Assembly: GCF_013408655.1 (NCBI RefSeq) | Contig: NZ_JACCBP010000002.1 | Span: forward strand, 496,001 to 560,000 | Length of the DNA stretch: 64,000 nt | Direction: 5' to 3' | Source: Pigmentiphaga litoralis | GTDB lineage: Bacteria > Pseudomonadota > Gammaproteobacteria > Burkholderiales > Burkholderiaceae_B | Part shown: positions 1 through 64,000 of the stretch, in pieces | How positions within the stretch are numbered: position 1 is the first letter of the stretch | How the letters are laid out: every line of letters starts with the position of its first letter | Notes under the pieces: generated by a model | Seen by the model: the letters and a program-made list of their open reading frames with translations, nothing else | Database searches by the model: none | What the model was told of the DNA's origin: nothing | Position numbers and translations under genes: made by a program

Positions 1-1656
1 CAAGGCCTGGGGCTGGACCTGCCCGTACCCCTGCGCAAGGCGGCCGCCGACACGCTGCCCCTGCGCGCCGAATGGGGCCCGCAGGAACAGGCCGGCGCGA
101 ACGGCGACTGGCTGGCCGCGAGCGTGGGGGGCAGCCTGGTGAACCTGCATATCGAACGGGATCTGGCGGCAGGCAGCGGCCAGTTGCGCGGCCTGCGCGG
201 TGCGCTGGGCGTGAACCGCGCGGCCAGTCTGTCGGGACCCGGGTTCGGGCTGTCGATCGATTTGCCCGTGCTGGACGTGGATCGCTGGCGCACCGTGATG
301 GCGGAATTCGTGTCGCCGGCGCCAGCGCCAGGCGCTTCGCCGTCGACCGCGATGGCCCCCGCCGACACGCCAGGCACGGACACCGCATCGACCCTGGCGG
401 CACCGGTCGCGGTGGTGGCCCCGCCTTCGTCGATGGCGCCCGCCACCGCGCGCCTCTTCAGCCTGAACCGCGTCAACCTCAAGACCGGGTCCCTGCAACT
501 GCACGGCCGGCATCTGGACAACGTCACCCTGTACGCCGCGCGCCAGGGCGCCACGCCGCCTCGTCTGCCGCCCACGGCCTTGCCCGCCGCCCAGCCCGCC
601 ACGGTGGAAACCGGCGACTGGCGTGTCGATATCGACTCGGACCAGGTCGCGGGGCGGCTGTCGTGGAATGAAGGCCCGGATGGCACGGCCGGCAAGCTGA
701 CCGCGCGCCTGCGCCGCCTGGTGGTGCAGGACGAACCCGGGGCCACGGACGGCAACGAGATCGTCGCCGATCCCAAACCGGTCGACGTGCCGGAAGTGGA
801 CCTGATCGCCGACCGCTTCGACCTGTACGGCAAGTCGCTGGGCCGGCTCGAAGTGCAGGCCCAGACGGTCGACCGCGGCCTGGAATGGCAGCTGCGTCAC
901 CTGACGGTCAAGAATCCCGATGCCACCCTGGAAGGGTCGGGCGTCTGGCGCGTGGAGCCGGGCGACAACCGCACCACGCGCCGCCGCATGACCCTGGACG
1001 CGTCGCTGGATCTTGTCGACACCGGCAAATTCCTGGACCGCATGGGCCTGCCCGCGACCATTGCGGGCGGCGCGGGCAAGGTCAACTCCAAGGTGTCGTG
1101 GCTGGGCATGCCGTATTCCATCGACATGCCCACCCTGAGCGGCACGGTGGAACTCGATATCGGCAAGGGCCAGTTCCTGAAAGCCGATCCGGGCATTGCC
1201 AAGCTGCTGGGCGTGTTGTCCTTGCAGTCGCTGCCGCGCCGCGTCAGCCTGGACTTCCGCGATGTGTTCAGTGAAGGCTTCGCGTTCGACAGCCTGCGCG
1301 GCAACGCGGCCATCCGCAGCGGGGTGGCGCATACCGAAGACTTCCGCATGAACGGCATTTCGGCCACCGTCATGATGGCCGGCGACACCGACCTTGTGCA
1401 GGAAACGCAAAAGCTGCGGGTCGTGGTGGTGCCCAAGCTGGATGCGGGCGGCGCGACCCTGCTGTATGGACTGGTGAACCCGGTGGTCGGGCTGAGCATG
1501 TTCGTTGCGCAACTGCTGCTGCGCGAGCCATTGGGCGCGGCGTTCACGTATCAGTACGGGATCTCGGGCAGCTGGGCCGATCCGGTCATTGCACGGATCC
1601 CGAACGTCGTGCCGCGGCCCGGGCCGGTGGCCAACGAGCCGGTGGCGGCGCCTTGA
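1..1656 (+). CDS. yhdP: YhdP/AsmA-like envelope protein, C-terminal part
   Basis: The reading frame is open from base 1 to the TGA at 1654-1656, so this is the 3' part of a longer gene; a GTG at 124 is only an internal codon. The 551 residues visible are rich in beta-strand-like alternation and resemble the C-terminal half of the very large YhdP/TamB/AsmA-type proteins, which bridge the periplasm and help move phospholipid to the outer membrane. The end has the family's typical block: a sequence ending in a YQYGISGSW-type segment followed by 'DPVI' and a short proline-rich tail. It is followed 103 bp later by a nitrilase gene and then tldD, the usual betaproteobacterial order. The family call is from recognition, not from a search. 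Confidence 0.8.
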   Translation, partial: QGLGLDLPVPLRKAAADTLPLRAEWGPQEQAGANGDWLAASVGGSLVNLHIERDLAAGSGQLRGLRGALGVNRAASLSGPGFGLSIDLPVLDVDRWRTVMAEFVSPAPAPGASPSTAMAPADTPGTDTASTLAAPVAVVAPPSSMAPATARLFSLNRVNLKTGSLQLHGRHLDNVTLYAARQGATPPRLPPTALPAAQPATVETGDWRVDIDSDQVAGRLSWNEGPDGTAGKLTARLRRLVVQDEPGATDGNEIVADPKPVDVPEVDLIADRFDLYGKSLGRLEVQAQTVDRGLEWQLRHLTVKNPDATLEGSGVWRVEPGDNRTTRRRMTLDASLDLVDTGKFLDRMGLPATIAGGAGKVNSKVSWLGMPYSIDMPTLSGTVELDIGKGQFLKADPGIAKLLGVLSLQSLPRRVSLDFRDVFSEGFAFDSLRGNAAIRSGVAHTEDFRMNGISATVMMAGDTDLVQETQKLRVVVVPKLDAGGATLLYGLVNPVVGLSMFVAQLLLREPLGAAFTYQYGISGSWADPVIARIPNVVPRPGPVANEPVAAP

Positions 1657-1758
1657 GGCGAGCCCCCGCAAGCAGGACATGGTTGTCCAGGGCGCCCCGC
1701 GTGGCCCCTGCCGTTCTGCGTCACAATACCGTTTTCGACCGCCGGATAGCCGCCTGCC

Positions 1759-2583
1759 ATGCCTGATTCCGCTGACGTTTCCTCGCTCACGCGCGTCGCC
1801 GCGCTGCAAATGGTGTCCACGCCCGACGTCCAGGAAAACCTGGACATGGCGGCCGAACTCATCGCCCAGGCGGTGGGGCGGGGCGCCAGGCTGGTGGCGC
1901 TGCCCGAATACTTCTGCTTCATGGGCCGGGCCGACCGCGAAAAGGTCGCCCTCCGCGAACCCGAAGGCCACGGGCCGATCCAGGACTTCCTGGCGGGTCA
2001 GGCCAAACAGCACGGCATCATTCTGGCCGGCGGCACCTTGCCACTGGCCTGTCCCGATCCCGACCGGGTCTTCAACACCGCGTTCGTGTACGGGCCCGAT
2101 GGCGCCGTGCTGGCGCGGTACGACAAGATCCACCTGTTCAGCTTCAAGCGGGATGCCGAGTCCTACGACGAGTCCATCAGCATCCGCCCGGGCGGCCAGC
2201 CAGTGGCGTTCGAAGCGCCGTTCGGGCGCGTCGGCCTGTCCACCTGCTACGACCTGCGCTTTCCCGAGCTGTACCGGGCGTTGGGCGACACGGCCTTGAT
2301 TTTGGTGCCGGCCGCCTTCACCTACACCACAGGCAAAGCCCATTGGGAACTGCTGCTGCGGGCTCGCGCGGTCGAAAACCAGTGTTATGTGCTGGCGCCG
2401 GCGCAGGGCGGCCGGCATCCCAATGGCCGCAGCACCTGGGGCCATGCCATGCTGGTCGACCCCTGGGGCACCGTGATCGACGTCCTGCCCGAAGGGCCTG
2501 GCGTGGTCTGTGGCAACATCGATCCTGCCCGCATTGCCGACGTCCGCAGTTCCCTGCCCGCCTTGCGTCACCGTGTGATGTGA
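1759..2583 (+). CDS. Carbon-nitrogen hydrolase (Nit/omega-amidase family)
   Basis: A 274-residue nitrilase-superfamily enzyme that hydrolyses a small amide. The catalytic triad is visible: E50 in LPEYF, K123 in YDKIHLF and C163 in [10 protein letters not shown]. The length and the [15 protein letters not shown] signatures fit the Nit1/Nit2 branch, whose known jobs are repair of deaminated glutathione and omega-amidase activity; which one applies cannot be decided here. The protein should be cytoplasmic, with no signal sequence. It lies between yhdP and tldD, all on the plus strand with short gaps (28 bp to tldD), so cotranscription is likely. Confidence 0.88.
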
Positions 2584-2611
2584 CTGTCACGCATTCATCA
2601 GAGCTTCCTCC

Positions 2612-4072
2612 ATGCATATCGTAGAACCCAATATCCAGGCCTTTGCGACCGCCAAGTCCTTGCTGCTCGACCCCTGGGGCCTGACCGAGGCCGACCTGTC
2701 GCGCGCAATCGGCGAGATCTTCACGCACAAGGTGGACTATGCCGACCTGTACTTCCAGTACACGCGCAGCGAAGGCTGGAGCCTGGAAGAAGGCATCGTC
2801 AAGACCGGCAGCTTTTCGATCGGGCAGGGCGTGGGCGTTCGCGCACTGAGCGGCGAAAAAACCGCCTTTGCCTATTCCGACACGCTGTCGCCGGAAGCCC
2901 TCATGTCGTCGTCCCGCGCGGTGCGCACCATCGCACGCCAGGGCGCCGGCAAGATCAAGGTGCCGAATCGTTATGCGCAGGGCGACTCGCGCTCGCTGTA
3001 TTCGGCGCTGGACCCCATCGGTTCGCTGGAAGCCGCCGACAAGGTCGCGCTGCTTGAACGCTTTGAAAAGATGGCGCGCGCCAAGGACCCCCGCATCGTG
3101 CAGGTCATGGCCAGCCTGGGCGCCGAATACGACGTGGTGCTGGTGGCGGGCAGCGATGGCCGCCTGGCCGCCGACGTGCGCCCCCTGGTGCGCCTGTCCT
3201 TGACCGTGATCGCCGAGCAGAATGGCCGCCGCGAAATGGGCCATGGCGGCGGCGGTGGCCGTACCGGCTTCGAATACTTCACGGACGACGTCCTGGAAGG
3301 CTATGTGGAACGTGCCGTGCACGAAGCCCTGGTCAACCTCGACGCGCGTCCCGCCCCGGCCGGCGAAATGACCGTGGTGCTGGGCTCGGGCTGGCCCGGC
3401 ATCCTGCTGCACGAAGCGGTCGGCCATGGCCTGGAAGGCGACTTCAACCGCAAGGGGTCCAGCGTGTTTTCGGGCCGCATTGGCGAACGCGTGGCGTCCA
3501 AGGGCGTGACGGTGGTCGATGACGGCACCTTGCCCGATCGCCGCGGCTCGCTCAATGTCGACGACGAAGGCAACGTGTCGCAGCGCAATGTCCTGATCGA
3601 AGACGGCATCCTGAAGGGCTACATGCAGGACTCGCTGAATGCGCGGCTGATGAAGACCCCGGTGACCGGCAACGGCCGCCGCGAATCCTTCGCGCATCTG
3701 CCCATGCCCCGCATGACCAACACCTACATGATGAACGGCGACAAAGACCCGGAAGAGATCATCAAGTCGGTCAAGCGTGGCCTGTACGCCGTCAACTTCG
3801 GCGGCGGCCAGGTCGACATCACGAACGGCAAGTTCGTGTTCTCGACGTCCGAGGCCTACATGATCGAAGACGGCAAGATCTCGTACCCGGTCAAGGGCGC
3901 CACCCTGATCGGCAGCGGCCCGGAAGCCATGACCCAGGTCAGCATGATCGGCAACGACATGCGCCTGGACTCGGGTGTCGGCACCTGCGGCAAGGACGGC
4001 CAGAGCGTGCCGGTCGGCGTGGGCCAGCCGACGCTGCGGATGGACGGGCTGACGGTGGGCGGCACCGCCTGA
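2612..4072 (+). CDS. tldD: Metalloprotease TldD
   Basis: 486 residues, the usual length for TldD, the subunit that with TldE/PmbA forms a zinc protease degrading unfolded peptides and maturing microcin-type or other modified peptides. The zinc motif HEAVGH is at residues 267-272, followed by GLEGDF. The C-terminal [13 protein letters not shown] block with its conserved cysteine is present, so the active site looks intact. ATG start at 2612. No tldE/pmbA is in the window, which is normal because the partner is often unlinked. Confidence 0.95.
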
Positions 4073-4207
4073 ATCTCTTCTAAATCTCCTCGTCCGTCCG
4101 GATACCACCGCCGGATGAGGAAAATGTCGCGCCCTGTTGCCATTTCGCTGGTGTGGCGCCCCTTGGCGCCACAGCTTCCCGCACGCCTTGGGATATGATT
4201 GGACGGC

Positions 4208-4231
4208 TTTACATACACTGGTGTTTGTAAA
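4208..4231. promoter_or_regulatory. Near-perfect palindrome upstream of the pqi operon
   Basis: The arms TTTACATACAC (4208-4218) and GTGTTTGTAAA (4221-4231) are inverted complements with one mismatch and a 2-bp centre. The element lies about 100 bp before the first PqiA gene in a 255-bp gap. Its size and symmetry fit an operator for a dimeric repressor such as a TetR-type protein. The regulator is not identified in the window. Confidence 0.5.
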
Positions 4232-4327
4232 TGGTGGCCGGCCAGGAACGTCTTTTGGACGTCCTGACACTGGCTCCTTCTCCTCCGATTCCTCCGGGTC
4301 CGTCCTTGCGGCACCCGGGCCTGCGCG

Positions 4328-4963
4328 ATGACCGATACTGGCTTGCCCGATGCGTCCGATGGCGCTGCGTTGAAGGTATGTGAACACTGCGATGCGGTCT
4401 ATCGCAGGGTTCCCCTCGCGCGCAAGGAAGTCGCCTATTGCGAGCGCTGCGGCACCGAGCTGTATCACGACACGGAACGCCAGTATCGACGGCTGCTGCC
4501 GATTGTCATCACCTGCCTGATCGTCTTCTGCATTTGTAACGCCTTCCCCATCGTCGCGATGGAAATCCAGGGCATCCGGACGCAGACCACCGCGTGGGAA
4601 TCCGTGCTGGTCCTGCTGGACGAAGACATGTTCCTGGTGGCCCTGCTGGTGTTCGCCACCACCATCTTCTTCCCGTTCGTGGAACTGGCCTTGCTGCTGT
4701 ATGTGCTGGCGCCCCTGGCCGCCGGCCACGTGCCGCCCGGCTTCGGGCTGGTTATCCGCACCATCCGCATGGGCCGCCCCTGGGGCATGATCGAAGTATT
4801 CATGCTGGGCATCGTCGCCGCGTTGGTCAAACTGTCGACCATGGCGACCATCGTGCCGGGCATCTCTCTCTGGTCGTTTGCGATCCTGACGCTGCTGCTC
4901 ACGTCGGTATTGAGCTACGACCCGGCCGAACTCTGGGACCGGGCGGATCAATGCCAGAACTGA
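4328..4963 (+). CDS. pqiA: PqiA-family membrane protein, first copy
   Basis: A 211-residue inner-membrane protein, one half of the usual PqiA. It opens with a rubredoxin-like zinc ribbon (C18-x2-C21 and C38-x2-C41) and then about four transmembrane helices starting near residue 57. PqiA works with the MCE protein PqiB and lipoprotein PqiC to move lipids across the periplasm. E. coli PqiA has two such domains in one chain; here they are two genes. It is the first gene of a tight operon: the next gene begins inside its last codons (13-bp overlap). Confidence 0.88.
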   Translation: MTDTGLPDASDGAALKVCEHCDAVYRRVPLARKEVAYCERCGTELYHDTERQYRRLLPIVITCLIVFCICNAFPIVAMEIQGIRTQTTAWESVLVLLDEDMFLVALLVFATTIFFPFVELALLLYVLAPLAAGHVPPGFGLVIRTIRMGRPWGMIEVFMLGIVAALVKLSTMATIVPGISLWSFAILTLLLTSVLSYDPAELWDRADQCQN

Positions 4964-5700
4964 CCGTTCCCCATCCGCCGCCCATGCGTCCGGACGCTTC
5001 GGGCCCCGCGCCGTCCGGGATGCCCCCGGTTGTTCCCGCCGTGACGCCCCACGGCACCGCCGTGGACGACCACGCGCCGGTGCGCACGGCGGCCGAAGCG
5101 GGCGTGGTCGAATGCATGCACTGCGGCGCCGTGCATCCGGCCGCCGTGGCGGAGACGGCCTGCGGCCGCTGCGGCGCGCAGGTCCACGCGCGCAAGGTGG
5201 CCAGCATCGAGCGCACCTGGGCCTTCCTGATCGCGGCGCTGATCCTCTACATCCCGGCCAACCTGCTGCCGATCATGACGACCGGGACGCTGCTCAGTTC
5301 CCAGACCAACACGATCATGAGCGGCGTGGTGTACCTGTGGCTGGACGGCTCCTATTTCGTGGCGGCGGTAGTGTTCATCGCCAGCATCGTGGTCCCTGTC
5401 TTCAAGCTCGCGGTGCTGACCATGCTGGTCATCACCACGCAGCGTCGTTCGACCTGGCGTCCGTATGAACGCACGCGGCTCTACCGCATGGTCGAAGCCG
5501 TCGGCCGCTGGTCGATGGTCGATATTTTCGTGGTGGCGCTGCTGGCGTCGCTGGTGCGGCTCGATGCGCTCGCCATGGTGACGCCGGAACCCGGCGCCCT
5601 GGCCTTTGGCGCGGTCGTCGTCCTCACCATGTTCGCTTCGCTCAGCTTCGACCCACGCCTTATTTGGGACCCGGTGGATACGCATGACACAACAGACTGA
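4951..5700 (+). CDS. pqiA: PqiA-family membrane protein, second copy
   Basis: 249 residues counted from the ATG at 4951; the frame is open further upstream but that part only overlaps the first PqiA gene. A disordered Pro/Ala-rich stretch of about 50 residues precedes a second zinc ribbon (C55-x2-C58, C71-x2-C74) and about four transmembrane helices. Together with the preceding gene it makes up the two halves of the classical two-domain PqiA. It overlaps pqiB by 17 bp, which points to translational coupling. Confidence 0.87.
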   Translation: MPELTVPHPPPMRPDASGPAPSGMPPVVPAVTPHGTAVDDHAPVRTAAEAGVVECMHCGAVHPAAVAETACGRCGAQVHARKVASIERTWAFLIAALILYIPANLLPIMTTGTLLSSQTNTIMSGVVYLWLDGSYFVAAVVFIASIVVPVFKLAVLTMLVITTQRRSTWRPYERTRLYRMVEAVGRWSMVDIFVVALLASLVRLDALAMVTPEPGALAFGAVVVLTMFASLSFDPRLIWDPVDTHDTTD

Positions 5701-7330
5701 ACCGCAAACGACCCGGCCCGTGCCCGAACCGGCACGCCGACATCGCAAGGGCTGGCTGCCCTCCCTGGTGTGGCTGATCCCGATCGTCGCCGCCGTGGCG
5801 GGCCTGTCGTTCATGTTCAACATCCTTTCCAAGCACGGTCCGTCGGTGGACATCACCTTCCGCACGGCCGAAGGCCTGGAAGCCGGCAAGACCAAGGTTC
5901 GCTACAAGGACGTCGACATCGGCCAGGTGCAATCGATCCGCCTGGTGCGCGACCGCACCCACGTCATCGTGAATGTCGAACTGACCAAGGACGCGGACAC
6001 CTTTGCCGTTGAGGGGTCCCGCTTCTGGGTCGTCAAGCCACGCGTGGCGGCCAGCGGCGTGACCGGGCTGAACACACTGCTGTCGGGCGCCTACATTGGC
6101 GTGGATCCCGGCAAATCCGAAGAACGCGTCACCGACTTTACCGGGCTGGAAGTGCCGCCCATTGTCACCACCGACACCCCCGGCAAGCAGTTCGTGCTGC
6201 GCGCGACCGACCTGGGCTCGCTGGACCTGGGATCGCCGGTTTACTACCGCCGCATCAACGTAGGCCAGGTCGTGGCGTATGACCTGGATCCGGACGGCAC
6301 CGGCATCACGCTGCGTGTGTTCGTCAATGCGCCCTATGACAAATTCGTCACTGCCAACACCCGCTTCTGGCACGCCAGCGGCGTCAACGTCCAACTCAAT
6401 GCCGATGGCCTGAAACTGCAGACGCAGTCGCTTGCGACCGTGGTGCTGGGCGGCGTGTCCTTCCAGGCTTCGCCGTATCTGCCTGCGTCCGACCCCGCCG
6501 CCAACGACGCCACCTTTGCCCTTTTCGGCGACCAGGACATGGCGCTCAAGCCCGAAGATGGCGCACCCACCAGTGTCGTCATGTACTTCGAACAGTCCGT
6601 GCGCGGCCTGTCGCCTGGCGCCCCGGTGGACTTCCGCGGTGTCGTGATCGGCCAGGTGCGATCCATCGGCATCGAATTCCGCCGCGACAAACGCGCCTTT
6701 GTGCTCCCGGTGGTGGTCGACCTGTACCCGCAACGCCTGGGTCTGGGCAGCCGGACCGCCAGCGGCACCACTGCCAACGACATGGATCAGAAACAGATCT
6801 ATGAAGGGCTGGTCCGGAACGGCATGCGCGCGCAATTGCGCAACGGCAACCTGCTGACCGGCCAGATGTACGTGGCGATCGACTTCTTCCCGGGCACCAA
6901 GGCGCCTACGCTGAACCCGAACGGCAAGTCGACTCTGCCCGAATTCCCGACCGTGCCGGGCACGTTCAACGAACTGCAGACGCGTATTGCCGAAATCGTC
7001 GACAAGATCGGCAAGTTCCCGTTCGACACCATGGGCCAGGACATTGCCGCGACTTTGGCCAGCCTGCGCACCACCATGGCCACGACGGAACAACTGGTCA
7101 GCACCCTGAACGGCAAGGTCGCCCCCGAAATCACGGCCACCATGCAGGACGCCCGTGCCACCCTGCGCGCCGCCGAACAGACCTTCTCGTCCGACGCGCC
7201 GCTGCAGCAGGACGTGCGCCGCGCCATGCAGGAACTGATGCGCACCTCGAACTCGCTGCGTCAGCTGACCGATTATCTTGAACAGAATCCCCAGTCGCTG
7301 ATCCGGGGCAAACCGAAGGACGAACGATGA
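5684..7330 (+). CDS. pqiB: PqiB, MCE-domain lipid-transport protein
   Basis: 548 residues from the ATG at 5684; the longer open frame upstream is the shadow of the preceding gene. One N-terminal transmembrane helix (about residues 25-45) anchors it in the inner membrane. Three MCE repeats follow; the first has the typical 'GLEAGKTKVRYKDVDIGQV' pattern. The C-terminal part is helical and would extend the periplasmic tunnel seen in E. coli PqiB. It shares its stop region with the pqiC start (ATG at 7327). Confidence 0.93.
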   Translation: MTQQTEPQTTRPVPEPARRHRKGWLPSLVWLIPIVAAVAGLSFMFNILSKHGPSVDITFRTAEGLEAGKTKVRYKDVDIGQVQSIRLVRDRTHVIVNVELTKDADTFAVEGSRFWVVKPRVAASGVTGLNTLLSGAYIGVDPGKSEERVTDFTGLEVPPIVTTDTPGKQFVLRATDLGSLDLGSPVYYRRINVGQVVAYDLDPDGTGITLRVFVNAPYDKFVTANTRFWHASGVNVQLNADGLKLQTQSLATVVLGGVSFQASPYLPASDPAANDATFALFGDQDMALKPEDGAPTSVVMYFEQSVRGLSPGAPVDFRGVVIGQVRSIGIEFRRDKRAFVLPVVVDLYPQRLGLGSRTASGTTANDMDQKQIYEGLVRNGMRAQLRNGNLLTGQMYVAIDFFPGTKAPTLNPNGKSTLPEFPTVPGTFNELQTRIAEIVDKIGKFPFDTMGQDIAATLASLRTTMATTEQLVSTLNGKVAPEITATMQDARATLRAAEQTFSSDAPLQQDVRRAMQELMRTSNSLRQLTDYLEQNPQSLIRGKPKDER

Positions 7331-8208
7331 CACCAATCGCTGCACCGCGCCGGACGAAGACGGGACTGGCGTCCACAAGCTGGAAGGCGTTTCGTCGGGG
7401 CGCTTCGGGAGGCGGGGCGTCGCGTGCTGGCGCGGCGGACGCGACGGTCGCGCTGTCTGACGCGACACTGCGGTCCGCACCTGGCCGCCTGCCGTCGGGC
7501 CTGACCTCCTGGGCGCTCGGCTTGGCCGCCCTGGGACTGGCAGCATGCGCCGGTCCCTCGGCGCCCCGCATCTACACGCTGCAGGATCCGTCCGCGATCG
7601 TTGGGGGCGCGCAGATGGCGCCGGGTTCCGATCGGATGGCATCGCCTGCCGCGGCCGGCGGCGTTTCCGCCGCGGCCGGCAATACGTCTGCTGGTGCAGG
7701 TAATGCTTCGGCCTCCGGTCCGACCCGCTTCATCGACGTCGCCCCCGTCATCATTCCCGAACGCCTGCGCCGCCGTCAACTTGTGCTGCGCACCGACGCT
7801 ACCCAGCTGCGGGTGCTGGAAGAAGACCGCTGGTCCGCATCCCTGGCCGACGAACTGCACGATGCGATTTCCTTCGGACTGCAGTCGCAGCTGAACGCCG
7901 CCGACGTCTCGCAGACCGGCCTGGCCGGCAAGGCGCCGTCCTACCGCATCTCGATCGAGTTCAACCAGCTCGACGCCCAGCAGGGTGGGGCAGTACGGGC
8001 CAACGTGTCGTGGCTGGTCAAGCAGGTTTCCGGACCGAACGGCCGTGTCTGCCAGGCCCGCTTCGACGCCCCCGCCGGCGCGCAAGTGGCCGACGTGATC
8101 GTGGCGCATCAACGCATCGTCGGGCAGGTAGTCGACGCCGTCGCCGCCAGCCAGCGCGCGTTGGAAAGCGGCGGGACAGCGCCGTATTGTTCGGCGTCGG
8201 TGGGGTGA
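7327..8208 (+). CDS. pqiC: PqiC, ABC-type transport auxiliary lipoprotein
   Basis: 293 residues. The predicted lipobox LAAC places the lipidated cysteine at residue 74, so the start at 7327 leaves an unusually long basic/Ala-rich stretch of about 55 residues before the signal helix. No ATG or GTG lies closer to that helix, and the ATG overlaps the pqiB stop, so translational coupling supports this start. PqiC is an outer-membrane lipoprotein that receives the PqiB tunnel. A second low-complexity stretch (Ala/Gly/Ser, residues about 93-130) lies just after the lipidation site. It ends the pqi operon. Confidence 0.82.
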   Translation: MTPIAAPRRTKTGLASTSWKAFRRGASGGGASRAGAADATVALSDATLRSAPGRLPSGLTSWALGLAALGLAACAGPSAPRIYTLQDPSAIVGGAQMAPGSDRMASPAAAGGVSAAAGNTSAGAGNASASGPTRFIDVAPVIIPERLRRRQLVLRTDATQLRVLEEDRWSASLADELHDAISFGLQSQLNAADVSQTGLAGKAPSYRISIEFNQLDAQQGGAVRANVSWLVKQVSGPNGRVCQARFDAPAGAQVADVIVAHQRIVGQVVDAVAASQRALESGGTAPYCSASVG

Positions 8209-8262
8209 CCTGAAAGCTGCTCAGCGCGTTACTTTAGATCTGCTTTGGGCTAGACTACAGGC

Positions 8263-9192
8263 CTAAGTGGATTGGGGGTTCCCGGTCGGCGTCTTGGCCT
8301 CGGTGGGTTCATCGGGGCCTTTGGCTTTTCTGGGCGGGAAAATCTTCAGCCCCACTTCTTCATATCGCACGCCCAGCTGCGCACGGCCGCCGTCACGGAA
8401 GAATTTCCTCTTCAGCAGATCGAATGCTTGATTCGGTTGGTGAGGCCTGACGTAGCTCAGGCCGACTGGCCTGGCAACCAAGTCCGCAAGCTGCAAGCCG
8501 GCAAGATTTGTTTGTTTGTTCGCGAAAACAACGTCGAACGGCAAGATGCGATTGGTTGGATTGTCGCCATCGCAGATCCGACGAAACTCAAGTTCCAATT
8601 CGGAATCCTCCTTCTTTCCGCGGCACTCGACGACGACGTGGGTCTTCAAGTGGTCTTGGTTTTTCTCCGCGAGAAAGCAGCGCAGTGCTTCCAGACATAG
8701 GCCCAACGCAAGGTGGTAGGGATTCGTCGCAGCATCTGGCGTTTTGATAAGCCGCGTCTTGTCGACGACGCATGCAATCAAAACAAAGTTGCTTGCTTCA
8801 ACAATTGAAGATAACTGTTCCATGAACGCCCGGCGCGTCGGGAGGTGAGCAAGAAATCCAAAGTCGCCTTTCTGCTTGCGTATTTCGTTCTCGTGCAGCA
8901 CCACACTGTCGTGGCCGAAATAGTTGAACTTCAACTTCTCGATTGCAGGAATGATCTTCTCTGCGTAGTGCCGCTCGTGAAAAATGCACAGTGCGAGCAC
9001 GAAGACCGGGTACTCCTGATCTATCTTCGCCAGGGAGTGATCGCCGCTTTCGTCGACTACACCACAAAGTCGCTGAATCGCCGGTCGGTAACTTCCGCTC
9101 GATCCCTTTCTGTTGGAATCGCCTCGAACGTCTCGAACAGTCCGTACTGGGTGCCAGGAGAGATCACAAGGATGCCTTTTCAGCAACGGCAA
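8263..9192 (-). CDS. DUF3800 domain protein
   Basis: A 309-residue frame with the DUF3800 hallmarks: VDESGDHS near residue 46 and LQLADLVA near the C-terminus. The acidic motifs suggest an RNase H-like nuclease fold, but the biochemical role of DUF3800 is not established. The only upstream start in frame is a TTG at 9192, giving about 45 residues before the motif, whereas family members usually begin just before it; the gene may have lost its native start. Base composition is lower in GC than its neighbours and it sits alone between pqiC and a pseudouridine synthase, so it was probably acquired by transfer. DUF3800 genes are common in defence and mobile regions. Confidence 0.7.
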   Translation of the reverse strand: MPLLKRHPCDLSWHPVRTVRDVRGDSNRKGSSGSYRPAIQRLCGVVDESGDHSLAKIDQEYPVFVLALCIFHERHYAEKIIPAIEKLKFNYFGHDSVVLHENEIRKQKGDFGFLAHLPTRRAFMEQLSSIVEASNFVLIACVVDKTRLIKTPDAATNPYHLALGLCLEALRCFLAEKNQDHLKTHVVVECRGKKEDSELELEFRRICDGDNPTNRILPFDVVFANKQTNLAGLQLADLVARPVGLSYVRPHQPNQAFDLLKRKFFRDGGRAQLGVRYEEVGLKIFPPRKAKGPDEPTEAKTPTGNPQST

Positions 9193-9250
9193 GCGTTAGG
9201 GGCCGCCACACTCACCGGCTTGGACGGCGATGTCGATCATTTTGCCGGGC

Positions 9251-9997
9251 CTAGAAGCTTTCGTCCGCCGCCAGATATCGCCACTCTCCGGTCGGCAAAT
9301 CCCCCAGCGTCACCTTGCCGATCCGCACGCGTTTCAGCCCGACCACTCGCAGGCCTACGGCTTCGCACATGCGGCGGATCTGGCGCTTCTTGCCTTCGCG
9401 CAAGGTAAAGCTCAGCTGATCCTCGTTCTGCCAATACACCTTGGCTTCTTTCAGCGGCTTGCCGTCCATCGTCAGGCCGTGATTCAGCAATTGCAGGTCC
9501 GACTCTGGCAGGCGGCCGGGCTTGTGGTACTGCACGCGCACCAGGTATTCCTTGTCCACGTCCGACGTTTCGCCGATCAGATGCTTGGCGATGCGGCCGT
9601 CTTGCGTCAGCACCAGCAGGCCGACCGAGTCGATGTCCAACCGGCCGGCAGGCACCAGATTGCGCAGCTGATTGGGCTGGAACTGGGTCGGTGACCGATC
9701 CAGTTTCCAGCGCGTGCGCGAACTGATCAAGGACACGGCGGGGCGATATCCGTCTTCGGCCTGACCGCTCACAAAACCGACGGGCTTGTTGATCAGGATG
9801 GTGACGCGGCGCGCCTGCTCATTGCTGGCCTGGCGTTCCACGGTGATCTTCTGTTCGGGCAGCACCTTGCTGCCCAAGGTCGAGACGACGACGCCATCCA
9901 CGCGCACCCAGCCGCGTTCGATCCATTCATCGGCTTCGCGGCGGGAGCACAGGCCGAGTTCGGACATGCGTTTGGACAGGCGTAAAGGTTCGGACAT
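9251..9997 (-). CDS. 23S rRNA pseudouridine synthase, RsuA/RluF family
   Basis: 248 residues from the ATG at 9997; a TTG two codons upstream is also open but less likely. An N-terminal S4 RNA-binding domain (residues about 5-60) precedes the catalytic domain with AGRLDIDSVGLL, in which the catalytic aspartate is D121 counted from this start. The order S4 then GRLD and the C-terminal KKRQIRRMCEAVG block define the RsuA/RluB/E/F group; RluF, acting on 23S rRNA U2604, is the closest guess. Cytoplasmic, monocistronic. Confidence 0.85.
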   Translation of the reverse strand: MSEPLRLSKRMSELGLCSRREADEWIERGWVRVDGVVVSTLGSKVLPEQKITVERQASNEQARRVTILINKPVGFVSGQAEDGYRPAVSLISSRTRWKLDRSPTQFQPNQLRNLVPAGRLDIDSVGLLVLTQDGRIAKHLIGETSDVDKEYLVRVQYHKPGRLPESDLQLLNHGLTMDGKPLKEAKVYWQNEDQLSFTLREGKKRQIRRMCEAVGLRVVGLKRVRIGKVTLGDLPTGEWRYLAADESF

Positions 9998-10074
9998 GCT
10001 CAACAGATCAAAGAAGGGGAACGGGGCATTTTAGTCGCAATCACTGTGGCGTCTTGCGTGGCATCCACCAACGC

Positions 10075-11166
10075 TTACGCCTTGCCCTTCATGAACCATC
10101 CCGCGGCCGCGCACAGCAGCAGGAACAGGATGCCGGCGATCCATATCGATCCCGTCGTCTGATACGCCACCACTGTCGGTACGCCCACGGCCACGGCCAC
10201 CAGCCATCCGAGCAATTTATTTTCGCGCCTGACAGGTCGCTCCGGCCGAATGGTCGCAGCGGGCGCGCCGGCGGTGGCAGAGGCGCGATCCGTGGCAGAC
10301 GCCCCAGCCGCCCGATCCGCAGCCCGACCCGCAGCCGGACCCGCAGCCCGACCCGCCCCCAAGCCGGCACCCCCATCCAGCGCACCTGCCTGCGCAGCGG
10401 TCCCCGCTCCGCCCGCCGACTGCGTCACCCTGGCCGGCTCGGCCACCTCGGCATCCACCGGCAACTCCACGTCCACCACCTCGGGTTCCGGTTCCGCCTG
10501 CGTAAAGTCGTGGCCATGGCCGGTCAACAGATGCATCCGGTCCGGCCGCAGCATGGCGCGCGTTCGGTTGATATCCGCAACGATCACATTGTCGGATGCA
10601 GCATCCCCCGCGAGCGTCAGGGCATCGAAGTCTTCAAGCGCCTTTTGCAGTTCGGGACCAAACTCTTCCACATCCGGCAGCCCGCTCGTGCGGCAGAGCA
10701 CATACGGCCCGTAGTGCAATCGCAGGTGCCGCGCAAAGTTGTCGATGATGCGCGCCACGTCAGTTGGCGCGCCGGTTGCCCCGTCCGCCCCAGCCTCAGC
10801 GCCAACCCCCGTCCCGACCCCCGTCCCGACCCCCACATCCGTCCCCAACCTCAACCGCTCCACCAGCAGCGGCGCGCGCTGCGCCAGCGTGGCCAGCGCC
10901 CGTTCCAGTGACGTCACCAGATACGGATACTGCGTGTCGCCATACTCCATCATGTCTTCACGCGCGTCGCTGTCCAGGTCCTCGTCGTCGATCAGACGCG
11001 CCCAATGCAGATCCATGGGCGTGTACAGTGCCAGCCACAGGAGTGGAATGAACGCATTGGCTTCCAGCTCGGGGCCGCCTTCAAGAAAAAATGCCTCCCA
11101 TTCACGGCTGCTGCCATCAGGCATGCGGGGGTTGGACGTGGCGTTGAGGAAGACGGGATGGCTCAT
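10075..11166 (-). CDS. Hypothetical protein with C-terminal membrane anchor
   Basis: 363 residues, not recognised. Residues 1-105 are acidic and helical. A Gly/Val-rich stretch (about 107-130) and a long Ala/Gly/Asp stretch (about 240-310) are low complexity and encoded by short imperfect repeats. One or two hydrophobic helices lie at about 321-358, ending in a short basic tail. The layout suggests a cytoplasmic domain tethered to the inner membrane. The folded parts (1-105 and 135-225) have ordinary composition, so the gene looks real even though the linkers are expanded. It is transcribed towards the pseudouridine synthase gene 78 bp away. Confidence 0.6.
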   Translation of the reverse strand: MSHPVFLNATSNPRMPDGSSREWEAFFLEGGPELEANAFIPLLWLALYTPMDLHWARLIDDEDLDSDAREDMMEYGDTQYPYLVTSLERALATLAQRAPLLVERLRLGTDVGVGTGVGTGVGAEAGADGATGAPTDVARIIDNFARHLRLHYGPYVLCRTSGLPDVEEFGPELQKALEDFDALTLAGDAASDNVIVADINRTRAMLRPDRMHLLTGHGHDFTQAEPEPEVVDVELPVDAEVAEPARVTQSAGGAGTAAQAGALDGGAGLGAGRAAGPAAGRAADRAAGASATDRASATAGAPAATIRPERPVRRENKLLGWLVAVAVGVPTVVAYQTTGSIWIAGILFLLLCAAAGWFMKGKA

Positions 11167-11352
11167 GGCAAGGGTCGTAGTGGAAACAGGGTTTCCTTAT
11201 ACGCTAAGCCGCCACGCCTTTGAAACCGGCGACGGCATCGGCCTGGCCACCGGCTTGGCTCAGCAGGTCGCTGTGTTCCCGGAGCCCAGGCAACCCCCGA
11301 TGGTACGATTCCCGCGTCCCCCACCCCCCGCGCGGGTGTTTCGCCGCCCGCT

Positions 11353-12234
11353 TTGCCCGTGTCCCTGACTGCTGACTCCATCGCGCCGCATCCCATCCAG
11401 GACTTTGCCCAGGCCGCCGCGATCATCGCGCGCCTGGAATCCCTCATCACCCGCCACGACGTGCAAGCCCTGGGCGAACACGTCACCTGGCGCAGCCTGG
11501 GCGCGGGCACACCGCTGGTCCTGATCCACGGGGGGCATGGCAGCTGGCTGCATTGGGTGCGCAACATCGAAGCGCTGGCACAGCAACACACCGTCTACAT
11601 TCCGGACCTGCCCGGCTATGGCGCGTCGGGCCCGATGACCACGTCACCCGACGACCTGGACCACCTGGTGCGTGTCACCGTCGCCAGCCTGGACCAACTG
11701 ATCGGCGACACCACACCTATCCACCTTGCCGGCTTTTCGTTCGGCGGCCTGGTGGCCTCGCACATCGCGGCGACACGCGGCCACGTGCGCAAGCTGGCCT
11801 TGCTGGGTTCGGCAGGCCACGGCACGCCGCGGCGGCAGACGCTGGCGATGGTCAACTGGCGCCGGTCGACCGACGACGCCGCGATGCTGGACGACCTGCG
11901 CCACAACCTGCAGGCGCTGATGCTTCACGACCCGGCGCAGATCGATGCGCTGGCGCTGACCGTCCATCGCGATGCCTGTGTGAACACGCATTTCCGGTCC
12001 AAGAATCTGTCGCAGTCGGGGTCGGTCGCCGCCGTTCTGGCGCCGCTGACGGTGCCGATGCGCTTCGTATGGGGAGAGTTCGACGCGACCGCGCAAGCGG
12101 AGCTGGCGGGGCCGGTGCTGCAGGATGGGCACCCGGAACGGCGGTGGGACGCGATGCCCGGCGCGGGTCATTGGCTGATGTTCGAGCGGCCCGACGCGGT
12201 CAATTCCCTGATGCTTGCGTGGTTTACGGATTGA
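11353..12234 (+). CDS. Alpha/beta-fold hydrolase
   Basis: A 293-residue alpha/beta hydrolase. The oxyanion segment LIHGGHGSW (about 58-66), nucleophile elbow GFSFG with S129, an acid in the WGEFDAT region and H273 in GAGHW form a complete catalytic triad. The start is a TTG at 11353 or a GTG two codons later at 11359; there is no nearby ATG. The substrate cannot be predicted. It is followed by the aro leader region and has no obvious operon partner. Confidence 0.82.
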   Translation: MPVSLTADSIAPHPIQDFAQAAAIIARLESLITRHDVQALGEHVTWRSLGAGTPLVLIHGGHGSWLHWVRNIEALAQQHTVYIPDLPGYGASGPMTTSPDDLDHLVRVTVASLDQLIGDTTPIHLAGFSFGGLVASHIAATRGHVRKLALLGSAGHGTPRRQTLAMVNWRRSTDDAAMLDDLRHNLQALMLHDPAQIDALALTVHRDACVNTHFRSKNLSQSGSVAAVLAPLTVPMRFVWGEFDATAQAELAGPVLQDGHPERRWDAMPGAGHWLMFERPDAVNSLMLAWFTD

Positions 12235-12292
12235 CCCCTGCGCGAAAAAACCACAGGATTGTTGGTTGCTCGGCCGCAAAGGGCCTGCTAGT

Positions 12293-12385
12293 ATGAATCC
12301 CATGAACGCCGCTTCCCGCCATTTTTATTTTTACTTTTTTGGATTTCCAATGCCGCTGGCGGAGGAAAGGAAGCGTCGTACGTAA
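12293..12385 (+). CDS. Phe/Tyr-rich leader peptide of DAHP synthase
   Basis: A 30-residue frame (ATG at 12293, in-frame ATG at 12302, TAA at 12383-12385) containing the run FYFYFFGF: five Phe and two Tyr in eight codons (12323-12346). It is followed 14 bp later by a strong intrinsic terminator, and the next gene is a DAHP synthase. The arrangement is that of a classical attenuator peptide: scarce charged tRNA-Phe or tRNA-Tyr stalls the ribosome and favours the antiterminator. Too short for standard gene calling. Confidence 0.8.
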   Translation: MNPMNAASRHFYFYFFGFPMPLAEERKRRT

Positions 12386-12414
12386 CGAATTCCTGCCCCA
12401 AAAAAGCCGCCAGC
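12355..12414 (+). promoter_or_regulatory. Antiterminator pairing of the aro attenuator
   Basis: GCTGGCGG at 12355-12362, just downstream of the Phe/Tyr codons, is exactly complementary to CCGCCAGC at 12407-12414, which is the left arm of the terminator. A ribosome stalled at the Phe/Tyr codons would leave this segment free to pair and so disrupt the terminator. The pairing is seen in the sequence; the mechanism is inferred from known leader-peptide attenuators. Confidence 0.7.
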
Positions 12415-12433
12415 TACCCTGGCGGCTTTTTTT
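12400..12433 (+). terminator. Attenuator terminator before DAHP synthase
   Basis: Stem AAAAAAGCCGCCAG (12400-12413), loop CTACC and matching CTGGCGGCTTTTTT, ending in seven T residues. This is a strong Rho-independent terminator about 105 bp before the aroG start and 15 bp after the leader-peptide stop. Confidence 0.85.
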
Positions 12434-12538
12434 ATGCGCCGCGGGGTGACCCCAAGACATCCGGGGACTGGCGTCCGAATCGGGCGACCCACTGACTACC
12501 CTCATAACAAGATCCGCAGCCCCTTCAGGAGAACACCC

Positions 12539-13612
12539 GTGTCGCACAATACCGATGACTTGCGCATTCGTGAAGTCAAGGAACTCGCTCCCCCCTCGCA
12601 CCTGATGCGCGAGTTGCCGTGCAGCACCGACGTCGCCACCACGGTGTACAACGCCCGTCAGGCCTCGCACCGCATCCTGCATGGCATGGACGACCGCCTT
12701 ATCGTCGTGATCGGCCCCTGCTCGATTCACGACACGCAGGCCGCGCTCGATTACGCCAGGCGTCTGAAGGTCCAGCGCGACCTGTACGAAGGCGAGCTTG
12801 AAATCATCATGAGGGTGTACTTCGAAAAGCCGCGCACCACGGTGGGCTGGAAAGGGCTGATCAACGATCCGGATCTGGATGGCAGCTTCGCGATCAACCG
12901 CGGCCTGCGCACGGCGCGCCAGGTGCTGCTGGAAATCAACGAACTGGGGCTGTCGGCCGGGTGCGAATACCTGGACATGATCACGCCGCAATACATTGCC
13001 GACCTGGTGGCATGGGGCGCCATCGGTGCCCGCACCACCGAAAGCCAGGTGCATCGCGAACTGGCGTCGGGCCTGTCGTGTCCGGTGGGCTTCAAGAACG
13101 GTACCGATGGCAACGTCAAGATCGCCGTCGACGCGATCAAGGCTGCATCGCAACCGCATCACTTCCTGTCGGTCACCAAGGGCGGCGTGTCGGCCATCGT
13201 GTCGACCAATGGCAATGAAGACTGCCATCTGATCCTGCGCGGCGGCAAGGCGCCGAACTTCGACGCGGCCAGTGTCGAAGCCGCGTCGCTGGACATGGCC
13301 AAGGCCGGTCTGGCGCCGCGCATCATGATCGATGCAAGCCACGCCAACAGCAGCAAGAAACCGGAAAACCAGCCCCAGGTGATCGACGACGTCGCGCGCC
13401 AGATGGAAGCGGGCGACACGCGTATTGTCGGGGTGATGGTGGAAAGCCACCTGGTGGCGGGCCGTCAGGATCTGATCCCGGGCCAGCCGCTGGTCTATGG
13501 CCAGAGCATTACCGATGGCTGCATCGACTGGGACAGTTCGGTCCAGGTGCTGCAGCGCCTGGCGCAGGCGGTCAAGGCGCGCCGCCTCGCCGTGGGTCAG
13601 TCAGGCAAGTAA
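12539..13612 (+). CDS. aroG: 3-deoxy-7-phosphoheptulonate (DAHP) synthase, class I
   Basis: 357 residues from the GTG at 12539, which has a good Shine-Dalgarno (AGGAGA) at the right distance; the frame continues upstream but without a better start. It catalyses the first step of aromatic amino-acid synthesis, joining PEP and erythrose 4-phosphate. Signature GPCSIHD with metal-binding C61, GFKNGTDG and DASHANS are all present. The Phe/Tyr-rich attenuator upstream indicates control by Phe and/or Tyr supply, consistent with the AroG/AroF type of isozyme. Confidence 0.93.
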   Translation: MSHNTDDLRIREVKELAPPSHLMRELPCSTDVATTVYNARQASHRILHGMDDRLIVVIGPCSIHDTQAALDYARRLKVQRDLYEGELEIIMRVYFEKPRTTVGWKGLINDPDLDGSFAINRGLRTARQVLLEINELGLSAGCEYLDMITPQYIADLVAWGAIGARTTESQVHRELASGLSCPVGFKNGTDGNVKIAVDAIKAASQPHHFLSVTKGGVSAIVSTNGNEDCHLILRGGKAPNFDAASVEAASLDMAKAGLAPRIMIDASHANSSKKPENQPQVIDDVARQMEAGDTRIVGVMVESHLVAGRQDLIPGQPLVYGQSITDGCIDWDSSVQVLQRLAQAVKARRLAVGQSGK

Positions 13613-13670
13613 GCGAGCCGGGCCGACGCCTGTCGGTCGAGCGCTGTGGGTCCGGCGCTGCCAGCTCTAC

Positions 13671-13777
13671 GCCGTCTACCCTGCGCCGTCTACCCTGCGC
13701 CGTCTGCCCTGGGCGTCAGTCCTGCGCGTCAACCCCGCGCTTCAGTCCCGCGCGTCAGTCCCGCGCTTCAGTCCTGC
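13671..13777. repeat. Short tandem repeats after aroG
   Basis: Two to three copies of a 14-bp unit (GCCGTCTACCCTGC) from 13671 are followed by five copies of a 13-bp unit of the type GCGTCAGTCCCGC (13713-13777). The array fills most of the gap between two convergent genes and just reaches the stop codon of the adenosyltransferase gene. Confidence 0.75.
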
Positions 13778-14340
13778 TCAGCGGCGGCGCGCGCGTTCCG
13801 TTCCGACCGCCACAGCACATCGTTGCCCCCGTTGACCCGGTTCAGGGTGCGGGCCAGCACGAACATCAGGTCCGACAGGCGGTTTAGATAGTGCCGCAGC
13901 GTATCGTTGATCGGCTCATTGGCCTCCAGCGACACCACGCTGCGTTCGGCGCGCCGGCACACCGTGCGGGCCACATGGGCCAGCGCCGCGGCGCGTGACC
14001 CGCCCGGCAGAATGAACTCGCGCAGGGGAGGCAAGGGCGTGTTGTAGCGCGCCAGCCATTCATCCAGCCGCAACACCTGTTCAGGCTTGAGCAGCGTGAA
14101 GCCCGGAATGCTCAGTTCGCCACCCAGGTCGAACAGGTCGTGTTGAATGTCGAACAGGTCCCGCGCCACGTCGTCGGGCAGGTCTTCCGTCAACAGCAGG
14201 CCGATGGTGCTGTTGAGCTCGTCCACATCCCCCATGGCTTGAACGCGCAGGGCGTCCTTGGCGGTACGCGTCCCGTCGCCAAGCCCGGTCGTGCCGTCAT
14301 CACCCGTGCGCGTGGCAATGGCGGAGAGTCGGTTACCCAT
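13768..14340 (-). CDS. Cob(I)yrinic acid a,c-diamide adenosyltransferase, PduO type
   Basis: 190 residues from the ATG at 14340, which follows a GGAG Shine-Dalgarno; a TTG four codons upstream overlaps that site and is unlikely. The enzyme attaches the adenosyl group to cobalamin. PduO-type signatures are visible: ATRTGDDGTTGL near the N-terminus (ATP binding), CRRAERSV in the middle and LRHYLNRLSDLMFVLAR near the end. Cytoplasmic, helical bundle, stand-alone gene. Confidence 0.92.
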   Translation of the reverse strand: MGNRLSAIATRTGDDGTTGLGDGTRTAKDALRVQAMGDVDELNSTIGLLLTEDLPDDVARDLFDIQHDLFDLGGELSIPGFTLLKPEQVLRLDEWLARYNTPLPPLREFILPGGSRAAALAHVARTVCRRAERSVVSLEANEPINDTLRHYLNRLSDLMFVLARTLNRVNGGNDVLWRSERNARAAAEQD

Positions 14341-14594
14341 GAAGTACTCCAATCATTCAAATGGCGCGTCGAACGCGCAAGCAGCGATTTTGGCACTCTT
14401 TGCCAGACTCACGGTTACCGGTTGTTGGCCGGGACATGACGACAGGGAATGTGGCTCATCGTTAACCCAGGGCCATCGCCCCAAGACCCGCGTCCTGTCA
14501 CGTTTTGTGGCGCGCAAGCCCTGAATCCTGCGGGTTTATCCGCTGTGCGTTCCAGGGCGCGCAAGCTATCTTCAAGGGGTCATGGAGATTGCGG

Positions 14595-16091
14595 ATGAAC
14601 GCCCCTTTGGACGTTGGGCATAACCTGGGCATTGCTGCCCGTCAGGCTGAAGTCGTGGAAGCATTGCGCCGGGTCGTTCCCCCGCATTGCGTGCTCTACC
14701 GCGAAGAGCAGACACGCCCCTACGAATGTGATGGTCTTGCGCTGTTCCGTCAGTTGCCAATGGTGGTCGTGCTGCCCGAAACCGAAGCGCAAGTGCAGGA
14801 CGTCCTGCGTCTGTGCAAACGGCTGGCCGTGCCGGTCGTGGCGCGCGGTGCGGGCACGGGCCTGTCGGGCGGGTCCATGCCGCATGCCGAAGGCGTGCTG
14901 CTGGGCCTGGCCAAGTTCAACCGCATTAAACGGATCGACCCCACGGCGCGGCTGGCGGTGGTCGAACCTGGCGTACGCAACATTGCAATTTCGGAAGCGG
15001 CCGCGCCCCATAAGCTGTATTACGCGCCCGATCCGTCAAGCCAGATCGCCTGCACCATCGGCGGGAACGTGGCCGAAAATTCGGGCGGCGTGCACTGCCT
15101 CAAGTACGGCCTGACCGTCCATAACGTGATGGCGGTTCGTGTCGTGACGGTGGACGGCGATGTGGTCGAGTTCGGATCCGAAGCGCTCGATGCGCCCGGC
15201 CTGGACTTGCTGTCGGTTTTTATCGGGTCCGAAGGCATGCTCGGCGTCGTGACTGAAGTCACCGTCAAACTCGTCCCGAAACCTGCTCTGGCGCAAGTGA
15301 TCATGGCCAGCTTTCCCACGGTCGAAGCCGCCGGTGATGCGGTCGCCAACATCATCGGGGCCGGCATCATTCCGGCCGGCCTCGAGATGATGGACAAGCG
15401 CGCGACCGGCATGGTGGAACCCTTCGTGCAGGCCGGGTACGACCTGGACGCCGCCAGTATCTTGCTGTGCGAATCCGACGGCACACCCGAAGAAGTCGCC
15501 CACGAAATTGCTCACATGATTTCGGTATTCGAAGGCAGTGGCGCAACCCGGATCCAGGTGTCGCGCAACGAGACCGAGCGGCTGCTGTTCTGGGCTGGCC
15601 GCAAGAATGCCTTTCCGGCGGCGGGCCGTATCTCGCCCGACTACTACTGCATGGACGGCACCATTCCGCGCCGCCACCTGAGCCGCGTGCTGTCGGCGAT
15701 CGAAGCGATGGAAGAAAAGTATGCGCTGCGCTGCGCCAACGTGTTCCATGCGGGCGATGGCAATCTGCATCCGCTGATCCTGTTCGATGCCAACGATCCG
15801 GAAGAGGTCCAGCGCGCCGAGCAGTTCGGCGCCGAGATCCTGGAGCTGTGCGTGGAAGTGGGCGGCACGGTCACCGGCGAACACGGCGTGGGCATGGAAA
15901 AGATCAATCAGATGTGCGTCCAGTTCGCGCGTGAAGAACTCGATGTCTTCTTTTCGGTAAAGCATGCCTTTGACGCCAGCGGGCTGCTCAATCCGGGCAA
16001 GGCCATTCCGACCCTGGCGCGTTGCAACGAGTACGGCCGCAGTCACACCCATTCGGCAAACGTCCGGTTCCCCGAGATCCCGCGTTTCTGA
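14595..16091 (+). CDS. glcD: Glycolate oxidase subunit GlcD
   Basis: 498 residues from the ATG at 14595, preceded by a GGAG site; an earlier in-frame start at 14505 would add an unlikely leader. FAD-binding domain 4 spans about residues 50-230, with the ARGAGTGLSGG phosphate-binding loop, and the FAD-linked oxidase C-terminal domain follows, with a HAGDGNLHP motif. It oxidises glycolate or lactate with GlcE and GlcF at the membrane. First gene of glcDEF; the usual glc regulator is not adjacent. Confidence 0.93.
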   Translation: MNAPLDVGHNLGIAARQAEVVEALRRVVPPHCVLYREEQTRPYECDGLALFRQLPMVVVLPETEAQVQDVLRLCKRLAVPVVARGAGTGLSGGSMPHAEGVLLGLAKFNRIKRIDPTARLAVVEPGVRNIAISEAAAPHKLYYAPDPSSQIACTIGGNVAENSGGVHCLKYGLTVHNVMAVRVVTVDGDVVEFGSEALDAPGLDLLSVFIGSEGMLGVVTEVTVKLVPKPALAQVIMASFPTVEAAGDAVANIIGAGIIPAGLEMMDKRATGMVEPFVQAGYDLDAASILLCESDGTPEEVAHEIAHMISVFEGSGATRIQVSRNETERLLFWAGRKNAFPAAGRISPDYYCMDGTIPRRHLSRVLSAIEAMEEKYALRCANVFHAGDGNLHPLILFDANDPEEVQRAEQFGAEILELCVEVGGTVTGEHGVGMEKINQMCVQFAREELDVFFSVKHAFDASGLLNPGKAIPTLARCNEYGRSHTHSANVRFPEIPRF

Positions 16092-16154
16092 CATCTTTCG
16101 TCTTCTGCAGCGTGCCGGTGGGGCGCGCTGCTTTCTTTTTGGCCACGCGTTGCT

Positions 16155-17240
16155 ATGGATGTCCTGTTATCCGATGTGCGTGCAAGGGTGATCCTTGCGA
16201 ATGCGGCAAGCAAGCCGCTGACGATCCGCGGGGGCGGCACGAAGACCTTCTACGGCAATCCGCCGCCCAAGGGGGCCAGCGTGCTGGACATGTCCAGCTA
16301 TGCCGGGATCATCAGCTATGAGCCCACTGAACTGGTCATTACGGCGCGTGCGGGAACGCGGCTTGCCGACCTGGAAGCCGAACTGGCCAGCCGTCACCAG
16401 ATGCTGGCGTTTGAACCGCCGCACTTTGCCGTGGGCGCCACCATTGGTGGATGTGTCGCGGCGGCCCTGGCCGGTCCGCGGCGGGCCACATCGGGCGGCG
16501 TGCGGGACTACGTGCTGGGCGTAAGAATGATGGATGCACAGGGCAGGGTGCTGCGTTTTGGCGGCGAGGTCATCAAGAACGTGGCGGGCTACGACGTGTC
16601 GCGTTTGCTGACCGGGTCGCTGGGTACCTTGGGGATCTTGCTCGACGTGTCCCTGAAGGTGCTGCCGCGGCCTGCCGTCGAGACCACCTTGTGTTTGCCG
16701 ATGACCGAGTCGCAGGCGCTGCACGCGATGAATCAATGGGCCGGGCAGCCCTTGCCCATCAGCGGCACGGCGTGGGTTGGCGAGGGCACCGAAGGCGGCT
16801 TGCTCAGCGTGCGGCTGTCGGGTTCGACGGCGGCGGTCTCGGCGGCGCGTGCCCGGATCGGCGGCGATGTGATGGACGATGGCGACGTCTTCTGGCGCGC
16901 CTTGCGGGACCATCGCCATCCGTTCCTGACGGCCTGTCCGTTGTGGCGCGTGTCGGTGCCGTCGACCACGCCCGCACTGAACCTCGGGCCGACCTTGATC
17001 GAGTGGGGCGGCGCGCAGCGATGGCTGACCGGCCCGCACCTGGCCCGGCCGATGCGTGCGCAGGTACGCGACCTGGGCGGACATGTGACGCTGTTTCGCG
17101 CGGCTTCCGAAGCGCAAGCGCATGAAGTGGGGGTATTCCAGCCGCTGACGGCAGGCCTGGCGGCGATCCATCATCGCCTGAAAAACGAATTCGATCCCTC
17201 GGGCGTGTTCAACCCCGGGCGGATGTATCCCGGCCTGTGA
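16155..17240 (+). CDS. glcE: Glycolate oxidase subunit GlcE
   Basis: 361 residues, second subunit of glycolate oxidase. It carries the FAD-binding domain with IRGGGTKTFYG near residue 23 and GGCVAAALAGPRR, typical of GlcE, and lacks the full catalytic C-terminal domain of GlcD. It ends with the FDPSGVFNPGRMYPGL block. It lies 63 bp after glcD and 21 bp before glcF, consistent with one transcript. Confidence 0.93.
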   Translation: MDVLLSDVRARVILANAASKPLTIRGGGTKTFYGNPPPKGASVLDMSSYAGIISYEPTELVITARAGTRLADLEAELASRHQMLAFEPPHFAVGATIGGCVAAALAGPRRATSGGVRDYVLGVRMMDAQGRVLRFGGEVIKNVAGYDVSRLLTGSLGTLGILLDVSLKVLPRPAVETTLCLPMTESQALHAMNQWAGQPLPISGTAWVGEGTEGGLLSVRLSGSTAAVSAARARIGGDVMDDGDVFWRALRDHRHPFLTACPLWRVSVPSTTPALNLGPTLIEWGGAQRWLTGPHLARPMRAQVRDLGGHVTLFRAASEAQAHEVGVFQPLTAGLAAIHHRLKNEFDPSGVFNPGRMYPGL

Positions 17241-17261
17241 GCCGAAGGCGTACCGACTGTC

Positions 17262-18503
17262 ATGCAGACCCAGCTTGCCGAATCCCTGAAAGACACCGCC
17301 GACGGCCAGGAAGCCGACGCGATCCTGCGCAAGTGCGTCCATTGCGGTTTCTGCACCGCCACGTGCCCCACTTATCAGGTCACGGGCAATGAACTGGACA
17401 GCCCGCGCGGTCGCATCTACCTGATCAAGCAGATGCTGGAAGGCGAGCCTGTCACGGCCGAAACGCAAGGCCATCTCGACAGCTGCCTGACCTGCCGCAA
17501 TTGCGAATCGACCTGCCCGTCAGGCGTGCAGTACGGCCATCTGGTGGACATTGGCCGCAAGATCGTCAATGAACGGGTGCCCCGGTCCCGCACCGACCGT
17601 TTCAAGCGCGCGGTGCTCAAGGAAATGATCGGGTCGCCCGCCTTCAACCTGGCCATGCAGGCCGGGCAGGCGCTGCGCCCCATGTTGCCCGGCGTGCTGG
17701 CCGCCAAGGTGCCTACGCGGCGGCCGGCGGGCAACGTTCGCGCGGCCAGACATGCCCGCAACGTGCTCATCCTTGCCGGGTGCGTGCAACCGGCGATGAT
17801 CCCGGCCATTGATGCCGCAACGATCCGGGTGCTCGATGCCATCGGCGTGGGCGTGCGCGTGGCGGCAGGATCGGGCTGTTGTGGCGCCGTGCGCTTCCAC
17901 CTGGATGACCAGGACGGCGCCAAAACCCAGATGCGTGCCAACATCGACGCCTGGTGGCCCGATATCGAAGCCGGCACCATTGACGCCATCGTCATGAACG
18001 CATCGGGCTGCGGCGCCATGGTGCGCGAATATGCCCACCACCTGCGCCACGATCCGGTCTATTCCGGCAAGGCCGTTCGCGTGTCCGACATGGTCCGCGA
18101 CATTGCCGAAATCATTGCGCCCCACGCCGATGCCTTGCGACCCCGCGTCACAGCGGGCCTGCCGGCCGGGTCGACCGGGCGCGTGGCCTTCCATCCCCCC
18201 TGCACCTTGCAGCACTGGCAGCGCCTGCGGCCCGTGACCGAAAAGCTGCTGGTCGACCTGGGCCTGACCCTGCAGCCCTTTACCGACAGCCACCTATGCT
18301 GCGGGTCGGCGGGCACCTACTCGGTGCTGCAGCCAGCCATGGCGGGCGAACTGCGGCGCCGGAAGCTCGACGCCATCGAGGCCGGCGATCCGGAAATGAT
18401 CCTGTCGTCCAACATCGGCTGCCTGACCCACCTGCAGGGCGGAACGAAAATTCCTGTGCGGCACTGGGTCGAACTGGTGGATACGGCGCTGGCCGCGGGC
18501 TAA
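17262..18503 (+). CDS. glcF: Glycolate oxidase iron-sulfur subunit GlcF
   Basis: 413 residues. Two 4Fe-4S ferredoxin motifs are complete: C25/C28/C31/C35 and C75/C78/C81/C85. Two CCG-type domains follow (GSGCCGAV and HLCCGSAG), giving the usual GlcF layout for passing electrons from GlcDE to the respiratory chain. Last gene of glcDEF. Confidence 0.95.
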   Translation: MQTQLAESLKDTADGQEADAILRKCVHCGFCTATCPTYQVTGNELDSPRGRIYLIKQMLEGEPVTAETQGHLDSCLTCRNCESTCPSGVQYGHLVDIGRKIVNERVPRSRTDRFKRAVLKEMIGSPAFNLAMQAGQALRPMLPGVLAAKVPTRRPAGNVRAARHARNVLILAGCVQPAMIPAIDAATIRVLDAIGVGVRVAAGSGCCGAVRFHLDDQDGAKTQMRANIDAWWPDIEAGTIDAIVMNASGCGAMVREYAHHLRHDPVYSGKAVRVSDMVRDIAEIIAPHADALRPRVTAGLPAGSTGRVAFHPPCTLQHWQRLRPVTEKLLVDLGLTLQPFTDSHLCCGSAGTYSVLQPAMAGELRRRKLDAIEAGDPEMILSSNIGCLTHLQGGTKIPVRHWVELVDTALAAG

Positions 18504-18551
18504 AGCCGGGCTGAAGCTGGGCGGATTTCGGGCTGACAGCAGGCTAGTTTC

Positions 18552-18661
18552 GAGCCAATTCCGGGCCCACTCCGGGCTAACTCCGGGCTAACTCCGGGCC
18601 AATTCCGAGCCAATTCCGGGCCAATTCCGGGCCAATTCCGGGCTAAGTCCCGGCCCACACC
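18552..18661. repeat. 11-bp tandem repeat array after glcF
   Basis: About ten copies of an 11-bp unit of the form GGGCCAATTCC or GGGCTAACTCC, with a few base changes, fill 18552-18661. No open frame of convincing composition crosses it. It could be a replication-slippage minisatellite; some units contain GGCCAATTCC-like palindromic cores. Confidence 0.85.
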
Positions 18662-18932
18662 ACGGGCCAGGTCCGGGCGCAATTCAGCGGCGCCATTCCC
18701 GCTTTCACTCCTTGATGCGCCCCCCGGGCGCATTTCCTGCTGAGCCAACCTGGTACGTGGGCAGACATTGGCGTAGCAGCTTGTTTTGACGCCAGTCGCA
18801 CCCACGTAGATCAAGTGCTCAGGCGATGCCACAGCCCATGTTTTCAACAAGAGCACAGCGGATCTGGCTTCGCCAGTCCGCCAGTGCTGCCTCTGGGGGA
18901 GGCGCGAAGCGCCCCGGGGGGGAGACTACCCT
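18662..18932. other. Gene-free spacer before the ligase-associated operon
   Basis: This 271-bp stretch has no supported gene. Just upstream of the exonuclease start there is a G-rich block containing GGCGCGAAGCGCC (a short hairpin around 18900), a motif type often dispersed in intergenic regions of related genomes. The promoter of the downstream operon should lie here but no clear -35/-10 pair stands out. Confidence 0.4.
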
Positions 18933-20510
18933 ATGAATCTCGTCATCGCGACCCCGCAAGGCTTGTATTGCCCGCCCGGCGATTTCTATATCGATCCGTG
19001 GCGTTCGGTCGACCGTGCCGTCATCACCCATGCCCACGCCGACCACGCGCGGCGCGGGCATCGCCACTATCTGGCCGCCGCGCCAGGGGAAGGCGTGCTG
19101 CGATCACGCATGGGCGAGATCTCATTGGATGCCTTGCCCTATGGCCAGAAGGTCGTCCACAACGGCGTCACCATCTCCTTGCACCCGGCCGGTCACGTGC
19201 TGGGATCGTCGCAGGTTCGCATCGAATATCGCGGCGAGGTCTGGGTCGCGTCGGGCGACTACAAGATCGGCACCGACCCCACCTGCCTGCCGTTCGAGCC
19301 GGTGCGTTGCCACACCTTCATCACCGAATCCACCTTCGGTCTGCCTATCTACCGTTGGCAAACCGACGAAGACCTCTTCGCCGAGATCAACGCCTGGTGG
19401 CGTGAAAACGCCGATGCCGGCCGCGCGTCGGTCGTCTACGCCTATGCCTTCGGCAAGGCGCAGCGCGTGATCGCGGGCGTGGATCCGTCGATCGGCACCA
19501 TCGTCATTCACGGCGCCGTCGATCCGCTCAACACCGCCTATCGCGCCGCCGGCGTGCCCCTGCCGCCCGCGTTCAAGGTCACGGACATCGAAGATAAGGC
19601 CTTGTTGCGGCGTTGCCTGGTTGTGGCGCCGCCGTCGGCGCAAGGCACACCGTGGCTGCGCCGCTTCGGCGAATATTCGGATGGCTTTGCCAGTGGCTGG
19701 ATGCAGGTGCGCGGCGCGCAACGCCGGCGCGGCGTGGATCGCGGCTTTGTCATGTCGGACCACGCGGACTGGCCCGGCTTGCAGTATGCGATCAAGGAAA
19801 GCGGCGCCGAGACGGTGTATGTCACCCACGGCAGCGTGGGCCCGATGGTGCGGTGGCTGACCGAGCAAGGGTATGAAGCGCTGTCGTTCACCACGGAATA
19901 TGGCGACGAGGAAGACGACTCGCAGGCGGGCGGCGAACCGGGGGCGGCCGAACCGGCTGCGGGGTCTACCGAGCCGGCAGGCGGTGCGGCGTCGGATACC
20001 GCGGCGGACGTGGATGCGGCTGGTGCTGGTGGGGCAGGGGAATGGGCTGCTGGTGCTGGTGCGGCCGGGGATCGGGCTGCTGGTGATGGGCGTGCTGGTG
20101 TTGGGGCTGCCGGCGCTACAGCCGCCGACGCCGTAAGCGCCAAGGCAGCCGCCGGCGTGCAAGCCGGCACGCAGCCTGAGCTCGCCCTGAACGCGCCGTC
20201 CGACGTGCTGGAAGCGGTGACGGAATTGAAGGCGCCAGTGGCCAAAGGCACGCCGGACCGATCGGCTGACGCCAATGAGGCGATCGACTTGGGTGAGGCC
20301 GCCGCGCCTTCCGGCGGCACCACGCCTTCCGACGCCACGGAAGACGGCAAGCCTGCGCCCCATCATCACGCCGCCGCATCTTCCGATGCCAATGAAAACG
20401 GCAAGCCTGCGTCCGATCCAGACGCCGTCGCATCTTCCGATTCCACTGAAGTCGGCAAGCCTGCGTCCGAGCATGACGCCGCCGCGCAAGGCCCGGGCAC
20501 CTCGTCATGA
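18933..20510 (+). CDS. Ligase-associated DNA exonuclease (metallo-beta-lactamase fold) with long acidic tail
   Basis: 525 residues. Residues 1-330 are the metallo-beta-lactamase/beta-CASP nuclease, with HAHADH at 33-38 and further metal ligands in HPAGHVLGS and SGDYK. Family members are about 330-340 residues; here roughly 190 extra residues of Ala/Gly/Asp/Glu follow, ending in three 18-residue repeats. The N-terminal enzyme looks intact; the tail is probably disordered. It overlaps the ligase start by 4 bp and belongs to the four-gene ligase-associated DNA-damage operon. Confidence 0.9.
   Translation: MNLVIATPQGLYCPPGDFYIDPWRSVDRAVITHAHADHARRGHRHYLAAAPGEGVLRSRMGEISLDALPYGQKVVHNGVTISLHPAGHVLGSSQVRIEYRGEVWVASGDYKIGTDPTCLPFEPVRCHTFITESTFGLPIYRWQTDEDLFAEINAWWRENADAGRASVVYAYAFGKAQRVIAGVDPSIGTIVIHGAVDPLNTAYRAAGVPLPPAFKVTDIEDKALLRRCLVVAPPSAQGTPWLRRFGEYSDGFASGWMQVRGAQRRRGVDRGFVMSDHADWPGLQYAIKESGAETVYVTHGSVGPMVRWLTEQGYEALSFTTEYGDEEDDSQAGGEPGAAEPAAGSTEPAGGAASDTAADVDAAGAGGAGEWAAGAGAAGDRAAGDGRAGVGAAGATAADAVSAKAAAGVQAGTQPELALNAPSDVLEAVTELKAPVAKGTPDRSADANEAIDLGEAAAPSGGTTPSDATEDGKPAPHHHAAASSDANENGKPASDPDAVASSDSTEVGKPASEHDAAAQGPGTSS
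20328..20489 (+). repeat. Three 54-bp in-frame repeats in the exonuclease tail
   Basis: Units begin at 20328, 20382 and 20436. Each encodes an 18-residue block of the form SDATEDGKPAP followed by an acidic or His/Ala tail, with moderate divergence between copies. They keep the reading frame, so copy-number change would only lengthen or shorten the tail. Confidence 0.85.
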
Positions 20511-22153
20511 AAGCTTTTGTCGACCTCTACACCGCGCTCGATAGCACCACGTCCAGCAAGAACAAACTGAAGGCATTGACCGATTACTTCAGCGCCGTGC
20601 CGCCCGAAGACGGCGCGTGGGCCGTGTACTTCCTGGCAGGCGGCAAGCCGCGGCAGATCATCCCCGTCAAGTTCCTGCGGGAATTCGCGCGCGAAGCCGC
20701 TGGCATTCCGGAATGGCTGTTCGACGAGAGCTACCACGCCGTCGGTGACCTGGCAGAAACCATCGCGCTGCTGCTGCCCGAGTCCGTCCATGGCGAAGAC
20801 CGTGGCCTTGCCCAATGGATGTCCGAAGCGCTGCTGCCCCTGCGCGGCATGGCGCCCGACATGGCCCGCCCTTTGCTGCTCGACATGTGGTCGCGGCTGG
20901 ATGCGCGCGGCCGCCTGGTCGGCACCAAGCTCATCACCGGCAGCTTCCGGGTGGGTGTGTCAAAGCTGCTGGTGACCCGTGCGCTGGCCGAAGTCAGCGG
21001 GGTGGATGCCAAACGCATTGCACAGCGGCTGGTCGGCTACACCGATCTGTCGGCACGCCCCGATGCCGACATGTTCCGTGCACTGATTGCCGAAGAAAGC
21101 GGCGACGAATCCCTGCGCCAGCACAGCGGCCATCCCTATCCCTTCTTTCTGGCCCACCCATTGCAGGCCGACGTGGCGACCTTTCCCACCGTGCTCGGCC
21201 CGCCCGCCAACTGGCAGATCGAATGGAAGTGGGACGGCATTCGCGGCCAGTTGGTAAAGCGCGCCGGCCAGACCTGGATCTGGTCGCGTGGCGAAGACCT
21301 TGTCACCGACCGCTTTCCGGAGCTGGTGGCGATTGGCGAATCTCTGCCTGACGGCACCGTGATCGACGGCGAAATCGTCGTCTGGCAAGACGGCAAGGTG
21401 CAGCCCTTCGCGATCCTGCAGCAGCGCATCGGCCGCAAGACGCTTGGCCCCAAGATCCTGCGCGACGCCCCCGTGGGCATGCTCGCGTACGACGTGCTGG
21501 AATGGAACGGCGTCGACTGGCGCACCCAGCCGCAGCACGCGCGGCGCGCCCAGCTCGATCGCATCATCGAATCGCATCCGCATCCGGCCCTGCACGCCAG
21601 CCCGCTGCTCAGTGGCGCCGAATGGTCCGACCTGGCCACCCTGCGCGAGCAATCGCGCGACCTGGGCGTCGAAGGCATGATGCTCAAGGCCCGCGACGCC
21701 CACTACGGCGTCGGCCGCACCAAGGACGTGGGCGTGTGGTGGAAGTGGAAGATAGATCCCTTCACGATTGATGCCGTGCTGATCTACGGCCAGCGCGGCC
21801 ATGGCCGCCGCGCCAGCCTGTATTCCGACTACACCTTTGCCGTGTGGGACGGCGAACCCGGCGACCCCGACCGCAAGCTCGTGCCCTTTGCCAAGGCATA
21901 TTCCGGCCTGACCGACGAAGAGATCGGCAAGGTCGACAACATCATCCGCAAGACAACCCTGGAAAGCTTTGGCCCCGTGCGCAGCGTCAAGCCGACCATG
22001 GTGTTCGAACTCGGCTTCGAAGGCATCGCCCGCAGCACCCGCCACAAAAGCGGCATCGCCGTGCGCTTCCCCCGCATGCTGCGCTGGCGCACCGACAAGC
22101 CGGTTGAAGAGGCGGACACGCTGACGACGCTGTCCGCGCTGCTGCCGTCATGA
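20507..22153 (+). CDS. ATP-dependent DNA ligase (ligase-associated operon)
   Basis: 548 residues. It has an N-terminal DNA-binding domain, then the adenylation domain with the KWDG motif and catalytic lysine K241, downstream SRGED, DGEIV and [11 protein letters not shown] nucleotidyltransferase motifs, and an OB-fold domain. It seals nicks using ATP, in addition to the essential NAD-dependent LigA. The start overlaps the exonuclease stop and the stop overlaps the helicase start, so the operon is translationally coupled. Confidence 0.93.
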
Positions 22154-25100
22154 CAAAGAAGGCGGGCATCGCGAGCGGGGCGGCTGAGGATGGCGCGGCA
22201 GCGGCGAAGCGGCGGCCGTCTGTCCGTAAGGCTGCACGGGTCTCTGATGATGCGGATGCGGGGCGTGTTCAAGACGGCGCCAAGTCCAGGACCCGGAAGG
22301 CTGCACGGACATCGAGCGTTGCTGACGAAGCGGATGCAAAGGTCGTTGAAAGCGGCGCTGATGTCACTGCTGGCAAGGCGCCTGCGATTCAAAAATTTTT
22401 GAATCCGTCATCGACTGCGGTTGCGGCTGCCTCCGAGGCCTCGTCCGTCCACGTGGAAGGGGGCGCCGCGCCGTCGGCTGCTGCCCGTCCGCGCGCGCGC
22501 CGCCGTGTCGTGCCCAAGCTGCTTGCGCCCTGGATGGCGGCCCGCGGCTGGTCGCCATTCCGTTTCCAGCAGGACGCGTGGGACGCGATCATCCATGGCA
22601 AGTCCGGCCTGTTGCACGCCACGACGGGCGCCGGCAAAACCTACGCGATCTGGCTCGGGGCGCTGCTGGCATTTGGCGCGAGAGCGGTGCATCCGCCCAT
22701 GCTGGATGCGACGCAAGATGTGGCCCCGGACGCGGATAACGTCGCGTCGGACGATGACTTGCCGGCGGGAGACGGGGCCGCGCCCCGCAAGCGGCCCCGA
22801 GCCACGCATTTCGATGCGGTAGCCGGGCTGGACGAGGATGAGGATGGGGAGGAAGACGCCGACGATGCGGGCAGCAGTGCGGGTAGCGCCGCCGCGCGCC
22901 TGCGCGTCAATCTCGACCCCGCGGATGACGGCGGGGACGATGGACATGCTGGCCAGCGTGGCGGCGCGTCATCGTCGTTGTCCGGTGCCTTGCCCGAGCC
23001 ACGTCGCGTGCCCCGCGAACGCCGACGCGGCTCGCAAGCCACGCGTCGCCGCGCCCTGGATGCCGCGCTTGGGCTGAGCGCGCCCAACCCGGCTTTTGAA
23101 AGCGGGACGCTGGAGTCGCAAGGCAACGCCGGCACGGCCGCTGGCAGCAATGCAGCTGCTGCATCGGATGCGCCTGGCACGCTTGCCGGTGCCGGTACCG
23201 GTGGCGGTGCCGGTGTCGGTGCCAGTGCCAGTGCCAGTGCCAGTGCCAGTGCCAGTGCCAGTGCCAGTGCCAGTGCAGGCTCCGTCGCTGGCAGCACTGC
23301 ACCCGCATCCACCGCCGCGCCTGGGCCGGGCAGCTATGCCGCCTGGACTCAGGCAAGAGCGGAGAAGGCCGCCGCCGAAGCCGCCGCGCGCGCCGCCGCC
23401 GAGGCTGCTGGCAAGGCGCCCGGCAAGACAGGGCACAAAGCATCGGCAGGCAGGGAGGGCGGTAAAAGAAACAGCAGCGCAGGGAGCGAGGCGAGCAGCG
23501 AGGCAAGCAGTACTGCGGACAGCAGCGCGGGCCACGCCGAAGGTGGCAATGCCGAAGGTGGCAATGCCGAAGGCGGCAATGCAGAAGTCAGCGCCCGCAA
23601 CGCCGAAAGCCTCTCCGCAGGCACCCTTTCCGATTCCGATACGCGTGTGTTCGCGCAGACCCGCGAACCGCGCTCCATCGACGACCAGGAAACCCAGGCC
23701 GCGCTGAATCCTGGCGCCATCATGCGCGCGGCGTCGTCGGCCATGCGGCGCGCCATCGCGGCCAGCCGCGCCGCGCACGCCGCCGCCTCGGCGCCATCGA
23801 CCTCGGTCGCCGTACCGCCACCCCCCGCACGCATCCGCAGCCGCGCCTTCCCCCCGCCGCCGCTCACGGTGATCTGGCTGACACCCATGCGCGCGCTTGC
23901 GGCCGACACCTACAAGGCCCTCAACACGCCCGTCGATGCGCTCGGCCTCGACTGGACCGTCGGCCAGCGCACCGGCGACACCGGCAGCAGCGACCGCGCC
24001 GCCCAAGCCCGCCGCCTGCCCACCGCGCTGATCACCACGCCGGAGAGTCTGTCGCTCATGCTCGCCCGCAATGACGCGGAAGCCACCTTATCCACGGTGC
24101 GCATGGTCGTCGTCGACGAGTGGCATGAACTGCTTGGCAACAAACGCGGCGTGCAGGTGCAACTGGCCTTGGCGCGCCTGCGACGCTGGAACCCGCAATT
24201 GCAGGTCTGGGGTCTGTCCGCGACGCTGGGCAATCTTGATGAGGCGATGCAGACGCTGCTGGGCGCAAACGCCGCACCCGCACCGGCGGCCCCCCTCAGC
24301 ACACATGCCGCCATCATTGAACCCGATCATCGCGGGGTGCTGGTCCGCGGCCAGGAACCCAAGACCCTGACCATCGACACGCTGCTCCCCGACGCCGTCG
24401 AACGTTTCGCCTGGGCCGGCCACTTGGGCCTGCGCATGCTGCCCAAGGTCATCAACGAAATCGCCTCGTCGTCCAATACCCTCGTCTTCACCAACACGCG
24501 CTCGCAAGCCGAACTCTGGTATCAGGCCCTGCTCGACGCCAAACCCGAATGGGCGGGCGAAATCGCCTTGCATCACGGCTCGCTCGATAAAGCCGTGCGC
24601 GACTGGGTCGAAGATGGCCTCAAGACCGGCAGTCTGCGTGCGGTGGTGTGCACGTCCAGCCTCGACCTGGGCGTCGACTTTCTGCCGGTGGACCGGGTCC
24701 TGCAGATCGGGTCCGCCAAGGGCGTCGCGCGCCTGCTGCAACGTGCCGGCCGATCCGGCCACGCGCCGGGCCGGCCCTCGCGCGTCACCCTGGTGCCGAC
24801 GCACAGCATCGAAGTGATCGAAGGCGCCGCGGCGCGCGAGGCCGTGCGCGAAGGGCATGTCGAAGCCCGCACGGCGCCGGATCAGCCGCTGGATGTGCTG
24901 GTTCAGCATCTGGTCACGGTCGCGCTGGGCGGCGGGTTCACGCCCGACAACCTGTACGACGAAGTGCGTAGCGCCTGGTCCTACCGGTCCTTGTCGCGCG
25001 AATCCTGGCAGTGGTGCCTGGATTTCGTCCGACAGGGTGGCGAGTCCCTGGCCGCCTATCCCGACTACCGCCGCGTGGTGCCCGACGATGCGGGCGTGTG

Positions 25101-26229
25101 GCGCGTGCCCGATGCACGCCTGGCGCGCCGGCACCGCATGAGCGTCGGCACCATCGTCAGCGACGCGAGCATGCAGGTGCGGTACTGGACCGGCAAGGGG
25201 GGCGGCGGACGTCTGGGCACCATCGAAGAAAGCTTCATTGCCCGGCTCAAGCCCGGTGAAGGATTCCTGTTCGCGGGCAAGGTGCTGGAACTGGTGCGCG
25301 TGCACGAAATGACCGCGTTCGTGAAGCGCGCGTCGGCCCGCAAGCCTGCGGTGCCGCGCTGGAATGGCGGCAAGATGCCCATGTCGTCCACCCTGGCGGA
25401 CGCGGTCGTGGATCAGCTGGAAGCCGCGTCCAAGGGCCATTACGACAGCCCGGAATTGCGCCTGGCCAAGCCGCTGCTCGACATTCAGCAGCGGTGGTCG
25501 GCGCTGCCGACAGCGCACAGCCTGCTGGCCGAAACGCTCAAGTCGCGCGAAGGCTGGCACCTGTTCCTGTATCCGTTCGCGGGCCGGCATGTGCACCTGG
25601 GCATCGCCAGCCTGCTCGCCTGGCGCGCGGCGCAAATCCAGCCCGCCACGTTTTCGATGGCGGTCAACGACTACGGCCTGGAGCTGCTGTCGTCGACGCC
25701 AGTCGACTGGGTCAATGCCCTGCCGCGCATTCTGGAAACGCGCTTGCCGGCCGGTGTGGCGCCGCCCGACCTGCCCGACGACCTGCTCAAGGAGATCCTG
25801 GACAGCATGAATGCCGGCGAACTGGCGCAGCGCCGCTTTCGGGAGATCGCGCGTGTGTCGGGGCTGATCTTCCAGGGCTTTCCGGGCGCGGCCAAAAGCA
25901 TGCGGCAGGTGCAGGCATCGTCCGGACTGTTCTACGACGTGTTCCGCAAATATGACCCGGGCAACCTGCTGTTGACCCAGGCCGAACGCGAGGTGCTCAG
26001 CCAGGAACTCGACATTGCCCGCCTCCAGCACACGCTGGCGCGGCTGCGGGAACGCGAACTGGACCTGCGCGTGCTGGAACGGCCGACGCCCTTCGGCTTT
26101 CCGCTGCTGGTGGAACGTTTCCGCGAGAAGTTGTCGAACGAATCACTGGCCGATCGCGTAGCCCGCATGGTCCAGAATCTCGAACAGGTCGCCGACGCGC
26201 CCATCAAGACGCGCCGCGCGGCCTCCTAG
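22150..26229 (+). CDS. Ligase-associated DEXH-box helicase (Lhr-like) with giant low-complexity insertion
   Basis: 1359 residues against a usual length of about 820-850. Motif I TTGAGKT is at 158-164, motif Ia (TPMRALA) only at about 578, and motif II DEWH at 656-659, with LSATLGNL, helicase C-terminal and Lhr-type C-terminal domains following. About 390 residues lie between motif I and Ia where some 40 are expected; they are Ala/Ser/Gly/Asp-rich and carry microsatellites. An N-terminal stretch of about 115 residues is also low complexity. All helicase motifs are intact, so it is probably active with a disordered loop emerging next to the ATP site. Confidence 0.9.
23221..23274 (+). repeat. 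(GCCAGT)9 microsatellite inside the helicase gene
   Basis: Nine perfect copies of GCCAGT encode an Ala-Ser dipeptide run. A degenerate GGTGCC-type stretch precedes it. The 6-bp period preserves frame, so slippage would alter loop length, not switch the gene off. Confidence 0.95.
23536..23580 (+). repeat. 15-bp triplicate repeat inside the helicase gene
   Basis: Three adjacent copies of GCCGAAGGTGGCAAT (the third with one change) encode the pentapeptide AEGGN three times, within the same low-complexity insertion. Confidence 0.9.
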
Positions 26230-26231
26230 TA

Positions 26232-26930
26232 TTGGAATTGCCCGCTTTGAATCTTCCTGTTCATGTCGAGATCGACTGCCACGGCGAACGCCTGTGGCTG
26301 CTGGCCGATCACGCCATCTGGTGGCCCGCGCAGCGCACCTTGCTGATTGCCGATGCCCACTTCGGCAAGGCCGCCACGTACCGCGTGCTGGGCCAGCCCG
26401 TGCCGCACGGCACGACCCAACATAACGTCGAACGCATCGATGCCTTGCTGGACCTTTACCCGGCCAGGCACATCGTTTTCCTGGGCGACTTTCTGCATGG
26501 TCCCCAGGTGCACCGTTCCACCGGCCCGACCTTCGACACGCTGCTGGCATGGCGCGCCCGCCATCCGGACCTGCTGTGCACGCTGGTGCGCGGCAATCAC
26601 GATGCCCGTGCCGGCGACCCGCCCAAGGCGCTGCAGTTCGAGGTCGTGAACGAGCCGTTCCTGATGGGATCGCTGGCGCTGTGTCACCATCCCCAGCGCC
26701 ACCCGACGCACTACGTGCTGGCCGGGCACGAGCACCCCGTGTTCGTGCTGCGCGGGCGCGGGCGGGACAGCCTGCGGCTGCCCGGTTTCGTGTTCGATGA
26801 CGGCGCCGCGGTGCTGCCGGCGTTTGGCGACTTTACGGGGGGCTACGCCGTGCAGCACGCCCCTGGCCGGCGGATCTATGTAGCGGGTGGCGGTGGCGTG
26901 TGGCAAGTGCAAGGACATGTGCAGGTGTGA
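26232..26930 (+). CDS. pdeM: Ligase-associated metallophosphoesterase PdeM
   Basis: 232 residues from a TTG start just after the helicase stop. Metallophosphoesterase motifs are complete: D41-x-H43 (DAHFGK), G85-D86 (GDFLHG), G121-N-H-D124 and a later GHEHP. In this conserved operon it accompanies the exonuclease, ligase and helicase and is thought to process DNA ends. It is the last gene of the operon; a convergent pnt operon follows. Confidence 0.9.
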   Translation: MELPALNLPVHVEIDCHGERLWLLADHAIWWPAQRTLLIADAHFGKAATYRVLGQPVPHGTTQHNVERIDALLDLYPARHIVFLGDFLHGPQVHRSTGPTFDTLLAWRARHPDLLCTLVRGNHDARAGDPPKALQFEVVNEPFLMGSLALCHHPQRHPTHYVLAGHEHPVFVLRGRGRDSLRLPGFVFDDGAAVLPAFGDFTGGYAVQHAPGRRIYVAGGGGVWQVQGHVQV

Positions 26931-27015
26931 TGGGTGATACGCGGCAACGCGCCGCGGCCGGCATGCTGTCTGCCACCCCGGTGCCCGGGGGTGACGGACG
27001 CAGCATCCCTGGCCG

Positions 27016-28449
27016 TCACTCCACCGCCTTCACCATGTCTTCAACGACCTTCTTTGCATCGCCAAACACCATCATGGTCTTGTCGAGATAGAAGAGCTCG
27101 TTGTCCAGCCCCGCATATCCGGCAGCCATCGACCGCTTGTTCACGATCACGGTCCGCGCCTTGTAGGCCTCCAGGATCGGCATGCCGGCAATGGCCGATT
27201 TGGGATCCGTCTTGGCCGCCGGGTTGACCACGTCGTTCGCGCCCAGCACCAGCACCACGTCAACCTGCCCGAACTCGCTGTTGATGTCGTCCATCTCGAA
27301 CACCTGTTCGTAGGGCACTTCGGCCTCGGCCAGCAGCACGTTCATGTGCCCCGGCATGCGGCCCGCTACGGGGTGGATCGCATACTTCACGTCCACGCCG
27401 CGCGCCACCAGCTTGCTGGTCAGCTCTTTCAGCGCATGCTGCGCGCGGGCCACGGCCAACCCATACCCCGGCACGATCACCACCGTTTCGGCATTGGTCA
27501 GCATGAAGGCCGCATCGTCGGGGCTGCCCGACTTGACCGGCCGCTGCACCTGCTCGCCCGCCGCCGCGCCACCGCCGGCTTCGCCACCAAAGCCGCCCAG
27601 GATCACGTTGAAGAACGACCGGTTCATGGCCTTGCACATGATGTACGACAGGATGGCCCCTGACGATCCCACCAGCGATCCCGCAATGATCAGCATGGGG
27701 TTGTTGAGCGAGAACCCGATGCCAGCCGCCGCCCAGCCCGAGTAGCTGTTCAGCATCGACACCACCACCGGCATGTCGGCCCCGCCGATCGGGATGATGA
27801 TCAGCACGCCCAGCACGAAGGCGATCGCCAGCATCAGCACGAACGGCGTCCAGCTTTGCGTGAGCACGAACCAGGCGCCGCAGCCCAGCATCGCGATGCC
27901 CAGCGCCAGGTTGAGCAGGTGCTGCCCGGGAAACTGCACCGGCGCACCGCGGAACACCCGCAGCTTGTACTTGCCGGACAGCTTGCCAAACGCAATGACG
28001 GATCCCGAAAACGTGATGGCGCCCACGAAGCTGCCGATGAACAGTTCAATCCGGTTGCCGAACGGGATGGGCGTGCCGACCGCGGCAATGCCGAAGGCAT
28101 GCGGTTCGGCCACCGCGGCAATCGCGATGAAGACCGCCGCCAAGCCGATCATGCTGTGCATGAAGGCGACCAGTTCGGGCATCTTGGTCATCTCGACGCG
28201 CTTGGCCATGATCGTGCCGGCCGTGCCGCCGATCAGCAGACCCACCAGTACCCATGCCAGCCCGATCGCAGGCGCCTGGCTGAGCCGCGCGATCAGTGCG
28301 CCAGTCGTCAACACCGCGATGGTCATGCCGATCATGCCAAAGGCATTGCCGCGCCGCGACGTTGTCGGATGCGACAGCCCCTTCAGCGCCTGGATGAAGC
28401 ACACCGACGCAACCAGATAGAGCAGGGTGACCACATTGAGCGAGAGCAT
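27016..28449 (-). CDS. pntB: NAD(P) transhydrogenase subunit beta
   Basis: 477 residues: about eight to nine transmembrane helices followed by the NADP-binding domain III (from about residue 300) with GYGLAVARAQ and GANDVVNP motifs. It couples proton entry to NADPH formation. Third gene of pntAa-pntAb-pntB; its ATG overlaps the pntAb stop (ATGA). Confidence 0.95.
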   Translation of the reverse strand: MLSLNVVTLLYLVASVCFIQALKGLSHPTTSRRGNAFGMIGMTIAVLTTGALIARLSQAPAIGLAWVLVGLLIGGTAGTIMAKRVEMTKMPELVAFMHSMIGLAAVFIAIAAVAEPHAFGIAAVGTPIPFGNRIELFIGSFVGAITFSGSVIAFGKLSGKYKLRVFRGAPVQFPGQHLLNLALGIAMLGCGAWFVLTQSWTPFVLMLAIAFVLGVLIIIPIGGADMPVVVSMLNSYSGWAAAGIGFSLNNPMLIIAGSLVGSSGAILSYIMCKAMNRSFFNVILGGFGGEAGGGAAAGEQVQRPVKSGSPDDAAFMLTNAETVVIVPGYGLAVARAQHALKELTSKLVARGVDVKYAIHPVAGRMPGHMNVLLAEAEVPYEQVFEMDDINSEFGQVDVVLVLGANDVVNPAAKTDPKSAIAGMPILEAYKARTVIVNKRSMAAGYAGLDNELFYLDKTMMVFGDAKKVVEDMVKAVE

Positions 28450-28817
28450 CAGTGTGTCTCCTTCGCTGCGGAAGGAGTGGCCTTGGCATCGGCCTTGCCG
28501 GCGTCACCGCCCGCGGCGCGCGGCGCCTTGTCCTTCTTGCGGAACATTTCCAGCATGCGGCGCGTGACCAGAAAGCCGCCAAACACATTGACCGCCGCCA
28601 GCGCCACGGCCAGCACGCCCATGGTCTTGCCCAGCGTGGTGTCGGTCAGCGCCGCCGCCAGCATCGCGCCCACGATGATGATGGCCGAGATGGCATTGGT
28701 CACCGCCATCAGTGGCGTATGCAAGGCAGGCGTGACGTTCCAGACCACGTGATACCCGACGTAGATCGCCAGCACGAAAATGATCAGGTTGATGACGGTG
28801 TGATCGATCAGGTCCAT
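28449..28817 (-). CDS. pntAb: NAD(P) transhydrogenase subunit alpha, membrane part
   Basis: 122 residues from the ATG at 28817; the frame is open upstream only as a shadow of pntAa. Three to four hydrophobic helices span residues about 9-90, followed by a charged Ala/Lys/Asp tail. In many proteobacteria the alpha subunit is split into PntAa (NAD binding) and PntAb (membrane), as here. Its start overlaps the pntAa stop. Confidence 0.92.
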
Positions 28818-29941
28818 CAGGCGCTCCTTGTCACGCGGTTGGCGTCGGCCACCATGCAGGCCGCCACGATCTCGTCTTCGCGCTGGATGGCCAGCGCGCC
28901 TTCCTTGTCCAGGATCAGCTTCAGGAAATCCAGCACGTTGCGGGCATACAGCGCGGACGCATCCGTGCCCACCATGGCCGGCAGGTTCGTGTAGCCGATC
29001 AGGGTGACGCCGTGCGCGACCACGACCTCGTCGGGCCGCGACAAGGGGCAGTTGCCGCCACGTTCCACCGCCAGGTCGACAATGACCGACCCCGGCTTCA
29101 TGGCCTTGACCGTGTCTTCGGACACCAGTACGGGGGCAGGGCGGCCCGGGATCAAGGCGGTGGTGATGACGATGTCCGCCTGCTTGCATCGTTCGGCCAC
29201 CAGGCCCGCCTGGCGCGCCATCCACGCCGCGGGCATCGGCCGCGCGTAGCCGCCGGTGCCTTGGGCGATCTCCCGTTCTTCGTCGGTCTCGAAGGGCACG
29301 TCGATGAACTTGGCGCCCAGCGATTCGATCTGTTCCTTGGCGGCCGGCCGCACGTCGGACGCTTCGACCACCGCGCCCAGCCGTTTGGCCGTGGCGATTG
29401 CCTGCAGGCCCGCCACGCCCGCGCCCAGCACCACCACGCGCGCAGCCTTGACCGTGCCCGCCGCCGTCATCAGCATGGGCATGAAACGGCCATAGGCATT
29501 GGCCGCCAGCAGCACCGCCTTGTAGCCGGCAATATTGGCCTGTGACGAGAGCACGTCCAGGCTTTGCGCCCGGGTGATCCGTGGCGCGGCTTCCAGCGCA
29601 AACGCCGTGACGCCCGTGGCGGCCAGGGCAGACAGGCCCTCGGCGTCGAACGGGTTCAGCATGCCGACCAGTACCTGGCCCGGGCGCAGATGCGCGCGTT
29701 CATCGGAAGCGGGCGCCTGCACTTTCAGCATCACATCGGCCTGGGCGTACAGGTCTGCCGCGTTGGGAACAACCTGCGCGCCGGCCGCCACGTACGCGTC
29801 GTCAAGATATTGCGAGGCCTGCCCGGCGCCGGCCTGAATCAGGACCTGCGCGCCCGAGGCACACAGCTTCTTGACCGTTTCGGGGGTGGCGGCGACGCGC
29901 GTCTCTCCTGACCGGGTTTCGGTCGGGATACCGATCTTCAT
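28817..29941 (-). CDS. pntAa: NAD(P) transhydrogenase subunit alpha, NAD-binding part
   Basis: 374 residues. It resembles alanine dehydrogenase/PNT: the N-terminal GIPTET and GETRVA block, a Rossmann-type [21 protein letters not shown] at about residues 167-188 and the mobile-loop region. It binds NADH in the cytoplasm and pairs with PntAb/PntB. First gene of the operon; the 281-bp gap before it is shared with a divergent GntR gene and should hold both promoters. Confidence 0.94.
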
Positions 29942-30222
29942 GGTGCGGACTCCTCGAGTGGACGACGCATCGCGGATGACACGCCGGTCATGCTTGTCGA
30001 TCGTTCCTAACGCTGATTCTTCTTGTTGTGCCAGGGCATCCTAGCATGCAGAACACGTTTGCTTACATGCGTTCTTTCCCGCGGCAGGACAGGAACATCC
30101 AGGTGTCCCGTCACCCCTGCAGTTGACTGGTTGTATGATGACCGGGTAAGGTACCGCCTACCTGACGTGTCCCGCCCGGCGCCCCGTCCGGCGCCCGCAC
30201 CTGACCCCTGCATCACCCGTAC

Positions 30223-30927
30223 ATGACCATTTCCGCGCTTCGCAGCAACAACCTTGTCGAACAATTGAGCCAGGCGCTTACCGCCCAAATCGTGTCGGGC
30301 GAACGCGTGGCAGGCAGCCGGTTGCCGACGGAAGAAAAGCTGGCCACCGATTACGGTGTCAGCCGCACCGTGGTGCGCGAAGCCATTTCGCGCCTGAAGT
30401 CGGACGGCCTGGTCATCACGAAACAGGGACTGGGCGCTTTCGTGGCCAGCTCCTTGCGGAACACGCCGTTCCGGATCGACGGCGACCGCAAGGACAGCCA
30501 CAAGCTGGTGCAGGAAGTGTTCGAGCTGCGCATTGGCGTCGAAACCGAAGCGGCGGCCTTGGCTGCGGAGCGCGGGACGGCGCCGCAGATCAAGGCGATC
30601 CGCACCGCGTTGAACACGCTTAACCGCGCCAGCGAGATCGGGTCGAACGGCGTCGAGGAAGACTTGCGTTTCCATCGCGCGATTGCTCGCGCGGCGAACA
30701 ACGCGCTGTACGACGGGTTTGTCGAATTCCTGGAGCGCCACACGCGCGAGCAGCTGTCGATCAGCCGCGTGAACTGTGAGATCGCCGGCTGGCTGCGCGA
30801 CATCCAGCTGGAACACCAGGCGATCTTTGATGCGATCGCCGCGCATGACCCGGCAGCGGCGCGTATCGCGGCCCATGCCCACCTACGCAACGGCATGACC
30901 CGCCTGCGCCGCATTGAGACCCACTGA
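30223..30927 (+). CDS. GntR-family transcriptional regulator (FadR/FCD type)
   Basis: 234 residues. The winged helix-turn-helix (residues about 10-76, with LPTEEKLATDYGVSRTVVREAI) is followed by an all-helical FCD ligand domain. It is divergent from pntAa and 73 bp upstream of a DapA-like aldolase, so it most likely controls that catabolic gene in response to a sugar acid or related ligand. The ligand is not identifiable from sequence. Confidence 0.88.
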   Translation: MTISALRSNNLVEQLSQALTAQIVSGERVAGSRLPTEEKLATDYGVSRTVVREAISRLKSDGLVITKQGLGAFVASSLRNTPFRIDGDRKDSHKLVQEVFELRIGVETEAAALAAERGTAPQIKAIRTALNTLNRASEIGSNGVEEDLRFHRAIARAANNALYDGFVEFLERHTREQLSISRVNCEIAGWLRDIQLEHQAIFDAIAAHDPAAARIAAHAHLRNGMTRLRRIETH

Positions 30928-31000
30928 TTTTTTTCGTTCTTTTGTATCGAACCCAGTCAACTCTGATCCGCTTTGCGTGATCGCTTTTTTCGGATGAATC

Positions 31001-31927
31001 ATGTCGACGTCTACCCGCCTGGAAGGTGTTCTCGCACCGGTTGTCACGCCCTTCAAACCTGATTACGCGCCGGATGCCTCGCGGTTCGTGAAGCACTGCC
31101 AGTGGCTGCTGGACAGCGGTTGCGCGGGGTTGGCGGTGTTTGGCACGAACAGTGAAGCCAACTCGTTGTCGGTCAACGAAAAGACGGCGCTGCTGGACGC
31201 CTTGGTCGGCTCGGGCGTGCCCGCGCAGACGCTGATGCCTGGTACCGGCGCGTCCAGCCTGACGGACGCCATCACCATGACCGCCCACGCCGCCAAGCTG
31301 GGTTGCGGTGGCGTGCTGATGCTGCCGCCGTTCTTCTACAAAGGCGTGTCCGACGAAGGTCTGTTCCGCTACTACAGCACCGTGATCGAGACGGTGGCGA
31401 GCGATGCGCTGCAGGTCTACCTGTATCACATCCCCCCGGTCTCGCAGGTCGGCATTTCGCTCAAGCTGGTGGAGCGTCTGCTGAAGGCGTACCCGAAGAA
31501 TATCGCCGGCCTGAAGGACTCGTCGGGCGACTGGAGCAACACCAAGGCGCTGCTGGACGAATTTTCCAAGTCGGGCTTTGACGTGTTTGCCGGCAGCGAA
31601 GTGTTCCTGCTCGAAAACATGCGTCATGGCGGCAAGGGTTGCATCACCGCCACCGGCAACGTCAACCCGGGTGCGATCGCCAACGTGTATCGCAACTGGC
31701 AGACGGCCGAAGCCGACGCGCTTCAGCAAGGCATTACGTCTACCCGCGAACTGGTCCAGAAGTACTCGATGATCCCGGCGCTCAAGGCCATCATCGCCGA
31801 CTTTTCGGGCGACTCGGCATGGCGCACCGTGCGTCCGCCGCTGGTCGAACTGCCTGGTGACCAGGAAGCCGACATGCTGGCCAAGCTCAAGGCTACCGGC
31901 TTTACGATGCCTGGCCTGCGCGGCTAA
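31001..31927 (+). CDS. DapA/DHDPS-family aldolase
   Basis: 308 residues, TIM-barrel Schiff-base lyase. The catalytic Y142 (YHIPP) and K172 (GLKDSSGD) are present; the substrate-loop GTNSEANSL replaces the GTTGE of true DapA, so this is probably not the lysine-pathway enzyme but a catabolic aldolase or dehydratase of the wider family. Linked to the preceding GntR regulator. Confidence 0.87.
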   Translation: MSTSTRLEGVLAPVVTPFKPDYAPDASRFVKHCQWLLDSGCAGLAVFGTNSEANSLSVNEKTALLDALVGSGVPAQTLMPGTGASSLTDAITMTAHAAKLGCGGVLMLPPFFYKGVSDEGLFRYYSTVIETVASDALQVYLYHIPPVSQVGISLKLVERLLKAYPKNIAGLKDSSGDWSNTKALLDEFSKSGFDVFAGSEVFLLENMRHGGKGCITATGNVNPGAIANVYRNWQTAEADALQQGITSTRELVQKYSMIPALKAIIADFSGDSAWRTVRPPLVELPGDQEADMLAKLKATGFTMPGLRG

Positions 31928-31990
31928 GGGCGCTGCCCCTGCGCGCCCCCGGGGCTACGGTCCACAGGGGTTGCGCGGCTGTCGCCCATC

Positions 31991-32028
31991 GACGGCGTAC
32001 CCGGCTTCTGCTGCCGCGGTACGCCGTC
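31991..32028. terminator. Long hairpin after the DapA-like gene
   Basis: GACGGCGTACC (31991-32001) and GGTACGCCGTC (32018-32028) form a perfect 11-bp stem with a 16-nt loop that can pair further (CGG with CCG). It has no T-run, so it may act as an mRNA end stabiliser rather than a true Rho-independent terminator. It ends 28 bp before the NUDIX gene. Confidence 0.5.
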
Positions 32029-32056
32029 TGCGCTTGGGCTGAAGTAAAATCGCCAG

Positions 32057-32578
32057 ATGAACTTGAACGACACCCACGTCTGGACGCCCCGCGCCACCGT
32101 TGCTGCCGTGATCGAGCGTGACGGCAAATTCCTGATGGTCGAAGAAGACACCGCGGACGGTGTCCGGCTGAACCAGCCCGCCGGCCATCTCGAACCCGGC
32201 GAGTCCCTGGCCGCGGCAGCCATCCGCGAAACCCTCGAAGAAACTGCCCACGTGCTGCAGCCGGTCGGCCTGCTCGGCACTTATTTATGGCGCACGGGGG
32301 GTGACAATGCACGAACCGGCACCACCTATCTCAGGTTCGCTTTCGTTGGCACGGTCGGCGAGCCCGATCGTACCCGCGAGCTGGACGTCGGCATCCGCCG
32401 CGCCCTCTGGATGACCGCCGACGCATTGCGGGCCTGTCCGGCCAGACACCGCAGTCCCCTGGTCATGCAATGCGTGGACCACTACCTGGCCGGTCGCGCC
32501 AGTGGCCGGGGCTGGATCCCGCTGACCGCGCTTCATACGGATTCGTCGGTTTCAGATTCCCCCCTTTCAGACAACTGA
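32057..32578 (+). CDS. NUDIX hydrolase (NudJ-like)
   Basis: 173 residues with a complete Nudix box from G43 to about residue 65 (GHLEPGES ... RETLEETA). It precedes mnmA by 28 bp, the arrangement in which NudJ, a nucleotide-pyrophosphatase of broad specificity, is commonly found in gamma- and betaproteobacteria. Cytoplasmic; substrate uncertain. Confidence 0.88.
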
Positions 32579-32606
32579 TTTTCACTCGCAGCATTGGCAA
32601 TTCATC

Positions 32607-33719
32607 ATGGCAAACAAGGGTCGTATCGTCGTAGGCATGTCCGGGGGAGTCGACTCCTCGGTCAGCGCGTGGCTGCTCAAGCAGCAGGGCTACGAGGTGG
32701 TCGGCCTGTTCATGAAGAATTGGGAAGATGACGACGATTCCGAATACTGCTCGACCCGCCAGGATTGGCTGGATGCGGTCAGCGTGGCCGACATGATCGG
32801 TGTCGACATCGAAGCCGTGAATTTTGCGGCGGAATACAAGGATCGCGTGTTCGCCGAATTCCTGACGGAATATTCCGCCGGACGCACGCCCAATCCCGAC
32901 GTGCTGTGCAATGCCGAAATCAAGTTCAAGGCCTTCCTGGATCACGCCATGGCGCTGGGCGCCGAACAGATTGCCACGGGTCACTATGCCCGGGTACGGC
33001 AGGCGACGGACGGTCCTGATGCCGGCCGCTTCCAGTTGCTGAAGGCGCTGGATGCCAGCAAGGACCAGAGCTATTTCCTGCACCGTCTGAACCAGCAGCA
33101 GCTATCGCGCACCGTGTTTCCGCTAGGCGAGATCCCGAAGACCGAAGTGCGGCGCATTGCCCATGAACTGGGCCTGTCGAACGCCGCCAAGAAGGATTCG
33201 ACCGGCATCTGCTTTATTGGCGAACGGCCCTTCCGCGATTTCCTGAATCGTTACCTGCCCACCAAGCCGGGCCCGATCAAGACGCCCGAAGGCGATCTGA
33301 TCGGGGAACACGTCGGCCTGTCGTTCTACACGCTGGGCCAGCGCAAGGGGCTGGGCATTGGTGGCGTGAAAGGCAAGCAGCACGACGATGGCACCAGCGA
33401 CGCCTGGTACGTGGCGCGCAAGGACATCCCGAGCAACACGCTGTACGTGGTGCAGGGGCATGACCATCCGTGGTTGTTGAGCCGGTCCTTGCAGGCGCAG
33501 AACGCGTCGTGGGTGGCGGGCGACGCGCCGGTGCTGGCCAGCGAATACGGGTCCAAGACCCGCTACCGCCAGAGCGATTCACCGGCCGTGCTGAATGCCG
33601 CCAGCGGCGCCGAATTCGCGCTGGATTTCTCCGCCGCGCAATGGGCCGTCACGCCCGGTCAGTCGGCGGTGCTGTATGACGGCGACATCTGCCTGGGCGG
33701 CGGCATCATCGCGTCCTGA
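32607..33719 (+). CDS. mnmA: tRNA-specific 2-thiouridylase MnmA
   Basis: 370 residues. It adds sulfur to U34 of tRNA-Lys, -Glu and -Gln. The PP-loop GMSGGVDSS is at residues 10-18; the catalytic cysteines are C101 (PDVLCN) and C202 (GICFIGER). Full family length, ATG start close to the preceding NUDIX gene, probably cotranscribed. Confidence 0.96.
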
Positions 33720-33723
33720 GCCC

Positions 33724-35406
33724 TCAAGCGCTCATCTTCTCGACTACGGCTTCGCTCACCGTCTGCTTCGGCGCACCGGGGTTCGTCCCGGTGGCCGTCT
33801 CCGGCTTGACCGGCTCGAACGAATTCGCCTGCGCCATCGGCCAGAACGTCCGGTAGACCGCGTACTCGACCTCGCCGTCCAGCAATTCACCGGGCTTCAG
33901 GAACGGGAAAAGTCCGGCCAGCAGCTTCACCTCATTGCCCGACAACCGCCGAACGATGTGCTCCGGCCCCAGCTTGTTCGGGTGCGGCAGTCCGGCGGCT
34001 GAGACCAATTCCGACAGCGCCCGCAGCGTGTTGCGGTGGAAGTTGTAGACCCGTTCCCCCTTGTCGGGAACGACGATGGCGCGCTGGCGCACCGGGTCTT
34101 GCGTGGTGACGCCGGTGGGGCAGGTGCCCGTGTGGCAGGTCTGCGCCTGGATGCAGCCCACCGCGAACATGAAGCCGCGCGCGCTGTTGCACCAGTCGGC
34201 GCCCATCGCCATGGTCCGCGCAATGTCGAACGCCGTGATGATCTTGCCCGAGGCCCCCAGCTTGATGCGATCGCGCAGCCGGGTCCCGACCAGGGTGTTG
34301 TGCACCAGCAGCAGGGCGTCCTGCAGCGGCACCCCCACGTGGTCGGTAAATTCCACGGGCGCCGCGCCCGTGCCGCCTTCGGCTCCGTCCACCACGATAA
34401 AGTCCGGCGTGATGCCGGTTTCCAGCATGGCCTTGACGATGGCAAACCATTCCCACGGGTGCCCCAGGCACAGCTTGAAGCCGACCGGCTTGCCGCCCGA
34501 CAGGGTGCGCAGGCGTTTGACGAACTGCATCAGCCCGATCGGTGTGCTGAATTCCCCATGCGCCGACGGTGAATTGCAATCGACGCCAACCAGCACGCCG
34601 CGCGCCTCGGCAATTTCGGCCGTGACCTTGCTGCCCGGCAGAATGCCACCGTGGCCGGGCTTGGCGCCCTGCGACAGCTTGATCTCGATCATGCGCACAT
34701 TGGGCTGCGTGGCGTTGCGCACAAAGGCTTCTTCGTTGAAGCGGCCCTCGGCATCGCGGCAGCCGAAGTAACCCGATCCGATATTCCAGATCAGGTCGCC
34801 GCCCGGCTTGCGGTGGTAGCTGCTGATGCCGCCTTCACCGGTGTCGTGCGCAAAATTGCCTTTCTTGGCGCCGGTGTTCAGCGCCAGCACGGCGTTGGCC
34901 GACAGCGACCCGAAACTCATGGCCGAAATATTGAAGATCGACGCGTTATAGGGCTGCGTACAGTCCGGCCCGCCCACGGTGACGCGAAAGTCGTAGTTGT
35001 CGATGTGGATCGGCGCCATGGAATGGTTGATCCATTCATAACGCGTGTTGTAGACGTCTTCTTGTGTGCCGAACGGGCGCTTGTCCAGTTCCTGCTTGGC
35101 GCGCTGATACACGATCGACCGCTGGTTGCGCGAGAACGGCTGCGCGTTGGTGTCGTCTTCCAGGAAGTACTGACGCACTTCGGGGCGCACCAGTTCGAAC
35201 AGGAAACGCAGGTTGCCAATGATGGGGTAGTTGCGCAGGATCGCGTGCTGCGTCTGCCGCAGGTCGTAGATGCCGACGGCAACGAGCAGGGCGCAGATCA
35301 GCGCGGCAATCGCCCAGCCCGGCCGTTCAAATGCGACGGCGCCGAAAACGATCGTGCCGAGAACGGACAGCCAGAGTGTGGCGTAACGGGGAGCAAACCA
35401 GGCCAT
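33724..35406 (-). CDS. FMN-binding glutamate synthase-like protein
   Basis: 560 residues from the ATG at 35406, which has an AAGGA site; a GTG two codons earlier would overlap that site. Two N-terminal transmembrane helices (about 12-50) precede a domain matching the FMN/Fe-S core of GltB, including a cysteine cluster CIQAQTCHTGTCP. It lacks the glutamine amidotransferase domain, so it is not a complete glutamate synthase; the physiological reaction of this common family is unclear. It converges with mnmA with only 4 bp between stops. Confidence 0.85.
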   Translation of the reverse strand: MAWFAPRYATLWLSVLGTIVFGAVAFERPGWAIAALICALLVAVGIYDLRQTQHAILRNYPIIGNLRFLFELVRPEVRQYFLEDDTNAQPFSRNQRSIVYQRAKQELDKRPFGTQEDVYNTRYEWINHSMAPIHIDNYDFRVTVGGPDCTQPYNASIFNISAMSFGSLSANAVLALNTGAKKGNFAHDTGEGGISSYHRKPGGDLIWNIGSGYFGCRDAEGRFNEEAFVRNATQPNVRMIEIKLSQGAKPGHGGILPGSKVTAEIAEARGVLVGVDCNSPSAHGEFSTPIGLMQFVKRLRTLSGGKPVGFKLCLGHPWEWFAIVKAMLETGITPDFIVVDGAEGGTGAAPVEFTDHVGVPLQDALLLVHNTLVGTRLRDRIKLGASGKIITAFDIARTMAMGADWCNSARGFMFAVGCIQAQTCHTGTCPTGVTTQDPVRQRAIVVPDKGERVYNFHRNTLRALSELVSAAGLPHPNKLGPEHIVRRLSGNEVKLLAGLFPFLKPGELLDGEVEYAVYRTFWPMAQANSFEPVKPETATGTNPGAPKQTVSEAVVEKMSA

Positions 35407-35542
35407 GCGCACTTCCTTGGGTCAGCCAGATAGCCGACTAGGATAGCAGCGCAGGGTCACGGGAAGATGAATGCCCGGACGAATCGGGCCAGGTGGGGAA
35501 TTACGTAGGAAGGCGACGGCATGTGCCGCCGGCCGTCACGCA

Positions 35543-35600
35543 GCAGGCGGGCAAGCAGCAACCATTACGCCGCAGGCGGGCCAGCAGCAACCATTACGCC
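35543..35600. repeat. 29-bp direct duplication at the 3' end of the GST gene
   Basis: Two 29-bp units (35543-35571 and 35572-35600) differ by one base, and a third partial unit (GCAGGCGG) starts at 35601 inside the gene. The stop codon of the GST gene lies in the second unit, so the duplication has produced a spare stop and tail just downstream. Confidence 0.9.
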
Positions 35601-36208
35601 GCAGGCGGTCGCGTATCCATGAACGACGGACGCTGGCTGAGCTTGTCCAGCAGACGCGCCAGGTTCAGATGGCGGCTGCGCCAGTCCAGGTCGGGAAAGC
35701 GGAAGTCCAGGTATCCCAATGCGCACCCGGTCGCCACGTCGGCCAGCGTGTAGCTGTTGCCGACACAGAACGGCTTTTCGGCCAAGCCATTGGCCATTGC
35801 GTCCAGCGATGCGCGGATCTTGCCGTGCTGGCGGGCAATCCAGGCGTCGCTGCGCAAGGACGGATCGCGCTGCGTATGTTCGGCGCGGATCAGGATGGCG
35901 GCGTCCAGCAGGCCGTCGGCCAGCGCTTCCCAGCATTTGACTTCGGCGCGCTCGCGGCCCGATTGCGGCAGCAGGCGGCAGACCGGGCTCATGGTGTCCA
36001 GGTACTCGGCGATCACGCGCGAGTCGAACACGGCGCCGGCGTCTTCCATCACCAGGCAGGGCACCTTGCCGAGCGGGTTGGAATCCTGGATACGCGTATC
36101 GGGGGCCCACACATCTTCCAGCTCGAACTGGTAGTCGAGTTTTTTCTCGGCCATCACGATCCGCACTTTGCGAACGAAGGGGCTGGCCAGGGAACCGATC
36201 AGTTTCAT
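35594..36208 (-). CDS. Glutathione S-transferase family protein
   Basis: 204 residues from the ATG at 36208; the same frame runs on for another 1.6 kb antisense to purB, which is a composition artefact. The N-terminal thioredoxin fold begins MKLIGSLASPFVRKVRI with serine at the usual active position, followed by the cis-proline segment KVPCLV and the DSRVIAEYL glutathione-binding block; an all-helical C-terminal domain follows. Substrate unknown. Confidence 0.9.
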   Translation of the reverse strand: MKLIGSLASPFVRKVRIVMAEKKLDYQFELEDVWAPDTRIQDSNPLGKVPCLVMEDAGAVFDSRVIAEYLDTMSPVCRLLPQSGRERAEVKCWEALADGLLDAAILIRAEHTQRDPSLRSDAWIARQHGKIRASLDAMANGLAEKPFCVGNSYTLADVATGCALGYLDFRFPDLDWRSRHLNLARLLDKLSQRPSFMDTRPPAA

Positions 36209-36334
36209 AGTGCAGCGGATCAGAAAAAAGATGATAAAAGGGACGACTGATGACGTGTCTGTACGCGTATTCGCACGAACCTTGAACGCAGCCCGAACGG
36301 GCGCCGAGTATACCACCCGGGATGTATCCCCTGA

Positions 36335-37750
<1,416 letters not shown>

Positions 37751-37908
37751 CGGGCTTTCGGCAGGTAGCTCACGGCCTCCTTTCACGGTAGGCTTGAGCC
37801 AGGCTGTGGGCAATCACTCCGCAGCCTGTCGCAGGCTTTGTTCAGCTGCTGCGACCCGTTCACGCCATCTCTTTCGCATTCCCGCAAGCTTTCTCTGGAG
37901 TTTCCCGC

Positions 37909-38367
37909 ATGAAGAAACTGTCTCGTGTGCTGCTGGTGGCCTGTACGGTCGCCGCGCCGATGCTCTATTCCGCAACGGCTGCCGCCCAATTCGCCAAGCC
38001 CGAAGATGCCATTCACTATCGCCAATCGGCGTTGACCGTCATGGCCACGCACTTTGGCCGTATCGGCGCCATCGTTAAGGGCGAACGTCCTTTCGACGCT
38101 GCCACCGTCCAGGCGGATGCTGCCCTGGTCGCGTCCATGTCCAAGCTGCCTTGGGCAGCCTTTGGTCCGGGCACGCAAGGCGGCAAGGCGCGCCCTGAAG
38201 TCTGGAGCGACAACGCCAAGTTCGTGCAAGCATCGCAGCGTCTGGAAGGCGACGTCGCCAAGCTGCAGACCGCCGCGCAATCGGGCGACATCGCCCAGAT
38301 TCGCACGGCCTTTGGCGCAGTGGGCGCCAGCTGCAAGAACTGCCACGACAGCTTCCGCGCACGCTGA
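37909..38367 (+). CDS. Cytochrome c' (class II c-type cytochrome)
   Basis: 152 residues with a signal peptide (about 1-27, ending ATAAAQF). The four-helix cytochrome c' fold carries its haem site CKNCH at residues 142-146, near the C-terminus as expected for class II. It is a periplasmic protein that binds NO or CO in known members. A cytochrome b561 gene lies 2.7 kb downstream in the opposite direction, and the two families are often linked. Confidence 0.92.
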   Translation: MKKLSRVLLVACTVAAPMLYSATAAAQFAKPEDAIHYRQSALTVMATHFGRIGAIVKGERPFDAATVQADAALVASMSKLPWAAFGPGTQGGKARPEVWSDNAKFVQASQRLEGDVAKLQTAAQSGDIAQIRTAFGAVGASCKNCHDSFRAR

Positions 38368-38479
38368 TTCCGGGCGGCCGGACGGCGGGTGCTGCGATGC
38401 GGCAAAACCCGCGTGGTTGCTGGGTTAATCGCAGGTTTGCGGGTAGTTTGATCGCCTGTAATCGATCGCAATATCTTTG

Positions 38480-38535
38480 AGGCGCTTTTCGGCGCCTGTT
38501 GCAAAAAAAGCCGGATGATTTCTGGCTTTTTTTGC
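38480..38535 (+). terminator. Double hairpin between cytochrome c' and DUF3300 genes
   Basis: The first hairpin is AGGCGC/GCGCCT (38480-38497). The second has stem AAAAAAAGCC (38503-38512) and GGCTTTTTTT (38524-38533), a good bidirectional intrinsic terminator. It lies 44 bp before the next start, so it could also attenuate that gene. Confidence 0.75.
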
Positions 38536-38578
38536 GTCCCGGCGGTCGAATGGGGTATCTGTTCAAGGAGGAGCCATC

Positions 38579-40744
38579 ATGGTCTCCGTCTCCCGAATCG
38601 CCGTCTGCGTCGCCGCCGCGTTGTCGACGCTTGCCGTGCCCCTGCAAGGCATCGCGCAGGAAACCGTCTTCCCGACGTTGCCCGATTCCAATATCCGTTC
38701 CACATCCACATCCAATTCCAGCTACGCGGAGCCCGGCCAACTCGAACAGTTGGTCGCGCCGATCGCGCTGTATCCCGATTCGCTGCTGTCGCAGGTGCTG
38801 ATGGCGTCCACCTATCCGCTGGAAGTGGTGGAAGCGGCGCGCTGGCGCCAGGCGCATCCTGGCCTGACGGGTGCGGCGCTGGAAGACGCCGTGCAGCAGG
38901 AAGACTGGGATCCCAGCGTCAAGTCGCTGGTCGCCTTTCCGACCGTGCTGGACATGATGAACGACCACCTGCGCTGGACGTCCGACCTGGGCGACGCGTT
39001 CCTGTCGCAGCAGACCGCCGTCATGGACAAGGTGCAAGAGATGCGCTATCGGGCGCAGACGGCCGGCAATCTGCAGTCGACGCCCCAGCAGAACGTGATC
39101 GTGGCCGAGACCGCGCCACGCACCATCATCCGTATCGAACCGGCCCAGCCCGACGTGATCTACGTGCCGACCTACAACCCGCAGGTGGTGTACGGCGCCT
39201 GGGCGTACCCGGCGTACACGCCGTTCTACTGGTCGCCGCCGGGATATGTCGCTGCCGGGGCGATCTTTGGTTTTGCGTCGGGCATTTTTGTCGGCCACGC
39301 GCTGTGGGGCGGATATGACTGGCGCCGGCACAGCGTGAACGTGGTCAACGTGACCAACTACAACCGCTTCAGCCGCACATCGTGGGGCGGCGGGCCCTGG
39401 CGCCATGATCCGGGGCATCGCGGGCCGGTGGGGTATGGCCCGGGCGGCGGGTATCGGGATGGCGGGTATCGCGACGGCGGGCCGGGCAACCGTTTCGGAT
39501 CGCGCGAACAGTTCCGGCCCCGTGCGGATGCCGGGCGGGGTGACCTGGGACGCGTGGATCGCGGGGCGTATGGCGGTGACCGCGGCGGGGATCGCTTCGG
39601 GGACCGTGGCGGTGATCGTGGCAACGGCGGCGGTCGCGGGCCCGGTGGCCCTGGCGGCGGCCAGCAATTCAGTGGCGGCGGCGTGCCGGGTGGCGCGCAG
39701 GGCTTCTACGGCGGTGGAGGCGGCCGCGGCCCGGGCGGGCAAGGCGGGGCGCCCGGTGGGTCGGCAGGCGGAGCTCCTGGCGGTGGTCAGGGGGCAGGCG
39801 GTCACGGCGGCGGGGGTCAAGGCGGCGGACGCCACATGTCTGGCGAAGCGCCCGCTCCAGGTATCGTGAACACAGCAGGCCCGGGCGGCCAGCCCGGGGG
39901 CTTCGGCGACCGCGGCAACGGCAGTTTTGGCGGGCGGGGTAACGATGGCTTTGGTGGCCGAGGCAACCCCAACGGCATGCAGGGCGGCAATGGCGGGGGC
40001 TTTCCGCGGTCCGACTTTGGCGGCAGCCGCGGTGGCTTCCCGCAGACCGGGTCCCTGAACCCGCAAACCGGGCCGCTCAACACGCAGACCGCGCCGGGCA
40101 ACCCGCAAACGGCACCTGGCGGTTTCCAGACCGCGCCCGGCAACCCACGCACGGGTCCAGGCAACCCGCAGACCACCGGCGGCTCGCGCATGTCGTCGTT
40201 CGGCGAGGCCGCCAGCCGTCCTGACGGCGGCTTTCCGCGGTCCGGGCAGGGCGACGACGGCCGGTCCCTGCGCGCCGGGTCTCCCCAATTCATCGGGGGC
40301 TCCGGCCGCAACGACGGCAGCGCCCCGCAAATCAGCGGCGGACCGCGTTTCAGCGGCGGTGGTGCCGCACCCCAGATCAGCGGCGGTTCACGCTACGGTG
40401 ATGGCGCCGCGCCCCAGATTAACGGCGGCCAGCGCTTCAACGGCGGCGCGTCGGAACGCAGCATCAGCGCAGGCGGCGGCTACTCGCGCGGCCCCGCGCC
40501 GCAAGTGGGCGGCGGTGGCGCGCCCCAAATGAGCGGCGGCTTTCAACGTAGCGGCGGCGCAGGCGGCCCGTCCATGAACGGCGGCGGCTTTCAGCGCGGT
40601 GGCGGTGGCGGCGCGCCCGGCATGGGCGGCGGTGGTGGCGGAGGACGTGGCGGTGGGGGAGGCGGCTTTGGCGGCGGCGGTGGCCATGGCGGAGGGGGAG
40701 GCGGCCACGGCGGCGGCGGTGGTCATGGCGGTGGCCGTTCCTGA
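38579..40744 (+). CDS. DUF3300 protein with very long Gly-rich tail
   Basis: 721 residues, start ATG at 38579 with a strong AAGGAGG site. A signal peptide (1-26) is followed by the DUF3300 domain (about 50-260) with LVAPIALYPDSLLSQVLMAS and VYVPTYNPQVVYG-like motifs, then about 460 residues made of Gly, Asp, Asn, Pro, Gln and Arg in short imperfect repeats. The N-terminal part looks like an exported envelope protein of unknown function. The tail resembles silk- or glycine-rich secreted proteins and may be disordered or surface-exposed. Confidence 0.82.
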   Translation: MVSVSRIAVCVAAALSTLAVPLQGIAQETVFPTLPDSNIRSTSTSNSSYAEPGQLEQLVAPIALYPDSLLSQVLMASTYPLEVVEAARWRQAHPGLTGAALEDAVQQEDWDPSVKSLVAFPTVLDMMNDHLRWTSDLGDAFLSQQTAVMDKVQEMRYRAQTAGNLQSTPQQNVIVAETAPRTIIRIEPAQPDVIYVPTYNPQVVYGAWAYPAYTPFYWSPPGYVAAGAIFGFASGIFVGHALWGGYDWRRHSVNVVNVTNYNRFSRTSWGGGPWRHDPGHRGPVGYGPGGGYRDGGYRDGGPGNRFGSREQFRPRADAGRGDLGRVDRGAYGGDRGGDRFGDRGGDRGNGGGRGPGGPGGGQQFSGGGVPGGAQGFYGGGGGRGPGGQGGAPGGSAGGAPGGGQGAGGHGGGGQGGGRHMSGEAPAPGIVNTAGPGGQPGGFGDRGNGSFGGRGNDGFGGRGNPNGMQGGNGGGFPRSDFGGSRGGFPQTGSLNPQTGPLNTQTAPGNPQTAPGGFQTAPGNPRTGPGNPQTTGGSRMSSFGEAASRPDGGFPRSGQGDDGRSLRAGSPQFIGGSGRNDGSAPQISGGPRFSGGGAAPQISGGSRYGDGAAPQINGGQRFNGGASERSISAGGGYSRGPAPQVGGGGAPQMSGGFQRSGGAGGPSMNGGGFQRGGGGGAPGMGGGGGGGRGGGGGGFGGGGGHGGGGGGHGGGGGHGGGRS

Positions 40745-40844
40745 GCACATTGACGGCGGCAGTCGCTAACCGTCGCAGGCAACCGCAACGTCTGCCTTGA
40801 GCGAGGTGGCTGGCCGTAGCCATGGCTACAGTTACAGCTACATC

Positions 40845-41006
40845 ACCACCCGAAGCAACCGCACCACCCGAAGCAACGGCACCGCCCAAGGCAACCGCAC
40901 CACCCAAGGCAACCGCACCACCGGAAGCAACCGCATCACCCAAAGCAACCGCACCACCCAAAGCAACCGCACCACCCAAAGCAACCGCACCACCCGAAAC
41001 AACAAC
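40845..41006. repeat. 18-bp minisatellite, nine copies
   Basis: Nine units of the type ACCACCCGAAGCAACCGC, the last degenerate, lie between the convergent DUF3300 and cytochrome b561 genes. All six frames are open through it because the period is a multiple of three, but none has other support as a gene. The rest of the 347-bp gap shows nothing recognisable. Confidence 0.9.
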
Positions 41007-41091
41007 GGGGACCAACCAGGGACGATGTCCCCCGGCTTGCCCCCGTTGTCGTCCGGAACGCTTCAACCGTCCGGCCGCCCTCAAACCTGGC

Positions 41092-41808
41092 TCAATACCC
41101 CGACGACACCCTCAACGTCGTAATCCAGTACACCACGCCCGCCGCAACCACCGCGATCACCAGCGCCGTCCCGCGCACCTTCCACGTATCCCGCGTCGGC
41201 TCCGCCGCCGAATGGAACTCATCGGCCGGTGCATCCCCCGTGATCATCGCGGCCGCCAGCTTCTGCTTCTTGGCAATGCGGTAGTAGATGATCGCCAGCA
41301 CATGCAGCGCCACCAGGATCAGGATCGGCCACTCATCCAGCTTGTGCAGACCGGTCAGCGTGCTCGCCAGATCACTGTCCACCCGGGCCGACAACGGACC
41401 CGAACTCAAGATGTCATCCGTCGCAAACAGCCCCGTCACCGCCTGATAGCCCAGCAGCGCCAGCATGGCCACCACCGACACCGCGCCCAGCGGGTTATGC
41501 CCCGTATCCCGCACCCGCGTGCCCTTCAGGTACGCCATGACCGCTGCAGGGCCGCGCACAAAGTGCCGGAAACGCACGGGCTCCGGTCCCACGAATCCCC
41601 ACACGATGCGGAACAGGATCAACCCGAGCGTCGTATACCCAAACAGCAAGTGGTAATCCAGCCAGAGCCCGCCCACCTTGATGGTCACGTAGCTGCCGAC
41701 AATACAGGCCACGAGCAGCCAGTGGAACAGTCGTGTAGGAAGATCCCAGACGCGGATTTTTTTAGGGCTGGCCATGGTGGGGTAGCTGAGGAGGGATGAC
41801 GCCGTCAT
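41092..41808 (-). CDS. Cytochrome b561-family membrane protein
   Basis: 238 residues from the ATG at 41808; an in-frame ATG at 41775 (residue 12, just before KKIRVWDLPTRLFHW) is an equally good start. Four or five transmembrane helices carry histidine pairs typical of di-haem b561 proteins, which pass electrons from quinol to periplasmic cytochromes. The DLPTRLFHW N-terminal motif is characteristic of bacterial b561 partners of small c-type cytochromes. Confidence 0.88.
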   Translation of the reverse strand: MTASSLLSYPTMASPKKIRVWDLPTRLFHWLLVACIVGSYVTIKVGGLWLDYHLLFGYTTLGLILFRIVWGFVGPEPVRFRHFVRGPAAVMAYLKGTRVRDTGHNPLGAVSVVAMLALLGYQAVTGLFATDDILSSGPLSARVDSDLASTLTGLHKLDEWPILILVALHVLAIIYYRIAKKQKLAAAMITGDAPADEFHSAAEPTRDTWKVRGTALVIAVVAAGVVYWITTLRVSSGY

Positions 41809-41870
41809 TTTGCCACTGCATGGGTCGCAGCCCCCAGTGTTCTGTGAGAACCGTCTGATTCCCGGTACCC

Positions 41871-42752
41871 CTAGGTAGACAGCGTCCAGGCCTCATCCAG
41901 ACACTCCAGAAAGAAGTTGGCAAGCCGCGTTGCGGGAAACTGGGGCGCACGCACCACATAGCTGCGGAATTCAACCGCGGGATCAAAGGGAATGGCGCGT
42001 ATGCCCGGCAGCTTCAAACTACGCGTCACGATCGGGTTGACGATGCCGACGCCCAAGTCCATGTTGACCATCGTGCAGATCGTTGCGGCGAAAGGCGTCT
42101 CGACAGTCAGCAAGCGACGGTCTGGGTCGAAGGCCGCGTCGGTCGCAAGTCGGGTGGCGCTGCCGTAGGGCAGCGAGATAAACCGTTCGCCGTCCAGATC
42201 GCTGGCGCGAATGCGTCGCCGCCGGGCCAGACGGTGCGTCCCTGGCACCACGCAGACACCGTTTTCCTGCCGCAACAAGGTGATGTCGACGCCAGGAATA
42301 TCCGATGTGTACGACACCAGCCCGATATCGCAAAAATGGGTCGCAGTCCATTTCGCTACTGTGGCGGACGATCCGGTGTGTACGACGATCGGGACGTCGG
42401 GGTACACAGCGCCGAAAGCGCGAATTGCCAATGGAACGACGCTCATTGCTATGGAACCCGCCGCGCCAATGCGCAACGTTCCGGTCCCCAACCGGCGAAT
42501 CGAACGTGCAGAGTCCCGCAGATTGTCCAGCCCGATAAAGGCGCGTTCGACATCCCTGAACAGTGCTTCGGCTTCTTCGGTGGGCGCCAGGCGACCCGCG
42601 ACACGTTCAAACAACGGAAAGCCAACCTCCTTTTCAAGTTGGGCAATCACCCGACTGACGTTCGGTTGTGAGGTATGCAATTGCGTCGCGGCTACCGTCA
42701 TGGAACGGGTAAGCATGACCGACCGGAAGGTCTCGATCTGTTTGAAGTTCAT
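41871..42752 (-). CDS. LysR-family transcriptional regulator
   Basis: 293 residues from the ATG at 42752; TTG codons three and four positions upstream are also open. The N-terminal helix-turn-helix (about 17-60, SMTVAATQLHTSQPNVSRVIAQLE) and the LysR substrate domain are intact. It is divergent from the lyase-Bug-racemase genes and is their likely activator. Confidence 0.9.
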   Translation of the reverse strand: MNFKQIETFRSVMLTRSMTVAATQLHTSQPNVSRVIAQLEKEVGFPLFERVAGRLAPTEEAEALFRDVERAFIGLDNLRDSARSIRRLGTGTLRIGAAGSIAMSVVPLAIRAFGAVYPDVPIVVHTGSSATVAKWTATHFCDIGLVSYTSDIPGVDITLLRQENGVCVVPGTHRLARRRRIRASDLDGERFISLPYGSATRLATDAAFDPDRRLLTVETPFAATICTMVNMDLGVGIVNPIVTRSLKLPGIRAIPFDPAVEFRSYVVRAPQFPATRLANFFLECLDEAWTLST

Positions 42753-42788
42753 CGTCAACAAAGCGCCAAAACGAGATTGAAGCGTATA

Positions 42789-42825
42789 TCAAATCTGCAT
42801 GGACTTGGCCAATCTTCGTATTTGA
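42789..42825. promoter_or_regulatory. Candidate LysR-binding inverted repeat
   Basis: TCAAAT (42789-42794) and ATTTGA (42820-42825) are inverted complements 25 bp apart within the 125-bp divergent gap. The spacing is wider than a single LysR site, so this is a weak suggestion only. Confidence 0.25.
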
Positions 42826-42877
42826 CGTTACGTGCTCCGATTTTCATACTGTTTTCACACCTGAAGCGGAGAACATC

Positions 42878-44386
42878 TTGGAATCGAAAGTCAGTCGTCG
42901 CCTTAAAGAGGCCATCGCGCCAGAAGTCCTGGAGTACATGTTTCTTCCGAGGTTGAACCGGGAGTTCACGAATAACTTCGGCCACCTGACGGACATCAAC
43001 CAAGCGCATTTGTTGATGCTGCACTCCGTCGGCCTGATGCCGACGAACACCTCTGCGGCGCTTGCTTCCGCGCTGGTCCAGATGGAAGAGGAAGGCATGG
43101 GGGCGGTGCCGCTTGACGCTCGGCGTGAAGAGGCCTACTTCAACTATGAAGCTCGTCTGATGGACATCGCTGGACGCGACGCTGGCGGTCGGTTGCACAT
43201 GGCCCGCAGCCGGAATGACATCGGTGCGACGGTCGACCGTATGCGCTCACGTGCGCTGGCGCTGGACGTACTGGACGCCATGGGAGCAGCAGCGAAAGCC
43301 GCGCTTGATCGAGCAGAGCTGTTTGCGGATGTGGTCATGCCTGGCTACACGCACATGCAAGCCGCACAGCCCATTACCTATGGCTTCTATCTGTCCGCCG
43401 TGGCCGACGCGCTTGGCCGTGACATGGCTCGCCTGCAGCAAGGACTTGCTGGCTTGGACGCCTGCCCCTTGGGCGCCGGAGCGTTGGCCGGCACGGCATT
43501 TCCTATCCGTCGGGAAGCGGTTGCGAACTGGCTGGGCTTTTCGGGTGTTGTCCAGAATGCGTTGGACGCCGTGGCGTCGCGCGATTTCGCGTGGGAGCTC
43601 ATGTCGGCACTCACGATCAATGCCGTTACGTGGAGCCGGGTGGCGCAAGACTTCTATATCTGGTCAACACCCGAGTTCGGTCTGCTTGAATTTCCTGACC
43701 GCGTCGCAAGTACGTCGAGCATCATGCCGCAAAAGAAGAACCCTGCAGTCCTGGAGCATCTCAAAGGGAAAGCCAGCCATTTGATCGGCCTGTTGACGGC
43801 ATCGCTGGCTACAGTGAAAGGCTGCAACTTCACCCACACCGGCGATGGCAGCCGCGAAAGCATGCGCAGTTTCTACGAAGCCGCGGAAGAGAGCCGGCGA
43901 TGCCTCGCACTGTTCCGCCTCGTACTGGAAAGTGTCGAGCCCAAGCCTGACGCGATGGCCCGTCACGCAAGACGCAACTTTTCAACCGCGACGGATTTGG
44001 CCGATGCGCTGGTGCGAGAAGCCGATCTGTCCTTCCGCGATGCGCACCACGTCGTCGGCGCGGTGGTCAGGGATGCGCTGGATCACCACGTTCCTGCGGA
44101 TGAGATCACCAGCGCCATGATCGACCACGCCTCATTGGATCAGCTTGGCCGGGCGATGCACCTCAGCGAAGCAACGGTCCGAAATTGCCTCGATCCGGTA
44201 CGCAACGTCGCAGCCCGAATGGCTACGGGCGGACCCGCGCCGTCGGTGGTCCGTGGACGTATCGAGGTTCAGCGACAGAGCCTTCAGACCTTGCTGTCTG
44301 ACGGAGAATCGCGCCGCCATCGACTCACTGCTGCACGAGACACCCTCAAGCGCGACATCCGCGCACTGGCTGCCAAGCAAGCCTGA
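42878..44386 (+). CDS. Argininosuccinate lyase-like C-N lyase
   Basis: 502 residues from a TTG at 42878 with a GGAG site; no ATG fits better. It belongs to the fumarase/aspartase superfamily and has the signature SSIMPQKKNP from S280, in the mobile loop that carries the catalytic serine. ArgH-like motifs ARSRND and YTHMQ are present. Its neighbours (LysR, Bug solute-binding protein, Asp/Glu racemase) argue against arginine synthesis and for catabolism of an N-substituted aspartate by fumarate elimination. EDDS lyase and iminodisuccinate lyase are known members of this group. The substrate is inferred, not shown. Confidence 0.82.
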   Translation: MESKVSRRLKEAIAPEVLEYMFLPRLNREFTNNFGHLTDINQAHLLMLHSVGLMPTNTSAALASALVQMEEEGMGAVPLDARREEAYFNYEARLMDIAGRDAGGRLHMARSRNDIGATVDRMRSRALALDVLDAMGAAAKAALDRAELFADVVMPGYTHMQAAQPITYGFYLSAVADALGRDMARLQQGLAGLDACPLGAGALAGTAFPIRREAVANWLGFSGVVQNALDAVASRDFAWELMSALTINAVTWSRVAQDFYIWSTPEFGLLEFPDRVASTSSIMPQKKNPAVLEHLKGKASHLIGLLTASLATVKGCNFTHTGDGSRESMRSFYEAAEESRRCLALFRLVLESVEPKPDAMARHARRNFSTATDLADALVREADLSFRDAHHVVGAVVRDALDHHVPADEITSAMIDHASLDQLGRAMHLSEATVRNCLDPVRNVAARMATGGPAPSVVRGRIEVQRQSLQTLLSDGESRRHRLTAARDTLKRDIRALAAKQA

Positions 44387-44448
44387 GCTGCCCGGCGACC
44401 TCGCCACTGCCTGCCGAAGTTCCCACCCGTTTCTTTGAAGAGCCGCCC

Positions 44449-45417
44449 ATGAAACCGTTTGCACTTCTCATTGCTTCCGCGTTATGCGCAGTGTTCCTGC
44501 AGGCCGCGCATGCGGCACCCTTTCCCGAGAAGCCGATACGGCTCATCGTGCCTTTCCCGCCAGGCGGCAGTGTCAATCTGATGGGACGCATCCTGGCCGA
44601 TCGGCTTTCGAGCAGCCTGGGACAGCAGGTCGTCGTGGAAAACCGCGCGGGTGCAGCAGGCACCATGGGAGCGGACGTCGTCGCGAAGGCTGCGCCTGAC
44701 GGATACACGCTCCTGCTTGCCACGATGGGTGCGCAATCCATTCAGCCGGCGGTGTCGAAGAGTCTGCCGTTTGATCCCAGGAGCGACTTCTCGCCCATCG
44801 CCTTGTTCGCCAGCGTACCGAATGTATTGGTCGTTTCGCCACAGACGCCAGCCACCACGGCGGCGGAGTTGGTCAGCTATGCAAAGCGTTATCCCAACCA
44901 GCTGAATATGGGTTCCGCAGGGGCCGGCTCGGCGAATCATCTGGTTGGCGAATTGTTCATGCTCAGGACGGGTGCTGAGTTCACGCACGTACCGTACAAA
45001 GGCGCGGGGCCAGCCATGGTTGATCTGCTCGGCAATCGCGTGCAGCTGACCTTCGTCAACTTGCCGAACGTGTTGGCACATGTGCGGGCCGGAAAACTGC
45101 GCGCCCTGGTGCTGGCCAGCGCCTCACGTTCGCCTGCGTTGCCCGATGTTCCTACCATGCAAGAAGCCGGCATCGCCGACGCGGCGGTCGATTCCTGGTT
45201 TGGCCTGATGGGGCCCAAAGGGCTTCCGGCGGACGTTGTGAACAAACTGGCGGAGGCGGTCATCGCTTTGGCGAAAGACCCCTCAACGGTGCAGCTTCTG
45301 GCAGAGCAGGGCGCGCAGCCGATGCCTGCAACGCCATCCCAGTTTGCCACGTTGATCCGAAATGAAGCCGAGCGTTGGGATGATGTTGTGAAGAAGGGCA
45401 AGGTCACCCTGGAATAG
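44449..45417 (+). CDS. Bug-family periplasmic solute-binding protein
   Basis: 322 residues with a signal peptide (1-23, cut near AHAAPF). It has Bug/TctC signatures: PIRLIVPFPPGGSVN and the VVENRAGAAGTMG block. Such proteins feed carboxylates to tripartite tricarboxylate transporters, but no TctA/TctB genes are adjacent, as is common for the many orphan Bug proteins of Alcaligenaceae. It probably binds the substrate of the neighbouring lyase. Confidence 0.92.
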   Translation: MKPFALLIASALCAVFLQAAHAAPFPEKPIRLIVPFPPGGSVNLMGRILADRLSSSLGQQVVVENRAGAAGTMGADVVAKAAPDGYTLLLATMGAQSIQPAVSKSLPFDPRSDFSPIALFASVPNVLVVSPQTPATTAAELVSYAKRYPNQLNMGSAGAGSANHLVGELFMLRTGAEFTHVPYKGAGPAMVDLLGNRVQLTFVNLPNVLAHVRAGKLRALVLASASRSPALPDVPTMQEAGIADAAVDSWFGLMGPKGLPADVVNKLAEAVIALAKDPSTVQLLAEQGAQPMPATPSQFATLIRNEAERWDDVVKKGKVTLE

Positions 45418-45441
45418 ACGGCGGCGAGACAGGGGTCAACC

Positions 45442-46584
45442 ATGCAGGGTGACAGGTTCGGCATCGTTGGACGAAACCACGTGTTGCCGTATTCGGAGCT
45501 TGTGGCGGGGCTGCGCGACGCGAGGGCCGCCTGGCTTGGGGCCAGGCATGAGAACCCGGATGCCGTTGTGCCTGATGGCACGACCGCGCAGGGCAGCGTC
45601 GAGCCGCTCGACGTCTTCGACGCCTGCCGCCGTCTGGTCGAACAGGGGGCCCAAGTCGTCCTGCTCCCAGCTCCGGGTCATCAGCACCTACTTCCGTTGC
45701 TGGTCGATGAGGTTGGTGTGCCCGTTATCGGACTGCCACCACCCTTGCCCGACGCATCGACCGGCACGCCACGTGTCGCTGGCGACGACGGCTTTCAGGA
45801 TGACCACATTGACCGTCTTCTGGCCGACCGCGCAGCGAGCCTGGCGCGCCGTGGTCCTCGTAAAGTCTTCCGGCTGGGTGTCGTAGGCGGAGTAGGCCCC
45901 GCCGCAACGGTGGATTTTCTGAACAAGGTCGTCCGCGGCACAGACGCCGCTCGCGATCAGGACCATCTCAAGATCCTGCTGGAACAAAACCCGCAGATAC
46001 CGGATCGCACCGCGTTTCTGCTGGATCGCGGTGCAGACCCCGCGGTGGCGCTGTATGCCACCTGTAAACGGCTCGAGCGGCAGGGCGCAAGTGCCATTGC
46101 AATCCCCTGCAATACCGCACATGTCTTCCTTCCGCGCATTGCGCATCGGCTGCATGTGCCCATCGTCGACATGATTGCCGAAACCCTCGACTGCATAGTC
46201 AGACAGCATGGTAGCGACGTGCACATCGGCCTCCTTGCAACCAGTGGCACGGTGAACAGTGGCGTCTACGCTGCTGCAGCGAAGCAACGCGGCCTGACAC
46301 TGCTCGTGCCCTCCAACGCTGCCCAATTGAAGGTCATGAACGCCATCTATGGCCCGCTTGGAATTAAGGCAGGGTACACACAAGGCGGGTGTGAAACCGA
46401 TCTGCAGTCGGCCATCAATGAACTGGCAAGAATAGGCGCGCGTGCGCTCATACTGGGCTGCACCGAGTTGCCGATGGTCGTGCAAGGACACACGCGAGAT
46501 GCACAAGGCATTCGCATGGCCCTCGTCGATCCTACCGAGGTCCTTGCCCGAAGGTGCATTGCGTTGTCTCTCGGCACACCGTAG
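45442..46584 (+). CDS. Two-part Asp/Glu racemase-family protein
   Basis: 380 residues, against about 230-250 for ordinary members. The C-terminal part (about 142-380) is a complete aspartate/glutamate racemase with GVVGGVGPAAT, the first catalytic cysteine in IPCNTAH and the second in ILGCTELPM. The first 140 residues have a shorter, degenerate racemase-like pattern (FGIVGRN near the start and VVLLPAPGH) without either cysteine, suggesting a duplicated, decayed half. It would interconvert D- and L-aspartate or a related acid in the catabolic cluster. Confidence 0.78.
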   Translation: MQGDRFGIVGRNHVLPYSELVAGLRDARAAWLGARHENPDAVVPDGTTAQGSVEPLDVFDACRRLVEQGAQVVLLPAPGHQHLLPLLVDEVGVPVIGLPPPLPDASTGTPRVAGDDGFQDDHIDRLLADRAASLARRGPRKVFRLGVVGGVGPAATVDFLNKVVRGTDAARDQDHLKILLEQNPQIPDRTAFLLDRGADPAVALYATCKRLERQGASAIAIPCNTAHVFLPRIAHRLHVPIVDMIAETLDCIVRQHGSDVHIGLLATSGTVNSGVYAAAAKQRGLTLLVPSNAAQLKVMNAIYGPLGIKAGYTQGGCETDLQSAINELARIGARALILGCTELPMVVQGHTRDAQGIRMALVDPTEVLARRCIALSLGTP

Positions 46585-46635
46585 CCGGTTGATCAAGTCG
46601 GCTCGTTGCTTCGGGCGTCCGGATACAAAACAAAA

Positions 46636-46656
46636 AGCCCGGCACATGGCCGGGCT
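46636..46656 (-). terminator. Terminator after secF
   Basis: Stem AGCCCGGC/GCCGGGCT with loop ACATG; the A-tract at 46627-46636 reads as a U-tract for minus-strand transcripts, so it ends the queA-tgt-yajC-secD-secF operon. It could also help stop the convergent racemase transcript. Confidence 0.85.
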
Positions 46657-46686
46657 CTTCGACTGCATCACCAGGAAGTCAGCGGA

Positions 46687-47619
46687 TCAGCCGCCCACCA
46701 CCTCGGTGTCCTTCTTGATCGGCTTGACCATGTCTTCGCGTTTCACGCCCAGCCACATCGCCAGGGCGGCGGCAACGAACACCGACGAATAGATACCGAA
46801 CCAGATGCCGATCGTCAGCGCCAGCGCAAAATAATGGAGGCTGGGGCCGCCGAAGAACAGCATGGCCAGCACCATCATCTGCGTTGATGCGTGCGTGATG
46901 ATCGTGCGGGACATCGTCGCCGTAATGGCGCTGTCGATCACTTCGCGGACCGTGGCCTTGCGCTGCTTGCGGAAGTTTTCGCGGATCCGGTCCATGATCA
47001 CGACCGACTCGTTGACCGAGTAGCCCAGCACGGCCAGCACCGCCGCCAGCACGGGCAGCGAGAACTCCCAGCCAAAGAAGGCGAAGAAGCCCAGGATGAT
47101 CACCACGTCGTGCAGGTTGGCGATCACGCCGGCCACGGCAAACTTCCATTCGAAGCGGAAGGCCAGGTAGATCATGATGCCGATCACCACGAACAGCATG
47201 GCAAGCAGGCCATCGTGCGCCAGTTCTTCGCCGACCTGCGGACCGACGTATTCCACGCGGCGCAATTCGACGGCGGAGTCTGCCGTCTTCAGCGCCTGCA
47301 TGACTTCAGCGCTTTGCACCGTCGACGTCTTGCCTTCAATGACAGGCAGGCGAATCATCACGTCGCGCGAGGTGCCGAAGTTCTGCACCTGGAAGTCGGT
47401 GTAGCCCTTGGCGGCCACGGTTTCCCGGACCTTTTCCAGTTCGACTGCCTGGGGGTAGGCCACTTCCATGACCGTGCCGCCCGTGAACTCGATCGACAGG
47501 TGAAAGCCCTTGTGCGCGATGAAGAACACCGCGAGCAGGAAGGTCACCAGGCTGATCACGTTCAGGATCACGGCGTGACGCATGAACGGGATAGTTTTGT
47601 GGATGCGGAAAAATTCCAT
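46687..47619 (-). CDS. secF: Protein translocase subunit SecF
   Basis: 310 residues, six transmembrane helices with a large periplasmic loop after the first. It works with SecD and YajC to pull exported proteins through SecYEG using the proton gradient. Family blocks EFTGGTVMEV and GYSVNESVVIMDRIREN are present. Three bases separate it from secD. Confidence 0.96.
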   Translation of the reverse strand: MEFFRIHKTIPFMRHAVILNVISLVTFLLAVFFIAHKGFHLSIEFTGGTVMEVAYPQAVELEKVRETVAAKGYTDFQVQNFGTSRDVMIRLPVIEGKTSTVQSAEVMQALKTADSAVELRRVEYVGPQVGEELAHDGLLAMLFVVIGIMIYLAFRFEWKFAVAGVIANLHDVVIILGFFAFFGWEFSLPVLAAVLAVLGYSVNESVVIMDRIRENFRKQRKATVREVIDSAITATMSRTIITHASTQMMVLAMLFFGGPSLHYFALALTIGIWFGIYSSVFVAAALAMWLGVKREDMVKPIKKDTEVVGG

Positions 47620-47622
47620 CTC

Positions 47623-49494
47623 TTAGACCTCTTTGGGTTTCCAGACCTGACCGATGGATATCTTCTGCAGCTTCTTGCGGCGGCCGTACCAAAGATTGGC
47701 AAGGGCACGCGCGCCGACAACGGCGGAGAACATCGAGGTCAGAATGCCCAGACCATGGACGATGGCGAACGCACGGACCGGACCCGAGCCAAAGGCCAGA
47801 AGGGCGACCGCGGCGATCAGGGTGGTGGCGTTGGAGTCCAGAATCGTGCCCCACGCCCGTTCAAAGCCCAGGTTGATCGCCTGTTGGGGCGACGCACCGG
47901 CACGCAGTTCTTCCCGAATGCGCTCATTGATGAGCACGTTCGAATCGATGGCCATGCCCAGCGCCAGCGCGATGGCAGCGATACCGGGCAGGGTCAGCGT
48001 GGCTTGCAGCATGGACAGCAAGGCGATCAGCAGCAACAGGTTGACCGACAGCGCGATCGCCGAGAACACGCCGAACAGGCCGTAGTACAGGATCATGAAG
48101 ACGGCAATGGCAGCAAAACCATAGGCCACCGACTTGAAGCCCTTCTCGATGTTGTCCGCGCCCAGGCTCGGGCCGATCGTACGTTCCTCAATGATTTCCA
48201 TCGGGGCGGCCAGCGAACCGGCGCGCAGCAGCAGGGCGGTGTCAGCCGCTTCGGCCGACGTCATGCTGCCCGAGATCTGCACGCGTCCACCGCTGATTTC
48301 GGACTGGATCACCGGCGCGGTCACGACCTCGCCCTTGCCCTTCTCGAACAGCAGGATGGCCATGCGCTTCTTCAGGTTGTCGCGGGTCACGTCGCGGAAA
48401 ATGCGCGAACCTTTGGCATCCAGCGTCAGGTGCACGGCCGGCTGCTGGCTCTGGCCATCAAAGCCTGCCTGCGCATCCGTCAGGTTTTCACCCGTCAGCA
48501 CGACCTGGCGGCGGACCAGCACGGGGCGGCCGTCACGATCGTTGAAGCGTTCCAGGCCGAACGGCACCGTGCCGCTGGCGAACGACGCCTGCGCTTCGGG
48601 GGAGTCATCGACCAGGCGCACTTCCAGGGTCGCGGTGCGGCCCAGAATGTCCTTGGCCTTGGCCACATCCTGCACGCCCGGCAACTGCACCACGATGCGG
48701 TCGGCGCCTTGCTGCTGGATGATCGGTTCGGCCACGCCCAGTTCGTTGATCCGGTTGTGCAGCGTGCTGATGTTCTGGCCCAGCGCATTGTCCTGCGCCG
48801 TCTTGATCGCGGCCGGCTTGAGCGCGCCGATCAGCTTGAAGTCGCTGCCCGCCACTTGTTCAGTGAACTGAAGATCAGGCATGCCATCGGTCAGCGCGCC
48901 ACGGGCGGCTTCGCGCGAGGCTTCGTCGCGGAACTTCACTTCGATCGTGTCGCCCACGCGGTCGATGCCGTTGTGGCGCACGTTCTTGTCGCGCAGCAGG
49001 CTGCGGACGTCACCGGTCAGCGAGTCATACCGCTTGGTCAGGGCCGCGCGCATGTCCACCTGGAGCAGGAAGTGCACGCCGCCGCGCAGGTCCAGGCCCA
49101 GGTACATGGGCAGGGCATGCAGCGACGTCAGCCAGGCCGGCGAGGCCGACAGCAGGTTCAGCGCGACCGTGTAGCTCGGGTCGGTCGAATCCGGATTCAG
49201 TTCCTTTTCGAGCAGGTCCCGTGCACGCAGCTGCTGGTCGGTCGACGTGAGGCGAGCTCGCACCGTGCCGACCGGGCCGTTCTGGTCGAAGTACAGCCCG
49301 GTATTGGGAATATTGGCCGCTTGCAGCGACTGTTCGACCCTGCCCATCATCGACGCGTCGACCTTCACGGTCGCCTTGGCGCTGGACACCTGCACCGCCG
49401 GGGATTCGCCGAAAAAGTTCGGCAGGGTATAGACGAAGCCGATCACGATCGCGACAACGACCATGATGTACTTCCAGAGAGGATAACGATTCAT
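47623..49494 (-). CDS. secD: Protein translocase subunit SecD
   Basis: 623 residues from the ATG at 49494 (a GTG ten codons upstream is open but has no merit). One N-terminal helix, a long periplasmic part with LGLDLRGGVHFL, and five C-terminal helices including GMAIDSNVLINERIREE match SecD. It partners SecF in protein export. Confidence 0.96.
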   Translation of the reverse strand: MNRYPLWKYIMVVVAIVIGFVYTLPNFFGESPAVQVSSAKATVKVDASMMGRVEQSLQAANIPNTGLYFDQNGPVGTVRARLTSTDQQLRARDLLEKELNPDSTDPSYTVALNLLSASPAWLTSLHALPMYLGLDLRGGVHFLLQVDMRAALTKRYDSLTGDVRSLLRDKNVRHNGIDRVGDTIEVKFRDEASREAARGALTDGMPDLQFTEQVAGSDFKLIGALKPAAIKTAQDNALGQNISTLHNRINELGVAEPIIQQQGADRIVVQLPGVQDVAKAKDILGRTATLEVRLVDDSPEAQASFASGTVPFGLERFNDRDGRPVLVRRQVVLTGENLTDAQAGFDGQSQQPAVHLTLDAKGSRIFRDVTRDNLKKRMAILLFEKGKGEVVTAPVIQSEISGGRVQISGSMTSAEAADTALLLRAGSLAAPMEIIEERTIGPSLGADNIEKGFKSVAYGFAAIAVFMILYYGLFGVFSAIALSVNLLLLIALLSMLQATLTLPGIAAIALALGMAIDSNVLINERIREELRAGASPQQAINLGFERAWGTILDSNATTLIAAVALLAFGSGPVRAFAIVHGLGILTSMFSAVVGARALANLWYGRRKKLQKISIGQVWKPKEV

Positions 49495-49672
49495 GAGTAA
49501 TCTGACCTCGGAAGGCCGTGCCACGAAAGGTGGCGGCGGCCAGTGTTGCTACTGCAGGGCGGCCTGAAGCCGGCAAGACACGAAAAGGGGCGGGCGCCAT
49601 GCGCCAGCCCCGGAAAGTCGTCTTGCCAGGCCGCACCCGCCGCCCGATATGGGGGCGCGGCCTGTGCCCTTG

Positions 49673-50026
49673 TTACAGGGCCTTGATCGTGCCCTTGGGC
49701 AGGACGGTTGCGACGGCAGCCTTCTGCGCCAGCACTTCCACCGACTTTTCGCCTTCGCGGTTCAGTTCCAGCGTGACGTACGTTTCGTTGACCTTGACGA
49801 CACGGCCCAGCAAGCCGCCCGATGTCACGACTTCGTCACCCTTGGCCAGCGCGGCAACCATGTTCTTGTGTTCTTTCTGGCGCCGCATCTGCGGACGGAT
49901 CATCAGGAAATACAGGATCACGAACATCAAGGCGATCGGCAGCATGCCCATCAGGGGGCTTTCGCCAGCGCCGCCGCCGAGATTGAACTGGGCCAGCGGT
50001 GTGACCAACTCGTTGAGTGTCAGCAT
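49673..50026 (-). CDS. yajC: Preprotein translocase subunit YajC
   Basis: 117 residues from the ATG at 50026, which has a GGAG site; the longer frame upstream lacks one. A single N-terminal transmembrane helix ends in FLMIRPQMRRQKEH, the YajC hallmark, and is followed by a small cytoplasmic domain with GDEVVTSGGLLG. It associates with SecDF. Confidence 0.96.
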   Translation of the reverse strand: MLTLNELVTPLAQFNLGGGAGESPLMGMLPIALMFVILYFLMIRPQMRRQKEHKNMVAALAKGDEVVTSGGLLGRVVKVNETYVTLELNREGEKSVEVLAQKAAVATVLPKGTIKAL

Positions 50027-50122
50027 TTCTTCTCCAAAATCAATGACTTGCGTCGAAATTAACGCGAAATTGTAGCCCACCGCTGCCCCCGCAGGCCACG
50101 GCAGGACTAGGGATAACCTTGG

Positions 50123-52281
<2,159 letters not shown>

Positions 52282-52365
52282 GGGGGATGAGGCGTAATGC
52301 TTGCGGAAAACCAGCGATGATAACCGGTTGGGCAGGTGGGCTGCGCTTTTTGCAAAAGTTATGCT

Positions 52366-52371
52366 TATAAT
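52366..52371 (+). promoter_or_regulatory. Candidate -10 element of the tRNA-Leu promoter
   Basis: A perfect TATAAT lies 50 bp before the tRNA gene. No good -35 stands at 16-18 bp, so the assignment rests on the -10 alone. Confidence 0.5.
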
Positions 52372-52421
52372 GCACGACTTCTCTCCGAGCGCATGCAGTT
52401 GCCGCGCTCGCGTCACGAGAC

Positions 52422-52506
52422 GCCCGGGTGGTGAAATTGGTAGACGCAGGGGACTCAAAATCCCCCGCCGCGAGGCGTGCCGGTTCGATTCCGGCCCCGG
52501 GCACCA
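52422..52506 (+). tRNA. tRNA-Leu(CAA)
   Basis: An 85-base class II tRNA including the encoded CCA. The acceptor stem GCCCGGG pairs with CCCGGGC; the anticodon stem-loop is GGGGA-CTCAAAA-TCCCC, giving anticodon CAA; a variable arm and GGTTCGATTCC T-loop follow. Its 3' half serves as the integration site of the mobile DNA to the right. Confidence 0.96.
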
Positions 52507-52508
52507 CC
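52451..52508. repeat. att copy 1 (3' half of tRNA-Leu)
   Basis: This 58-bp segment recurs at 58085-58142 with two mismatches. It runs from inside the anticodon stem through the T-arm and CCA, typical of a tyrosine-recombinase attachment site within a tRNA gene. Confidence 0.9.
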
Positions 52509-52714
52509 GCTAACAGTGGCCTTCAGCAGAAGTGCCCACTAACAAATTCCGAAGTGTCCAGCATCCGTCCAGCAACTTTCAGGCCGGCAGACGCCAACGG
52601 TTTCGAGCTCTCCGGACCCGGTCCGGTTCCGGGAAAGCCGTTCAGGGTCAGAGGCCGCAAGGTATCAGAATTGGATTTTTGAGGTCATCTGCGACTGCGG
52701 CGGAGTTCACGTCG

Positions 52715-52741
52715 ACCCCAGCCCTACGCTGGGGTTTTGTT
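52715..52741 (+). terminator. Intrinsic terminator downstream of tRNA-Leu
   Basis: Stem ACCCCAGC (52715-52722), loop CCTAC and GCTGGGGT followed by TTTGTTT. It lies 210 bp after the tRNA. The interval 52509-52960 otherwise shows no supported gene. Confidence 0.75.
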
Positions 52742-52960
52742 TGTAGGCATGACATAAAGCCACTGATCCGGATGCGTTTCGGCGATTACCGGACTGTCGG
52801 ACGATGATTTATCGAAACGATGGGGTGGCACTACTTCACCACGCAGTCTGGCGCAGCGCCTTACTGGCGGACTCTCACCAGCTGTTCCCTTCGGCGGTCT
52901 TTCATTTGGATCCCTGTGGCTGATATCCCAAGGTGGCCGGCGCTGCTGCCTCGGGCGATT

Positions 52961-53460
52961 GCAAGGGGCAATGGCTATCAGCCGATGTTGTCGTTCATGC
53001 GCGCGGACTTGGGCGACGCCAGTGTCCGGCACCGGCGCCGCTCTAGAACGGCGCCAACCAACGTAAAGTTGACTTGAGTTTTCACACAAAGGCAGTTCGA
53101 TCTGTTCGAGGCGTTGGTGGATCACGACGTCGAGGACGCCGCAGCATGGTTCGAGGTGGAGCTGGCCCATTGCCTAGCATGACACCGGTGTACCCGGTTC
53201 CTCCAGAACCCGCCCTAAGACGAGTCATTGCACGCCAGCGGCTTCCGATTGGGAAACGTGGCTGCTGAGGTCGGAGTACGTCGGATACCGCCGCCGTCGC
53301 TAACGCTCACCTTGTAGGAGCTATGGGCAGGCAAGGCGGTGCTGGTCAACATAATCAACCCACGCGGCGACTCCCGGACGATCCGCGTGTGAACTGGTGG
53401 TGTCATGCGGCGCGAGTTCATCACGACCAACTTCTTGATCGAGTGGACGTGTGACGATGC
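52961..53460 (+). pseudogene. Remnants of phage tail proteins
   Basis: Plus-strand frames here contain a recognisable fragment (residues like RADLGDASVRHRRR, then a stop, then FTQRQFDLFEALVDHDVEDAAAWFEVEL) that resembles small tail-associated proteins of siphophages. A second fragment in another frame reads AVLVNIINPRGDSRTIRVWTG. Both are interrupted by stops and frame changes. Family assignment is by pattern memory only. Confidence 0.55.
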
Positions 53461-53858
53461 GGTGCAAGCAGTGCAGTCAGCCCCGCGGTGACGTTCACCG
53501 TACTAAAGGTGACCGTAGCCGGCCGTCTGCCGAGGCATCAATCACCGTCGCCAGCAGCGCGCCGGCGGCACCAGGCGGCACGGTCGGCCAGACGCAGTCC
53601 TGTCTGGCACTGCGCCTGGTCTGGTCCACGGCCGGCGCCGCGGCGCGGCACTATATCACCGCGCCATCCGTGGGCGACTACCCAGGCTTCAGCTGGAGCG
53701 GTCTGCCCAATCGCGAACCATATGTAGACGTTTCGTTGCTACTGGGTACGAATGGCGACGTCGTCTTTTCGCTGCGCTGCGTAGACCTTTGGGGCAACTC
53801 GTCGCCAACGAACACGGTGCAGCACGAGCCACCGCCAGATACCGGCGGTGGCGATTGA
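53451..53858 (+). CDS. Possible phage structural protein, probably partial
   Basis: A 135-residue frame from a GTG at 53451. The first 30 residues have poor composition and probably come from a neighbouring frame of the decayed gene upstream; the rest (from about SITVASSAPA) has a beta-rich, fibronectin-like pattern and ends PPPDTGGGD. It is followed by a hairpin-like CCCACCGCGCGCGGGC segment and then the next phage gene. Function not recognised; it may be the surviving end of a tail gene. Confidence 0.4.
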   Translation: MTMRCKQCSQPRGDVHRTKGDRSRPSAEASITVASSAPAAPGGTVGQTQSCLALRLVWSTAGAAARHYITAPSVGDYPGFSWSGLPNREPYVDVSLLLGTNGDVVFSLRCVDLWGNSSPTNTVQHEPPPDTGGGD

Positions 53859-53915
53859 CCAACAGCAGCACCCAAGCCCACCGCGCGCGGGCTTTTTCTT
53901 GTCGGCAGGGATCAA

Positions 53916-54228
53916 TGACGGAATTCAACATTGACGACTTGGCAGTCAAGCTAGCGGGCGTGGCTGGTGCTTTGGTCAACATGCGCTATCTCCAGGGTTC
54001 GCCAATGGCCCGCATCAGCAAGGCGGCCAGCGGCTCGCTGGTGAGCTATTACGCCGCACCTCACGTGGCGCACCTCACAGCATGCCCGAGGGCCTGACCG
54101 GGTTCCTGCTTGGCGTCTTCGGCATGGCCATCGTCAGCCGTGGCTGGGAAGCCCTTCAGACGGTGCCCGTGGCGGCCATCTGGCAGGCCGTGATTGACCG
54201 CATCAGCGGCCGCAAGGGAGGTGCCTGA
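53916..54228 (+). pseudogene. Frameshifted small phage membrane protein
   Basis: Frame one (ATG 53916) gives MTEFNIDDLAVKLAGVAGAL and on to a stop at 54097. The continuing protein is found one frame over from 54082 (MPEGLTGFLLGVFGMAIVS) to the TGA at 54226-54228. Joined, it would be a roughly 104-residue membrane protein directly before the holin, a common position for a second holin-like gene. One indel near 54080 explains the break. Confidence 0.7.
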
Positions 54229-54229
54229 C

Positions 54230-54508
54230 ATGGACGCGACGTTTTAAATCACCGGCAAGGCGGTAATCGCCTTCCTTTGCTGGCTCACTGTGGCTGCCGG
54301 CGCAACGCTGGCCGTCTTCGCCCCGACGATCAACGACACGTTGCTCGAGCGCGTTGCCCTGAGCGCGATCGCCATTACTGCAGTGGGCGCCGCTGTGCGC
54401 ATCCTTGCATCCGGCTGGGTGACCAACGGCGGCACAGCGTTGGCCGTGTCCCTTGCGATGTACGTGGTCGTGGTCGTGCTCAAACACACGCGGAGGTACG
54501 AATCATGA
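54230..54508 (+). pseudogene. Holin gene with early stop codon
   Basis: ATG at 54230 is followed after four codons by an in-frame TAA at 54245-54247. Beyond it the frame is open to 54508 and encodes three hydrophobic helices and a basic end (KHTRRYES), as in phage holins. A GTG at 54290 could restart translation without the first helix. The end overlaps the endolysin start by 4 bp, the usual lysis-cassette coupling. Confidence 0.72.
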
Positions 54509-55077
54509 TCTTGACCGTACAGCAGCTGGCGCGCGCCACCGATTCTCCGATCGGCCGCGCTGCGCCCTGGCTGTCGCCATTGAAGGCGGCGATGCAGGCG
54601 TTCCAGATCAACACGCCGCGCCGTGGTGCCGCCTTCCTGGCCCAGCTGACGCACGAGTCCGGGCGGCTGGTGTATGTACGTGAGTTGTGGGGGCCGACGG
54701 TGGCACAGAGCCGCTACGAGGGCCGTGCAGACCTGGGCAACACTCAACCAGGTGACGGCAGCCGGTACCGTGGCCGTGCCCTGATCCAGACGACCGGCCG
54801 GGCCAACTACGCGGCCACCCGCGACGGTTTGCGGAAGGCCGGCCCCGCCACGCCCGACTTCGTTGCCGAGCCGGCGCGCCTTGAAGAACGCGAGTGGGCT
54901 GCGCTGTCAGCGGCATGGTTCTGGACCGATTACAAGCGACTCAACCCGCTGGCGGACACCGGCACGATGGCCGACTTCGTGACCATCACGCGCCGGATCA
55001 ACGGCGGCATCAATGGCCTGTCCGACCGTCAGAACCTATGGAAGGGCGCGAAGGCTGCGCTGCAGGTGCCGGCATGA
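54505..55077 (+). CDS. Phage endolysin, GH19 chitinase-like
   Basis: 190 residues from the ATG at 54505, which has a GGAGG site; the frame extends upstream through the holin gene. The lysozyme/chitinase-19 fold shows the catalytic glutamate in LTHESGRL (E51), then SRYRGRALIQTTGRANY and a C-terminal TRRINGGINGL block. It would cleave peptidoglycan at the end of infection. It appears intact although the holin is not. Confidence 0.9.
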   Translation: MILTVQQLARATDSPIGRAAPWLSPLKAAMQAFQINTPRRGAAFLAQLTHESGRLVYVRELWGPTVAQSRYEGRADLGNTQPGDGSRYRGRALIQTTGRANYAATRDGLRKAGPATPDFVAEPARLEEREWAALSAAWFWTDYKRLNPLADTGTMADFVTITRRINGGINGLSDRQNLWKGAKAALQVPA

Positions 55078-55538
55078 GCCCGCTCGGCGCCCTGGGCATC
55101 GGTGCCGTGATCGGCCTGCTGGTGGGCGCCGGGGCTGGCTGGACGGCGCAGGGCTGGCGCGGCACCGCCCAAACACAGACGCAAGTCGCCGTGGTGGCCA
55201 CCGCGCGCAAAGACGCAGCGACGGCCGCCCGCAACGCCGAGCCGGATCAGCGCCTGATCGAATTCAACAGGATGGAAGCCAATGCGCAAGTCACCTACAA
55301 CGACAAGTCACGCCGCGATGAGAATGCGCAGGCTTCTCGCATAATGCCGCTGCTCTTGTCGGCCTGCGGAACGCCCTTACCGCCGCCGAAGTCCGCGCCG
55401 CCAGTGGTCAGGCCGGCGGCGATCCCGGAACCCGCACCGGCGCTGATGACCCCCGTACCCTACGAATCGTGGCGGGAGAGTGCACGGCAGAATACGGAAA
55501 GATGGCAGACGCTGCTGTCGGCGCCGGCATTACCCTGA
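55074..55538 (+). CDS. Merged Rz/Rz1 spanin
   Basis: 154 residues, start overlapping the endolysin stop. The N-terminal helix (about 4-28) and the following charged stretch match an i-spanin (Rz). From about residue 91 the sequence changes to PLLLSACGTPLPPPKSAPP, a lipobox and proline-rich segment typical of the outer-membrane lipoprotein Rz1, which normally lies in another frame inside Rz. A deletion or frameshift seems to have fused the two, so the spanin is probably non-functional. Confidence 0.7.
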   Translation: MSPLGALGIGAVIGLLVGAGAGWTAQGWRGTAQTQTQVAVVATARKDAATAARNAEPDQRLIEFNRMEANAQVTYNDKSRRDENAQASRIMPLLLSACGTPLPPPKSAPPVVRPAAIPEPAPALMTPVPYESWRESARQNTERWQTLLSAPALP

Positions 55539-55672
55539 CTGGGCTTCAGGAATATTTTTTAGCACTCGGCACTCGTGCAAAGTCGCCTCAGAAGCCGGCC
55601 TTTACCGGTCCACCACGTGTCGGCCGACGAACCAGAAGCAGCACCACTCGCTCCTTGCAAGCGACGAGCTCT

Positions 55673-56272
55673 CTAGTCGAAATGTGCAGCCATTGCTGCC
55701 ATGTTGTTTGGCAAACAGTACCGATCAACCATCACGGCCGGAATCTTGTACTGCTCAGCAATTGAGTCGGTACTCCGTCCTGCTGCAAGGCACGCCTTCC
55801 TCTCAGAAAAAGGAAGAAGGAACTCAATAGCTGCAATCTCCGCCAAGTACTCAGCGTCAACAGACAAAATCGCATCCACTGCCGCTGGGTCTGCTGCAAA
55901 CACCGGGTAAATACCTGCGGCCTGCACCTTCAAATCCATGTTCCTGTATTCATCGCAGTCAATGAAGGCGTGAAAAAGCTCTTTGCATAGTACAAATCGC
56001 TCCCAGCAGTCGTTGAGATCCTCCAGGATGACAATCTCAAGGTAGTCTTCTCGCGCTAAGTAAAAACCCTTGATAATCTGGGTTTTTTCACTCACGTGCA
56101 CCGTTGTGTATTGGATCGGCTTCTTGGTGAGATCTTCGGCGAGGTCCTGCAGATAGCCGATCGACTTCACTGTCGACGTACGGTCGGGCACCCGCTGGCC
56201 GTATAGTTCCGAAACGTGGCTAGCCAGCGATAGACAGTGCGCAATATGGTCGTCTTTGAGATTAATTGCCAT
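55673..56272 (-). CDS. ImmA/IrrE-like protein with altered zinc motif
   Basis: 199 residues from the ATG at 56272. The layout matches DUF955/ImmA metallopeptidases, which cut phage repressors: RFVLCKELFHAFID in the middle and AEYLAEIAAIEFLLP after it. The canonical HExxH reads KELFH (97-101), with the first histidine replaced by lysine, so proteolytic activity is doubtful; some relatives share this variant. A 69-residue gene precedes it and may be cotranscribed. Confidence 0.68.
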   Translation of the reverse strand: MAINLKDDHIAHCLSLASHVSELYGQRVPDRTSTVKSIGYLQDLAEDLTKKPIQYTTVHVSEKTQIIKGFYLAREDYLEIVILEDLNDCWERFVLCKELFHAFIDCDEYRNMDLKVQAAGIYPVFAADPAAVDAILSVDAEYLAEIAAIEFLLPFSERKACLAAGRSTDSIAEQYKIPAVMVDRYCLPNNMAAMAAHFD

Positions 56273-56334
56273 TCTGGTGCGACAAAAAAAATTGGGGCCC
56301 CCAATTGGAGCCCCACAATACAAACAGCGAAAAT

Positions 56335-56544
56335 TTAAGCGTGGGCGAGATGCTTATCGTTGCATCGAGCACGTGGCGACACTGACCCGTTGCAATAAGC
56401 TTGGAGGACATCAGCCATGCTCTGTTCCACGTGACTTAAGGCATGAGCGTCTGCTTCAAGCTTGAAAAAAAACTTTACGTCAAGAACGCCCCGTTGGACG
56501 AGCGTACCCTGTACGGCGTTCAAGCTGTCGGTTGCGTTGGACAT
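56335..56544 (-). CDS. Small protein upstream of the ImmA-like gene
   Basis: 69 residues from the ATG at 56544, with a clear GGAGAGAG site. Not recognised. It is helical and acidic, with FFFKLEADAHALSHVEQSMADVLQAY; no helix-turn-helix is evident. Being 62 bp before the ImmA-like gene and behind an operator-like repeat, it may be a partner or regulator of it. Confidence 0.6.
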   Translation of the reverse strand: MSNATDSLNAVQGTLVQRGVLDVKFFFKLEADAHALSHVEQSMADVLQAYCNGSVSPRARCNDKHLAHA

Positions 56545-56623
56545 AGCTCTCTCCGGTTCGATTAGGTGTCCTGGGGACACATAGCGCCCACTCGATGTCG
56601 AGCAAGCGATAAAATTTTGTGAA

Positions 56624-56647
56624 GTCAACTAGTACACCAGAGTTGAC
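56624..56647. promoter_or_regulatory. Operator-like inverted repeat before the ImmA operon
   Basis: GTCAACT-N10-AGTTGAC is a perfect 7-bp inverted repeat, and a further GTCAACC half-site begins at 56655. It lies 80 bp upstream of the 69-residue gene in an AT-rich 318-bp gap that holds no gene. Confidence 0.5.
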
Positions 56648-56862
56648 GAAGTCAGTCAACCCATCTAGTCAATTCATGCAACAGCGCATCGGTGTAGCCA
56701 ACATATCAGACTTTAATTCGCATAGGAATATAAGTTTGATATCGGCACGAAGTCACAAAACTCAAGCTTAGAACAGCAAATTGCGTACCCATCAATCGAC
56801 GAATCGAAGCATGCAAGCCCGGATCGGCGTGGTGTGCAGCTTGAGTAGATTCATCATAAATC

Positions 56863-57530
56863 TCAACCCATTGGCTGAGCAATTAGGCGATCGGCTGGGT
56901 AGGTCTGCATGAAATCCATCGATTCGCTAGCCGACGAGGTAAGCCAAGGCCCATGAGCGCCAGCAGGCAGAACCACGACCATCCGTTTTTCGTCTGTTGG
57001 GCGGTGGTAATCCCGCAACAACTCGTGCCGGTCTGCGTTGATCGTCAGCATGGTAAAGCTCTCAATGAGCTCGCCAGATGGCGACCGCCACCGATCCCAT
57101 AGCCCGGCGATGCTCAAGGGCTCGCCGTCTGCCGCCGTGAAGCGGGTCGGCACTGCCTTGTCGGATCGCCAGTCAGGCTCGAAAAACGCCTCGGCGGGGA
57201 TGACGAAGTGCTGGGCCTTGCGCCAGGCATTGCCAAACGTGAACGCCTTCGCCGCAGTCTCGGACCGGGCATTGAAGGTCGACAGCTTCAGTGCCTTGTC
57301 AGCGCCCTCTGCCTTGGTCAGCGCGGACACCAATCCCCACCGGCCCCTAAGGCCTTCACGGTCTGGGACCGCCTCGTCGCCAGCGTCGTGCTCTAGCGGG
57401 CGGCGAATAACAGCCCGGCGTACTTCGGCCACATGTCAGTCTTGCCGAGGTCTCCGGTCGGCCATGAGACCCCGGGGAACCTCTTTTCGAGCAACGCGAC
57501 CGCCTCGGCCGCTTGATAGTGGCTGCACAA
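56863..57530 (-). pseudogene. SOS response-associated peptidase (SRAP/YedK), frameshifted
   Basis: A TTG at 57530 with an AGAGGA site begins L-C-S-H-Y, so the processed protein would start with the SRAP catalytic Cys2. This frame stops at 57393. The rest of the protein (IRRPLEHDAGDEAV to QPMG, with NARSETAA, PAEAFFEPDW and WDRW) is one frame over. A single indel near 57410 breaks the gene. SRAP proteins crosslink to abasic sites in single-stranded DNA. It lies directly downstream of a LexA-boxed gene. Confidence 0.78.
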
Positions 57531-57584
57531 ATTTTCCTCTCGATTGACTGCTGCGCAATCGTAACTGACCAAGTTGGCCAAACC

Positions 57585-57953
57585 CTATGAGGGCTCGTCC
57601 AATTCGATGGGCAGATAGCCGTCGTCATCGTCGTCGATGTCAAGCTTGGAGGGGCGGGGTGCAACGCCACGGCCGCTTCGCCGTGCCTTTTGTTCCATAA
57701 CGGCTGGTTCCTGCTCAAGCAAGAGGTTTGGTTGGTGCAATGCGGACAAAGTGCCGCCACGCTCTTGTAGCCATACAGAGGCGACAGTGGCGCTCAGCTG
57801 GTCCACCTGTCGCAGTACCCCATGCAGACGCGCAATCTCGTTCAGCAGCATGCGAGGCATTTCGTCAGTGTGGTCGACCCAAATGGCTCGCAGCTTCGCA
57901 AGCATCATTGGTTCCATGGGCGTGGTGAGGCGCGGGCGTTTCATTGTCGACAT
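57585..57953 (-). CDS. LexA-boxed phage protein of unknown function
   Basis: 122 residues from the ATG at 57953; alternative ATGs at residues 4 and 13 are possible. Helical N-terminal half (PMEPMMLAKLRAIWVDHTDEM) and a disordered acidic C-terminus (DIDDDDDGYLPIELDE). Not recognised, but it sits immediately before the SRAP gene and a near-consensus LexA box abuts its start, so it is the first gene of an SOS-induced pair. If the first ATG is used, the mRNA is nearly leaderless. Confidence 0.62.
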   Translation of the reverse strand: MSTMKRPRLTTPMEPMMLAKLRAIWVDHTDEMPRMLLNEIARLHGVLRQVDQLSATVASVWLQERGGTLSALHQPNLLLEQEPAVMEQKARRSGRGVAPRPSKLDIDDDDDGYLPIELDEPS

Positions 57954-57954
57954 T

Positions 57955-57974
57955 AACTGTATATATATACAGTA
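57955..57974. promoter_or_regulatory. LexA (SOS) box
   Basis: AACTGTATATATATACAGTA matches the enterobacterial LexA consensus (CTG-N10-CAG with a TA core) at 19 of 20 positions. It lies right in front of the 122-residue gene on the minus strand. Confidence 0.85.
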
Positions 57975-58084
57975 TTGGCCACCTTGAAACGTGTCCAGCA
58001 CTTCGGAACGCTCCCTGCCATCGAAAGCACGCAATTTGCTGGACAGATCGGCCGGAGACCCGCACCAACGCTCGCTTGTGTAGT

Positions 58085-58142
58085 GGACTCAAAATCCCCC
58101 GCCGCGAGGCGTGCTGGTTCGATTCCGGCCCCGGGAACCACC
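58085..58142. repeat. att copy 2 (3' tRNA-Leu fragment)
   Basis: 58 bp matching 52451-52508 with two substitutions. No 5' half of a tRNA is present, so this is an attachment-site copy, not a gene. A broken integrase begins 122 bp to the right. Confidence 0.9.
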
Positions 58143-58264
58143 ATCAAATCTTCGGCTAATCCAAGCTATTAGAAGATTTCACAGCACAAGCCCCGCACCG
58201 GGGATTTCCTAAAGTTGTTCGGTTTCGGTACAGTGATGCGGCGCTAGCCCCACACGGAGTACTG

Positions 58265-59376
58265 ATGGCTACGATCGTTAGGACTTCCTCGAGCACTTGG
58301 ACAGCCCTCATTCGCAAGACCGGCTGGCCGGCCATGGTTAAGCCATTCCACACCAAGCGAGACGCCGAAGCCTGGGCGCGCCGTACCGAAGACGAAAGGG
58401 TACGCAACGTATACATCCAGCGGGGGCCGGCCGAGCGCATGACCGTCGAAGCGGCGCTGACCCGCTACCTCAAGTAGGGCACGCCCACGGAGCGGGCCTC
58501 GACCCAAGCCGTTTCCTCACCTAAAAATGGCCGGCGACCCGGACAAGCATCGCGAGCTACAGCCTCCCAGTACCAAGGCAGTGCACTTGGAACTGGCGCT
58601 GCTGGACCACCTGTTCACCTTCGCGATCAAGGAACGAGGCATTGGCCTGCCCTTCAATCCAGCATCCAACGTCCGCCGCCCGACCTCGGCTGGGGCCGCA
58701 ACCGGCGATTGACGCCTGCAGAACAGTACCGCCTGCTACAGGCCGTACATAAGCACTCGACCCGATGTACGTGTGGATCGGCCGCATTGCCGTGTTTAAC
58801 GGCATGCGGCTGTCTGAGGTTGCGACGCTACGTATCCGGCAAGTGGACATCGAGCGGCGCGTCGTTCGGCTGGAGTGGACCAAGAACTTTTCGGCTCGTA
58901 CCGTCCCGCTGACTGCTGAGGCAAGGTGCGTCTTCAGCGAGGCACTTGCCAACCCAGTGCGTCCTGCTGAGTCCGAATTTTGGTTCTTCGGCGAGGGGCA
59001 GGGATGGCATCCGCCCGCCCTACCTATTTGATGAAACATGAGCCGACGCCAAACGAGCAGCAGGCCTTAAGACTTCCGCTTTCATGACCTGCGGCACGAG
59101 GCTGTCAGCCGGTCTGTGGAAGCCGGCCTGAGCTATCAAGAGGTGCCGGCCATCAGCGGCCATAAGTCGATGCAGATGCTCAAGCGTTACAAGCGTCTTC
59201 AAGCGGAAGACTTTATGCAGAAGCTGGAAAGCCAGCTACCGGATACCAAGCTACTGACACCGGCAAGAAAGCCCATGTCGAAAAACGGTTCCGGTACGTT
59301 AGCTAGACAAGAAGCCTTGTGCACCAGCAACTACACCTTCGTGGAAGGGGGCAGCTCACTGAACTCAGTGACGTGA
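58265..59376 (+). pseudogene. Tyrosine-type integrase, multiply broken
   Basis: Fragments in order: an N-terminal arm-binding piece (58265-58477, TGWPAMVKPFHTKRDAEAWARR); a core-binding piece in another frame (about 58527-58712, TFAIKERGIGLPFNP); catalytic pieces in a third frame with GMRLSEVATLR (58765-59031) and, after several stops, FHDLRHEA, SGHKSMQMLKRY (to 59376). All catalytic residues (R, HxxR, H, Y) survive but are split by at least three lesions. It would have integrated into tRNA-Leu next to it. Confidence 0.85.
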
Positions 59377-60065
59377 TGGGCGTAAAGCAGTCCCAGCTGA
59401 ATTACCGTAACCACATATGTGGTGCCGATGGCTGGGCAAAATCGGACAGCATGCGTGCTAGTTACAAAAAAATTCCGGATCAGGCTCATGGAGATATGCA
59501 GGGTAAGGCGGCTGTCATCCTGACCAACGATTGATGGATGCCCGAGCGCTTGTTCAAGCGCAGATAATAACCCTGAGCCACTTCTAAAATGAAAGGCCTT
59601 TCACCGATGAGTTAAGAGCCTTTTCTTTGGTTCTACGCCGATCTGTGGGTTGGCGAGAGTCGCAGAACTACCCCGAGCCCCCATCGGACAAAAGGGCCAA
59701 ACCTAACGTTCAGCAATGGCCGCAACTTCAACGCAAAGGACCTCAATAGGCACAGGATTCTCCGGTAGTGACCTCCAACCCGCGGGTGTTGAAGAACACC
59801 GTCCTTGATGCTTGGTTGCGTCGCAGCTGCAACCCGCCGCTAATTGGTCGCCGTAGCCAGAAAGCTCCCGATTCCTGCTTGCTTATATTTCGCGGGGCGC
59901 CGCAAACCGTGCCGTCTCGCAAATAGGTGCGCCCATTGCACGTATGCCTGTTCCGGGCGTAGGATATTGTGTTTGTAACTAATTCACTCATAGACTGATT
60001 CAGCAAGATCAGAGTGGCTCCTTAGAGCCAGCAGCATACCTTGTAAGTTATTCATTGGGGCAAAT
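59377..60065. other. Gene-poor stretch
   Basis: 689 bp with no convincing gene. An 87-residue minus-strand frame (59743-60006) has many Cys/Arg residues and no recognisable domain; a 71-residue plus frame (59319-59534) overlaps the integrase end. Both are left uncalled. Confidence 0.5.
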
Positions 60066-60797
60066 GTGGCCGCACCCTCCAACAATCATTCGACAAGCTC
60101 TAACTATGAAATGCTGGTTGTCGCCCTCCTGAATCAAGAGATCGGTGGAATCTCCGGAATAAACATAGTCGAAATGAACCGCGACGTCAGCATTACAGGA
60201 CTTTCTGGCTATACACACCAGATCGACGTCGTGTACAGGATGAAAATCTGGCTCACTGAGATTCTAGTTCTAGTGGAATGCAAGCAGTATAAAAAGCGCG
60301 TTGGGATCGATGATTTACTCGAATTCAAGTCCAGGCTTGACGACCTTCGCGCACATAAGGGCGTCTTTGTCACCTCTTCGGGCTATCAAAGTGGAGCAAT
60401 TGAGTTTGCTCGCGCAAATCGAATCGCGCTTCTGGTTGTCCATGCAACTAAGAAACTGTCGGTTCTTTATTCGCTCAGCCAAACGAGCGAAAGAGAACGC
60501 GCGCTTGAGCAACTGGACGACCTTGAGAAGAACTATCAAACCATAAAGTCCGGACACGCGAAGCGAATCACTACTGACAGAAATTTTAAGCATGTCATTG
60601 TTCAGCATGACGGAGTGACATTGGAGCTACGCCCGTGGGAGCTTCATCAATCGATGCTTTATAAGCAGTCGTGCGCTCTGTCAGACACTGAGCGGAATGG
60701 TATCTATTTTTCCCGAGATAAGTTTGATTACTTGCCCGTCAACAAAGTCTTGAAGTCAATTGTTCTAGATATTCTCTTGGTACCAACCGACGGTTAA
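60066..60797 (+). CDS. Mrr-like restriction endonuclease domain protein
   Basis: 243 residues from a GTG at 60066. The N-terminal 120 residues have the Mrr_cat/PD-(D/E)XK pattern: D54 in HQIDVVYR, then E71-C-K73 in LVECKQYK, and downstream KGVFVTSSGYQSGAIEFA. The C-terminal 120 residues are not recognised. Mrr-type nucleases cut modified or foreign DNA; here the target is unknown. AT-rich composition and position suggest transfer with the island. Confidence 0.8.
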   Translation: MAAPSNNHSTSSNYEMLVVALLNQEIGGISGINIVEMNRDVSITGLSGYTHQIDVVYRMKIWLTEILVLVECKQYKKRVGIDDLLEFKSRLDDLRAHKGVFVTSSGYQSGAIEFARANRIALLVVHATKKLSVLYSLSQTSERERALEQLDDLEKNYQTIKSGHAKRITTDRNFKHVIVQHDGVTLELRPWELHQSMLYKQSCALSDTERNGIYFSRDKFDYLPVNKVLKSIVLDILLVPTDG

Positions 60798-60849
60798 CAA
60801 GGACGTCCAACGGGCGGGGCCTGGCGGCCTCTCATGTCGACATTAGGCA

Positions 60850-61515
60850 ATGCAAATGCAACGATTCCGCCTCGCCATAGGTTTTCTCATTCTACTTATC
60901 CTTGTGGTAAGCGTGGGGTGGCTCGCCCTTATAGGAGTCAGGGGCTTCACGGGCTATATAAGCACGATTCCCAAAGAACTTGGTGCTCCTATCATTGCAG
61001 CCGCCGCAACTGTGTTTGTGGCAACGCTGACGGTTGTTCTTGGGAAGTACTTTGAGCGGAAGAAAGAGCTCGACGCGTTATACAGAGACAAAAAAACGGA
61101 GGTTTACGATGAGTTCTTGAAAAAGTTTTTTGAGGTCTACTTTTCGAGTGGCGAGAATGTCGGCGAGCACGATCTGATCTTGTTTTTCCAAGACTTTTCT
61201 CGCAAGCTCGTGCTTTGGGGCGGTCCGGACGTCATTGAGGCATTTGTTGCGTGGAAAGATCACCTCGCAAAAGGTCTTCCCGACGCAAAATCAATCTTCC
61301 TCACAGAAGACTTTCTACTCGCAGTCCGAAAGGACCTTCGACACACAAACAAGGGGATTCGACGAGGCTTGTTTGCCCGAATGTTTATACAGAACAGCGC
61401 TCTGTTTCTCGCCATGTCAGCCAAAAATCCTAACCTAAAGTTAGAGGATATGGCTGCCATCGAAAAGTTGCTTGCCTCTGCTGAAACGACAAAGGAGGCT
61501 CCGCCGTCAACCTGA
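60850..61515 (+). CDS. Two-TM protein of unknown function
   Basis: 221 residues. Hydrophobic helices at about 8-29 and 47-66 are followed by a charged helical domain (FERKKELDALYRDKKTEVYDEFLKKF) of about 150 residues with no recognised motif. It begins 52 bp after the Mrr-like gene and may share its transcript. The layout, two N-terminal membrane helices with a cytoplasmic domain, is seen in many uncharacterised defence-island proteins, but no function can be given. Confidence 0.65.
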   Translation: MQMQRFRLAIGFLILLILVVSVGWLALIGVRGFTGYISTIPKELGAPIIAAAATVFVATLTVVLGKYFERKKELDALYRDKKTEVYDEFLKKFFEVYFSSGENVGEHDLILFFQDFSRKLVLWGGPDVIEAFVAWKDHLAKGLPDAKSIFLTEDFLLAVRKDLRHTNKGIRRGLFARMFIQNSALFLAMSAKNPNLKLEDMAAIEKLLASAETTKEAPPST

Positions 61516-61808
61516 AGTTCAACGATTACATAGATCTTCGAGCAGCACTGCCATTGCTTAATTGGGCCCTCTCTTTATAATTTAGGCGGCCGCTGGTGAT
61601 CTCAGCCACTGGGTTCCCCGGGCCGAACTCGGCTGTTGCCGGGTGGGGTATGACCGACTCTCCCCTTGAGGATCGAACAATAAAGATAGTTCGTCCTGAA
61701 AACAAAACTTGCATTCCGAGAAAAACAGAAATTGTTTTCTAGGAAGTTTTTTCAGCCTTTCATTGCTAGTCGTGCCGTTAAGTAGCACCAGTAATTAAGC
61801 GGACACTC
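61516..61808. other. Spacer with no supported gene
   Basis: 293 bp. A GC-rich part (61585-61680) contains CCCCGGGCC-like symmetry, then an AT-rich part leads to the helicase remnant. No promoter or gene can be supported. The missing N-terminal part of the helicase was probably lost by a deletion ending here. Confidence 0.4.
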
Positions 61809-62552
61809 ATGAAGTATGCACTTCCGGTTGATCACGGCATGTCCGTCCTTCTTGCACAGAATTGGCTGTTCAGTGACAGTGATGGACAACTTGCGTTAAA
61901 CGATGTTCAGTATGAAGCCCTATCTGCTGGTGTGGCACGCGGACATCGCACCGGTCAACGCCACGTGGTTTTCATGCGAATGGATAGATGGTGCTGCCCT
62001 TTGGAAGTTGGAGGGAACACTCGAGAACTTAAGAGCCGGCATGTTGCGAGAGCTATTTCGCGATCTCGGATGGTGTTGCAAGGGATGGCCGAAATAGGTT
62101 CAGCCGCTTGTGACGCACGCATCCCAAAATCGAATCGCCCAGCCGCGCTTCGCCTGGAGGACAGCACACTCAAGCTTTCAGCTCGATTGCCGCGTGCGAT
62201 AAAACGCCTTTTCTATCGCTTGACCGAGGGCCTTCCTGACAATGTCCTATGGATGGTAGGCCTATGTACGCCTGGTTCTCCGTATTTGCTTAGAAGGGAA
62301 GAGATATTAGCCCTTAATGCAGCAGGACTTACGTCACCGGAAGCGTTAATGCAGGGGTCGGCCGATGCTGATGCTGCTAGGACAACAGCGCTTATTGGGG
62401 TGAAAGCCGGCCTCCAGGCCAAGGCAAACTGGCTTCGCGACGCATGCCGAATTTGGAAGGCGAACCAGAGCAGCCCAAATGCAAAAAAACGTGCCAAAAA
62501 AATGTCTAAAAGAGCACCTGATAGATTTCTTTTATCTAGCTACTGGAAATGA
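61809..62552 (+). pseudogene. C-terminal remnant of a Ski2-like DEAD/DEAH helicase
   Basis: The open frame is 247 codons but its middle (about 61925-62075) is arginine-rich nonsense, while the next frame there reads SCEWIDGAALWKLEGTLENLRAGMLRELF, a pattern seen in the C-terminal domain of Hel308/Ski2-like helicases. The outer parts (MKYALPVDHGMSVLLAQNWL and RLPRAIKRLFYRLTEGLPDNV, then GLTSPEALM) fit the same domain. So two compensating shifts are likely. No ATPase motifs are present; the N-terminal two-thirds is missing. Confidence 0.62.
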
Positions 62553-62985
62553 CTTCGAGCGAGCGTTCGAGGAAGTGTTAGGTTTCTTGAAAATAGAAAA
62601 CAAACGGCTGGATGACAACAGTAAGAAGGGAGCGCTCGACTATTTCGTCCAACTGCCCAGTTTTCCGCCCCTGATCCTGGAACTTAAGTCACGCGAAACA
62701 GGTAAGTTAGTTGATCCTAACCGAGCCGTTGAAGTGTTAGCCGCCTCAGAGGTTCATGGGTACAAGGACGCTTTTGGTGTGACTCTATGCCAAACGAGTG
62801 TCGACCCTAGCGTTCCCAGCGTAATAGCGTCATGTAGCCGTTTAGCCGTGATCGAAGCGGTCGATCTAGGAGAAGCGCTTCTGCGATACTGCGAAGGCAC
62901 TCTCTCTGGAGAACAGCTATACCGTTGGCTCGTCACTCCAGGGCAAGCAGTTGCCGCCGATCTTCCCTATGGAGACTATGCATAA
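62479..62985 (+). CDS. PD-(D/E)XK nuclease-like domain protein
   Basis: 168 residues. D54 in GALDYFV and E68-L-K70 in LILELKSRE give the nuclease core. The C-terminal block (SRLAVIEAVDLGEALLRYCEGTL, then WLVTPGQAVAADLPY) recalls the extreme C-terminus of large helicase-nuclease proteins. It overlaps the helicase remnant by 74 bp in the next frame, so originally it was probably the end of the same polypeptide, now separated by a frameshift. It may still be made as a stand-alone protein from the ATG at 62479. Confidence 0.6.
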   Translation: MQKNVPKKCLKEHLIDFFYLATGNDFERAFEEVLGFLKIENKRLDDNSKKGALDYFVQLPSFPPLILELKSRETGKLVDPNRAVEVLAASEVHGYKDAFGVTLCQTSVDPSVPSVIASCSRLAVIEAVDLGEALLRYCEGTLSGEQLYRWLVTPGQAVAADLPYGDYA

Positions 62986-63085
62986 GAGAGCGCCGGGTCT
63001 AAGGTCCTTGCAAGACGTCAACGGAATCGTTTGTTAACCGTTGCCGCAAAGTATTCACGTTAACCAATTCACTGAGGCGGCCAAA

Positions 63086-64000
63086 ATGGCAGGAACAGCA
63101 GATTTTATAAGAGCAGACTTTTCAGGAACACTTTTTCCCATGAAGACCAATCTGATTGTTCTAGAGCATTATGAGAAAGAGTTGGCAGCGTACATATCTA
63201 GCCGGGTCCTTTCAGAGGATCACCCCGCTGATAGTTTTCTGCCACAGCAGACAGTTCACGCCACAAAGCCTCGCGGGCACCTCCGCCGCACTGTCAAATT
63301 GGACCCTGTAGCGGAATACTTCCTCTATGACGTTGTGTACCGAAACAAAGCCCTATTTCGACGACAAGTCAGTAACGAGCGACGGAGTTTTGGTTATCGG
63401 TTCAAGGACGGAGAACCTATCTCAGTCCATACAGCCTACCTTGACTACAAGGCCAGCATTGAAGAGCTCGCAACCTCCTTCAGCCATCGCCTGCAGTTCG
63501 ATATTGCCTGTTACTTCAATTCCCTATATCACCATGACATTGCCCACTGGTTTGCGGGCAATGATGGTGTATCTGAAGCCGACGCTGATGCCGTTGGCAA
63601 GTTTTTTCGAGAAATTAACGCAGGCAGAAGCGTCGACTTCTTACCTCACGGTATCTATCCAGCAAAGATGGTTGGCAATGAATTCTTAAAATTTGTCGAT
63701 CTTTCGGGCATGCTGAAATCAACAGTAATCTCGAGGTTTATGGATGACTTTAATCTCTTCGACAACGACGAGGCTGTCCTTCGCCAAGATTTCTATCGCA
63801 TACAGCAACTGCTAGGACAGTTTGGCTTAAATGTAAACCCCAGCAAGACGCATTTTGACAACAATTCTGGACGAGTTGAAGATACCCTTTCCGCACTTCA
63901 TGACTCGCTGAGTCATATAGTTCAGGGTATTGCGCAACTTGAAGGAGCATCCGGGGTTGATTTTGTGGAGGTAGAAGAAGAAGTTGTGCTAGGCCTCTCG
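63086..64000 (+). CDS. Reverse transcriptase of the antiviral (DRT/Abi-like) type, N-terminal part
   Basis: The frame from the ATG at 63086 (GAGG site 8 bp upstream) is open for 305 codons to the window edge. RT motifs appear in order: TKPRGHLRRTVKLDPVAEY (60-78), motif A FDIACYFNSLYHHD (D139), motif B FLPHGIYPAKMVGNEFL (185-201), motif C RFMDDFNLF with D220-D221, and motif D GLNVNPSKTH (K254). The catalytic aspartates are intact. FMDD instead of YADD and the HGIYPAK motif B differ from group II intron and most retron enzymes and suggest the unknown-group/abortive-infection RTs. The subclass is not assigned. Confidence 0.85.
   Translation, partial: MAGTADFIRADFSGTLFPMKTNLIVLEHYEKELAAYISSRVLSEDHPADSFLPQQTVHATKPRGHLRRTVKLDPVAEYFLYDVVYRNKALFRRQVSNERRSFGYRFKDGEPISVHTAYLDYKASIEELATSFSHRLQFDIACYFNSLYHHDIAHWFAGNDGVSEADADAVGKFFREINAGRSVDFLPHGIYPAKMVGNEFLKFVDLSGMLKSTVISRFMDDFNLFDNDEAVLRQDFYRIQQLLGQFGLNVNPSKTHFDNNSGRVEDTLSALHDSLSHIVQGIAQLEGASGVDFVEVEEEVVLGLS

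Follow-up and report, generated by a model that had tools for sequence, protein, structure and literature searches.

A DRT5 reverse transcriptase at the end of a tRNA-Leu island of Pigmentiphaga litoralis and its probable untemplated, protein-primed synthesis

The reverse transcriptase (RT) gene at the right edge of the DNA analysed here (the window, a stretch of 64,000 nucleotides of Pigmentiphaga litoralis, G000:C2:496001-560000) encodes an intact member of the known antiphage RT family DRT5. We consider it fairly probable that this gene, drt5, is a stand-alone, AbiK/Abi-P2-like DRT5 (UG16), the last gene of a tRNA-Leu island, whose product carries out untemplated, protein-primed synthesis.

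The drt5 gene and its family

The frame opens at ATG 63086 on the forward strand and its in-window part (63086..64000) holds residues 1-305. When the contig was extended rightward (stretch L002; adding 56999 to an L002 position gives the window position), the frame continued without a stop until the TGA at 64570 in extended coordinates (L002:7571), giving a protein of 494 amino acids from a gene at G000:C2:559086-560570. The C-terminal part thus lies beyond the window, as the initial annotation had supposed, and the frame is unbroken past the edge. A TTG located 45 bases upstream of ATG 63086 is a possible alternative start, but in the drt5 genes of E. coli and the roseobacters the start is annotated close to the position of the ATG. 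A scan of L002:5700-7950 found no sigma-70 promoter, and the same region held 4 terminator-like sites versus 2.1 expected.

All of the RT motifs that had been read from the sequence were present when numbered from ATG 63086: the catalytic aspartate D139 of motif A (codon 63500..63502, forward strand), the HGIYPAK of motif B (H188-K194), the FMDD of the active site (F218-M219-D220-D221, 63737..63748, forward strand) and K254. All 8 of the 8 DRT5 rows aligned, our own among them, keep D139, D220, D221 and K254.

The results of the profile searches showed that the full-length protein matches the NCBIfam model Drt5 (NF041750) with 653.1 bits against a curated cut-off of 550 (E = 3e-196), over residues 7-492 and over positions 1-483 of the 484 of the profile. 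The three Drt5 models of PADLOC scored from 572 to 718 bits, the best of them over residues 3-493. Among the best 25 of 39 PADLOC matches, the next families were Drt8 (92 bits), UG20 (72 bits), UG33 (59 bits) and UG31 (50 bits), and the lower ones included Drt3b (30 bits), AbiP2 (28 bits) and AbiK (27 bits) and also Drt4; the E. coli and Phaeobacter DRT5 proteins gave a similar picture. The enzyme had been called unassigned, which the curated equivalog model overturns, while its description as an antiviral RT of the DRT or Abi kind was borne out by its place in DRT5. The DRT5 family was reportedly named as antiphage by Gao et al. 2020, and the classes of UG7, UG16, UG20 and others are said to have been assigned by Mestre et al. 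2022. At E 0.1, Pfam found in the 494 residues an RT domain alone (RVT_1, 25.0 bits, under its cut-off of 29.6), and a search of the P. litoralis genome for RVT_1 at E 0.001 gave one match, which is drt5. The model of group II intron RTs and maturases TIGR04416 scored 22.6 bits, its cut-off being 300, Pfam found no maturase domain, and Rfam at its gathering threshold gave no intron RNA in L002. There was also no Rfam match to a retron RNA in L002, in a collection that may not cover all retrons, and no stable fold in the flanks of the gene. These results agree with the earlier view that the enzyme belongs neither to a group II intron nor to a standard retron. The type 5 DRT of Gao corresponds to UG16 in the excerpted text of PMC7699616.

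Comparison of our protein with that of E. coli (WP_001524904.1) showed 60% identity, equal length, the same motifs and the same C-terminal GQSDW...Y block. The two differ in their diverged sequence, in their host and in their setting, the E. coli gene having a MobQ relaxase gene beside it on an element that also carries plasmid-like genes, whereas ours is in a tRNA-Leu island. In E. coli strains SCU-124, L1PEag1 and A42 (L014 to L016), this element is integrated and carries MobQ relaxase, RepL and PilV genes, several genes being frameshifted in some strains.

Conserved residues and the chemistry of DRT5

An alignment of 10 DRT5 rows, our own included, contained 137 invariant positions (the row of L013, truncated at its N-terminus, and that of L003, which has a stop, were ignored at the positions affected). 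The C-terminal block at residues 445-486 is conserved as densely as the RT core, with 18 invariant positions of 42 in the former and 50 of 125 in the latter (residues 136-260), while the three stretches between them have 3 of 50, 11 of 70 and 17 of 64. This block reads GQSDWLSW...ERNYxLDYFxKxS in most rows. The invariant hydroxyl residues are T69, Y78, Y81, Y104, Y118, Y121, Y143, Y148, S182, Y191, S212, T255, S451, S455, Y476 and S481; residues 1-64 have no column that is tyrosine, serine or threonine in all of the 10 rows, and S458 and S478 are each replaced by an alanine in at least one row. The C-terminal domain of relative L004 was predicted as helix pairs with a pLDDT of about 80 over its usable part (approximately residues 302-426), and the best structural matches of this predicted domain were helical-repeat proteins. 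No PDB entry was matched to it by Foldseek at E 0.001 or better, and AbiK and Abi-P2 were not among the 50 matches listed by VIA-align, which excludes neither. The full-length prediction for L004 (pLDDT 44) was used for no distance. A search of solved structures with the DRT5 profile found no entry at a family-level score.

In the excerpted text of PMC9508834, the catalytic residues of AbiK are D163, D247 and D248, its Y44 carries the DNA and its Y142 and Y145 contact it, while Abi-P2 primes at Y61. Residues Y142 and Y145 of AbiK precede D163 by 21 and 18 residues, respectively. The same spacing separates Y118 and Y121 of our protein (codons 63437..63448, forward strand) from D139, and an aromatic pair at -21 and -18 was found in 10 of 10 DRT5 proteins, our own included, and in the single Drt8 protein compared (that of G116, with a tyrosine at both positions). 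It was absent from 10 of 10 other profile-matched RTs and from 4 of 4 DRT2 proteins; one of these 14 has a tryptophan at -21. For this comparison 12 of 25 profile-matched places were taken, one of them being our own gene and 11 being compared, and the DRT2 rows are the four (L031, L033, L034 and L036) of five in which the motif pattern was found, L035 lacking it and L037 being left out. In Abi-P2 (7r08), W171 and F174 align with this pair, preceding the aspartate by 21 and 18 residues; of the other printed structure alignments covering these columns, 9wy8 had one aromatic residue and 9ioa had none. The spacing shared with AbiK would link DRT5 to a DNA channel like that of AbiK, as judged by position in the sequence and not by structure. 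The residue located two positions before motif C (Y245 in AbiK) was dropped as evidence, since it is aromatic or a histidine in all of the RTs compared.

AbiK and Abi-P2, which are class 1 UG/Abi polymerases, share with DRT5 an RT core and the aromatic pair at -21 and -18; DRT5 probably resembles them also in its helical C-terminal domain, here predicted, and in acting as a single gene. They differ from it by a low profile similarity (28 bits for AbiP2 and 27 bits for AbiK), by priming at an N-terminal tyrosine (Y44 in AbiK and Y61 in Abi-P2), in a region where DRT5 has no all-hydroxyl column, and by the conserved C-terminal block that DRT5 carries. DRT8, which we take to be UG7, is the best family after Drt5 (92 bits over residues 12-400) and has the pair of tyrosines in the one protein compared; its score is far under that of Drt5 and the C-terminal block of DRT5 does not align with that one Drt8 protein. 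DRT3b (UG8) is described in the excerpted text of PMC13174585 as a class 1 RT with a helical-repeat domain, primed from its C-terminal tyrosine Y666. It resembles DRT5 by a weak profile match (30 bits) and differs in belonging to a system with DRT3a and a non-coding RNA (ncRNA), while no partner was seen for DRT5.

By analogy with AbiK, DRT5 most likely makes protein-primed, untemplated DNA. An RT lobe of palm and fingers would be followed by a helical-repeat domain replacing the thumb, and the protein would oligomerise. DNA would start on a hydroxyl side chain of DRT5 itself and be extended as a single strand without a template, the nascent strand running along Y118 and Y121, and on infection this DNA, or the oligomer bearing it, would block phage replication or stop the cell. 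The class 1 enzymes studied so far make DNA without a nucleic-acid template and some are self-primed (excerpts of PMC13174585 and PMC12632851). In the published model for DRT4, as reported in an excerpt of PMC13213688, toxic single-stranded DNA builds up when a phage protein protects it. Because residues 1-64, where AbiK and Abi-P2 prime, contain no column made up of hydroxyl residues throughout, the priming residue is most likely in the invariant C-terminal block, where S451, S455, Y476 and S481 are the candidates. Priming by a protein residue near the C-terminus has a precedent in Y666 of DRT3b. The more precise proposal, that DRT5 is an untemplated polymerase priming on one of these four residues and not on an N-terminal tyrosine, is put forward tentatively.

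A different use of such DNA would be that of the class 3 enzyme DRT1. According to the excerpted text of PMC13275509, DRT1 primes at S402, and purified DRT5S and DRT5L carry out template-free, protein-linked DNA synthesis and are called class 3. If our protein were DRT1-like in this sense, protein-primed, template-free DNA would keep the oligomer dormant until a phage enzyme acted on the DNA and an effector was freed. This is unlikely for our protein: class 3 is defined by nitrilase or phosphohydrolase domains (PMC13275509), neither of which was found by Pfam at E 0.1 in the 494 residues, and its nearest profiles are Drt8, UG20, UG33 and UG31. Nitrilase fusions are the mark of unknown groups 1 and 5 (excerpt of PMC8934634), and for these reasons the DRT5S/L of the 2026 paper may be UG5 and not the DRT type 5 of Gao (UG16), a possible clash of names. 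If DRT5S/L were UG16 after all, they would be direct evidence for the mechanism proposed here for DRT5. An overview of May 2026 (PMC13213688) still lists, in its excerpted text, the mechanism of DRT5 as not established, and among the titles and abstract openings of open-licence literature we found none giving a priming residue or a structure for DRT5 or UG16.

Companion genes and flanking RNA

We compared the neighbourhoods of ten drt5 loci within 5 kb, several of which are shorter than 5 kb on one side, and found no neighbour protein in common, other than between the two roseobacters. In the plasmids of Phaeobacter inhibens (L010 1-5992) and Roseovarius pelagicus (L009 331-2142), drt5 directly follows an ATP-binding (DUF87-type) gene, which is one frame of 603 amino acids in Roseovarius and two frames in Phaeobacter. 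It was rejected as a companion, since none of the other drt5 loci compared has a related gene within 5 kb. A gene of the SIR2 family and an HsdR-like gene lie further upstream of drt5 in Phaeobacter, an arrangement that resembles a defence set of the SIR2-HerA type.

DRT2, DRT9 and DRT10 work with structured ncRNAs that they copy. DRT5 could likewise copy an ncRNA lying farther off, overlapping the gene or evolving too fast to be seen, an alternative that we regard as unlikely, and slightly less probable than the class 3 reading. Its starting points are that the DRT5 profile matches 9ioa, which we take to be DRT9, nearly as well as Abi-P2, and that a flank test limited to 400 nt per side and nine loci gave two weak matches. 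In this test the flanks were aligned locally, in 36 pairs and 72 comparisons, against 60 dinucleotide shuffles (the upstream flank of G310 was of 111 nt only, and 8 Roseovarius pairs are at 41-44% protein identity). Two of the 72 comparisons exceeded all shuffles, the Paraburkholderia/IMGVR pair upstream (z 3.5) and the Cupriavidus/Roseovarius pair downstream (z 4.1), which is approximately the number due to chance (about one expected).

For DRT2, whose RNA lies upstream of the gene, the same test gave an upstream z of 12.5 in the pair at 53% protein identity. One pair at 44% reached z 7.0, and the other 12 pairs at 38-45% gave nothing; the 94% pair was uninformative, so that above 50% identity this control rests on one pair. 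The test thus works, by that one control pair, at the 60-77% identity of 28 of the DRT5 pairs, among which Paraburkholderia/IMGVR, on the upstream side, was the only one to exceed its shuffles. A blastn search (word 7) of 600 nt in 11 drt5 flanks gave no match beyond the closely related pairs (the two E. coli strains, and Phaeobacter with Roseovarius) and one of 19 nt between E. coli and G361 (E 0.036). At the gathering threshold, Rfam found nothing in the drt5 flanks of nine loci (L003 left out); its two matches in these loci, one to a tRNA and the other to a group II intron, lie away from drt5. The intron RNA (RF00029) is on the contig of the G310 relative (L013 337-406), about 5.6 kb from its drt5. 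Our own flanks (99 nt upstream and two pieces of 150 nt downstream) fold like their shuffles, with z values of 1.3, 0.6 and 0.2, respectively, so the structured ncRNA that had been suggested as a point to check was found in them neither by folding nor by Rfam. No conserved partner gene or flanking RNA was seen in the nine to eleven loci compared, over 400 to 600 nt for RNA, which would suit the preferred reading of DRT5 as a stand-alone enzyme.

The tRNA-Leu island and the distribution of drt5

The island measures 6.8 kb, is bounded by copies of the 3' end of a tRNA-Leu (CAA) gene and has drt5 as its last gene. The source of the repeats, found by a tRNA scan and repeat alignments, is the tRNA gene at 52422..52506 on the forward strand. 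The left boundary repeat (58082..58142, forward strand) is 95% identical over 61 nt to 52448-52508, and the right one, found by repeat alignment, is outside the window at extended coordinates 64888-64939 (L002:7889-7940). Between these second and third repeats lie pieces of an integrase, an Mrr-like gene, a membrane-protein-like frame (by eye), the remains of a helicase and then drt5. The tyrosine integrase is spread over several short forward frames in 58265..59376; of the three tested, only that at 58765-59031 scores above the cut-off of Pfam Phage_integrase (37.2 bits against 27.1), and the remaining ones probably belong to the same integrase.

The Mrr-like nuclease and the helicase-nuclease remains named as neighbours by the initial annotation were both recovered. 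The former is a restriction endonuclease gene at 60066..60797 on the forward strand, with a match to PF04471 Mrr_cat (49.6 bits, cut-off 21, E 5e-13) and to the type IV REase of PADLOC (E 8e-8). The latter are two forward frames in 61809-62985 whose matches adjoin each other in the C-terminal region of a single Cereibacter protein annotated as a DEAD/DEAH-box helicase, at 33% identity over query residues 89-220 for the first (61809..62552) and at 35% identity up to the end of the 962-amino-acid plasmid-borne protein for the second (62479..62985), the larger N-terminal part being without a counterpart in the island. The second frame is nuclease-like by eye; we do not count it as a likely component of the DRT5 system.

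Sister genome G768 gave no Drt5 match. The stretch fetched from it has one full copy of the repeat, 99% identical over 101 nt to our third copy and the DNA to its right, followed by 1.75 kb of other content and by a match that starts in the last part of the repeat and leads to the same LysR-type gene. This layout would fit an insertion at the tRNA gene, with other cargo in the sister. The cargo at this site in G768 (L030 8537-10235) comprises a frame of 257 amino acids, the end of which resembles our 59314-59567 at 72%, and an SDR-type dehydrogenase (by eye). A second element (52448-58142) occupies the space from the tRNA-Leu gene to where the DRT5 island begins on the left; it has frames resembling a prophage lysis cassette by eye (54277-55538), an M78-peptidase-like frame slightly below its Pfam cut-off (55673-56323), and parts in common with G768 at 84-85% identity.

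Searches in draws of genomes that overlap in part found Drt5 at E 1e-60 in 3 of 369 genomes of the class, our own included. Among 399 genomes drawn from the order, 11 from the genus and 398 from the phylum, our own was each time the single carrier. In the families of two distant carriers (E 1e-40), the gene was found in 1 of 41 and 1 of 6 genomes, the carriers themselves. With Cupriavidus DNA as query, drt5 was present in 7 of 5426 E. coli genomes. It was also found in 4 of 72,556 plasmid records and on one viral contig, met twice in four scans, while there was no match among 50,697 phage records at E 1e-20. A scan of genome contigs with short exact patterns added relatives from Paraburkholderia and Methylobacter, and the nine relatives are 42-68% identical to our protein. 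Such counts suggest that DRT5 is rare and scattered, which would fit a mobile defence gene. The Methylobacter relative, from a metagenome bin (L003 1016-2500, 61% identity), has one in-frame stop near residue 241 in an otherwise continuous frame. That our drt5 has itself decayed and is carried along inactive in an island that is dying out, as this stop and the broken integrase and helicase beside our gene might suggest, is very improbable, given that its own frame of 494 amino acids is intact, exceeds the cut-off score of the family and retains the catalytic residues.

The P. litoralis gene is an ordinary member of a known antiphage family, which gains with this locus a diverged but intact representative on an island with clear borders. 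Candidate residues for the chemistry of DRT5 come from the comparison, Y118 and Y121 for the DNA channel and S451, S455, Y476 and S481 for priming. If the tentative proposal of C-terminal priming were true, DRT5 would combine the DNA channel of AbiK with C-terminal priming as in DRT3b, in a block found perhaps only in DRT5.
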